From NCBI RefSeq assembly GCF_032854445.1, contig NC_088300.1, positions 25,649,608 through 25,713,607 of the forward strand: a stretch of DNA of 64,000 nt. Direction: 5' to 3'. A program made the position numbers and the translations under genes. A model generated the notes under the pieces. It had not been told where the DNA came from. It was given only the letters and a program-made list of their open reading frames with translations, and made no database searches. This stretch comes from Liolophura sinensis. Lineage: Eukaryota > Mollusca > Polyplacophora > Chitonida > Chitonidae. Of the stretch, positions 1-64,000 are shown piece by piece; the stretch's first letter is position 1; each line of letters starts with the position of its first letter.

Positions 1-48
1 TGTGTTGTTTTTATTTTAACCAATGTCCTATCATATACATTGTGTCAG

Positions 49-181
49 GACTGGCATTCCACACAGACCTGACAACAGAAGTGAGTCGTACTGAGGCTGA
101 TTTCATCCTTAGTTTAGTCACCAGAGAGGTACAAAGTCTGCTACCAGGAGCTATTGTGGAATTAACCGGAGGCTTCAGAAG
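49..181 (+). CDS. DNTT: Pol X exon (finger-to-palm junction, GGFRR)
   Basis: Exon between a CAG acceptor at 46-48 and a GTGAGT donor at 182. It encodes LAFHTDLTTEVSRTEA through VELTGGFRR. GGFRR is the start of the nucleotidyl-transferase palm motif, and the reading continues across the intron into GKPKGHDVD. It ends two bases into an Arg codon, matching the one-base start of the next exon. Confidence 0.85.
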
Positions 182-2160
182 GTGAGTTCTTCACAGAAAA
201 AGCCACACAAGGTGCAGGTTCATTCCCAGCCTAAGACTTGTTGATTGTTGATTCCTTTGCGCTCACTGTTCATATAGATTTGGTGCTGATATGCCAGGAT
301 CAGCAGCGCTACAAGGGCTATGTGCATAGTCTTATTTTTGCTGACAATCACTTGTCTTTCACAAAAATGGCATGCAAGTCTGTATGTCACAGGTGGATAT
401 ATTTCCTCCACTTATAAAACCGTCTGCCATCATGTGAGATAAAAAAATTTTTATCATGGGGTTAAAAATAAAGGCAACCAATGATATAACCTGAATTATT
501 TAGAAAGTGGGGTGGAAATAGATCTAGACGGCCACCCTGAATTATTTAGGAAGAGGGGTGGAAATAGATCTAGACGGCCACCCTGAATTATTTAGGAAGA
601 GGGGTGGAAATAGATCTAGACGGCCACGCTGAATTATTTAGGAAGTGGGGTGGAAATAGATCTAGACGGCCACCCTGAACTATTTAGAAAGTGGGGTGGA
701 AATAGATCTAGACGGCCACCCTGAATTATTTAGAAAGTGGGGTGGAAATAGATCTAGACGGCCACCCTGAATTATTTAGAAAGTGGGGTGGAAATAGATC
801 TAGACGGCCACGCTGAATTATTTAGAAAGTGGGGTGGAAATAGATCTAGACGGCCACCCTGAATTATTTAGAAAGTGGGGTGGAAATAGATCTAGACGGC
901 CACCCTGAATTATTTAGAAAGTGGGGTGGAAATAGATCTAGACGGCCACGCTGAATTATTTAGGAAGAGGGGTGGAAATAGATCTAGACGGCCACCCTGA
1001 ATTATTTAGGAAGAGGGGTGGAAATAGATCTAGACGGCCACAGATTTTTTTTGTAATATGCTTGGTAACTCAGTAAATCAATTTTTAATATTCAGGGGTA
1101 AGCCAAAAGGCCATGATGTTGATTTGCTGATAACACACCCTGTTGAAGGAGAAGAACAGGGACTTCTGGGAAATCTGCTGCAGCGACTGGAGAGCCGAGA
1201 CGTTGTGCTCTGCGGAAATTTGGAACGCTCTACATATACAGACGCCGCTATGGAAAAAGATTTTAAAATCAGTGCGCGTGGCCAGTTAGATCACTTTGAA
1301 AAATGGCTGGGGATTATTAAAATATCTAAAAATCATAATACACTGCAGCCATTATCAGGCGATGCTTATGTGGATACGTCATTGGCAAAAGGAGATACCA
1401 GCGAGATCAAGGGTGATCTGCCGCTAAGTGGCAATCTGGACATAGATACCTACGCCTCAAAGCCAAAACGTCAGAAAGTTAACCCCGACGGTCAAACCTC
1501 TCTTGAACTTGCAGACTCGAAACGAGACTGGTTGGCTCGTCGTGTGGACCTGATTATCTGTCCTTATAGTCAGTTTTTTTATGCGTTGGTGGGCTGGACG
1601 GGCAGTAAACAGTTTAACAGGGATCTACGTCTGTATGCGGCAAAGAAGTTAGACATGAAACTTACAAGCCATGGATTATTTGACCATGCAAGGGTAAGTC
1701 TCTTTTAAGGATAGAGATGGAGGGCACTGCTTTTGTTCAGTTCATGGGTGCTGCAACTCACAGTGACATTTTGAGCAAAATGTATACCTAGAAATAATGT
1801 CAAGTATTGAAAAACTGCATGTCATATGTTTGAAACAAGAAGTAAAAAATGTTCATACTGGTGTATCATTTCATGAATGAACCAAGAAAAGTAAATGGCC
1901 AAAATTGAAGGATTGAGCCTTTGAATCAGCAATAACTGGATTTGAACCCATGACTTTGTTGACTGCAGCAAGCCAGTGAGTGCCCAGGTTTCAATTGGGT
2001 CATTTTTAATGTTTTGTTCTTCATGTCTATGTGCATAAGCTCCTGTGCTATGAGTACACAACTGTATTTTCAGAACACTTCCATACCAGCATCCAGTGAG
2101 AAGGAGGTGTTCGACCATCTGAAGTTAGAGTACAGGGAACCCTGGGAGAGAAACTGCTGA
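49..2160 (+). CDS. DNTT: Family X DNA polymerase (TdT / Pol mu type), C-terminal part of gene
   Basis: Template-dependent or terminal nucleotidyl transferase of the Pol X family, used in nuclear DNA end joining. Three exons are visible: 49-181, 1096-1693 and 2074-2160, with GT/AG borders and matching phases. They encode the palm domain: GGFRRGKPKGHDVDLL (catalytic DxD pair), then RRVDLIICP (third catalytic Asp), GWTGSKQFNRDLR, SHGLFD, and the family's C-terminal EPWERN ending in Cys then TGA. SHGLFD resembles Pol mu while EPWERN resembles TdT, so I cannot assign one paralogue. The BRCT, 8-kDa and finger parts lie before the window. The segment between DHFEK and RRVDL is about fifty residues longer than I expect from vertebrate members. 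Intron 182-1095 carries a minisatellite. Confidence 0.9.
491..1041 (+). repeat. 46-bp minisatellite, 12 copies, in Pol X intron
   Basis: Twelve nearly identical head-to-tail units, starting at 491, 537, 583 and so on every 46 bp, fill most of intron 182-1095. Each unit holds overlapping palindromes AGATCT and TCTAGA. Two variable sites (AAAGTGG/GAAGAGG and CCACCCT/CCACGCT) mark unit types: units 5-7 and 8-10 form the same three-unit block, and units 2-3 and 11-12 share the GAAGAGG type. There are no spacers, so this is not a CRISPR array. Confidence 0.97.
1096..1693 (+). CDS. DNTT: Pol X palm exon with catalytic aspartates
   Basis: Large 598-nt exon after TTCAG and before GTAAGT. It carries GHDVDLLI (two metal-binding Asp), LDHFEKWLG, then a long polar stretch rich in Asp, Ser and Lys with a basic KPKRQK cluster, then RRVDLIICP (third metal-binding Asp), GWTGSKQF and SHGLFDHAR. 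The polar stretch sits where vertebrate TdT and Pol mu have a shorter loop. It is open and in frame, so it is probably a real lineage insertion rather than an intron. Confidence 0.9.
2074..2160 (+). CDS. DNTT: Pol X terminal exon (EPWERN C-terminus)
   Basis: Exon after TTTTCAG, encoding NTSIPASSEKEVFDHLKLEY followed by REPWERNC and a TGA stop at 2158-2160. The acidic helix followed by Y-x-EPWERN is the diagnostic last block of TdT-type polymerases. Phase 0 matches the preceding exon, which ends on a full AGG codon. Confidence 0.88.
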   Translation, partial: NTSIPASSEKEVFDHLKLEYREPWERNC

Positions 2161-2480
2161 ACTGTCCGTCCTTATGGCAGTATGTAAATCGTGTAGGATT
2201 TGTCCCCTTCCTTCTTCCTCTTCCAGAAGGCAGTTACTTTCTGTCTGCTGGATTTGAACTGCTATGGAAGAGCTTGCAAAAAAGACTTTCTTCCAATTCC
2301 AGAAGCTACAAATCAAGTTAACCTCAAGAACAGGGATTAATAACTATGTACAAAGGGAAGCAAATCTTGTAACTGATGTCATAGCCGTGCCCTCAACCAA
2401 CCAGAATAACATACACAGTATCACCCATGGTTATTCATAATTACCTGTAATTTTTATCGAAATAGAATGGAAGGCCATCA

Positions 2481-2640
2481 CTGAGTTCAAGTCCAGTTTA
2501 TGCTGGCTTCCTCTTCGACTGTATGTGGGAAGGTCTGTCAGCCCGAGCTCTGCCTGGTTTCCTCCCAAAATAATGCTGGCTGCCTTCGTATAAGTGAAAT
2601 ATTCTTGAGTGCGGCGTAAAACGCCAGTCGAATAAATAAA
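2481..2640 (+). repeat. SINE copy, sense orientation, downstream of Pol X gene
   Basis: Copy of the main SINE family of this window. It has a tRNA-like B-box remnant (GAGTTCAAGTCC), a middle TCTGCCTGGTTTCCTCCC, AATGCTGGC, then the conserved tail ATTCTTGAGTGCGGCGTAAA and a CGAATAAATAAA end. The tail contains the first canonical AATAAA that I found after the polymerase stop codon at 2160, so it could supply that gene's polyadenylation signal. Confidence 0.85.
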
Positions 2641-4590
2641 AGAATGGAAGGCACTACTGTTCCATGAGATGAAAGTTTTGCTTCCCTTTGCGGAAGGCTT
2701 GCAATGTTCATTGCATTCAGATGTGTTAAGACATTCATCATTGTTATTTTGTCATATTGCTGCAGTATTAGCTAATATTTTACAGCTGTCCCACTCCAAA
2801 CACGTTAGAATGTAATAATAACAGAAATGCATATGGAACTTTTTTAAAAGAAATTAAGCTATTATAATGGATGGTAGGAAAATAATAGAAATGTCAGGGG
2901 AAAAAAAAATTAATCATGCATTTTAATACCAAACTAAGAGAATAGTACATCATTTTTATGACTATAATTATACAAGTTATTAAACATCACAATTTATATA
3001 GTAAGTAGAATAGATGTGTATGTAAAGTTTGTATTCACATGAAAAATGCACTTTTATTCTGTTCCATCAGGTCATTGTCTTTTGTATATTTTATCTGTAA
3101 CTAACTCTCCTGTTCACTTCTTTGTCAGAATATACCTCTATTGTTTTTATTTTGAGCCCTGTTTCATGTTTTTGATGTGATAGATGGCGGGCACATCCCA
3201 GGGGAAGCTTCACCACCTTGTGTGTGTGTATATATATATATATATACACACAGGACATTATAAACCTATAGACCACTGAAAGAAAAGTACACACATGCAT
3301 ATCCTAATACTCATCATATGTAACCAGAAGTGCCTCACATTGTTTCTTTATGTCACCAGAAGTGCCTCACATTGTTTCTTTATGTCACCAGAAGTGCCTC
3401 ACATTGTTTCTTTATGTCACCAGAAGTGCCTCACATTGTTTCTTCATGTCACCAGAAGTGCCTCACATTGTTTCTTTCAGATTGCTTTTTTTTTTTTTTT
3501 TGGCTATTTTTTCTAGGCAATGAACGTATGTTAGTTCCTAATAAGAGGCTGTCTCCAGCATGTTGTACAAAGTGATCTTAGCAAAAGTTGACAATAACAT
3601 ATGACTTTAACATGCATGTCACTATGGTATTTACAATCAACTTATCCTACCATCCAACTGTATATCAGTATTTGACAACAGCTTGAAGATATATATGGAA
3701 GTAGCCATGGAAATCAAACAGCGCTGATGTACTAAATTAGGCGTACATTACTGTTGTGTACTACGCTGTAGCACACTCATCTGAACTGGAGAATGCGAGA
3801 AATCATCTCCAAACTATGGCTGCATCCAGTGAGATAAATGTAAGTGAACGTTATATCATTAAACAATGTGATTGAGTGAATGATTATGGCTTAATGCCTC
3901 TTTAGCAATCAAGGGAGGTGTACCTTCAATGCAAATTTGATAGGAGCAAAGCCAGATCTTTCAGGTGCCTCACTTTTTTATTTTTTTTTTTAAAACCTCA
4001 CCATAGCTGGACATTTTGGCCATAAACACAGAACCTCTGTTGTTAAAGGCTCATGGTCTTTGAGGGACTTGCACAGCTGAGCCAAACAGGACTGTACACT
4101 ATTCACTATAGTGACTTCTGTTCGAGGCTTAAACTACTACTTATTCAAGGGTAACACTATTCAGTGCCTTGTTTCAGGCTAACACACAAGCTTGAAAGTC
4201 TTCCATATCATCAGATTTCATTACTAAGGGAATGCAGAATCAAAGCTGATTGGCTGGCCAGGAGATAGGTTGGTCTTGCCAATCAGAATCACTTCTGCAT
4301 CATTTTAACTTGATTGAGGTTTATGTGCACTTCCAGTATTATTCACTTTGTACATGACAGTGATCAGATTTATTGGAGTAAACCATCACACTTCTTAATA
4401 GGCATGGTGTGTCTCATTGTCTTTGAGACATCCTGTTTTAACAAGTTGCAAATGCAAAGTAGTGTTTGATTTTCAAGAATTTTTTTTATGAGAAACCTCT
4501 CCTTGTACTTACGAAGTTTTACAAAGCAGGCCCATCATAACACAAGATCCCTGATAACAGAAGGCCTCATAAAACTAGAAGAGAAAAGGA
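2641..4590. other. Intergenic region between Pol X gene and CtBP 3' end
   Basis: No reading frame or exon that I can support. It is AT-rich DNA with a small alternating purine-pyrimidine tract near 3217-3254 (TG then TA then CA repeats, self-complementary), a 32-bp tandem repeat at 3324-3483 and poly-T runs at 3485-3502 and near 3975. The two flanking genes converge here. Confidence 0.6.
3324..3483. repeat. 32-bp tandem repeat, 5 copies
   Basis: Five almost perfect units beginning CCAGAAGTGCCTCACATTG at 3324, 3356, 3388, 3420 and 3452, followed by a poly-T run. The unit length is not a multiple of three. Short open frames through it in several phases are by-products of the repeat. Confidence 0.95.
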
Positions 4591-4616
4591 GTAAAGTTGT
4601 ATGTCTGATCAAAGTC

Positions 4617-4622
4617 TTTATT
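4617..4622 (-). promoter_or_regulatory. Candidate CtBP poly(A) signal (AATAAA, minus strand)
   Basis: TTTATT on the plus strand reads AATAAA on the minus strand. It is the first canonical signal I could find downstream of the CtBP stop codon, about 5.56 kb away. If used, CtBP has a very long 3' UTR. Variant signals such as ATTAAA occur nearer, so a shorter UTR is possible. Confidence 0.4.
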
Positions 4623-7600
4623 TAAAATCATATGGAAGATCGTTTTACAATGTAATAAGATTATCTACAAATGTGGCTATACACTGATGCTACAATTCAA
4701 TAGAGGTCAAGATACCACAGGCAGTCTGGGGGGAGGTCATGTAGGAGTGACCTCCCCCTAGATCACTAGGGGGATATCCAGGCTGGTTGCTAGAGCACTA
4801 CACAAACAAGATATATAAGCACAAGGGAAACAAAATAAGGCTAAACGGGGCACAAAGACATGATACACATGATCTGGGATGGCTGCAAATAGTTAGGGCA
4901 AAAAAAGCTCAAAAGTGGTTAAAATGAAAATGGGTTTTGGTTTTGGGGAGCAGGGGGTGGGGGGTGGGTGAGGGTGAATTGTGTCCATGAACAATACAAC
5001 ACATGAGCATGAAGCTAGTTTTTCAGTCGGGAGGAGAGCTATGCTGTAGCTGAAGACTATTTACAAACACAAATAACTAAATGCTGGGCTCACAGAGAAT
5101 CGGACATATGCAAAGCAGAGCTGATGTATACGTACACACAGTATCAAATTTACCTATCGAAACCATGAGCTACATGTACAAATGAAAAAAAAAACATGGG
5201 TTAGAGTCGATTTGACTAAAACCAAATCTTTTAACATCCCGTCCTGTTGTCCCAAGCACCAACTTCATCAATTAAGACTGCAAATTTTCTAATGCTTAAA
5301 ATTAACTGTACAAAATTTGTGTTTTCATGTCTACGCTATGAGCATGACAAGCTGTCCAAACTGTGTACATCTTGTAATGAAAAACATTTTACAAAATGTA
5401 ACTTGAGTCACCTTGTGTCTCATGTGGCGCAAATCTTCAGAGGACCTACTTCCCAATGACAGGATTGTGGGGTGTTAAAAGAGTTGGTTTTTAATCAAGC
5501 TTTCGACACCTGATGATAGATTTATAAGCCAAAGTGACATTACAAAAGCACTACTTTCACAGAAATTGTAACACCTTGGTTTTGTGTCCGGCTTCGGTCA
5601 CTCAATATTCACTGATAAAGTCGTGTAAATTATAAAGTTGTTGTAAACCATCTCAAAATACTGTATGATAGTTCCTTCAAATAGTGTCTGCATAGAAGAA
5701 TAAGCAGACCACCAACAACAGCAACATTTGAAGTACGCTTACACATGGGCACAGAAAGACAAAATAGAGCCCAAATTCACAATACAGAAAAATTGGTGGT
5801 ATTGTATTTCACTTTACAACCGAGAAAAAAGGAAAAAAGAATACAAAATGGCCGCACAGTATAACTGTCTACATGATATATCCAAAAATGCTCAAAGACA
5901 GGTGTTGTAGGACGACAGCGGGCCCAAAAAATATAAGAAACTCATTTTCTCCTCAATAACAAATGTCACATGCAAACTTTGTTTTGTGAATAAGGAACAC
6001 TGCAGTACCCCAAAATTCTTCAGACAATTATGTGCACGTAATTATTATCAAGAAACTATTGGTTGAGAGTCCCTTGCAAATGCTCTGGCCGGTTTGTTTT
6101 GTTTTTTTGTTTTTTCTTGAGGGGGAGAACTGGGATGAAATTATCAAAACATGGTATTAAGTGTATGGAAAATGTACACATGTTGATTATATATGTATAT
6201 ATCTATCAATATGAGATATGCAAGTTCACAAGTTGAGAATACAGAAGAGAGTGCAGCCATTTTGCCAATCTGTTTTTCATGCACAACACTCTCCCTCAAA
6301 CAGGATTTATCATAAGAGTTACCTGCCCTTTTTTTAGCTGAGAAACAAAAAGAGAAGAGATCATCGTTTATCTCCTTTCTTTTTACTGCAACAACTGCCA
6401 ATACAACAACTAAGCATGCTAATGGACATACATGTAGGCCTAATGATTAATTCTGAAAGCCATAGATATAATCATGTCATTGTGTTAAGTTAAAGACACA
6501 TAACATGTTCTCCATGGCCTTTCAAAATGACAGCACAAAAGGTTGTGTGTGAAGACATCAATGATGGTGGACTCACAACCTGTAGATGGAGATGATACTG
6601 TACAATGGGACACTGTTAGTTCTCATTCTCGGTGGTGACCCTTAACACCACTGGTCAACCCGCCCCAACAACATTGTTAGGATACTGTAGATCTAATCGA
6701 AAACAAACATGTACAAGGTATAACTGAGATGTCGGTCATCAAGTTTCAGCGGACACAAAAGACCTAAGCTAGTGATAAATCGATGAAGGAGTTGTTTCCC
6801 TTTTAAAGCAGACAGACATCAGAAAATCAGACATCATTCAAATGCATTCGATAGAAGAAATGTTTATCAGTTGCAAACAGAAGTGCACCCAGAAGAAATG
6901 CCCTTTTTGCACCCTAGAGGCCAATTACACACTAAACTATATGTAATAAACATGAATGGTTGCCTAAGTGACTTAACAGCCCGATATGGATGTCAACTTC
7001 ATGGAGGTATACATGTACTGATACATGTGTGTGCACATTACAGGCCTTCTAGTCTGGAGTCAAAACCCTCCCACAAGTGAACAAATATTCACCTCCAAAA
7101 TTCAACTTGCCAATACATATATGAATCCACGTTTTGATGACAAAACAATTCCACTGGATCTTCATATATTAAATGCATAATTTCAGGATTAATCCACGAT
7201 GCTTGCGTGGCTGTAAGAATGTGGTACACGTTTTCAGTCTAAAACATTATCACACTGTGCCTTAAGATGATCAATGTCTCAAATATATAGAACTGACAAA
7301 TAAAGGATGCCGCAAAGTCAGTATGAAACAACAGGATGTCTATGAAACAGGAGGTCTTCATCAAACACAAGGATGTATGTATCAAACAACTTAAATGTCT
7401 GTTCTCAACAAGAGTGTCTGCACAATGTCTGCAACTGGGCCCAGTTTGCCTTCAGATGTTGGTTTTGTTCCAAGATCAACAATGATATTCATGTATGATA
7501 TCTGTGCAAAAGCCTCAAAATGTGTAATGTTAAATGGATGTACTTCAGCCAGAATCCCTCAAACAAACCTAGTTTGTGTATCCTGACAATGGAAGAGGAG

Positions 7601-7704
7601 ACCTAAACCATTTCATATAGGACATTGCCTACCTCATATCCCTATCCTATGACTGAACTATTGCAAGATCATTTTTTGGATTCTGGAGAGCGTGAAAGCA
7701 CTGG

Positions 7705-8440
7705 CATTGTCTAGTCAAAGGATTCAGGGGCATGTGAAAACACTGACTAGCCAAAGGGTATGTCAAAACATTCCAATGGTCCAGCCAAAGGATTCAGGGG
7801 TATGTGAAAACACTGACTATGTCTGGCCAAAGGATTCAGGGGTATGTGAAAACAGACTTTGTCTAGCCAATGGACTTAAGGGTATGTGAAAATACTGGAA
7901 CTGTCTAGCCAAAGGATTCAGTGGTATCTGAAAACACTTGCATTGTATGGCTAAATGATTCAGGGATATGTGAAAGCACTGACATCGTCTTGCCAAAGGA
8001 TTTATGGGTAGGTGAAAATACTGGCACTGTCTAGCCAAAGGATTCAGGGGTATCTGAAAACACTTGCATTGTCTGGCTAAATGATTCAGGGATATGTGAA
8101 AGCACTGACATCGTCTTGCCAAAGGATTTATGGGTAGGTGAAAACACTGACATCATCTAGCCAAAGGATTCAGTGGTATCTGAAAACACTGGCATTGTAT
8201 AACCAAAGGATTCAGGGATACGTGTTAAAGCATGCATCGTCTGACCAAAGGACTCAGTGGTATTTGAAAACACTTGAGTTATCTGACCAAAGAATTCAGG
8301 GATGTGTGCAAGCACTGGCACTGTCTGGCCAAATAACTAAGAGATATCTGCAAGCACTGGCACTGACTGGCCAAAAAATTCATGGGGTATGTGAAAACAT
8401 TGGCATTGTCTGTTCGAAGGCTTCAGAGGCATTGTCTAGC
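7705..8440. repeat. 42-bp minisatellite, about 17 diverged copies
   Basis: Units around CTAGCCAAAGGATTCAGGGG repeat every 42 bp (7781, 7823, 7863, 7905, 7947, 7989, 8031 and on to 8409), more diverged at both ends. Units at 7905-8030 and 8031-8156 form a duplicated 126-bp three-unit block. Because 42 is divisible by three, both strands show open frames (14-residue repeats such as PLARQCQCFHIPLN on the minus strand). I regard these as by-products. Confidence 0.93.
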
Positions 8441-10180
8441 CATTCTTCATTGTTCCTTGTTTACTGGGCCAAACTTGCAACACTGGTTTTGTAGATAATC
8501 CTAATCACTCTCAACATGAAATCAGTATTTAAATGTGACAAACACATAGTATCTGTATAAAGCGTAAAATATGAACAGATCCAGCACATCAGGGCAGAAT
8601 ATAACCTCAGATTTTAGTTGGTTTAACAACTCCCTGATCTTAGCTGTACTTTTAAATGCAAAAAATTACTAAAGTGATGTTTTTATAATGTAAAGTGAAG
8701 ACTGAGCTATTCTTCATTCATAAATTTGAAAACACATTCATGAATCGGAATGGCGAATTTGTTGAGTTACCTCCAAAATCTTCAGTATCACTGTCTTGTT
8801 TCAACGTGCAAACCACAATTGCTGAGCAAGTGGGCTTTTTTTTTCTTTTTTTTTTTTAACAACCATGGACAAACCTCACAGCAATCCTTTATCACCTTTA
8901 TATGTAACTGCATGATTTTTGGCGTCTTGAATTTTTTTTTTTTTTTTTTTGGCCACCTCTAATAATTACTGCATGATTGGCAGAAATTTCAAGATTATTA
9001 TCAGATGTGTTCAATGTGAAAAATGAAAATGATGAAGATGTGTAATGAAGATATGACATTCTCCTACTTCAGAGATTTTTATGGACAAATAATTAATGAA
9101 ACCTGGCTTTAAAAAAAAAAGAAACCTATTCTGCACAAACATTTCATCTACTAACAGCCCTCATCGTGTACAATGATACAGAAACGTCAGAATAATCCCT
9201 GGACAGTACGATATGACCTTGTCCATTCCCACCACATTTCCACACGTCTTCTACAGTAGTACACACAGATACACCTCAGCCAACAATGAAAACTGAGGCG
9301 CTGCCTTCACTATCTTACTGTACCCAGAATGTCAACTAATGTTTCTCACAAAACACTGTCCTTGGTAATGAAAACTTCCTGCAAAGATTTTCACTCCCAA
9401 ACCCTTTCAAAATTGAAACTGTATTTAAGCCACATAATAATGAAAAGTCTTGGAATTATCAGATGGGCTTCAATTATCAAAACTGCTTCATCAGAAAAGA
9501 AGAGTGACGTGTTTCCTACCAAAAAGAACTCTTGTGATCCTTTGTTTCTGACTGCAGTCATTTTCCTTTTGGAGGTGTTGCACAAGTCTGGTGCAAACAG
9601 TTCTACCAAAACGAAAATGCCTCCATTAATTGTACTATAATATAGATGAGAACCATATCTGTTTATGAAGCAAGTGTAACCCAGTATCTGAATCAACAGA
9701 AGAGTACAGATCTGAGTCAACAGCTGATATATTGTACTGGCTCAAAAAATAGAAATAAGAGACGGATGATGCGAATACAGATAACATAATAACCTCTACA
9801 AGATGAAGTTGGTCAACAGGAAAAAAAACAAAAAAAACATGCAAGATCACTATTCTTTTTTGTTACATTTTTTGGAACAAATTCATGAAAAATTGAAAGA
9901 AAAATATATATTCTCCCATTTGAACCCTTCGCATTGACCACATTTAAAGTTTTTCAAATCTGGAAGGTTCTGAAAACAAAAGTATGAAAAAAAATTCACA
10001 AGATTAGGAGGAAAAAAATTTTCCTTTGAACTTTTCGTTTTTCTTCCTTTCGTAAAAAAAAAAAAAAATCCCAAACTTTTCCCACACTTTGCCCAGTTTG
10101 TGTAATACAAAGTTCTCACACTGGTGAAATGTGATCGCGCGGTTGTAAGTTTATGATCAGTGTCACAGTTCTGGCCAGTA

Positions 10181-16622
<6,442 letters not shown>

Positions 16623-17029
16623 GTGCTGGTTACAGCATGAGGGGTTCTTCTGGCGAGAACCTACTGGACTCCACTTCCTGGCAAAGTGGTACCAGACAGA
16701 TACTCGTGCTCTGTAAACAGAAAACAGATACAGCACTGAGTTTACCAGTAAAAATACAGCCACTAGAGATTTTGCAGACAGATACATGTAAATATGTGTA
16801 CCAGCTTCAGAAATACTACCATTCATATATGACTAGAAGCGTCTAAACATGCCTGAGATCCTGTAGAGAGATATGAATAGATACAAGTACTGGCAAGTAA
16901 ACATATAACCACTCCCACAGATAAGGTGTATACCAGCTCGCGAAAACTACCATGGCTAGGAGCTTCTAAACAATCTACACATCTAATAAATATACTAGAA
17001 ATTCACATACAGACATAACTTCCTTAAGC

Positions 17030-17155
17030 ATTATTTTGATTGGTGTTTTACGCCGTACTCAAGAATATTTCACTTTTATGAGGCAGTCAGCATTATGGAG
17101 GGAGGAAACCAGGCACATCCCGGGGGAAACCCACCACCTTATTCTGACCTACTTT
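17030..17155 (-). repeat. SINE 3' portion, antisense
   Basis: Begins with the reverse-complement tail (GATTGGTGTTTTACGCCGTA, CAAGAATATTTCACTT), followed by CAGCATTATGGAGGGAGGAA and CCCGGGGGAAACCCACCACC. Lacks the tRNA-like head. Confidence 0.85.
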
Positions 17156-20100
17156 GGTGAGAAAGTAGGTCACCTTATGGACATAAAACATTTCAATGCC
17201 AATAGCGTTATCAAGATCGCTTGTAACAGAGAAGATAATAAAGAAGTTGTATCTCCATAAGGAACATCTTGTCTAGTACAATAAAGACATGTGTTTAGGA
17301 TGCACATGTGTAAATCTACAAACACACAGTACCTCACATCTTGCAACCAGAGAGAGTGACAGATATGTGTAGTTGATGTAAAGAGTATACCAGCTAGGGA
17401 TTTCATAAAGAAGATAATATATATCCCATACTACATGTATCACGGAGAAAAAGCCTGAGAAACAAAAAATCTTCCTTCATGACAATGTTGCCATTCATCG
17501 GATGTGCTTGTCTTGATGAATCAAACATACTGGTAATTCTCTTGTGGAATGGTCAAACAAGGTGTTTTTTAATTCGCTGTATTTACAGGTGCTGATTACA
17601 GAGGCAAAACCCACCCAAGACCCAATGTGACATTTTAAGATTTAATACTCAATCTGCGCACATTTTGTTGGTATACATACATTGTATATACATTTTCACA
17701 AAGTCTGGCATGAGAATTAACCATCCTTTTAAAAAAAGGCATAATTGACTTCAGAAAGTCTGATATGTAACAACTTCCCTCAGAGTTACATAAAATGTAA
17801 CGGTGACTTTCTTTCAAAACTGCAGGGCAAAAGTGCTCAATTTTTCCTCTGGGAAAATTCTAACGAATAGGAATTAGCCAATTTGAGGAAATACTCGCAT
17901 AGCTATCATGAAGATCATTCTGCTGAAGTTGTTTTCAATAACAGCAAGGAAAAATCATTTATTCACCTTGTACAAACCTCTCCATACATGAAAGTTTTAC
18001 ACGATAACGTACAACAAAATGTACATTAAGTATTATGAGACATCAATCCTAACCAAGTTCACCTGCACTGGGGGTGTTTGATTGTATCATGCCTACTATG
18101 ACGTACACATACAGTGTACATGTAGGTCAAGTAAAACATTTACATTTACGAATGAATAAATCTGAACAAGTGACCCAGATAAACATTACATCAATGCCCA
18201 GAGTAAAGAGAAACATGTCAGGACAATAAGGCTTACTACCATCTAGCCCACTGCCTTCAGTGCTGAGGGATTGACCAGAAGTGCCACATTCCAATATGTA
18301 CAGTACACCACCAGGCTGACATGTAATTTGAGGTGTTAAAGAAACCATCTTATCTGAACAAACTATTCTTGAAATAATTTCTGTTCTGTACAATGACACA
18401 GATCAATAAAGTGTTACAAAATGAACTCAAACTCTGTCTCACTAATTATTTGTTTCACCTAGATAGTTGTGTATGCACCTCACTATTATGTACCCCAACA
18501 GGCCATTTACAAGTTGGGAGGGGCAAATGGTGTCAAGTGAGTGCAGATCCTGGACCTACTGTACACCAAATAACAAGCGATGCTACCGACATTTAGGAGT
18601 GATGAGATAAAGCCGCTGGAGAATAAAATGTAATATGTCAACAACAACAAAAAAAAAATTCTGGCAAGACACTTTTGTAACAAAATTTCAATCTACATAC
18701 ATATCAATACATGTATAAATGCTTCTATACATACTGTACACCACATCAATGTAATCCACTGACTAGTAGAGATTCATCTTTAACCACAAAACCTGGAGGA
18801 AATGCACCAGTTTTAATGCATGCCATAAAAAGATGAAGTTCACTCAAAACTCCTCAAATTAATAAGAAAAAATAAAAATACTGAAACTATATATTGTCTT
18901 TCATTTCACCGAAATTATGTCTTGGAATTTAATTCCTCACCATCCTAGAACCACAATTCTAACACATCTGCCTAATGCGTACTACACAGAGAAAAGAGAC
19001 GTTGACTGCATATATCAGACTGTATATGTAGTGAATTTTTTCATGCGCCCCAACACTGTCGTCGAAGAGTAACATTATTGTTTTCAGCAGGGTTGTTTCA
19101 TCTGCAGGGAGAATAGGTTGGTACCACAATACAGTTTAAGTGTATGAAAAAAAACTATATGATGTCATCAATATGAAGCCGTGCAATCTATATGTAGGTC
19201 AACATGCCTCACTGCAAAACAATGGACACTTCTTTTCTCACTGCAGTTATCACAGAGTACACGCAGTGAATGAAGTCATTATTTCTTAAATGAATGTGGC
19301 CTTCTGTAAGTCAAAGAATAATGCACAAGTGTTTGTGGTTACTATTACTTGCCAATCCCATGAACAGGCTCCAAAAATATCTCAAATGATAAAATTCTAT
19401 GATTGCAGAAAACTGGGTTATAAAAACCATGTTTTTCCCAATGTTAGCACTGCCATCAGAAAAATACTCCCCATGACACCTGATCCGATTACTACATTAC
19501 AGTGCACATGAATACAACACATCCACAGGTCCACCACTTGTGCACTCAGTTAACTGTTAATATTGATCCACAGGCTACCCTACATATTGGAAAAAAAAAA
19601 TAGTCCCAACAGAGAAATGATCCTTAAAAAGTATATAATCCAGTGTTTGTGAATACGTGTTCCGGATCAATACATCTTGTTCACTGCTACTACACTTAAA
19701 GGTTAAGCTTAATATTCATCACCCATATTCATCAGATTTTCAAATATCATATGCAAAGTACTTGTAAGAGGAAAAGTGGCAATGCAATTTTCAGAGATTT
19801 CATATAAAGAACGTATTTATAGAAAATGAAATAGATTGCCTAGGTTGACATGGGTACATAAGAAAAGGCACCAAAGCCTCTGTCTACCGTCTGGATTGAA
19901 GTATTCAAAACAAACAAAAACATAATACCGGTAAGTGAAGTTTGAAGAATTTGAGAAGAATACTTGCTTATAGATATAGTTAAATTAATTAATGTTTTTC
20001 AGGTTTGTTAACTAACACTATCTGTATTAAATAGCATATGTATAACACTTAAATCAACAGCTATTCTCCTGCTTGTAGGATGATGGTGAAAGTCAATGGA

Positions 20101-20884
20101 CCAAACTAGAAGAAACATAACGGTTAAACATTTACACTAGCTCTTTCACACATTGCAAATGAACTGTGAAAAAAAAATCAGTATTTCACTTCTGTAAACA
20201 GCAACTTAATATTACAACACGATACATGTGTACACTGTGGCCTATATTAGGCAGATGAGCATGCAATATGCCTACATAATATGCAATATCACTTTGTTGC
20301 ACAGAGTTGATGTAAACATACATATACCTACATGCCTGGGAGTTACATGTAAGCTATATCCTAAGCAAATGTGCTGGGATGCAATACATCAAACCACTTC
20401 AGCTCCAGACTGTTCAATCAGCCAGAGCATTAGCTCAGCACATGGACATTTTCCCATCATCAATCTGACACATTAACATCTGATAATCAGTGATAAATCT
20501 GCCAGTTCTGACAGTAGTGACACCGCCAAATACTTCACCAAATAAATGTTATGTACATGTACATAACATGTACACAACTAACCCCAGTATTTTAAAATTA
20601 TCACATTCTGACACGTAATCTGATTATTGTATAATGCAAAGCAGGAGGACAAGCAAATATTTCTTTCCATATTACAGGCACAAGCATTATTCTCTTGTAC
20701 ATAAACAAAGTGATATCCAGACACCTGACACCAGCACATTATGTACTAATGAAAGGAACAAGAACATTTGCTTTGTTTGGGAGGGTAGAATGAAATCCCA
20801 TTAAAACCGCATAAGTTTCAGCATCAAAAGTAATATTTTTTCTTTTTTACTTTTTTCTTTTTGCTTTCTAGTTGATCATCTTAA

Positions 20885-21005
20885 CTACTTAGCTCTATTT
20901 ATTTATCTGACTGGTGCTTTACACTGCGCTCAAGACTATTTCCCTTATACAATGGTGGCAAGCATTATGGTAGGAGGAAACCTAGCAGGTTGTTTGCAGG
21001 CTGAC
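20885..21005 (-). repeat. SINE 3' portion, antisense, diverged
   Basis: Tail complement GACTGGTGCTTTACACTGCG, CAAGACTATTTC, then AAGCATTATGGTAGGAGGAA and a GCAGGTTG remnant. Clearly the same family but more diverged than its neighbours. Confidence 0.75.
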
Positions 21006-21488
21006 TTGGCTGAATCATTGATAAGTTAATGTCACAAAACAGGAAATGTTAGCTCATGTCATTCGGACCAAAAAATTATGGCTTGTCAAACCCAACCCTA
21101 TCACAAAAAGCAGGGTTGGTCAATGCAGAATTTTTTTTTTCATGCTGGCTATTAAAAAAGATACGGATTTTTAAGACATTATCATGGAGAGGAGCAAACA
21201 AAAACTTCTATCAAGATCCCAATAAAAACGTTGGAGAACAGACTTTAGTAGGTTGGTACAGTCACTTAAAAAAATATTGTTTTCAAAATGCAATTTCTTG
21301 CACAAAACATAGTTTATTTTGAAATTGACAAAGACAAGCACATGTTCATGTGTTTTAGGCAACTTACCAAGATTGATGTGTCACTGGGCAATCAGTACAC
21401 AGCTATGGGAAAGCAAACATGACTAGAGTACAGCCCCACCTGAAAAGATAAACAACAGTTGTTAACATTAAATCATCAATACATGTGC

Positions 21489-21540
21489 CTACTATAATTC
21501 TTCAAACCTTTTCGCATGTTTGCACGGTGTTTAGTGTACC
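21489..21540 (+). mobile_element. MITE fragment (left end only)
   Basis: Matches the left terminal sequence of the MITE family described at 21651: ACTATAATTCTTCAAACC, TTTCGCATGTTTGCACGG, then GTGTTTA. It stops after about 50 bp. Confidence 0.55.
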
Positions 21541-21650
21541 ACACCACGCTACATGTAAGTCAATATTTGACATACTCATGAGCTACACATTCTTGCATTT
21601 TTTTTTTTTTTTGCTTATTTTTATTTTCATTTAGGGTCAAGGTTATGCAG

Positions 21651-21880
21651 GTACTGTAATCCTCCTATAAATCTTTCCACATGTTTGCAAGGTGTTTATT
21701 CAAGCATACCCCCGGATCCATTATTCTGTGTTGACTGATAAAATTACACTTTTCGTGAAGCCCTGAAATTGGCCACCCCAACAAATGTAGTTTTGTCTCA
21801 AAAATCAAATTAAAATGTGCATGAATTCCACTGAAAGTTGGTGTTTCAAATGTGAAAAAGTTGAGGAATTAGAGTGTATA
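21651..21880 (+). mobile_element. MITE-like element, copy A (about 230 bp with terminal inverted repeats)
   Basis: Left end TACTGTAATCCTCC...CACATGTTTGCAAGG and right end CAAATGTGAAAAAGTTGAGG AATTAGAGTGTA are imperfect inverted repeats of roughly 35 bp. The interior (TTATTCAAGCATA, ACTGATAAAATT, GTGAAGCCCTGAAATTGGCC, AATGTAGTTTTGT, CCACTGAAAGTTG) is shared with the copies at 22983, 29535 and 53729. It has no coding capacity, so it is a non-autonomous DNA element. Confidence 0.7.
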
Positions 21881-22982
21881 CAGTTCTCCTTCACGCATGA
21901 GACTCTTCTTCCCAAGGACCTCAATCCGCTTGATATTTTTGCATGTGCCATGTATGATGATCAACTAAACATTAAATTAAACGCGTGTGCAATTAAACGC
22001 GTGTGCAATTAAACTCTGCCTTAATCTATAGATGTATGTTTCATAAAGTTCTCTGTATGAAAACAGATGTTACACAGATCTGCATGTACACATACCTGTT
22101 TTCAAAAAGTAGTAAAGCTTATTGCTTTTATACAGAGGTATACAACACATTCAAACAGCTAACGATATCCATGTACACAGATATGAGCACACCGAATGAC
22201 AGAATAGGTTTATACATGTAATCAGTGGATCCACAATAATACAGTGTAAAGAGAGAGTAGTAAGGCTTCATTTGATATATGTATGTCTACTCCAATAAGA
22301 AGTTCTGTCTTCTACATCTACAACTTACAAAAAAAAGTCAAGACGTATTACAATTCTAAGGTTTAAATGATTCAATTTAACCCTATCGCATTATTTTGCA
22401 CCCTTGTGCAATCATGAAACATCATAAGACAGTGCTAAACATTATAGTTTTTCATTGTGCATGAATGTGTTCTGTAAAATATAATCGCTGAGATTATTAA
22501 ATACAGATTACAGGGCTCAGATACAAGTATGTTCAGATTGCTGCCAGGATGAGTGGCAATCAATATCAAGTAATTCTGAACTAAACTAGTTAATACATGT
22601 AAATGTAGCGATGCAATGCACAGATTTGGCCAAGGGGGTCTCTCCGTGTCTTTGTGGTGCCCTACTCTGACAAAATTAACATGGGAAAGATGGAGAAAAT
22701 TGGAAATGAGACGGCCTGATTTTGAGTTCTGTCCAAATCTACATTTTAATGGAACATCAAATATGTCGGTGTGAACACCAATGCCTTTATTTAACGCAGT
22801 GGCTTTTTGTAATGCCATTTTAAAAAACAGTCCACAGTAACAGCTCAAAAAGTTATTTGCATGGCTGTACTAGATGGTGGACATGCATCTACATGTTCTG
22901 ATCTACATACATGTAATGTTAAAACAGTCAGCTTACTACCTATTTTATCACACTGAAACTGTATTACAGCAAACAAAATCAA

Positions 22983-23178
22983 CTACCCTAATTCCTTTCA
23001 TAGGAATTTGTACATCTTTTTCATTTAATTATGGAGACAAAGCTACATTGGTTGAGTTGGCAAATTCCAGGGCTTCACAAAAAGTATACTTTTACCAGTC
23101 TACACAGAATAATGCACTCAAAATATGTTTAAATAAACACCTTGCAAACTTGTGAAAAGGTTGAAGAATTACAGTATG
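22983..23178 (-). mobile_element. MITE-like element, copy B, antisense with internal deletion
   Basis: Reverse orientation of copy A. It begins CTACCCTAATTCC, has the interior ATGGAGACAAAGCTACATTG, CAGGGCTTCACAAAAAG and AAATAAACACCTTGCAAAC, and ends GAAAAGGTTGAAGAATTACA GTA. The part holding CCACTGAAAGTTG is missing, suggesting an internal deletion. Confidence 0.65.
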
Positions 23179-24823
23179 TACATGAATCCAGTCACTGTTA
23201 TAAATTTATCCATTTGTGTTTTATGGGGCCGGAGGTGTCCTGCGCGGCAGGTGTGTACTGTACTTTACATCACCTCTACTGCAATTAAGCTAGGATTACT
23301 ACATCATTTCTGGTTAATGACATGGAGTTCATAATGAGCTTATACACCAAGATTTATGGACAAATTGCACCACAAATCCAGCTTATTCTATTGCCTGCTA
23401 TCGATTCCAATTAGTGTCAGCACTGACAATATCTGCATGTTGAACAGCCGCACTCGACCTGGATGTACTCTCCCATCCAATATGCAATGCTTATTTTGCA
23501 TCCTTTTTTTTTTGCAAATTGCATGATTTCAAGTTCCGGCCAAATCTAAGCCATTCATCTACACCATTCTGCAGGAGAATATGTTTAACTTGCTTGTCAG
23601 CATATATGCTGTACATACATAAAGCAGTTTAACACAGTCTGATTGGCAAATAGACTAACATGTATACATGTACAGAAGCAAGCAAGAAACTTATTAGGTG
23701 AATATAATGAGCTGAGACAAGTAGAAGACACACATCCAAATATACTGCATCGGTATACATGATTAAACTTGACTTTACAGATAAAACCTTATGCCCTGTA
23801 TTCATTATTCAACCTCAAGACAACACACATAGTATATTAATTTGCATACATAGATGATGAGAGATGCTATCACGTAAGTTACAAAAACTACTTTACTGTG
23901 TGCCAATTAAATCTGTGCTTAGATGAACCTTATTCCTATGAAATTAAAAAAATAAGAAAAAAAATCAAGGATTCATCCGGTGCAAAAGAACATGTGGATG
24001 ACATAAATTTATGCGCATGATGTACATGTATGCAGAGCAAACAATACCATATTACATAAGATAGTTGATGCAACCGGTTATAAATGTATTCATACAGTCT
24101 CCTGACAAATACAGATTAAAAACCAGTTTTTACAATACACGCACCTTCGGTCACTCAGCGGCACAGGATTCACCACTACATTTGTGATATCACAATTTGA
24201 AATTTCATGAATATTTTAAATGCATACAGTTTACATTCTGTATTTTACCTACCAATTTGGTATGTAAAAAGGCATGATCAGAAGCACATAAAAGCCTTAA
24301 ACTGTTACATTTGGTGTCCACACTTCCGTTTCTCTGGTAGGAAATTATTCTAAGTTCACAAAGTCTTATGTGGTCATATTAGCTGGATGAATCGATCAGC
24401 AAGATGTGTCACTTGAAAAATGCTAAGCTTTATGTGACATATGGTACACACAAAGAACTGATTTTTTTGAAGTCAAGTATGCTGTGATGAAGTGAATCCC
24501 TTTTTCGCCTTGTGTCAATCTACAGATTCTCATACAGGCTTGAACTGACATTTAACAAACCTAATGGAACCATTGGCATAAATAACTTCTTGAACATTAG
24601 AACCCTTAGCATTACATGCTCAAAATACGGACAAAACACTACACTCTCTTTACTCATTTTATAAAATATATTTTACAGATAAAACTGTTCATATCCGATG
24701 AATAGAATTAACTAGACACTAAATTACCAAAGGCCAGGTGTTGCATGGTTTTTATACTCTTTACAATGTTATTTATTACCTTAAGTAATTCCACAATAAG
24801 ATAATTTCATACATAAATTTATG

Positions 24824-24937
24824 GCCAATGTTTTCCTCATTATATTATGGAAGCGTAACATCAAGTTGGGCACGTGCTATCAGTTTTTAATACATCACAT
24901 GTAAGCTTTATATATATATATGCAATTCACAAAACAG
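24824..24937 (+). repeat. Dispersed segment also present near 37.4 kb
   Basis: Second copy of the segment at 37423-37523: CCAATGTTTTCCTCATTATA, TTATGGAAGCGTAACATCAA, GTTGGGCACGTGC, AGTTTTTAATACATCACATG and TATATGCAATTCACAAAAC. Confidence 0.8.
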
Positions 24938-27268
24938 CGCAAAAATCTATCAACAAGAACACTGTATGCACACATATCCTACTGTATCTAACACATCTAC
25001 CCTAATTCTTCTAAGTTTTGGGGCACCTGGCCGGCTCTATCTAGCTAATAACCATGCAATCATAGCAGGAATATTTAGTGTTTTTTTTTCACATGGTTAG
25101 TCCATCTAATGAACATATTCATATCTTTAATTTTCCAAAAAAAACAACAAAAAACAAACAAACAAAAAAAAACCAAAAAAAAAAAAAACTGGGAGAGAAA
25201 TGTAATTCTTTGCTTTCAGAACTACTACTGTCTGTCCTAAAAATTAAAAGAATTACGGGATGTTCTTTGGATTAAATAACATCACATACAGTACAAGCCA
25301 CATGTACCATCTAGCACCTGCATCAGCAGAAACTGAAGCTAAAACGTGTACTAGAGTACAGTTACTATTATGTATATAGTGTAAATATCTGCACTGGCAC
25401 TGATCAACGATGCTAAACACACAGGCGAAAGTGCAGGTCATGCAACTTGTTCCATTGCTTCATAGGTTGTACATTAACTTGCAATACACTACACTCGTTA
25501 TCTTACAATAAATACTTGTACACGCCATATCTTACCATGACATAAACAGCATGCGTGCATTACTTACATTATCTGATATTAACCACATGTATATGTAACA
25601 GTATGTGCTGTGCATGCAGCACATTTGAAAATCCATACTGCAACAAGCTCATCAATATTCATAACTTTATACATCTGTACTGAGGCATGATCAGGTTGAG
25701 TCAGATTTAACCTAAAAAAACTATCCAATTAATAATACATCTTTTTTCACACACTATTTCATTTAAGGCACATGTACCTGTTCTTTTTTGTGGTTTTGTT
25801 TGGTTGTGTTCTTTTCACTCCCTTTTTTTTTTATTATTCAGGCCTGAAATGTGTTGAGTTAACAATCCCATGTGTATAAATAACTTCATCACTACAGTCC
25901 TGGATGCCAACAAGCATTGTGCCGCAAGATGTTTGCTGCAAATACCCAATTTGTCAAATGATATCTTTCCTGCTATTACATCTGCATTGTTGTGTTTTTT
26001 TAGTCGTGATTAGTTTGTGAACTCAAAAGCATTCTCCTTCTGGTACTCTGACATTTTATACATACATACATACATACATACATAGATGTTTCTCCAGCCA
26101 ACTACATATATATTTAAAAAAATGCAGAAGTGTATGTGGAGAAATAAGTTTTATAGCCTATATATTTAAATATTTAAACATGGATTCACACCTGTGCCAT
26201 ACATGTACAGGCATGAAAGTACTCAACATATAAACCCTATCATAACATAATAAACAGCACAGTGTATAATTACTGCCTATTTTTTCACCTACATGTAGTG
26301 AAAAACAGATGCAAGAAGGCATTTCTCACATGCTTGCTCACACTGGTAGGAAGATCTTGTTAGCTAATATATATGTATGTATATATAGCAAAGAATGGTT
26401 AGTTTCCTTTTTCCTCTTGTGGGTATATAATGTGTATCAGTCCTGTAAAAACTGGCTTGCCTCTGGCAATAGTCAAGTATTAAATGTCAACAGCAATGAC
26501 CCACTAACCCTCTTCTAACCTATTACTGAATATGGGCAACAATAAGGGAACCCTCGCTTGTTTGTCATTCTAACCCTAACCTCACAGCCACCTACAAACA
26601 GGAGAAAGAAATAAAACTGTAATAGGATCAAATAATTTCAAAAGCCATTCATATTGAGCCCTCTCAAACATTTGCCTTTCACGTCACATTTCGAGAAACC
26701 ACAATTGTTAGGAATGTTTTTTAGCTTCCCCACCTCAAGCTGCCATTACAAGTATGTGTACACAAAATTGCTGTGAACACACCCATCTCAGGAAAGCACA
26801 AAAGTTCAACACAAAAAAATTTGAACTCGACAAAACAGTCACAAGCACACTTATAATTATTTACTATGAAACAACCAGTAACCACTTCATGTATATGGAG
26901 TTTATCAAGTTCTTACTGAGAATTTTTACAGTGCTACTAAGACCGAATTAATACCAAACATTTTGATTTATATCCCTCAAGGACTAAAGTTTTTCTGGCT
27001 TATTGTCACCAACCATACAACTGAAAGATCTCTGGAGTTTATGTATAAGTACATGACTCTCTTCACTTTGGGGTGTGGGATTCACACACACACACACACT
27101 TAACACAATGTGTTGGTAGATTAAGACATGGCTTTTCTCCCCCATCAAAATCTTTAGGGATAACATCGACAGAAAACAAGCATCCCTAAGTAAACCAAAA
27201 ATTATGACCTCCCACCTGCTGTTTAATTTTTGATCTACTGTACTTACAATACATGCAGTTACACAATT

Positions 27269-27376
27269 ATATGACGGCCGCCAGCATTATGGTGGCTGGA
27301 AACCAGGCAGAGCTTTTGGGTTTCCCCCGGGCTCTGCCCGGTTTTCACCCACTATAGTGCTGGCCGCCGTCGTATA
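27269..27376. repeat. Inverted SINE fragments forming a 46-bp-arm palindrome
   Basis: Left arm 27269-27314 (TATGACGGCCGCCAGCATTA onward) and right arm 27331-27376 (ending TGCTGGCCGCCGTCGTATA) are near-perfect reverse complements around a loop of about 16 bp. Both arms are the middle of the SINE family. The right arm continues to the normal SINE tail up to about 27430. Confidence 0.9.
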
Positions 27377-27431
27377 AGTGAAATACTCTTGAGTACAGTG
27401 TAACGTACCAATCAAATAAATAAATAAATAA
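27331..27431 (+). repeat. SINE 3' portion, sense
   Basis: GCTCTGCCCGGTTTTCACCC, GTGCTGGCCGCCGTCGTATA, AGTGAAATACTCTTGAGTAC, then CCAATCAAATAAATAAATAA tail. It forms the right arm of the palindrome at 27269-27376. Confidence 0.85.
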
Positions 27432-29534
27432 CCCACACACATATTCAGGTCTTGAATACAAAATGCAGCAATTTCAGGCATTCCACGCTGTCTTTCTGCA
27501 CTTTCATGTGCCACTGTGTTAGGCAGTTGATGTTAATGATCACAAAGTTATTATTCATCTGAGTACAACTACATGTAAAACGGTAATAACATGAGTTAAC
27601 ACTGCTTGGGCTTATCTGTGCTGTTCCAGAACACAAGTCAAAGAGGTAGAAGAAACAATCTGTTTCACAACAAATCAATAATGACATGATGTAGGGTAAG
27701 AGTGCCTGTCCAGATACATGTACATAATTATAAAGGTTTGGGGGACTCCCAAGACTGCAGCACCAAAAACAGCAGCTGGCCTAATTTACAGAGGCCTAGG
27801 TTTGCGTGTGTCCCCACCCCCCCACACATACACACAAAAACAAACATAAACATGTAGGTGTATTAGCTCTGTTACAAGAAAATGCAGCAGAAAGAAATTC
27901 AGCCTCTGGAATAAAATCAACAGGGCCTGGAAGGCCAGGCCTACATGTATCTGCTTTGGACAAGGAAATAGCCATTCTTGTCAAGGAGGACATGCGTGAA
28001 ATGGCATTTAGCACACAATGGCATTGTGAGTGGAAGAGATTCTAGAGACTACACTAGCTCAATAACAGGTCCCCAACAACAGAATTGGCTGTTAGAAGCA
28101 TACAGAGTTGTGGCTTTACAAACCAAGCCCTGAGCTATAGCCTGGCATTAAGGAATCAAGAACAAAGCCTTGGCCCACACTTTGTACCATCAATCATGAC
28201 GGGTGATCTTTAGGGCAGTGGCAGTGGTTGGTGCCCTAAACCATGGAGGCAGGGTGGGGATGTGGGGATGTGGGGAGAGGAAGAGGGGCTTCAGGGAGTC
28301 ATCAGGTTGATTACTTCAGACTTTACACAGACCCTCTTAACTGGTCACAAGAACAATGTAGCTGCTGTTCCCCAGACAGCGGAATGTGGGGCAAATTCCA
28401 AAATTAGGACCACCTCACTGCCTTACATGTAATTGGAGCTGGCTTTGAACTGTGTTACATGTACATGTACACCAGATCACAGCATCAGGGGTCGTGTGTG
28501 GCATTCTACCCACTCTGAGCAGAATTAATTATCCAAGGCGGCTTTATGCTAACAGAAACATCACTGATCACCCGTTAATACCTACCTGGTCATACTCAGG
28601 ATCGATTACTAAAGGTTCAGCTATTTGTGCATCTTGCACCGGGGAACACACTAATAGCGCTTTCTAGAACAATTGATAATTCACAGCAAGTCTATCTTCA
28701 GCTGGTGCTTATCGATTCAGTTGCAGATAAAGCGTTGATTTCTACAGGCGTATTACAATATTGATTTCCACTCTTCCATATGGGTTTCTGACAGTGGCTA
28801 AATGTAGGTCTGCTTTAAAAATGAGCACATCGCGCAACTACGGCCACGAGGATGGGGGTAGCCACTAGAATAACGTACATGCTAAAAATCACCGGTATCT
28901 ACCTATGGTGCTAATAGGTTGAACCATCATCACACTACTTTACATACCACTGAACAGCCACACAGGGCTGACGATAGAGTAGAGTGATAGGACAGTCCCA
29001 GTCACAAGCTGTGCATCTTCACTCCCTCATCAAATACCATCATAGGTATGCACACCTGTAAACCCTAAGCTGCCAAAAGCCCCCAGGCACTAAGCACTCT
29101 TCACAGAGTTCATTTTCTTTTCCATTTGAATTTCATGCTCGCATCAATTACCAGCTGAAGCTATGACATTTACAATCCAGTTACTTTTAATGAGATATTG
29201 TCTGCATTCATAATGGGGAAGACAAATTCTGCTTGACCTTATATACACTGATTAGAGCATATCGCAGATGTGCATAAACAATTATGAGGATTCCACTTCA
29301 CAGCCCTGTAGTTAGTCAGCTCCATTGGGACGTGTGTTGAATAACCAGAAAGTTACACTGAGATGAACAAACTTTACATATAAAGATGAGGTCAATGCCC
29401 ACCCATAACCTATTATCATTTATCTAATTGTACCTGCAAAGGTATGTCGTCATACATGAATAAATGTACTGGTTTCATAAACCCAAAATAATTTGAAGCA
29501 ATGCTAGGCCCTTGATGAACCAAAGTACAACATG

Positions 29535-29870
29535 TACCCTAATTACTCAACCTTATTGCATATGAAAGAGCAACTTTCAGTGAAATTTACAGATTTTTTC
29601 ATTTGATTATTTTATTTATTTATTTGATTGGTCTTTTATGCCAAACTCAATAATATTTCACTTCTACAACATGGGGGAAATGACCATCCGCAGGTTGCTG
29701 CAAGACCTTCCCACATATGTATGGAGAAGAAGCCAACAGGAGCTGGACTTGACTGGGCTTTCTGGGCTTCACAAAAGATATAATTTTATCAGCCTATACA
29801 GACTAATGCCCTTAAAATATGCTTAAATATACACCTTGCAAATATGCGAACTGGTTGAAGAGTTACAGTA
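29535..29870 (-). mobile_element. MITE-like element, copy C, split by a SINE
   Basis: Outer parts match copy A in reverse: start TACCCTAATTACTCAACC, GAAAGAGCAACTTTCAGTG, then after the interruption GGGCTTCACAAAAGATATAA, CACCTTGCAAATATGCGAAC, and TTGAAGAGTTACAGTA at the end. A SINE (about 29604-29750) lies in the middle, so the MITE is older than this SINE insertion. Confidence 0.65.
29604..29750 (-). repeat. SINE, antisense, nested in MITE copy C
   Basis: TTATTTATTTATTTGATTGG tail complement, CAATAATATTTCACTTCTAC, then the downstream part ATGACCATCCGCAGGTTGCT, CTTCCCACATATGTATGGAG AAGAAGCCA and GAGCTGGACTTGA. It reaches the B-box region, so it is near full length with a central deletion. Confidence 0.75.
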
Positions 29871-32549
29871 CATGTAAATACATATTTCAACTCGTTCACT
29901 GTGCAATATGTGCATTCTATGAACACATGTATTCACACTATGTTTGAAATAACCTCAAGATTTCCAGCAAACCACTTTTATGAGATACACAGTTGAAATT
30001 CAAAGAGAACTGTGACTCATAATTAAAAATCAGTAATTCTAAATTACTGAAAAATTTATGTGAAATAAAGTAATCTTGGATACAAATGCACATAACACAG
30101 GTCTAGCAAAGAGACTGGCAATCTGTAACTAGTAAATATATCTAGTCCTTGTCAGACTGCTTATCTGCAGGCTTGCTATATAGTCTCAAACTACACTACA
30201 TGCACTACATCTGTCACTCTAACCCACTGTGCTTTTTGTTCATTTAAATACCTGTTTGTCAAGCTGTGATCCAGTAAATTTTTTCAAACATTACCAAAGA
30301 TGAAAATTAATGATAAGAACCTTTATACAGTCTAACAGTAGTCACTCAAAGTAAGCATTCTAATTAAGTACATGTAGTTGTGTACAAAACTACTACACAA
30401 TTAAAGGACTTATTAATGATGCTGGACTAACAATAAGAGACTTTTACCTAGATCGTCTAATAGAAAAGCAACAATAACATAACCACAGTTATTTAAAAAG
30501 AAAACAGACTTAAGTGGCCACAGCCATTATTTTTGGCTGAGGTGATTTATACATGTAATTCTATAAATCCACTGTTACTCTGGTATTTTTTGGAAACATG
30601 ATATGTCACTCATACAATATGCACATAGGGCTGAAATGCAAATCAAAGTTTGAAGGATATCAGCAGAAATAGCTGTGTTCTCACCTTGCAGGAGTAAATC
30701 GTGCCTGATTGCCTAAAATTGCAAAGAAACATGACGACACTTTTGATTTTCTCCATGTGCAGGATTTTGGTAACTTTGACCTGTGGTCCCTCACTTTTAT
30801 CTCAACTCAAGGATACAAAGTATTCTTTTTAAACTACACTTATCAATGCATCTATACGTACATTTGGTTTAGCGTCGTCTTACCTGTTAAGGATGCTTGT
30901 CCCCTCCTGAATTGATAAATTAGTGCTTTCTTGTTTACAATGGAGAGGACAAGCATGCTTTCTGACTTTAATACTATATGTATCAATCAATCAATTCAAA
31001 TTTAGATTCGTTAAATCTAACTACATGTACATATGTATATTTGAACAGGAATATTTTTTCAGGTCACATTTTAGGTCAAATAAAGAATAGCATAAAAGAT
31101 TTTCAAATTGCTTATACCAACGATATATATGATTTAAATGTAATAAACATCTGTGCGTGCTTGTGGATTAAAAAGGTGCACACAAGTACACTGATGCATG
31201 CACATGTAATCAAAAAGACAGTACATGTAATTGTATATGCAGTAGATCACCTCACATGCTAATTACTTGCATGTAAGAAAATATAATTATCCCTTTGTGT
31301 ACATGTAGATGTCAGATTCGTTATGTTTCTCATTACCCTCCTTGTGGACCTTAAATTCAGCACTACTAAAACAGAAAAAAAATACACCCACAAAACACTG
31401 TGCAAACTCAGTTTCCCCTGGGGAAAATGTTTGTAAGCTTTTCCTCACAAAATCCCATTAATCTTGCCAGCTCAGCATCAGTTTAACAATGATAAACTGC
31501 CAAAAGAAAGCATCATATTTCACATCAGGGAAGAATACTCAACTCAACTGACTTCCATTGTAATTGATTGTTATTGATCCAACATGTCCAAGGAAAGGCC
31601 CTATTTATAACTCTGTTCCACAACATGCAGAGAATACAAGATCATTATTGTGCTGCTTAAGACCGGCCATCAAACGCTGGCAGAATACTGCATTCAGCTT
31701 CTCAACACATGATGACACACTTCACTAAAGCATCAAGATCTGTTTAAACCAATTCTATGTTGCCATATTGTCCATGTCGTTCATCTTTCTTGACATTTAA
31801 GTACTTAATCATATATAAGGGTACTATCTTGTAAAATTTAGCTGTGAAAAGTGTGCTTTGAATGTGTTTTAAAATCAAGCACCTCAAAAAAAGCACAATT
31901 AAATGTTATGCATTCTTTATACAATACAAGTTAACAAAAAAGAGGCTAGTTATTCAAGATATTTTAATAGCAGAATATTTACAACATGTCTACATGATCT
32001 TATTTTCCCATCTCAGCACATATGAATGCAAAATTATAGGTTTAAGATCACTTTTAACATTAATATATTAAAGACATTTTGGAACAGCATCTCCATGTAG
32101 CAGTGGCAGGTGGGACCAAATGCTGTCATTTATAGAATAGCTGGAATACCACGCATACTACACCGCACAGGATGTCTGGCAAGATTTATTTGGAATACAG
32201 ATATAATCTCTAGTACACACTACCCTTGGAAGTAGCAGTCAAATTGGTGAGCACAAAATATAATGGTTTATCTCTACAGCTGAAGTGGACAGTTCATATC
32301 GTAAGTACTTGTATGGTTAATTGTTAAAAGAATGTCATTGAACATATTTTTTGAAATCATAAATGTAATTATTACACATGATACATACAGATACAAGTAT
32401 GAATATTTTGAAATATATACATGCACACACACACATATATATATACATATACAAATCTGAAAAAACATGTCAACATCTTAAAATTCTTAATTCTGTGCAC
32501 AAAGATCTCTGGTCTTCAAAAGTAATAAAATTCCTTCTTCCATAACATT

Positions 32550-32706
32550 TATTGATTTACCTGATTGGTGTTTACGTCCTACTTAAGAATTTTTTTTTAT
32601 TTCACTTATACCACAACCGCTAGCATTATGATGGGAGAAAACCGGGCAGAGCATGGAGGAAACCCACAACCATCTGCAGGTTGCTGGAGGACCGTCCTTA
32701 CATGTA
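32550..32706 (-). repeat. SINE, antisense, 3' two thirds
   Basis: CTGATTGGTGTTTACGTCCT, ATTTCACTTATACCACAACC, CTAGCATTATGATGGGAGAA, ACCGGGCAGAGCATGGAGGA and CAACCATCTGCAGGTTGCTG. A T-run interrupts the tail region. Confidence 0.8.
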
Positions 32707-33756
32707 TTGCTTTGCTGAGTTAAATAACTACTTGTTGTTAAAAAAAATGCAAACCATTCTTTTGGAGAACTAAACATCATAAGTTCCTGTGAGATATGTA
32801 CAATATACAAGCAATTAATACCGAGGGGAAATAACTCTTATGTTCATTATCCACCTTTTTGACAAAACCTACATGTAATAAAAATGCAAAAATTTATCAC
32901 TTTCAGAATTTTACAAATATTAAGCAATTTATTCATGGAACAACATACAACAACAAGCAATACTTTACATAATTATACATGTATATAACCATCAACAAGA
33001 AATATTTACCATTTACAAGAACACAGTTATTTCAAATCCCTTTCGGTCGGCTCTGTGATTTATTATTTTTCATTTTTTGTGATGTATTCTATATTAATTA
33101 TTAGGCAGAAACATAGTTTGAAAGTTACCAAATTCATAAAATGTATAATTGTGCAAACCAAGAAATTATACTATTTATAGCTACTATAGCACAATTATTA
33201 CCACAACAATCGCCCTGAAAGCCATGCATATCTTCAGCAAAGGTTTTTTCTTGTTTTTATGGATGCACTTTAGGCATCAATGCTTTACTTTTAAAGAATT
33301 CATCTTTTTGTTAGCCTTTTTTTTCTTAAATATAAAATTTTGTACACTGCATACACTTTTGTTTAAACTCTTTTTTGTTCATTTTGTGAAAGCCTGGTGA
33401 CTGAAGATAATGATTCACAGCCTTATTAAGTTAATACTCTGATTAAACTCTTAATTTCACAGCTGAGTGTTAATAGGTTCAAGATCTGGTTGATATCAAA
33501 ACACAATTGTCATCCTCACCCAATCTTTTTGAAAGGTAGCTGTTATACCAATGGCCACTAAACAACAAATGGGGAGTAATAAGGCAAAGTTCAGAAATCC
33601 ACTACCACCCACCGGGCCTAATCTGGCCTCAGAAGGGCAGGGTGTGGAACCACCGGTGAAGGGCACCTCATAGTTGAATATTTTGATTCTCATACATTTT
33701 TAAAGGCCTTGGTTCCTACGGTGTTCCACAACAGGTACCTAGCCCGAAAATTCAGT

Positions 33757-34284
33757 TTAAGGATGGCTTGTATTTACTGATATGTGGAGAACTCTGCCAT
33801 CCCGGATGACGTGCATCTGATCACCACGCTGTACCCTACACATAGATACCCTAAGACCAAAAAGTTGTTTGTTGCGGGTAACAATCCCTGTTTTTTTAAG
33901 TCGGGTCAGTCGGCATTTTTTTTTTTTTTTTGAAAGTAAATGGGAACTAATCCCCGGCCCGGATATTCTGAACGCTAATTGAACTATGGCAGGTTCAATT
34001 ATTGTCACCTGCTTCAGGCCATACATTTCCGATTTTAAATGCTCTTTAAAAACTTTGTTGTTTTCATTACCAAGTTCTTTCACACTGAAATCAAATATTC
34101 CTTCTTGATTCTGGATCCAACAATAAATTTGAGTAAATTTACCAACATTAAACCTATACAACTGAAGTTGAAAGACATCCACTGCTTTATCCACTGAGGC
34201 CAAGGGATGCCAATTTGTGTTTGCCACACAGAAATTATCTTCGCCAAAACTAATGTGGCGAATGGCCAGCCGAAGCCTAGACAC
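33757..34284 (-). other. Unrecognised ORF, about 175 codons
   Basis: Longest unexplained open frame in the gene-poor region. The N-terminal two thirds look protein-like (WHPLASVDKAVDVFQLQLYR, GKFTQIYCWIQNQEGIFDFS, AIVQLAFRISGPGISSHLL) and are followed by a poly-Lys stretch encoded by a poly-A run on this strand. There is no good ATG: the frame opens after a TGA and the first start-like codon is GTG. I do not recognise the family. It could be a decayed mobile-element or gene fragment, or chance. Confidence 0.25.
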
Positions 34285-34587
34285 TAAGTAGATAATCCGA
34301 GTCTTATAATAAATTCAGGCGGTTTCTGTTTTGTAAATTTTATCATTTTTTTTTTTGATGCAAAGGGTACTTGGTAATCAGATGCTGAGAAGGGCTGGAT
34401 TAGGCCCTGACCCAGGTATCATTTAACATTTTGCCAACATGTATCACCTCACCTACTCCATCTTGAAGCTGAGCAACAACCAAGGCAGTTCATGTAAAGC
34501 ATGAAAATTAAGTGTTGTAAAGACTTTCACTAAACAAACTGAAAGTGATAATCACATTGTCTATGACCTGAAATTTGACTCATTTCT

Positions 34588-34700
34588 TTCTCTGATTGGT
34601 GTTTTCTGCTGTACTCAAGAATATTTCACTTATATGACGGCGATCAGCATTATGGTGGGAGGAAACCCATGACCATCTACAGGTTGCTGGCCACACAACT
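34588..34700 (-). repeat. SINE 3' portion, antisense
   Basis: GATTGGTGTTTTCTGCTGTA, CAAGAATATTTCACTTATAT, GACGGCGATCAGCATTATGG, TGGGAGGAAACCCATGACCA, CTACAGGTTGCTGG. The central GGGCAGAGC segment is missing. Confidence 0.85.
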
Positions 34701-36120
34701 ACACAATCTAGAATCAAAAGAAAGATCAACCATGAATAAAAATAGAACTCTTTGTAACAAACTGTAAGGATGGAAAAAAAAATTGGTAATTTCCATAAAT
34801 TTCCATTGGCTTTGATTCCAGCAATGTTATGAGCCTTTAACAAAAACGTTTTAAATGTCATCTCTTGTTGCAAGTGAGATATTTGTTAGACTCTGGCAAA
34901 GTATGGCTGAAAACACATTGCCTGTGTTGTTTTAGATGCAATAATATTACTATATGCCAGACGTTCACATTACCAAGTGCACTAATACTCCAGTGACTGA
35001 CAGCTTTCTAAGTCAGTTATTATCAATGGCTGATGGTTTGAGTAAAATGCACGGTTTAAGAGAGTCAATAGATCCCTATGCATTCCTTTAGTCATAATTA
35101 AATTGTAATGGTGTTCACAATCCTTGTTGGTGAATGAATTATGTGCAGAATGAGTCAAACGTATCAACGTACTTAACATAAGAGACTACCACTTTTAGTA
35201 GATCTGGGATGAGTGTTAAGTCATGTTTACATTTATACCCAATTTACATTACTAATGTTGTTTTCACACTCAAGCCTGCAAATACCAGGTCTGAAATTAC
35301 ACTCTCACACTTTCACACTCATGAAACAATATTTAGTTGTGTTGGTAACACAGAACAGGTATATTCAAGAGTATGAAGAATATCGATTTAGGTGTCTCAT
35401 CATTCCAAACATTACAAGTCCAACAGTTTACATCATGGCAAAGACTGAAATTCTTTGGATATGTACATCATTTAGCTTTATCATTTGGTGGTGTGGTGCA
35501 GTGGTGTGGCACCTTCAAATGTGATGCATTTTAAATATTAAGTTTTCAAATTGCCAGTCAATCCTATGCTGAAACCAAACGTACATAACACAACCAAGTA
35601 ATATATGGAAGCTCGTATCTTAAAATATTAACATCATGGACACTACTTTACACACAACATGCGGCATGGTGTTGTTGTTGTATTGCTCAGCTCAATGCTT
35701 GCATGAATCTTCGTGGATTTAGAGTCTGCACACAGCTAATGTCACACAATTTACAATTTCAATCACATGCATTATGATAAAACAGTGAACAATACTTAAA
35801 GCAAGTTTACGTTCCCTTTCTTGTAACCTCTTCATCAAAAGGAGCATGACAAATCAAACACAGATAATCGAAATTTTATATTCACCTTTGGAAAATAGAC
35901 AAAGACTGCCGGCGAGTTCAACTTGGACCGCTTAATTCTGCCCTTGCGCTAAATGAATTTCTGCTTGCTCCTTTTTTTCTGAATCGACAACCTTAAAATT
36001 ACACTAATAAACCTTGTAGACTGCCGTTTGACAGATCATAAACAACTAATTTCCCAAATAAACTGGATTTGTTACTCTTCAGGCAAAGCAACTGTTAACC
36101 ACACACTGCAGTTGCAGCGG

Positions 36121-36150
36121 ATCTCCCATAATCTCGCGAAATCTCGCTGC
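36121..36150 (+). promoter_or_regulatory. Candidate MAEA promoter element (CCCATAAT / TCTCGCGA)
   Basis: About 180-200 bp upstream of the MAEA start codon lies CTCCCATAATCTCGCGAAAT followed by a second CTCGC. TCTCGCGA resembles the palindromic TCTCGCGAGA element of animal housekeeping promoters, and TCCCATAAT resembles part of a ZNF143-type site. The spot is locally richer in CG than its surroundings. The role is inferred from motif and position only. Confidence 0.4.
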
Positions 36151-36326
36151 ACAAATTGTTTAATGCAAAGTGTTAGCTGAAGGTATTCAGTGGCTCTTTT
36201 TTAAAATTATATTTAAATTTCTGTCTACATAAGTGGACTGAAAGCAGTGAAAAGACTTTTACTCAGAATAATTATCTCAAACGAGAACGTCAGATTAGAG
36301 CAAGACCAACAACAACAACAACCAGA

Positions 36327-36365
36327 ATGGCAGACGTCAAGTCGCTAGAACACCCAACTCTGAAG
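36327..36365 (+). CDS. MAEA: MAEA exon 1
   Basis: Short first coding exon, [13 protein letters not shown], ending on a full codon before GTGATG. The EHPTLK end matches the EYPTLK seen in vertebrate MAEA just before VPYE. Preceded by a CAA-repeat leader. Confidence 0.88.
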
Positions 36366-39300
36366 GTGATGAAAAAAAGACTGATATTGTCGAGATCTTG
36401 AAACTAACAGTATTGTAATACTTTGCGCTAATGTATCGGCAACTATTTACCAAACTATCAGGTAGCCGTATGTCCAATCAACCGTTAAAGTTGAAGGATA
36501 AAATGCTGGTAAAAATGGGACAGAAGTCGTAAAAAATAACTTATACTGTCCCACCCCCAGTAAGGAAATGTACGCAGTTTTTAACTAACGCATTGTTGTC
36601 AAAGAAAAAGTTTCCATTTAAGGCAGCATTGTTTTATATTAAGTTTTTTTTTAATGTAGTCAAATGTGTGAACTTTCATTTCCATGCTTACACATTTGTC
36701 AGTGCTAAACAAAACAGGGTTATAAGACAAAAGAAATTGGAGTAGGCATAAATACGAATCATCTGTTAGTCAAACCAAAGAATCAGTAGCTTACAGCGAG
36801 ATGAGTGATGAAAACATAGAGAATTGTCAGGTGAAAAATTTTGAGAAGAAAGCTTCTTTAAATGCTGCCCATGCACTTGATCTACTATTATGGCCGAAGT
36901 CCCAAGAGCTGCTGAACCTCATCCTAAATAGAAAAGACCCAGAAAGTGAATGGCTCGTTTCACTTTATCATTGACCAGGCTGCAGTGTATGCAATCAGAA
37001 AGTATGTACTCATTTACAAAACTCATGTGCCCCAAAATGTGCGATACTAATCATTATGGCCGAAGTCTCAAGAGCTGCTGAACTTCATCCTAAATAGAAA
37101 AGACCCAGAAAGTGAATGGCTCGTTTCACTTTATCATTGACCAGGCTGCAGTGTATGCAATCAGAAAGTATGTACTCATTTACCAAAACTTATGTGCCCC
37201 ATAATGTGAGCAGCAATCAGTAATTTGGGATTGAATTTGCCTCCTACTTTACCATATTTTGATGCATATTGCTCAGCCTCAAGATCGGATTTTGTTGAAA
37301 GGGTGGTCATATGTTACCAGTTTAAATATGACAGGAGTGAAACCCCATTTGAAAGATTGAACCCACTGTGGCTGTGCTGTTCTCACTCATGGAGGGGTTG
37401 GATGCAAATTTGTATTGTATATTCCAATGTTTTCCTAATTATATTATGGAAGTGTAACATAAAGTTGGGCACATGCAAACAGTTTTTAATACATGTAAGC
37501 TGTATATATATGCAATTCACAAAAGGTGTGTAGTGTTTAGATTGCTGAAATCGTAAGATCATTCTGATCTGAGCGGTTAGCTTTTAGTTCGATGTCCTTG
37601 CCACTTTTGCTCCTTAAAGTTATATTTTCAGCAACTTTATGCCCTTAACAGATTAAGAGATGCATCATCTGGTTTGAAGTATGTCAGGAATATCTGCTTC
37701 AAATACGAGTCAAAGAACTAAATTGCTTGAAGCTGCAGCACTTGACAAGTTCTCTTATGTTTTGCAGGTTCCATATGAAGTGTTGAATAAGAAGTTTCGA
37801 GCTGCACAAAAGAACATTGATCGTGAGATAGCTCATGTTCAAACAGCGGCCAATGACTTGGAGAAATGTTTTCACAGTGGCCGTGTGACAGTGGGAGAAG
37901 TTAGCACTGCACTGGATACAGTGGTTGAGAAGCTTTCATTACTGAAGCGCAAAGTATGTTAGTTGTGTTTGAAAGCCAGTGTTTGTCATATTATGTGCAT
38001 GTTCACATGTGGGAGGTCTTATTTCATACAGTTAATTGGTTATAATGTGCCCCTTGAATGCTGAGGGGCCTCCATAGCCGAGTGGTTAGTGTGTTAGCGC
38101 AGCACAGTGGAGCCTCCCACCAATGCGGTTGCTGTGAGTTGCAACTGTGCTTATGCTAGTTTCTTCTCTGTTCGTACTTGAGAAAGTCTGTCTGCAGAGG
38201 TCTGCTCAGCTTGGTTTTCTCCACCATAATGCTTGCCACCATCTTATAAATGAAACATTCTTGAGTATAGTGAAAAACACAAATCAAATAAAATTTTTTA
38301 TTTATTTCATTGGTGTTTTACGCCGTACTCAAGAATATTTCACTTATATGACGGCGGCCAGCATTATGGTGGGAGGAAAACAGGCAGAACCCGTGGGAAA
38401 CCCAAAAATTGTTGGCAGACCTTCCCTCTTACCGAATCAAACAAATGATTAGATCAGTAATAAATAAATCTTGAATGTTGAGTCGAAGAAGACCTCACTT
38501 CGTAATTGTGTCATGAAAAAAGGTTTCTTTCAAAATTGTTTCTTATGTACTATACCTTTTCAATAATTACAGACACTCACTAACTGAGACACACTCAAAC
38601 TAAGTGAGTAGATCACAGAAATCTCCTGCAAAGAGCTCACAGCGGGTGCTATCGGCCTGTCAGCTGGTTCAGCTGGAGTGTAGGGCTTCCCTGGATTGTA
38701 AAGCTAGCCTTTCCATACAACTTATACACGGCAACTCACAAAGTCATTATTCAGTACATTGATATGAGAACATCAACCTAGTGAAAATGTCTCCTTGCTA
38801 TTTCCCTTCACGAAACGCTCACCATGCCCTTTTCCCAGCTCTACAAACTATGCTATCCACTATTTAAAGTCAATGATTGTGTGACATTATTTATAGGGGA
38901 ACATTCAAAACCCCACAGCATTAGACATTATATCCACAGGATTGTCTTGAATCTACAGACCACTGATTGTACTAAAATTTTTGTCTAGCCAAAAGCAGCT
39001 GGTGAAAAGTTGCTGATTTTAGTTTTCAACATTAAAATCAATACCAGTTGATATAGTCTTATGATTGCAGAAGGCCGTTTGTAAATTCCTACAGGGAAAG
39101 TCTGAAGATTACTTCTGTGAGTTCAAGTCCAGCTCATGCTGGCTTCCTCTCCGGTCATAAGTGAGAAGGTCTGGCAGCAACCTGCGGATGGTCGTGGGTT
39201 TCTCCCGGGTTCTGCCCGGTTTCCTCCCACCTTAATGCTGGCCGCTGTCGTATAAGTGAAATATTCTTGAGTATGGCGTAAAACACCAATCAAATAAATA

Positions 39301-42300
39301 AATAAATAAATCTGATTGTGATCAGGTGGTTGAGATGCTTGTGTAACAATTGTTAGGATACAAGAGATGTTGATTCAATCAAACCCTTGGGCAGTGAACT
39401 ATACTGTAATAATCAGGGGAGCCTCTCTGACCGAGGTGGTTGGTGTGTGAGCACTGCGCAATGGCCCACTCTCCTACATATAGCTTTCTCTAGAGGAATC
39501 TTTCCTTTATCACAGGCTGACGAGAGTATCCAGGATGAGTTGGAGGCAGCCAAGACGTGTAAAAGGCGGGTGGAGCACCTGAAGCTGGCTGACAGTGCCC
39601 AGGGGGGTGCCGTGACAGTGTGGAGGAAGAAGCGCCTGGACAGGATGCTGGTGGAATACTTCCTGAGGGCAGGCTATTATAACACTGCCTTAAAGTTGGC
39701 AAAACACTCAGAACTGGTGGTGAGTAGGCTACAGACCAAGCACTCATAACTGGTGGTGAGTAGGCTACAGGCCAAGCACTCATAACTGGTGGTGAGTAGG
39801 CTACAGGCCAAGCACTCAGAACTGGTGGTGAGTAGGTCACAGACCAAGTGCTCAGAACTGGTGGTGAGTAGGGCACAGGCCAAGCACTCAGAACTGGTGG
39901 TGAGTAGGGCACAGGCCAAGTGCTCAGAACTGGCGGTGAGTAGGCTACAAGCCATACACTCAGTACAGCTGGTTAGTAGGCTTCTCAGATCTGGTCGGCT
40001 ACATGTCAGGCACTCAGAACTGGTGGCGAGTTGGCTACAGGCCAAGCATCCTAATTACAAAAGTGTGGAGTGGAATTGGTTGGTTTTGGATGTACATGTA
40101 GGTGTTATGGTAAGGCAATACATAAATCCATCTAATAAAGCAAATTGGAATTTGTTGATGTTAAAAAATATTTGTTTCATCACTTGCCAAATTATCAATT
40201 TGTTGATTTTGTGTTGACAGAGAATGCTAAGTGATTTTAAAGAGGTAACTTAAATTTCATTTTAGCATGATTTCCCCATCTCACTTTTTGGTGACAACAA
40301 GCAGTCAATGATGCTTTGTGCAGTCTAACACTCATTCCACTCAGTGCCTATTTATGTGTCATATGGGAAAGATCTTGAATAACTTGAAACAGGCCCATGC
40401 TTTCTCTTTGGCTCTCCAGTTTCCTCCGTGAGTGAGAACTTCTGGAGCCTGGCGTTGAGCAACAATCAAATAAACACTGTAAATATTAATGTAAGGCGGA
40501 AATATTACATTGTTATTATTATTTTTTTTTATGTCTTTATCTGAATCAGAAGTTTGGTCTTTTTCTGCAGGATTTGACAAACATAGATCTGTTCTTGACT
40601 TGTAAAGAAGTGGAGGAATCGTTGCTGCGACATGAGACTGCTGCTTGTTTGACCTGGTGTCATGATAACAGATCAAAGCTAAGGAAAATGAAGGTGGTTA
40701 TCCAGTACACATGCACTCAACAAGCCAAGCTCAAAGTTTTTGTTATACCACATACAACCATTCAATTTGGCTTGTTTCATTAATTTCCGCTAACATGCCC
40801 AACAAACACCTAATCGACACTTGAATTTTACTGTAAAACATCCTGGAATTTTAGTAATGATGGAGTGGAAAATCGTGGATTATCATGGAATTTTAAAACC
40901 TAGTGGCTGTACATTTGCACACTTATCCATTCTACTCAGCTATGACAAGTGTTATTGTGTTTACTGAAATATTTTATGTATTTCAGAGTACGTTGGAGTT
41001 CAACTTACGGCAACAAGAATACATTGAGCTGATCCGAAATAACAAACGTCTGGAAGCTGTGAAGTACGATTTTCAATACCTTTTTCCAAGCCTAAAGAAG
41101 GAATGTCACTTTTGAAATATTAAATACTCACAGTCTAAACAGAATTTGTCTGCTGCCATCCTTAAAGCCAGTGTTGGTTGTGTCAAGTCAAAAAATCTTA
41201 AACATGGCATTAAATAGCAATTAAATAAATAAATTATTGATTTGTTTGATTGGTGATTTACATTTGTATTCAAATAAATAAAGTGTATATTTATTTTTAT
41301 GATTATGATATGTAGTAGAGTATGTACATTCTCGTTTTTAGACATGCTAGGAAATATTTCACATCTCTGGAAGATGACCAGGTGAAGGACATCCAGAAAG
41401 TGATGGGCTTACTGGCTTTTCCTGTGGACACGGAGATCATTCCTTACAGGGTAAGCACAGCTTCTGGCAACAATATCATATTCTATGTCCCCTGCAAGGG
41501 AAAGCGTTTATCTTCATTTGCACTTGTCCATGAATGGGTATGACAAGATGTTCAAAAAATTACTGCAATTAAGCACATGTAAGAGTCTTCAAATTTGGTA
41601 CACGTTGAATTCTGTATTACACTGTGAACAGGTGTGAATGTCGCGGTATATGCAGGGGCTCATTTTTTAAAGGGAATCTGTGAACCCAATTCCCAAAATA
41701 TTCCTGTGATACAAAGTTAAAGGATTTGGATAAAGAAACAGAAAAAAAAAGAATATTTAAGCAAACAATAAGTTTCAGTCTGCATGAAGAATTCTGTAAT
41801 TGTCTATGATTCAGCATGCATTTTATGATCTATTTGGTCTGAAACAAATCAATATACTGAAATTTAGAATTGGATTCCATTGTGACGAAGTAACAGGAAA
41901 CCTTTTATGTCGTATTGGTTTTCAAAAGCACCCAGCACATCCTCATACTGAATTTGGGGGCTACTTAATACATTGAAATTTCAACTACCATACCTTCTCA
42001 ATAATTGTAAACACTCGCTCATTGAGTTTCCTGCAAAGCGCTCATAGTGGGTGATATCGGCATGCCAACTGGCCCAGCTTGAGTATAGGCCTACCCTGGT
42101 CTATAAAGCCAGCCTTTCCTGACATCTTGTATGTAGCAACTCAAGATGTCATTTTTCAGTATACACGCTTGTTCACAAAAAAATAAAAGAAAAAAATATT
42201 GATACTGGGACATTAACATATTGAAAATATCTCTTACCCAAATTCCCTACCCACGACACTCACCATACCGTTTTCCCAGCTTTGTTTTATAAACTATGCT

Positions 42301-45300
42301 ATCCGATATTTGAAGTTGATGGTTTTGTGGCATTTACAGGGGAACATTAAAGACCTTATCATGTTGGGCAGTATATCCTCACCATTGTCTTGAATCTACT
42401 GATCGCTTGTCTTCCTCCCCACTCATGTATAGGGCCATATAACATTGCTACAGATACTAATTTTTCAGAGAGAAGACGGTACTCCCGACTTCGAAAGAGA
42501 AGGAGTATGGTACTTTTGACTTTTCAAGTAGGCCCTACGTGGTACTGCAGAACACATTTTTTCAAACACTTAACTCTGCGCTATTTTGGATCACGAGTAA
42601 TTAATATGTGTACCTGTAAAGTGTGAAGGCAATCAAATGAAGGGGGCTGGAGAAAAGACTTGGGTGTGCATATATGTGTACATGTACATAGGCCGATATG
42701 TACAGGGTTAATTCTTTCCTGTGGAGCTATCTAGGACTACACAAGTAGATGTAGGCCTACAGGTAAATTGTCCAAATCTTTGACTAATCATTACATTCTA
42801 GAATAAAGTAATTCTTTCAGCTCTTCTGTAAGAGGAATGAATTTACGTGAAATTAATACATTAATTTATTTCACATCAGCCTCTGTGGGGTTTATGTCAA
42901 TAACTCACCCACTGCACTGACAATTTAATCTGTACTTTTCATTTGTTGTGCTTTGATAGCAGGGGTTACAGTATTATTTTTTCTATAGTAACCTGCCTGA
43001 TGTAACAGGTAAATTTTCTTTTACCTATCTAAGCATTCTTGGTCCATACAAACTTGTTAACAACTGCCGTCTTTGGGTAAAACATGATAAAACGCTTGTT
43101 GATACAGGCTATATCCAAAGGTACATTTGAAGACAACAATTTATTATTTTGTGCTTGAATTATTGTCAGTATAAAGTATATATTTGAAGTGTTTTTGTGC
43201 ATATGTTGCTAGCTGTTCTCATGATATTTTTTATTCCATTGCATTTTCTTTTCTCTTTACCAAATCATAAGTACATATACATGTCAAAACTCAACCCTCG
43301 ATGATACTTTAACATTGCAGACTTTACTGACGATCCGTGAGGAATTGAAATCAGACATTTGGGAGCGATGTAAAGATAATTTTGTGCAGCACAGTAGCCA
43401 AAAAGGCCATTTATAACACTGCTTCATCTTATTCATAGTAAACTCTGGAGAATGTCACAAAGACAAATATCACGGTAGCCATTCTTCACGGCTGTGGGTG
43501 GTGGCATACAAGCTTTTTCTGTAGCCTACAGTGTTGGCTAATACTAACACATGGTGGAGAACATCGAGCACATGGTTTGCTGTGAAGATTTTCTTTGTTG
43601 ATTTTGACAGGGCTATCTGCTATAAATCTCACACGTACGCTAGCTTTCGGGATCTTAGAAGTACACACAAATCTTCGGGCATATACAGAACGCTCTCTCT
43701 TAATTTTAGTACCGTATTATCTAATTTTGTAAGCGTATTCATGCCTTTAACACTGATTTAAGAATTGTAAAAGTTGCTGCAAAGCACCTTATAATTTCCC
43801 ACACAAGCTAGGGTGAACGAAATCAAGAACAAGTTCAGTTGAAGTTCAAATATATATTGAAGGAAACATTAAATCTTTATACAAGGTGATATAGGTGCAG
43901 TGATACTAAGAGATGAATGGCTTAGTTAACCCACAGTTGAGCCATGGGGAGATAGCACACAGAGCTGTGATTCTTGGTAATTGAACACATCTGGAGGATT
44001 GTACATACCTTTGACAAAACCAATAAACATGCTCACTGAACATGTAACTGTTAACCGTAGTAGAATGGCTACACAGCTACTGGCCGAATGCACATCTCAC
44101 GTATGAGGTGCTGAGTGAGTTGTGCCAAAACGCGTTAGTGAGCAACGATATGTCAGCACTAGTACCATCTGCATATCTTCTACCATAATGCATGTCTCAT
44201 GTCTGATCTGCAAGAGTATGTCATGCCAAAACAGGCGGATTGAGGTTAGACGGTAGGCCAGTAATAAATAGACCAACATTGATAAGCAGGCAAGTCTTTC
44301 AGAACATCACCGAATGACGGATATATGTAAGTAAGTAAAAAAATACCCATATGCGTTTTAGAAGCTAATTTACAAATATAAATGCAACACTTTTATAACG
44401 CTTTACAGGTTTGTCATTGTTGGAGTAAGAAAATCTGTTTTCACGCAGTTTGCTAGAATTAGAACTCGTGATCACACCTTACCAGTGTAGGCCTTGATGA
44501 TCTAACAATAGCGTTCATTATATGGAAATTTGGGCAGAGGAGATGCCAAACTATAACCTGTTGAGTATTCAGATATAAAGGGCTGAGCTGTATTGATATC
44601 ACTGTTAATCCCAGCCTTTCCCACAGCTCTGTGTATAGTCTTTGAAGTTTCAACAGTTTAGGAGACCCGTCAATCACAGCAGAGACTTGATCTGACCACC
44701 TGGTATTTTGTCAGTTGTTTTTAATTCTACTTACTGAAATAAATGACTACATGGCTTCACTGAAATTGTTTAGTAACAAAGTCTATGGCGCTGTCACAAA
44801 AATTACTTACTAAATTTTTCGACGATGGATGGATCCATCCTTGATAACAAGTCAATGGCTTGTTACGCGTAACCAGCAATGTTTGATTGAGGGTCTAGAT
44901 GGACGAGTGGGTGTGTAATCACCTGCTCTCAGTTCATGCCTGGGGGGTTTACCCATGTCGCAAGGGCCAGCAGCCAGACTGTCTCTGGGTATTACTGCAC
45001 AGGTGAGGGCTAATCACTCTCCCCTGTCATTTCCTCTTGCAACTAAAATCAGCTAAACTTTATGGCCAGAAATTTTCGGCTGAACTCTACGGGATTTACG
45101 GTATATATGTGTTGCTTTGAAAGGCATCACGTATATGACAGAAAGCATATAAACAATGTTCGCCCAGAAAACAAAGTTCAAGTGCTTAGATCCAAGGGAG
45201 AAGATGAATGGGCTGATTTCCCAGAAGTAGGGCAGTAGGGCTTAATCAGCACAAACGTTTACCGGTAATCGTACTGTTTTTTTTTTTTTTTTTTTTTTGA

Positions 45301-47617
45301 ATATGTTGACATTCATCACAATACTGAGTCCATCTAGGCCTCTTACAACCGTTCAATCTTTAAAAACCCAGCAGTGTAGTTGTCAAGCCATAGAGGTTCA
45401 CTGAGGCATGACGGAGGTGTGGACTACTGTCACTGATCGACTATTGGTAATCCTGTACTCCCCCACAGAGAGTTTATTACTTAAGACAACAGCCCTCGCT
45501 AGACATCATGGTGTACATTTTCAGGAAATGTGTCTGTAATTATTGAGAATATTTCACTTATATGACAGTGGCCAGCATTATGGTGGGAGGAAACCGGGCA
45601 GAGCACAGGGGTAACCCACAACAATCCGCAGGTCGCTAACAGACCTTCCCACATATGAGCGAAGAGGAAGTCAGCTGGGGACCACTGTTGATATACACAA
45701 ATCTCAACCCCATTGATACTCATTATGGTTAAGGCCTATTATTCATGGCAGTTTTTGGCATGTTCTTGGTATATTCTATTCCAGGCACTGCTGGACACAA
45801 ACCGCTGGCAGGAGCTGGTGGAGCAGTTTAGAGAAGACAACTACAAGCTACACCAACTAAACAGCATGTCTATCTTCACAGTCACACTCCAGGCTGGACT
45901 CTCAGCCCTCAAAACACCGTATCCTTTTCTGGGCTTATTAGCATTCAGCTCTTAACTTGCCATTACTAGTACATATAAGGAATACATGAAAAGGAGCTCT
46001 AAAGCTAAAGATCATGGTTTGAAAGGAAATGAAGATAGGTATGCCAAAGAAAAATGGAAAAGTAAAAATTAATAGTGGACAAAAATGTTTGGAAATAACA
46101 CCATCAAAGAAGATACCAGAAATGTGGGACCAGCTCAGCTCCATTTGAACTCTTCCTCCAGAGACTTGTTTTGGCAGCTGTCATTGCATTGACATTTGGC
46201 GCCTTAGGCAAACTGTAGTTTAAAGCCATTTTGTTGCCCCAGGAAGAAATCTGTGGGGCTTTTTTCGTACCTTAAGATGTTTAGGACACATCGTGAGTTG
46301 CATATTTTGCAATAAAAAAAAAAATAGAAGCATTTCATGTATCCTCCATGTAAAGTGAGAGATTACTGATGTGTTTGAAATGTGACCAGAGGCAAATGAT
46401 GAACAGTAGCTGAAACCTTTTGCATTCATGTCTTGAAGCTCTCATCTGTGGCGTTTAAAGAGCCTGTCTGGTTTATGAGATGAAGGCATTATTTTCTTTC
46501 TGCCTGTAGCCAATGATGTTTGAATGAAGCGCTGGCTAGGACGTAGAGTCAGGAGGTTTGTCATGTACCTAGCATAAAGTATTGAGCTTGCTCTATGGGT
46601 CTCATATGGGAAAGTTCCTCAGTTACTTTCCAAGGGCTGGTGGTTTTCTTCACACTTTATTTACCACGTTTTAAAAAATCTCACCACCATCTCATATTAA
46701 TGTAATATATTCTTGATTTCAGCATGGAACACTAATTAAATAAATAAATATATATTTTTAGACATGCAGATCTTTATCTGTTTCTAATAACACGTTCTTT
46801 GACTGTGGATAGTCACTGTTACAAGGAGAACTCTGACCACAGGAATCCTGACTGCCCTGTGTGCTCCCGTAACCTCAACCAACTGGCTCACCCGCTGCCC
46901 TACGCACACTGCTCCAATTCCAGGCTCATCTGCTCCATCAGTGGTCTCCCCTTGAATGAGCATAATCCCCCTATGATGCTTCCAAATGGCCATGTGTATG
47001 GCTTGAGTGTGAGTTCTCTCATTTAATTGTGCTTTCTTTATGTGTCTGATGAAGGTACTGCATTAATAGATGTAGTGTAGTTAAAATGACATAAATGCTG
47101 ACGTATGGTCAGCAAACGTATCGTTAGCAGGCGCTTTTTTTCAACAAAGGCCTAGGACAGAACTCAAATTTGCCAAACCGAGCATGTGTATTCATGATTG
47201 TGATCCCAGTCTGTTGGATCAACCAGCTTTTCTCTAATGTGTTCTGGGAAAATGTTTGAAGTTGAATGTTATTTACCCCTATGCAAAATGATCAGACTAC
47301 TTGCCTGCTTTCTGATTATAATTATTTTTAATTCCAACAATTTACCCTTTTGCTGTCAGCTGAAGGAAAATTTGCTTTCTTTCTGGTGTAACAATGTTTT
47401 GAGAAATATCCCAAAATTTCCAAGAAATCATGTGAATAAGGTAAAAGAAAAATACTGTATGTTAATTATCCTGGCAATAAGGATATTAACCTATCCTGAA
47501 TTTTTGCCCATTCAGGCCCTGGCTTCCATGGCTGCTGACAACGAAGGTCGGGTTGTCTGTCCTCGAACGAAAACCATATTCAACCTTGAGGAGACGGAGA
47601 AAGTGTTTGTCATGTGA
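36327..47617 (+). CDS. MAEA: MAEA, E3 ubiquitin-protein transferase subunit, complete, nine exons
   Basis: RING subunit of the GID/CTLH ubiquitin ligase (yeast Gid9/Fyv10 relative). Exons: 36327-36365, 37768-37953, 39516-39719, 40571-40693, 40987-41063, 41342-41450, 45785-45918, 46813-47008, 47516-47617. All phases join and the sum is 1170 nt, giving 389 aa (human about 396). Order: coiled-coil N-terminus ([20 protein letters not shown]), LisH near 112-140 ([20 protein letters not shown]), CTLH near 150-215, CRA-like middle ([20 protein letters not shown]), Gid-type RING in exons 8-9 ([42 protein letters not shown]) and a C-terminal VFVM. Start: ATG at 36327 in a good context (A at -3, G at +4). 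Intron 7 is U12-type. Intron 3 starts with a 36-bp array of duplicated donors. Regulation: TCTCGCGA-type promoter element upstream. Confidence 0.96.
36887..37218. repeat. 166-bp tandem duplication in MAEA intron 1
   Basis: Two adjacent copies (from 36887 and 37053) of a unit starting ATTATGGCCGAAGTC and containing AGAGCTGCTGAAC, AATAGAAAAGACCCAGAAAG and TGACCAGGCTGCAGTGTATG. They differ at only a few sites, so the duplication is recent. Confidence 0.93.
37423..37523 (+). repeat. Dispersed segment also present near 24.83 kb
   Basis: CCAATGTTTTCCTAATTATA, TTATGGAAGTGTAACATAAA, GTTGGGCACATGCAAAC, AGTTTTTAATACATG and TATATGCAATTCACAAAA recur at 24824-24937 in the same orientation with few changes. 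Element type unknown. Confidence 0.8.
37768..37953 (+). CDS. MAEA: MAEA exon 2
   Basis: Encodes [20 protein letters not shown], then [15 protein letters not shown] and [13 protein letters not shown]. Borders TTTTGCAG and GTATGT, 62 codons. It is a predicted helical coiled coil and aligns closely with human MAEA. Confidence 0.96.
38066..38298 (+). repeat. Full-length tRNA-derived SINE, sense, in MAEA intron 2
   Basis: The head reads GCCTCCATAGCCGAGTGGTT A with an A-box-like TAGCCGAGTGG, a decayed B-box area, then TTTTCTCCACCATAATGCTTGCC, ATTCTTGAGTATAG and a CAAATCAAATAAA tail. This is the best view of the family's tRNA-like 5' end in this window. Confidence 0.85.
38299..38440 (-). repeat. 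SINE, antisense, tail-to-tail with the preceding copy
   Basis: TTATTTATTTCATTGGTGTT, TACGCCGTACTCAAGAATAT, GACGGCGGCCAGCATTATGG, GGCAGAACCCGTGGGAAACC and GCAGACCTTCCC. It abuts the AATAAA tail of the sense SINE, giving an inverted pair within one transcript. Confidence 0.88.
38551..38970 (+). repeat. Dispersed 420-bp repeat, copy 1 (MAEA intron 2)
   Basis: Shares TATACCTTTTCAATAATTAC, TCCTGCAAAGAGCTCACAGC, GCCTTTCCATACAAC, ACGCTCACCATGCCCTTTTC, AAACTATGCTATCC, AGGGGAACATT and ATTGTCTTGAATCTACAGA with the copy at 41989. I do not recognise the family. No ORF. Confidence 0.85.
39110..39313 (+). repeat. SINE, sense, nearly full length, in MAEA intron 2
   Basis: TGTGAGTTCAAGTCCAGCTC (B-box-like), ATGCTGGCTTCCTCTCCGGT, GGCAGCAACCTGCGGATGGT, CTGCCCGGTTTCCTCCCACC, GCTGTCGTATAAGTGAAATA, TGGCGTAAAACACCAATC and an AAATAAATAAATAAATAA tail. 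Well-preserved copy. Confidence 0.9.
39516..39719 (+). CDS. MAEA: MAEA exon 3 (LisH)
   Basis: Encodes [60 protein letters not shown] and LAKHSELV; the third block is the LisH dimerisation motif. Acceptor ATCACAG. I place the donor at 39720 because KHSELV followed by DLTNIDLF in exon 4 matches the length of the human protein. The exon's last 15 nt are repeated downstream. Confidence 0.95.
39705..40042 (+). repeat. 36-bp tandem array duplicating the exon 3 donor site
   Basis: Units start (CACTCAGAACTGGTGGTGAG) at 39705, 39741, 39777, 39813, 39849, 39885, 39921 and 39957, with degenerate copies to about 40042. Unit 1 is real: 15 nt of exon 3 plus 21 nt of intron. GTGAGT donors recur at 39720, 39756, 39792, 39828, 39864, 39900 and 39936, and then decay (GTTAGT, GCGAGT). 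Units 2 and 3 contain an in-frame TAA. Confidence 0.95.
40571..40693 (+). CDS. MAEA: MAEA exon 4 (CTLH start)
   Basis: Encodes [40 protein letters not shown] and K, 41 codons, between TTCTGCAG and GTGGTT. It covers the end of LisH and the beginning of the CTLH domain, near-identical to vertebrate MAEA. Confidence 0.96.
40987..41063 (+). CDS. MAEA: MAEA exon 5 (CTLH)
   Basis: Encodes [20 protein letters not shown] and RLEAV plus two bases of a Lys codon. The donor is placed at 41064 (GTACGA) because only this border restores EAVKHARKYF with the next exon. The donor is weaker than average. Confidence 0.9.
41342..41450 (+). CDS. MAEA: MAEA exon 6 (CTLH/CRA)
   Basis: Starts with one base completing Lys, then [36 protein letters not shown], ending before GTAAGC. 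Human MAEA has HARKHF and MGMLAFPPDTHISPY at the same places. Confidence 0.95.
41989..42410 (+). repeat. Dispersed 420-bp repeat, copy 2 (MAEA intron 6)
   Basis: CATACCTTCTCAATAATTGT, TCCTGCAAAGCGCTCATAGT, GCCTTTCCTGACATC, ACACTCACCATACCGTTTTC, AAACTATGCTATCC, AGGGGAACATTAAAG and ATTGTCTTGAATCTACTGA mirror copy 1 in order and orientation, with clear divergence and a small A-rich insertion. Confidence 0.85.
42411..45540. other. Rest of MAEA intron 6
   Basis: No conserved coding exon seen apart from the weak candidate at 43321-43416. There is a T-run of about 20 at 45278-45298 and general AT-rich sequence. Confidence 0.6.
43321..43416 (+). other. Possible alternative terminal exon inside MAEA intron 6
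   Basis: After a good acceptor (TTTAACATTGCAG) an open frame reads [31 protein letters not shown] and TAA. The phase fits exon 6, which ends on a full codon. If used it would end MAEA after the CTLH region without RING. It is short (32 codons), has no known homology to me, and may be chance. Confidence 0.25.
45541..45690 (-). repeat. SINE, antisense, truncated at the tail, in MAEA intron 6
   Basis: GAGAATATTTCACTTATATG, ACAGTGGCCAGCATTATGGT, GGGAGGAAACCGGGCAGAGC, CAATCCGCAGGTCGC and CCTTCCCACATATGAGCGAA. The tail segment with CGCCGTA is missing. It lies about 95 bp before exon 7. Confidence 0.85.
45785..45918 (+). CDS. MAEA: MAEA exon 7 (CRA)
   Basis: Encodes [44 protein letters not shown] plus two bases of Pro. 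Acceptor ATTCCAG. The donor is GTATCCTTTT, the signature of U12-type introns. Confidence 0.95.
45919..46812 (+). other. U12-type (minor spliceosome) intron 7 of MAEA
   Basis: The intron begins GTATCCTTTT, the full U12 donor consensus. TTCTTTGAC at 46795-46803 fits the U12 branch-site consensus, with the branch A at 46802 only ten bases from the closing AG at 46811-46812. There is no usual polypyrimidine tract at the acceptor. The reading frame across it (KTP/HCYKENS) matches MAEA exactly. Confidence 0.88.
46813..47008 (+). CDS. MAEA: MAEA exon 8 (Gid-type RING)
   Basis: Encodes [60 protein letters not shown] and VYGLS. CPVC and AHC/SRLIC are the metal- or fold-defining residues of the GID RING. 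The last codon AGT precedes GTGAGT. Confidence 0.96.
47516..47617 (+). CDS. MAEA: MAEA exon 9 (RING end and C-terminus)
   Basis: Encodes [33 protein letters not shown] and TGA. VVCPRTK and the terminal EKV-V/I-M end are diagnostic of MAEA/Gid9. Acceptor ATTCAG, in phase 0. Confidence 0.96.
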   Translation, partial: ALASMAADNEGRVVCPRTKTIFNLEETEKVFVM

Positions 47618-50600
47618 TACATGATTATTTTAGAAGTGGTTTGTCTCTTTTTCTTTATGGTTTTGACTGTGGGTGTCACGTGGTGTTTGTCCTGGCATCT
47701 GTCTGGTAATGAATCTGACACCCTAAGCCAGATGATTAACACCATTCCGCTGTGCTCCCACTGAATGGATCACAATATAGAGAAAATATAGAGTATATCT
47801 GGACAAAATGTGGTTATCGCTAACTGTGTTACCAAGCCTTTGTCTTGAGAGTTTACATAATTCTAATGGCTGTGCCCAATGGTAATACATGTCTAAAGTA
47901 TATCCTACTACAGTCCCGAGAATTTGTGCTTCAGTGCTCCATGAAATGGATCATTCCAGACAACGCAAGACTTAACCTGCTGCCAGATCTGTGAGGTAAA
48001 GCTCTGTCATAAGCTCCTGGCCATCTACTCTGAATCAGGGAGGAGATTGACTGCGAAACACATGTAGTTTGGCATAGTCAGAGAGAGAGAGGGTTGCTCT
48101 GAGCTTTCTAAGGGTGACCACTCGTGACATCCTCACCCAAAGCAGCCTGTTAGCATTAAAGCGGAGTGTGTAGAAATAATTTGTCAAGAGCAGTTACTGC
48201 AGTTACTTGATTCATCTGCAAGATCAAAGATATCAAATCATGAATATGTTGTAAAAGTACTTTTTTTTAGTTTCAAAATTTTAGATTTTAAACAGGAAAC
48301 AGATCTCAGACAAATAAAATTTAGTGGGAATTTAGTGAAATAGTAGTAACTTGCAAAATAATGCAGACAGTAACAAGTATTCAGGGATTTCCCCACTGTT
48401 TCCTGTGTAAGTGGAGGCTACAATATGTTTGAGTGGCATTTAGAAGTTGGGAAGGAAGTACACTGGGGAAAGTCTTCTTATGGATATACATTTTTTAATA
48501 AGTATTTGGGAGCACAGAATTGTACTAGTTATTTAAAAATCTGCATGTACGATGTACGATCCTTCCCACTTTCCAGCACAAAAATGGAACTTTCTGTGAA
48601 AGGGAACACTCCTTCATTGTATGTTCCTTTTTCAAACGCTTGTGTTCTGTTGATTTCACGTGAGATGAATGTCACTTTATGATACACGGAGTTTCTTTGT
48701 GTACGCTATGTATGGATAAGAAGTCTGAAAACTAACCTAGCTCAGAAATAAGTTATGTGGATACTTATTGGCCCATAGTTTTGTGTTTCTTTAACACATG
48801 CTAAAAAAATATGTTTTTTTCACTTGCTGTTAATCATTTTAATGCCAGATTTTGATTAATGTACCTTTATCAGTTATGATGTACATGATGTAATTTTTTT
48901 ATCCATGCTTTAAACTAACTTTAGGGTGGTAAATTGTTTTTTGTTTAGTGAATTAAGGTGTTTCAATACACCTTTTATACCATCTGAAATACGTCTGCAA
49001 AGGACTACTTGCATTCCTCTGTAGATGGCTGGTTATTTTTGAGTCATACATTTCCTGATATCTTGGAAGAGCATGCGATTTTTATAGGATTGCCTACATG
49101 TACAAATGTAAACTTGTTTAGTTGTGCTTATGGCAGTAAATTCTTGTCCTAGAAGGATATTCAAGACCTTGGATATCCAGACACTTCATTCATACGAGTC
49201 CTCGCCAAGTAGACGACGATGGTTAAGATAAAATAGTAAGATATAGGGAAATGAAAACATAGGGTGATACGGCTGATAGTAATGAGAAATTATACATGTA
49301 GTGTGTAAGACAACAGAACAATGTGCAATGCATAAATAATTTGCGAACGTCAATCAAACCTGGTTTTGTATTTATCAGACCCTAAAGCAGAGTTTTGTAT
49401 TAACTGACATGTAATAATGTTTTCATTGCCATGTGGAAGCGAGTAAATGTATTGGCTCAAGTAAAACGGCAAAAGCCTGGATGTTCGCAGTCTCAGATAC
49501 ATGTATTTTATATTTGGGATATGATGGTCACGCAGGGTAGTTATTAGGTGTTAGCTAAATCAGTTGGCAATGTTCTCGGCTTCACTTTCGCACTACCAAG
49601 TAAAATGCATTCTGAAACCTCTGCTGGGAAGAATGAAAGCTTATCTTAGCGCTAGTGTTGACTGTAAATTAAGACGTTTGTCTGGCCTGGCAGTGTTGAA
49701 AATTGTATGGATTACATTCCAGAATTAAGACAACAATTTTGGAATTTGTAACACAAAGTACTGACATATTCTTCAAGTAATTTTGAAATGCGCTTTTTAG
49801 TAGCCAGTTTGAGTATTACAAGTAGCTGAACGTGAACATTTTACCATCTTGTATGTCTGTTGTTCTTGATTCCATGACATGATTTTCTTTATTTTAGTCA
49901 TAATTGAATAATTTTTTTCTTTATGTGGCTAATTACATATACATACTTAACTCAGGATTATTATGGCTTTTTCGCAATTTTTGGTTAAAACATTCTACTA
50001 GATACATCTCTAATTGGCTTACAGTACAGATAGTAAATCTTCATACATTTAGGTTTAAACTATTCATTTTCTCAGTTGAATGCATCTGTTCATTTTTTTA
50101 AGAAAGCTGTAAACACTAGAGCTTTGGGAAGAGAATTACTCTGTGTGACTGATGTAAATCTACTGTATAATTTGGATAATGCTTAGCCTCAGATTTGATT
50201 TTAAACCCCCTATTTTATGTTGTATGGTTAACCAAGGCAAACAAGAATTTGACTTATTCCCTCGTATTTAAATGCTTGCTAATGAATTGTTGTGTATCTC
50301 CAATTTTTTTTTCATATAATAAGACACGTATATGTGAGTGCCAACTGAAAGTTTTGAATTCTTTAATTTGAACATGAATACATGTATAACAATAAAACTC
50401 ACAGAAGTTAGCATGGTTTGTGACAATCTCTTTGCGTGCCTGGTACTGGTAACGGATGAAGTCATGCGTCAGAAATTCATGTCTTGCTTCTCATCCAAGT
50501 GTATAACTAGTCCCGTGTATATATCTTTGTAATACTTATGTTATTGTTATTATTACAGTACATACTCTTGACGGCTTAGAGGATGTTTAGACCAACAGTG

Positions 50601-52105
50601 AGGATCAAACATGTGGCTTTATATGTAACAAGTAACAATGTATATTCAGTACGTGTGACAGCGAATAACAGAGTTCAGAACTATTTTTTGGACCATTAAT
50701 TTAATGGTCATAACTTTAGACAATAACATGTGAGTGTGCATGTATACTTTAAACAGTGAGTACAAAGTTACAGCATATTGTATTGGTTATCATGTTACAG
50801 TCAGTTGAAATAAGACAGGGTTATTTGGTTCCTACTAACCGGTAACCTGGTTGTCAATTCTGGCATTGTATGTTGAATTCTGGTGATCTGAATCAAGACG
50901 GTTGTACTTGTTGACCTACCTAACCTTTTGTCACTTAGCGAGATACATTAGAAATTGTAATCAGTCCTCATTCTGCATGTAATATGCATGGCCTATGCTA
51001 CATATACAAAGTAATACGAAGCCTTGGTGTGTGCTGAATGTCTTTCATAACTAGGGTAATATTTGTACAAGAGACTGTTGTAATATTGTTATCAGACATC
51101 GCCTGCATATTACATTTTCATCCACATGGGGCCCTGTAAAAAATGCTTCTTATAGACTGTAGTGTAGTGTGAAGTGGAATTCTCCATGTTGAACCATTCC
51201 GATATTCTTCTGTCTCTTCTGCTTTTGGGGCAGATTGCCGTGTGTACAAACCGTGTGTATGTGGCATGATGTTTGTGTAAAGAACTTACAATTACAAACC
51301 CAGATTTACCACTTGTATGTTAACTTTTTGTACACGCTCTCGCTGTGATGATCCACACTGAACTCTGTGATTCAGCAAGTGTCTAGTAGAAACCAGTGTG
51401 AATTTTGTGGCAATAATTTATGTCTGGGGTTGTTGTGTGTGCTGCGTGAGTTTGTAGAGTCTATAATTGAAAAGTATCTTGTAACAAGAAGAAAAATAAA
51501 GAAGGAAAAAATGTTTCTGATTCTGCTTACATTGTCAGTGTATAAATCAAGGTTAAAATTTATATATATGCTAATAAAAACCTATAGGCCTAGACTTAAT
51601 GTTACTGCTGAACCTCTGAGCAATGTTGTTGATAATGGAGTTAGATTGAATGTCATGTCCATTCCTGTGACGATTATAACCATTGTTGACATTGGTTTTC
51701 TGGAAGACATTTTTCGACCTCAAGTAGGACACCTTTTTGTTTGGCTGTATGTCATGTTTATCAACTGAATACATGTACTCAACATGAGCACCAAAGACTG
51801 CATACATGTATAACTTAACTGTAAAAAATTACATGGTTGAAGCCAAAACAGCTAGTTACAGGTTTTAGCTACAGGTAGCACACTTTGAAATAACAGCCTC
51901 TTGTTGTCTTGATAGAAGATGATTATGCATATGTCAGTGGTCTGATAGATGTGAACAAGGTAATGCACATGTGCTATGTGGGTTCTGAATAACATGTAAA
52001 CAAAAGCTATTGTTTCATTGCTCTTTAGAAAATAGGCAGGAATGGCTCGGATCAATATGTCTGTACCTTGATTTTGCATTATAATAAAACACTTTAGTAA
52101 GTGTG
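47618..52105 (+). other. Probable MAEA 3' UTR
   Basis: No credible coding exon follows the MAEA stop until the antisense attractin gene. AATAAA words occur at 48313, 50391, 51495, 51573 and 52083. Only the last has a strong GT/T-rich element just after it. The open frame of 133 codons at 51367-51768 has no recognisable protein features. Confidence 0.5.
52083..52088 (+). promoter_or_regulatory. Candidate MAEA poly(A) signal
   Basis: AATAAA followed within 15-35 nt by GTAAGTGTGTTTTTTTGTGT, a classic GU/U-rich downstream element. It is the best of five plus-strand candidates after the MAEA stop codon. Confidence 0.5.
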
Positions 52106-52137
52106 TTTTTTTGTGTTGTGTTCTTATTTCATTAGAG

Positions 52138-52290
52138 AGTCCCTCCCTGGCTCAGTCAGTACGGGAACTTATACCCACAGTCCCTGGGGCTCTGCTCGGT
52201 TTTCTCCCAACATAATGCTGGCCACCGTCATATAAGTGAAATATTCTTGAGTGTGGTGTAAAACACCCGTCAAATAAATACGTAAATATA
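52138..52290 (+). repeat. SINE, sense, in the MAEA/attractin gap
   Basis: CCCACAGTCCCTGGGGCTCT, GCTCGGTTTTCTCCCAACAT, AATGCTGGCCACCGTCATAT, AAGTGAAATATTCTTGAGTG and a CGTCAAATAAATACGTAAAT tail. The first 40 bp may be a shortened head. Confidence 0.85.
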
Positions 52291-53340
52291 ACTCACAGAA
52301 AAAAAATCGGTTCAAATAAATGTGGTGTTGAACTGTTTGGTTTGATTATGTAATCCGCAAGTATTTCTGTGTATAATTGTGCTTGTAAAACCAAAGAGGT
52401 TGTCAACAAGCGTAATAGTAGAGAATGATGTACACATCTTGAAACGTGTTAATGTGGGAAAGGCCTGCTATTAAAGGAAACCTGAAAGGCAACTCGAGAA
52501 CAAACGTTATGATTTAAAGGAAATTATTCCACAAAAGAGCTAGGTATGCTGGATAAGCTTTGTGTCCTCCCCATTTGGACAGCTACCACTACTGACATCA
52601 TGAGTTTGAAAAGGTGTTGGTTTCTAGAGTCCATACAGTATGTAGATAGATTCATTTAACAGTCTAGTTTTTGGAGTTTGCAGGACAAGTTTAATCCACC
52701 AACATTTGGCAAGTTACCAATGAACTTTTCCATGTTGATGAACTAATACAGGGACATATATACATGATGGGCCAGGAATATTTCTTCATGCAAGCATTCC
52801 TCACCCAGTATTGCCATACTTTCAATAAATACTCAAATTATGAAATGTATTCATCTGCAATTATTTAGGTAAACTATTGTGTAAATAAAATATAATAATT
52901 ATTACCAGGAATTTTGGTCTAATGAGCGACAAGTCTTCACGTAGCTTAACAATGCGCAAGATGTACATGTAAGACAGGAAGATGAAATATGAGACAGTCA
53001 TTAAAGATAGTTTGAAACATAATGAAATTTATCCCGAAATCCCATGATCTTCAATCTGCTAGGACAAGAAAATGCCAATGACAGTGGAATTGTCAATACT
53101 ACAAAACGCCGTTTAGCAACCCTGTTGCAACTTTTTTTGTAGGAAATGAACAATCTCCCCTCTAGTCTAAGATTGTGTTTTGGAGTGTGGGATATGCAAA
53201 TTATCTACACCAGACTACTGGACAGCTACGGGAGCCCCGTCCAAAGCCTATAAGGAACCTGTAAACAAGTGAGACAGGTAGAATCCCTGTAGAATGCTGC
53301 AGAACACATTGAGAATGATACAAAAAAACACTTGAATCAC
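52291..53340. other. Intergenic gap between convergent MAEA and attractin
   Basis: About 1 kb of AT-rich sequence with no exon or repeat I can identify. Confidence 0.5.
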
Positions 53341-53361
53341 AAAACTGACATAGTAGTATCA

Positions 53362-53367
53362 TTTATT
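53362..53367 (-). promoter_or_regulatory. Candidate attractin poly(A) signal (minus strand)
   Basis: TTTATT on plus reads AATAAA on minus. Downstream on the minus strand come TGTCAGTTTTGTGATT and GTGTTTTTTTGT, a plausible GU-rich element. It would set the end of the attractin transcript near 53.33 kb. Confidence 0.45.
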
Positions 53368-53728
53368 TTTCAAAGATTTGGAGATACGACATAAAACAAT
53401 CCATCTGAACACATGTTAATAAATTACTGTAGTTTGACGAATCACTAATGTACAACAAGTCTCCAATGGTTGATTGGGTAATTACACTATATACAGAAAT
53501 GTACAGCAAAAAGTAAGCACCATAAGATATATACAAGTATCTACAGATATGCACTTGGTACAATGGGACCTTATAAGTGTTTTTCTTATTTCACAAGAAT
53601 TCACTGTAGCTTATACTATCACAAACAGTACTGTTTACCTAACACACCATCAGAGAATGTTTACAACATTCTCAATATGTACAAAGTCAGTGTTTTTAAA
53701 ACATAAGCACAATTTCACTTTTCCCAAA

Positions 53729-53951
53729 CTATTGTAATTCTTCAACCTTTTTTCATGTTTGCAATTTGTTTATTCAAGCATATTCTGATGGCATTATTCT
53801 GCTTTCACTGATAAAATTGTACACTTTGTGAAGCCTGTACACTGGCCAATCCAACCAATGTAGTTTTGTATCCAAAATAAAATTTAAAAAATTGCACAAA
53901 TTCCACTGAAAGTTGCTCTTTCATATGCGAAAAGGTTGGGGAGTTAGGGCA
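53729..53951 (+). mobile_element. MITE-like element, copy D
   Basis: Left end ATTGTAATTCTTCAACC, TTTCATGTTTGCAATTTG, the interior TTTATTCAAGCATATTC, CACTGATAAAATTGTACAC, TTTGTGAAGCCTG, AATGTAGTTTTGT, CCACTGAAAGTTGCTCTTTC, and right end ATATGCGAAAAGGTTGGGGA GTTAGGG. It is the clearest complete copy, with ends that are inverted repeats. It lies in the presumed attractin 3' UTR. Confidence 0.7.
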
Positions 53952-54068
53952 CTTGCAGGGCGATCTGGTTACCAGTCCCTGTACTGCCTTTTCTCTAACT
54001 TGGACTGAAGAAACAGCTACTGTTAGCCCGCCTGCACTTTGTCCAATCTGGAACCTGCTTCTATATTC

Positions 54069-54265
54069 TTAGAGGTGAAATCTCTTTCCCTTGACGTTTG
54101 TATACTGAAACAATGATTCTGATTGGTACAAAGATATGACCTGTCCAGCCAATGAAGTTTCACCAGACAGGCTGGCTGGGACAAGGTGCGACTTCCAATC
54201 TGGATGGGGTGAAGTCAGGGAGTAGCTGCTAGATCTGACTTCAGTGAGTTCAGCTTTTTCCCTGA
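54069..54265 (-). CDS. Tentative attractin last exon
   Basis: On the minus strand, after ATATTCAG, the frame reads REKAELTEVRSSSYSLTSPH, PDWKSHLVPASLSGETSLAG, QVISLYQSESLFQYTNVKGK and RFHL, then TAA. Its phase (two bases, then codons) matches the donor at 59907, and it sits shortly before a good poly(A) signal. REKAEL loosely resembles the YKEKSGA near the vertebrate C-terminus. The acceptor has a poor pyrimidine tract. A rival candidate is near 57.5 kb. Confidence 0.3.
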
Positions 54266-57200
54266 CTGAATATTTGTAGCTTAGCAAACAGATCTATACT
54301 GCTGAGGCAGATCATCCTTGCTTGCATAACTTGATGAAAAATCTTGAATGTCTCTTGATTAATCAGATAGCTAGTTTGCCAGACTCTATTATATACAATA
54401 ATAAAACAAATTATATATCAACTTTCATAATTCAACTGTGGTCAAACAGCAAGCTTGAAGTACCCAAGTAATTTAAAGACACACTGACTGCATCAAAATC
54501 AATTTCTGACCTACAATTTGGGACCCAATAAGTATATAATTCTAAGAGCCAACCAGTCTACAAAAGCTTCCAGCGTGTATAGTATTAGGTTTAAACCTTA
54601 AAACCAAAAACTTTATAACCCACATCCATACATGTTCCAAGTTAACAGCACGTTAACTAAATTGTAATCCAAAGCTTTTAGGGCCCTGCCCTGTGAAACA
54701 GTGCTTTTCATTAAATGAAAGTTTCAAGTTTTTGAATTAAGAAAAACAGTAAATTAATAATTAGCAGTATATATGTAGCTATCTAAAAAGTTTCTTTTTT
54801 ATTATTGTGTTGAGACCTTCTACCACTTTGTAACAATGTATGAAGAGCCTGGTAGAAAATATAATATATATATATATATATTTAGCATATTATTTAGCGG
54901 ACATGGAGATGGGCTATGATTCTAAATTTAAAGGCCTTACAGAGGGCGTAACACTAATGTATAGTTAATAATTTGTGACATACAATGGTCTTTTACAAAC
55001 TATTGTAGTATGCATACAGTGTAATGAAAGAAAAAAAAAACATCTTTACCAGATACCTTATCAGAAGAGTACCACAGTAGATGTATTCAGTGTGGATCGA
55101 GAAAAGGGAATATGGGGTGGGGTGGGGGGTCTTTTGGTGTGAGTGGGGGAAGGGTGATATATCACAGAGAATCACTTATGTTACCAGTGATGTTGAAATC
55201 TTCAAATTGGTCTATAGTTTCCATTCCAAAAAAAGCTCATGCTCAAACACACCTAAATCAGATTATTTTAAGCTATCTCTCTTCTGCTCTAAATGCATGC
55301 AAAAATATTAGGCTACATTAAAGCTGGGACTAACATAACAGATAAGTCCAAGATTAAAGTACACACACACATTCTAATAACATATTTAGATTTGTTCTCG
55401 TATTGCATTAGGATATGGGTGACGTTACAAGAATGAATAAGCACCTGGACCATCAGGATTTGCAATACTTAAATGCCAATACTCTATTTGCCAATACTTG
55501 TGAGCCTATATCTAAGAGGTGTATGCCACATGGACATAAAGTGCAATATATCATATTACAAACATTGTTCCTAACCCAATGTAATAACTACAGTATTTTT
55601 GTGAGGTAAATGTATACACAAATATAGTAAACAGTGATATGAATACAATGAAATATACCTACGTGACAGATGAATGTGTGAATTCTGGCTAAATACATGA
55701 TCATCATACAAACTAAAAATACAAAAATTAAGCATAAATTGAAAATATTTCCTTTCTGCTACAATATATACTATGTGGTATCCATAATGTGTGTCCTGGA
55801 AACAGGTGTATACTGTTGAAAGCAGATCTACACATTTGCTGAATACATTATACATGTAGTCTACAGTCAGCAGGCTATATATACACATGCAGAATGCATT
55901 TTTGAGCAGTTTCTAAGTGTTAAAATGATAATAAGTCAGAACAGAATCAGAGGTGCATTTTGTATTTCACGAAGACTGATGAATGTCGTTCAAATTATTT
56001 ATTTATTTTACTGGTGTTTTTCGCCGTACACAAGAATATTTCATTTATACCACGGCAGAGAACATTATGGTGGGAGGAAACCCACAACCACCGTACCGCA
56101 AGTAAGGAAGCCAGCATGAGTTGGACTTGAACTCACAGGGACTGCACTGGTGAGAGGTTCCTGGGTCATAGCGCCACACTGGTGTGCTAGCCCCCTCGTT
56201 CAAATTAAAGATGACACCTTTGCTTTGCTGCATATTGTAAACTACAGATTTTAGGACAATGGTGATATGTATTTAACATTAATATTATACTTAACTGTTA
56301 TTGATCATTTGGTGTTTTCAAACTTCAGCTGTGTTTCGCAAAAAATTACTGGTTTTATATCAAACATTCAACAGTAAGAACAGTCAAACTGGTCAAAGAA
56401 ATAAGGCATGACTTGCCTTCCCTAACTTTTAGATCATCGAGCTGTTGTTACTCAATTATTTCATGGTAAAGGATCTCTTTCAGCCAACATGTTACCTTTC
56501 ATACAGTCTTGCTAACTGGTGTAAATAAAAGGTCAAAAGACATTCTAAGAACAAACGGAGACAAGAGATGAAAGTTTTATACCCTTAAAATCTTTTCGCT
56601 AAATAATCATATGAGCAGAACATGATAGTTTCAACAATTTTATCAAGTTTAAGAAATTTTCTCCTGCATAAATCCTGTAGATACAGCAGTCAGATTTAGT
56701 TCATTATTACAAAAACAATAATTCTACTAAAGTTGTGCATGATTAGAACTATCAAAATAGACAGATTAAGTTGATGTACACAGCATGGCTTAAAAAACAC
56801 AGGTGTATGGCATTGCACACATCAAAACCAAACATTTTAAAGGAAAAGTCCGGTGAAAAAAAAAAAACATTGCCTTATTGGTACAGCAGCTGAAACACCA
56901 CATACATGCATACTGCAATGTATAGTGAGCGGATCTGGTTGTGCTACAAAGAGCTTAATACTGATTAATCAGTTTAATTATGAACAGGTAACAACTGCTA
57001 CGCTGAACGATATAATACCAGTATATACAAATACAAGTAGTAACAACTCTTTACACTTGTGGTTTAACTGTGTGAACAAAAATCCAAATTCAACCAAAAA
57101 CCTGTTTATCGGCTAATTGTAATGACTGATGTAACTTCAAAAGAAAGTCCTACAACTCTCTTAATTCCCAAATCTTGTGTGGACAATTTTTACACGAGGG

Positions 57201-59906
57201 TAAAGAACTATCTGTGTAATTGTTTAATTGTATATTCCTTACAGCGCATGCGTCGCTCACTAACTTTATATCACTGTCACCAATAGCAAATTTTGTAGAG
57301 AAATCTTGAACAGCACTGAGGTCACTGGGTTAAGGCGATCAGGCAGGACGCGTTGTCAGAAAACACAAACAATTCGTCTCAACACTTGTCTGTAATAATA
57401 ATGTATAAACATGCATTCTCTTTATCTAGAGTATTCAACATGATTCTAACCAACACTTAAAACAATTTTATTGATGAATCCTGATTAAATAGTTCCATGG
57501 GAGGACACAAGTGAGGCTAAGTCTAAACCTGTGTCTCCCAGGCTCCAAAGGTCCAGCTTCTGTTGGTGGCAGTGACGTAAAGCAAAAGGTAGTGAACAAT
57601 GTATGCACTGTAAGGAGTATGACAGTTGTGCTTAGAGCTCATGACTGGGGGATTACTTCCCTGCAGGAAAAAACCCAATCATACTTGCTATTAAACTTAG
57701 AAAGCATTGTAACCCTCAAAATTTAGAAAAAATTTTATGTGAATCTTGTACAACTTCACAGGAATTAGAGCACAGCTTTGAAATCTAGAAGTGAGCTGAA
57801 TACTGGGAATAGACCTGAAGTAAAGCACAACATGGGACCATAATGTTGCAGAATTGGTAACTTTGCACTCCTGTATTTGTCGTGTCGGTACAATGAGCGA
57901 CTGATACTAGTTTACAATCCCTGAGGGTGTTATTGCTGGTGACAGAGGGAATACCTGCCCCTGGGTAGAGATAACATACATGCTCTATGTATAAAAATAG
58001 CTCTTAAGATGAAACTGTAGTCATACAGGATTTTAGGTGTGAGTTTCAGAATTGACGGATCAGGAGCTGTTTCCCTTGGCAACCAGATTTCTCCACAATT
58101 TATTGGAAACAATTACATGATGTTAATATGGTATTGCATCAGTACATTCATAGACCGTGATTATTTTTGTCTCTCCTTCTCCCACCTGTTTAAAAAACAG
58201 TGGAGATATCTGGTCAACAGTGGCCAAATACTGAATCAAAAATTGTTCTGAGGCTTATGCAATGGTGTTCCAACGATGTCTTCTCAAAATAATAAGTGTT
58301 GATTCGAAATCCTAAGTTTGACAAATATACTGGACTCTCACTTTCTTCATAATTCACAATAAAGTATGTCTTTTCTTCTTTTAATTTCCTTTGACATTCA
58401 GTAAAATGCAGTCTCCAAGATTAATTTCTGTACAGAAATTGCACCTGAAGCAACCTTTTAAATTAAATCAGTCTAAAATGTACATGGATACAAACAACCA
58501 ACTCTTCCACATTTTAAGCTGCTAAAAATCTTGTTTAGTTAGTTACCTGGGGAAAACGAGGTTAAAGTTCAGGGTCCACTCGCACAAAACCCTCTCAATG
58601 TTACATCTGAATACATGTAACTACCATTGCTACCAGGACTGTAGGCATTTACATGTGCATCACCATGGTAGTTACTTGCACATAACTATATGAGGGCTTC
58701 CAGTAAGTGGTTTCAAGCCACCTACATGTATATCTCATGTATGGCTCTCACATCTGTATTTCAGAACCATCTGAGTTTTGCATAGAATGATTGGTGAAAA
58801 TTGATGGGGTGACTAAGCATCGTTGTCGTGATTGTGCAACATCCAGATAAGGGTATAATAAATATGCAGGCGTGGGTGTGTTTGGAAGTCTATACTGAAA
58901 CATGTAGGGATCTATTACAACAAAATCAATAAGATATGATAACAAGCATTTCATTTCGTTTTTCATGATACAATGTGAGAGCTAAACTCCACGCTCTGGT
59001 TAGATAACAGCTGTTATGTCACATGTGTCGCATGAGAAAACCCACACAACCGGCAATCACACACATGGAATCAAAAAGCATTACCTGGACAACTCAGTGT
59101 TTCTTTGTTTCTTTGTTTCTTTCTCTCTCCTTCTCTCGCTCACTCTGTCTCCCTCTGATGACATATACTTATTTTACATTATATACAAGGGTTTGTGCTA
59201 TATACAAGTGTCTGGATGACTGAGCTGTGTATGCTTCTTTAACTTGGATTTATCTCCTTTCTCCAAGCTGGGTTTACGTTGATTCCCTTAAAATACAAAA
59301 AGGAAGTACGGTAAATACTACATGGTCTATTTCAGTGTTTTCTTGATTAGATTCTTCTGTGTGTTTTTTAAATCAATTACCCATACATCAATCTGGTTTT
59401 CAAACTTGAACCAAAATATGAACCTGCACACAAACTTGACAATATTTGCAGCGGTTTTCATACAGAAAGTAAAGCATTACAGATGGAGAGTCAGACAGAT
59501 GGATAGACAGACACAAGTATCCTTTGCTTTATTGCGTATTACGTAAAGAATAGAATAACAAAGATTTGATAGCATGGCTACTAAAGAGCTCAAAGATTAT
59601 GAGAAACATCAATGCCAAATTTCAGCTCGATACATGAAGTACCAGTACATAAGACATATTTGAAGGTCATGACTTTTGCACTTTATGGTAGTTAATACGC
59701 ACACAGAGCATCAGCAATGGAATATCCATTTTTTGTCTTTGGGATGTAAAGTTATGCCAAATCTTATTTTAATACATGTAGTACTTTTTAAGATGACTTA
59801 ACAGTTGCTGACAATGACATTCAGGTATGACATGCACCCGTAAAGGCCAGTTAAAAACAAACACCAGCAGCTCTGCCTTATTCTGATTTCTCCTGTAATT
59901 ACTTAC
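54266..59906 (-). other. Attractin last intron or 3' UTR region
   Basis: No strong exon on either strand. Contents are (AT)n at about 54860-54881, a full-length SINE at 55998-56195, a TTTCTTTG-type simple repeat at 59099-59135 and AT-rich DNA. The true last attractin exon must lie in or below this stretch. Confidence 0.5.
55986..56207 (-). repeat. Full-length SINE, antisense, with target-site duplication
   Basis: The element 55998-56195 is bounded by the 12-bp direct repeat TCGTTCAAATTA (55986-55997 and 56196-56207). It reads the tail complement ATTTATTTTACTGGTGTTTT, CATTATGGTGGGAGGAAACC, then GAGTTGGACTTGAACTCACA (B box), GTGAGAGGTTCCTGGGTCAT and the head complement. The duplication shows insertion by target-primed retroposition. 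Confidence 0.88.
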
Positions 59907-60060
59907 CTAGTGTAATTAAGGCGCTGGCTATTGCCAGGCCACACTGCCCCGGAGGTGTAAAATCTTCGTCCCCGGTAGGTAACCTCACTAACATGGATAT
60001 CACAGCTACCTTACTGCCACTTAATGGCTCATATGCTATTGGGAATGGCTTGTTTGGCGA
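59907..60060 (-). CDS. ATRN: Attractin exon: conserved C-terminal block
   Basis: Encodes SPNKPFPIAYEPLSGSKVAV, ISMLVRLPTGDEDFTPPGQC, GLAIASALITL and one base of the next codon before GTAAGT. Human ATRN reads KPIALEPCFGNKAAVLSVFV and PPPGQSGLAVASALVDI here. Confidence 0.93.
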
Positions 60061-61804
60061 CTGAAATAGAATGACAGAAGTTTTTATGCCACTTTCAAGA
60101 AAGTCAGTATATATAATTTGCGAGTGCATTATTTATGAAACAGGCCCGTGAATAAGCTGGAAGTATATGTGCACACTGGCAAGCAAACATTTAACAGCTC
60201 ATGTAACACTGCAGTATAAGAGCTGGCCAGTATAACAGAAAGAAATGGAAAGCTACTGTTCTCGCCACTTGCTAGGTTTTTTTAAATTTAAATTTTTTAT
60301 GTAATACTATAGTGAAGTATTTTAATCTTACAAGTTGACTGCCAGTATATTATGTGTGAACAAAACCTGAAAGTGCTCAAAACAGACTAATGACCTTTAG
60401 ACAGTTACGAGGCGAGGGTGAAAAGTTTTCTCCCTGAGCTAGTAGGAGTCATCCTTTCAACTCATTATGTACGTTACTAATTGAGCACCTCCTTATCGAC
60501 AGGTAAAGGAACTTACAAGTCAATAAGCTCTCAATAACTAAAGGAGAAACAGCACGATGCAGAAGAATCTTCTTAAAAAGAACCAGTTTCTATGGCTGAG
60601 AATTGTTCAGCCTGCCCGTCAAACCTGGCATACTCCTTCAGGTGTGACATAGCTCACGCTGGAGGACAGCAAGTGGCCTCCATATAAATCGACAGCATAT
60701 ATACTTGTCACTTTGTACTCACTCGGATTTTTTTCCGTTTAACATCTGGGGGCTCCCTTTTCATGGCAAGGGCACCAGGTCCATTGTATGGATCTATTTT
60801 GGGTTCAATTTCGGCTGAGACTGATGCAAAAGGTCGACTGGCCATTTGCTCCAGTTCAACAACCATCCTCTAGAAAAGAAAATACAGGACAGTGAAATTT
60901 TAACGAGACAAATAAATAATTGGATTCTAACAAATGAGACCTTCCTATCTGGCTTGGTAGCTCAATATATTCAATGGTCTAAAGATAGTCATTTCAGCGT
61001 GAGACATTCAATGTGTATATCCATTTATTCCCTGAAAATAAATAGCTTTAGAAATTTCACATACACAAACGTAAAATGAGCATTTCTTTGCAAGCCAATT
61101 TGTTTATAATTAAAGGTACTCTACCAAAGATTTGGGGGGAAATCCTTATTCGCTTATGAAATCAAATTTTCTGAATTTACGAAGAATAGTTCAAATGACT
61201 GTCCTTCAGTAAATGTCAGCATTTATATTGTTAAAATAATTTTTAAGTTCGAAAAATTTATAACGTGACCTGTTTTATAAAATTTAGGAACTTAAGTAAA
61301 GATTGTGAACTGTAGGTTCTGCACATAAGAGGCTGGTACATGGTGAAAGGGAATTATTTGGGCTATCCTAAAATAATAGCAAAAATTAAATTGGATTTGC
61401 TCTTGATTTATTTATCTTTTTTAGGGAGGGTAAAAATCTCTGGTATATTTTCTTCAATAAAATAGACAAACAGACCCTGAATACTTTGTGTATTAAAGAT
61501 ATAATGTAATGAGTCAGAAAGACTGAATGACCAGGGTTATATTTTTGCAGGGTTTATAAAGAGCATATGCATGTGAACTCCTACACTGTAATATTAGACC
61601 CTGTAACCCGCTTGTTACCTTGAAGGCCCTGAGAAAACTGTCTTGATAATTCCCTGCCCGTAGCTGTGAACCCAAGCAACACTGACGACTGAAAGATGTG
61701 CATCTTAACGACCTGGAATTCTTACCTGTCTTCTACGATACATCTCATATTTCTGTTTGAACTTCCACAGAAGAGCGGCTAACAGCATCAATCCCAGGAA
61801 ACAA
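59907..61804 (-). CDS. ATRN: Attractin family (ATRN/ATRNL1), membrane and cytoplasmic part
   Basis: Attractin is a large single-pass membrane glycoprotein (CUB, EGF, kelch and plexin-type domains outside), linked in vertebrates to pigmentation, myelin and E3-ligase-controlled receptor turnover. Seen here are minus-strand exons 61804-61726, 60869-60723 and 60060-59907, with consistent phases. They encode the end of the transmembrane helix (CFLGLMLLAALLWKFKQKYE), a tail with EQMASRPFASVSAEIEP, and the conserved block PNKPFPIAYEPLSGSKVAVI, SMLVRLPTGDEDFTPPGQCG, LAIASALITL. The MASRPFA motif is shared by ATRN, ATRNL1 and MEGF8; the following SMLVRLP-PPGQ-GLA-ASAL block is specific to ATRN/ATRNL1. 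The extracellular part lies beyond the window end and the final exon is uncertain. Confidence 0.9.
60723..60869 (-). CDS. ATRN: Attractin exon: MASRPFASV tail motif
   Basis: 49 codons: RMVVELEQMASRPFASVSAE, IEPKIDPYNGPGALAMKREP, PDVKRKKIR. Borders TTTTCTAG and GTGAGT. The MASRPFA motif is the known cytoplasmic signature of this family and, in MEGF8, binds the MGRN1 ubiquitin ligase. Confidence 0.93.
61726..61804 (-). CDS. ATRN: Attractin exon: transmembrane segment
   Basis: Starts one base into a codon after TTTTTCAG and encodes CFLGLMLLAALLWKFKQKYE MYRRRQ, then GTAAGA. A hydrophobic helix followed by a basic stop-transfer cluster; human ATRN has SCFLSLLL and VVWKIKQ at the same place. Confidence 0.9.
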
Positions 61805-62154
61805 CTGAAAAATCAAGTTAACACATATTAAGGAATTTCAAATTTAAAATTACAAAAATAATGTTCTTTGCTGCAGGCAAAGAATTCCAATTTTGAGAAT
61901 GTTGTTAACCTATGTGCTTAAGAGAACACAGTTTCATACTGATTCACGTTTTACAACTTTTTTCTGTGATCAGCATAATTTATTTCATGACCTGTGACTT
62001 AACTTTAAAACAACTGCTCATTACATTTTGGTGTACACTTGCTGAAAGTAATGTATTAAACAATACAGAAACAAAATGACTTAATGAATGATCATGGTTT
62101 AAAACCATGTACAAACAAAGAAAACAAAATACGAATACTGAGAAACATTGAATG

Positions 62155-62262
62155 CTTGTGGGTTTCCCTGAACTCAGTGCGGTTTCCTCCCACTCTAATC
62201 ATATAATGAAATTTTCTTGACTATGGCATAAAAAGCCAATCAAATAAAACAAATAAATATAT
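62155..62262 (+). repeat. SINE 3' portion, sense, diverged
   Basis: GTGGGTTTCCCTGAACTCAG, TGCGGTTTCCTCCCACTCTA, ATTTTCTTGACTATGGCATA, AAAAGCCAATCAAATAAAAC. The AATGCTGGC segment is lost. Confidence 0.75.
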
Positions 62263-63184
62263 AGTACTGAGATCTATCTGGTAAATACCACCAGGATCCA
62301 GCTTAAGCATGCATGAAACAAAAATAACTCACAATGGGCAGATCAACATCAAATCTGGAACTTGTATCAGAACTGTCTGATGATCACAAGAACAGTTTGA
62401 TAGGCAAGAGCTATAAGCTGATTGGCTGCTGATTAAATATCCTTTCCATGCAGAGAGTCAATTCCCTTCAACTGCTTGTTCCAGTAATTGAGTAAGTCTA
62501 TCGACTGCAAGTTATATTTGACCACAACGACTGTTATGGAAGCTTGTCCTCTGACTACTACATTAGTTGATAACCTGATTGTTACAGTAACTTATCAAGT
62601 AATTAAGTAGTCAAGGTAGAATGTTCATGCCCTCTTGAGAAATTAAATTCACCCAAAACTGACATGTGTAATCAAGTCACTTACATCCTTAAAAAAAAAC
62701 AAAAAACCAATTAAAAAAAAAATGCCCCTTATAGTACACGATCATCCCAAAATAGACTTACGTACTTTGAAAATGTACCACGTGAAATTGCCGCCTAATC
62801 AAATGGTGTACGGATATTGATTTCTGCTCAAAAACCAATAAGGGAGTTTCGAGTTCAAACTCTTTTATCTTCTGAAGTCCTACTGCAAGTTATACTGCAT
62901 CATAACTGTTAGACAACTAATATTGATCAAATTCACTATAACATGGGCATCTAATAAAACTTTCACAAAAAGTTGAGAAGACATTGAGTATTTTTAAGTT
63001 TCTGAAGGGTAGAGGTGTCATTTTATCTCTGGAACACAGTGAAGCAGGTGATTGGTCGACTTATGTTAACAAAGGTTGCCAAACATTTTTCACAAATCAT
63101 ATGATACAGTAGGACAGTATTTACCTTCAACGACGAGTTCAAACTGGAAACTTCTTTATAACAGGACTAATAGCAAAGGATTCT

Positions 63185-63302
63185 CCGTTTGTACATGAGA
63201 AGATCTCCAGCAACCTGTGGATATCCGTCGGTTTCCTCTCACCACAATGCTGGACGCAGTCAGTACGAGTGAAATACTCTTGAGTATGGTGTGAAATATG
63301 GA
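63185..63302 (+). repeat. SINE 3' portion, sense, tail truncated
   Basis: CAGCAACCTGTGGATATCCG, TCGGTTTCCTCTCACCACAA, TGCTGGACGCAGTCAGTACG, AGTGAAATACTCTTGAGTAT, GGTGTGAAAT. The AATAAATA end is missing. Confidence 0.75.
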
Positions 63303-63807
63303 GTATGGGCGGAACAAATTTTTAGGTCATTTAGGGTATTTCAATAAGGTGTAAATTAGATGATTAGCTACCCTCCATCACTGCTCTGTTATGCACCTGT
63401 GTTAACTGCAGACAAAAGAGTGGGTGGGGAAGGGGCCAACTCCCACTCATTTGGTCTGCAGTGTACACCTGTACAGTCACTATGACACAATTCACCTCAA
63501 ACAATAACAACAGGATGTATTAAACCCATGTTAGAACTGAAATACTTCCATGCATTTAAATCTGTTCAAGAAGGTTTTACAGAACGTAAGTTTTCAGTTT
63601 TCAACAGTGTCACTGATGATGATGATGTTATTTTCGTTCTATTTTCCTTTAATAAACATTAACAGTTTTATTAAATTAATTATTTCTTATTTGTACTAAG
63701 TTTATTCTGCAGTACAACTGACACAGAGGGCTTACTTCCACGAAAAACAATGGACATCAGTATACGTATATTTTACATGTATATATAAACTTTCTGTTTC
63801 CTTACAG

Positions 63808-63885
63808 CATTACAACCTAAACAACTTCATTCTGACAAAAGAGAAGGCCAGGACTATCATCCAACGAAGACAGTATCAAGTCTGA
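63808..63885 (+). other. Unassigned plus-strand exon-like segment
   Basis: After an excellent acceptor (TTTCTGTTTCCTTACAG) the frame reads HYNLNNFILTKEKARTIIQR RQYQV and TGA; the Lys/Arg-rich helix-like composition looks coding. About 60 nt later a poly-A run begins. It may be the terminal exon of an unseen or nested plus-strand gene, or the 3' end of an inserted mRNA copy. I do not recognise the protein. Confidence 0.3.
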
Positions 63886-64000
63886 CCACCTCTGAATGGA
63901 ATGCATGCAATGTATAGTCCATTGTATTGACCTAAGGGCTTCAAAAAAAAAAAAAGAGAAAAAAACTTTTATTGAGGTTTTGATACAATCTTTTTTTTTT

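Follow-up and report, generated by a model that had tools for sequence, protein, structure and literature searches.

The chiton Liolophura sinensis carries, across one exon-intron border of the gene for the E3 ligase subunit MAEA, a minisatellite whose every intact unit contains a 5' splice site. The locus raises the question of which of seven near-identical donors gives the protein, what the others would do to the transcript, and whether such an arrangement is exceptional. Positions below are those of the window, that is, the whole stretch of 64,000 nucleotides that was analysed, unless a genome coordinate is given.

The gene and the border named by the initial annotation were confirmed by protein homology. 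Joining the 204-nt exon at 39516-39719 (plus strand), the final 15 nt of which are part of the repeat unit, to the next coding exon at 40571-40693 (plus strand, phase 0 with donor 1) gave a peptide of 109 residues, of which 108 aligned gap-free to human MAEA (chain 8pjn_i, E 9.1e-43, PDB search); a Pfam search with the MAEA exon returned no family. The intron between donor 1 (39720) and the second of these exons is 851 nt long. The match has no gap at the junction of donor 1 with the acceptor preceding 40571; by homology, donor 1 therefore gives the protein, and the array is headed by the donor of a real exon. Other pieces of MAEA were placed from 37759 to 47614 on the plus strand with a human MAEA probe, and for the first 20 human residues this probe found no placement in the window.

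Several other features surround the gene. A 166-bp segment, present in 1.9 copies (36887-37208, 96%), lies shortly before the first MAEA piece that was placed, and a reading frame overlapping the start of this repeat had no match in Pfam. Upstream of MAEA and in opposite orientation, CtBP-like exons of the 2-hydroxyacid dehydrogenase family were recognised on the minus strand (11943-12236, 14395-14739 and around 15127; E 1.9e-14 and 7.4e-11, Pfam); human CTBP1 and MAEA adjoin likewise. Similar peptides occur in frames at 27287-27532 and 39123-39374 (minus) and at 38138-38452 and 16970-17260 (plus), among others, and probably represent an interspersed repeat.

The array was delimited by TRF at 39698-39982 on the plus strand (period 36, 7.9 copies, 87% matches). 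Each unit consists of 15 exon nt and 21 intron nt, and seven units are in exact register, with donors at 39720 + 36k (k = 0-6): donor 1 at 39720-39725 (GTG/GTGAGT, exon end 39719/39720), donor 2 at 39756-39761, donor 3 at 39792-39797, donor 4 at 39828-39833, donor 5 at 39864-39869, donor 6 at 39900-39905 and donor 7 at 39936-39941 (GCG/GTGAGT). Downstream follow a decayed eighth unit (39957-39992), with the donor core GTTAGT at 39972, and a phase-shifted further copy of the border (40018-40034, core GCGAGT at 40026), recognised as a 17-mer match with 2 mismatches. The seven GTGAGT at 36-nt spacing and the eight or more repeats of a unit divided 15 to 21 by the border, as first described, are therefore both present. 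The same holds for the in-frame TAA reported in units 2 and 3 (39747-39749 and 39783-39785) and for the open frame of units 4-7. Donor 2 already lies behind a stop, and as translation past donor 1 reads VSRLQTKHS*, the TAA of unit 2 is included by each of donors 2-7, which upholds the earlier expectation of a premature stop from any donor but the first. As read from these frames, donor 1 is the only one of the seven donors that would give an intact MAEA. On the minus strand, two long reading frames run through the array (39490-39972, 160 codons, and 39677-40054, 125 codons) because its unit of 36 is a multiple of three without a stop.

No other locus was found to carry this unit. In the assembly searched (609 Mb, 632 contigs), the 17-mer across the MAEA border, AACTGGTGGTGAGTAGG, was found at 0-1 mismatch in these seven units only, and at up to 2 mismatches in 74 places, 8 of them at the MAEA locus, compared with 62 for the reversed pattern. 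The 611-bp array region matched nothing but itself, the locus being present in one copy in this one assembly. A dispersed repeat or transposon was rejected on these searches.

Human genes offer close relatives of this architecture. For human CBS, the original paper on repeats and activity is reportedly that of Lievers in 2001. The CBS gene contains a 31-bp VNTR at the border of exon 13 and intron 13, c.1444_1467+7(16_21) (PMC2630376), and a larger number of repeats was reported with lower enzyme activity (PMC5188458; table entry PMC1395315). By its name, the CBS unit comprises 24 exon nt and 7 intron nt, so that, as in MAEA, the border lies in each tandem copy; unlike the MAEA array, its unit is 31 rather than 36 bp, and it is present in 16-21 copies and polymorphic in people. 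Human ABCA7 has in intron 18 a 25-bp VNTR whose first GT serves as the exon 18 donor, and retention of one unit leads to a frame shift and a premature stop in a minor transcript, apparently 2 +/- 1% (PMC5954066). Cycloheximide raised the stop-bearing transcripts of this gene and skipping of exon 19 increased with array length, and the lower expression of long alleles was not ascribed by the authors to unit retention (PMC5954066). The ABCA7 array resembles that of MAEA in that its first GT is a real donor and that the next copy adds a unit with a premature stop. However, it starts at the GT, the exon end not being stated as part of the unit, has 12 to ~427 units, and is tied to skipping of the next exon. 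For IFI6, Turri in 1995 is said to have described a minisatellite whose units provide several splice donors. The introduction of a citing paper states that the human IFI6 (6-16) minisatellite supplies several splice donors (PMC4526556). Its repeat units thus resemble those of MAEA as multiple donors, two downstream units being used so that three mRNAs result. The 38-bp VNTR in intron 6 of human TERT is likewise an intronic minisatellite by which splicing is altered; however, it lies more than 1 kb from the exon borders and acts by RNA pairing (PMC3948165), whereas the MAEA array includes the border. Judged by its sequence, the MAEA array is a member of the known kind of exon-intron-border VNTRs represented by CBS, ABCA7 and IFI6. 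Among the papers listed by the literature searches, none on a genome with recurring arrays of this kind was found, a weak negative.

How donor 1 would prevail is not apparent from the donors themselves. Computed U1 pairing is equal for donors 1-6 (-10.8 kcal/mol), slightly better for donor 7 (-11.0) and clearly weaker for the decayed eighth (-6.8), so the choice of donor is unexplained by sequence strength. Our preferred reading, to which we give a probability of about 0.7, is that of a largely neutral minisatellite over a splice border, in which donor 1 would be dominant and a minor leak through later donors would be lost to decay. A 36-bp segment spanning the exon end and the 5' splice site would have been duplicated in tandem, the array presumably growing from the exon outward into the intron. 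Donor 1 would then be taken for nearly all transcripts, as suggested by its exon being the shortest (204 nt vs 240-420), which exon definition would favour, and by its place directly behind the real exon. Extra copies would be near-neutral, cheap for as long as donor 1 wins, and under weak selection. Rare use of a later donor would add the TAA and end in nonsense-mediated decay or a truncated protein, leakage presumably being low. Such a leak with decay at the MAEA array is plausible by analogy with ABCA7, with its retention of one unit and its rise of stop-bearing transcripts when translation is blocked. Counting against this reading, U1 pairing of the donors is equal and donor 1 is not clearly more accessible in folding. 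In addition, SRSF1 favours intron-proximal 5' sites in reporters and hnRNP A1 intron-distal ones (PMC5585400), so the reported factors pull both ways, the pull of SRSF1 counting against the dominance of donor 1. Arrays of this kind also need not be neutral, to judge from the reported CBS activities, and a crude count given below hints that donor-like arrays are somewhat rarer than expected, as under mild selection.

Several rival readings have to be weighed against a neutral array with a dominant first donor. If later donors were used substantially, decay would lower MAEA and array length would tune this ligase subunit in the manner of a copy-number rheostat. The stop brought in by each of donors 2-7 would suit such tuning, as would the lower CBS activity reported for longer arrays (PMC5188458) and the drop of ABCA7 expression with array length (PMC5954066). 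However, in ABCA7 one-unit retention was constant over length and was not regarded by its authors as the cause of lower expression (PMC5954066), and we consider tuning of MAEA unlikely. Control by RNA structure, in which the unit's ACTCA would pair with the donor's TGAGT and hide the donors so that folding decides which one is open, is very improbable, even though the two motifs are complementary and paired in the predicted fold and the computed accessibility of the seven donors is very low (0 to 0.005), below the median of 60 random sites (0.03). Accessibility is just as low at 17 further GTGAGT sites in the window (median 0.002), donor 1 is not singled out by it, and the fold z-score is -1.58, 8 of 100 shuffles folding equally well; a special RNA structure was thus rejected.

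The divergence of the units bears on the remaining alternatives. The seven units vary at 10 of 36 positions, with a mean pairwise difference of 11.4% in the exon-like part and 12.2% in the intron-like part. That an assembly artefact is involved has a slim chance: tandem arrays are easily mis-sized, but here the units differ from each other and decay toward the 3' end, and arrays of other sequence share the architecture. Retention of spare donors by selection, to safeguard against the loss of donor 1, would account for the identical donor cores in the seven units, but each spare gives a stop and the exon-like and intron-like parts diverge equally, which makes this extremely unlikely. The same low probability applies to an array that is exonic in a longer isoform with the last donor. 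A unit of 12 codons and the open frame of units 4-7 are in keeping with it, but it is contradicted by the in-frame stops of units 2 and 3, and human MAEA aligns without an insert.

Similar arrays were found elsewhere in the genome. A pattern of three GGTGAGT at 29-57-nt spacing was matched 3,378 times over the two strands and its reversal 2,182 times (1.55-fold); these matches overlap, and ~680 arrays genome-wide is a crude estimate. Arrays of AGGTAAGT gave 626 matches, compared with 468 for the reversed pattern. The 100 triple-GGTGAGT matches listed correspond to 20 arrays, all within the initial 5.2 Mb of contig C1, where the pattern is denser than genome-wide: this stretch of the 609 Mb holds 100 of the 3,378 matches. 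Three of these 20 arrays (L041, L042 and L046) start exactly at exon ends backed by protein matches. At L041 (G000:C1:4179698-4180497, minus strand), the exon ends VLQDLPPKIIQDYYCDLSPLQ/GTGAGT and matches residues 1513-1557 of a 'Helicase-like protein' (E 2.6e-18), and at L042 (G000:C1:4191914-4192713, minus strand), where the exon end reads CFASLIRLMPLE/GTGAGT, the match is to residues 1201-1251 of that protein (E 3.8e-11, PDB). The first donors of L041 and L042 are near 4,179,892 and 4,192,472 of C1. We take this protein to be Mot1/BTAF1, and since the two arrays lie 12.6 kb apart, on one strand and in the right order, they probably mark two exons of one Mot1/BTAF1-like gene. The two arrays are unrelated in sequence to each other. 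The exon of L046 (G000:C1:829354-830153, onward to ~830390) encodes ankyrin repeats (Ank_2, E 2.8e-11, Pfam) and ends ALHIAAAK/GTGAGT, with the first donor near 829,898 on the plus strand, the array having 12 GGTGAGT sites in 493 bp. As in MAEA, copies of the exon end precede later donors, of 19-21 nt every 48 nt in L041, of 12 nt every 33 nt in L042, and of ~20 nt with 1-2 differences in L046, every ~31 nt, some steps being longer between intact donors. The arrangement had been called unusual at the outset, a view that these three further exon ends among 20 arrays and the same or close architecture of human CBS, ABCA7 and IFI6 do not support.

In all four arrays (MAEA, L041, L042, L046), the protein match ends at the upstream, exon-proximal donor. 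Downstream donors were read in 23 cases (MAEA 6, L041 2, L042 10, L046 5), of which 19 bring an in-frame stop, three a frame shift without a stop, and one, in L042 at +33 nt, leaves the frame open. As stops are common by chance in inserts of this size, they show which donor is required and not selection for stops. At L047 (G000:C1:1121974-1122773, minus strand), a candidate array, the repeat begins at the donor without an exon end, as described for ABCA7, and the upstream frame of 228 nt had no Pfam match. L047 is one of eight other array starts at which the first GGTGAGT is preceded by a frame open for 96-234 nt, with no family above Pfam's cut-off.

These counts depend on how the exons were sought. 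For 15 of the 20 array starts, peptides were submitted to Pfam (10, then 7 peptides, of which five came from new arrays and two from L049), the frames of L043, L045, L053, L054 and L058 being shorter than 20 residues. Among 24 single GGTGAGT sites used for comparison, 20 were submitted, and the other four likewise had frames below 20 residues. Additional upstream sequence was used for nine of the 20 arrays, the remainder being judged on 700 bp, and PDB queries were made with the peptides of MAEA, L041 and L042 only. With Pfam's own cut-off applied, an exon precedes two of the 20 arrays and three of the 24 singles, the third array (L042) resting on its PDB match. Pfam is weak on short exons, so 3/20 and 3/24 are lower bounds.

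Minisatellites are abundant in this genome (criteria: period 10-200, at least 2.5 copies, score of at least 100). They make up 11.0% of a 190-kb sample of 19 arbitrary 10-kb pieces (35 arrays), unevenly spread, as a quarter of the minisatellite bases come from one piece (L034) and five pieces are free of them; in the window, five arrays cover 3.0%. A 46-bp unit is repeated at 490-1041 (12 copies, 97% matches, TRF), ending 54 nt short of an exon resembling DNA polymerase beta (thumb domain, E 1.9e-12), which begins at ~1096 after an acceptor-like site. The sample and the window together contain 31 GGTGAGT sites, namely seven in the MAEA array and the 24 single ones, one of which, at window position 181, appears by eye to follow a polymerase-like exon, with no family matched. 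Pfam-supported exons precede 3 of the 24 single sites, and exons backed by protein matches precede 3 of the 20 array starts (Fisher p = 1, with little power), which gives no indication that arrays shun real donors.

Genome-wide, single GGTGAGT occurs 112,675 times against 63,364 for the reversed word (1.78-fold), and as the excess is only 1.55-fold for the triple pattern, preferential seeding of arrays at donors was rejected. By this crude count, arrays take up the donor-like excess at ~0.7 of the rate seen for the control, a ratio that could reflect mild selection against donor arrays. As a null, however, the reversed word is imperfect, and the counts are clumped, so the ratio is taken to indicate neither preference nor strong avoidance, and no more. 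Array formation seems indifferent to splice donors, and arrays at donors seem to be largely tolerated. Intron gain through duplication of an AG/GT proto-splice site was ruled out for MAEA, whose donors are preceded by GTG or GCG. In the units of L041, L042 and L046, AG does stand directly before the donor GT, and these AG-bearing repeats sit at the start of an already existing intron.

What stands of the initial interpretation is a splice-border minisatellite in MAEA in which donor 1 gives the protein and later donors bring a stop; its rarity does not stand, given the arrays at other exon ends and the human relatives. Taken singly, the MAEA array is ordinary, and it becomes more interesting as one of several in this genome. 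It is possible, at somewhat less than even odds, that splice-donor minisatellites form a class in this genome, perhaps of one to a few hundred genes, in which the upstream donor is kept and the output of some genes is tuned by the length of the array. For annotators, exon ends within such arrays would be easily misplaced. Many experiments on 5' splice site choice work with a small number of sites, engineered or paired by nature. In this one genome, near-identical donors, up to seven in MAEA and at least 11 in other arrays, lie in a row behind conserved exons of at least three genes, and because the protein fixes the winning donor while the donors are near-identical, the rule of choice becomes testable in native genes. 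If the class is real, it would amount to a natural mass experiment on choosing between identical 5' splice sites.
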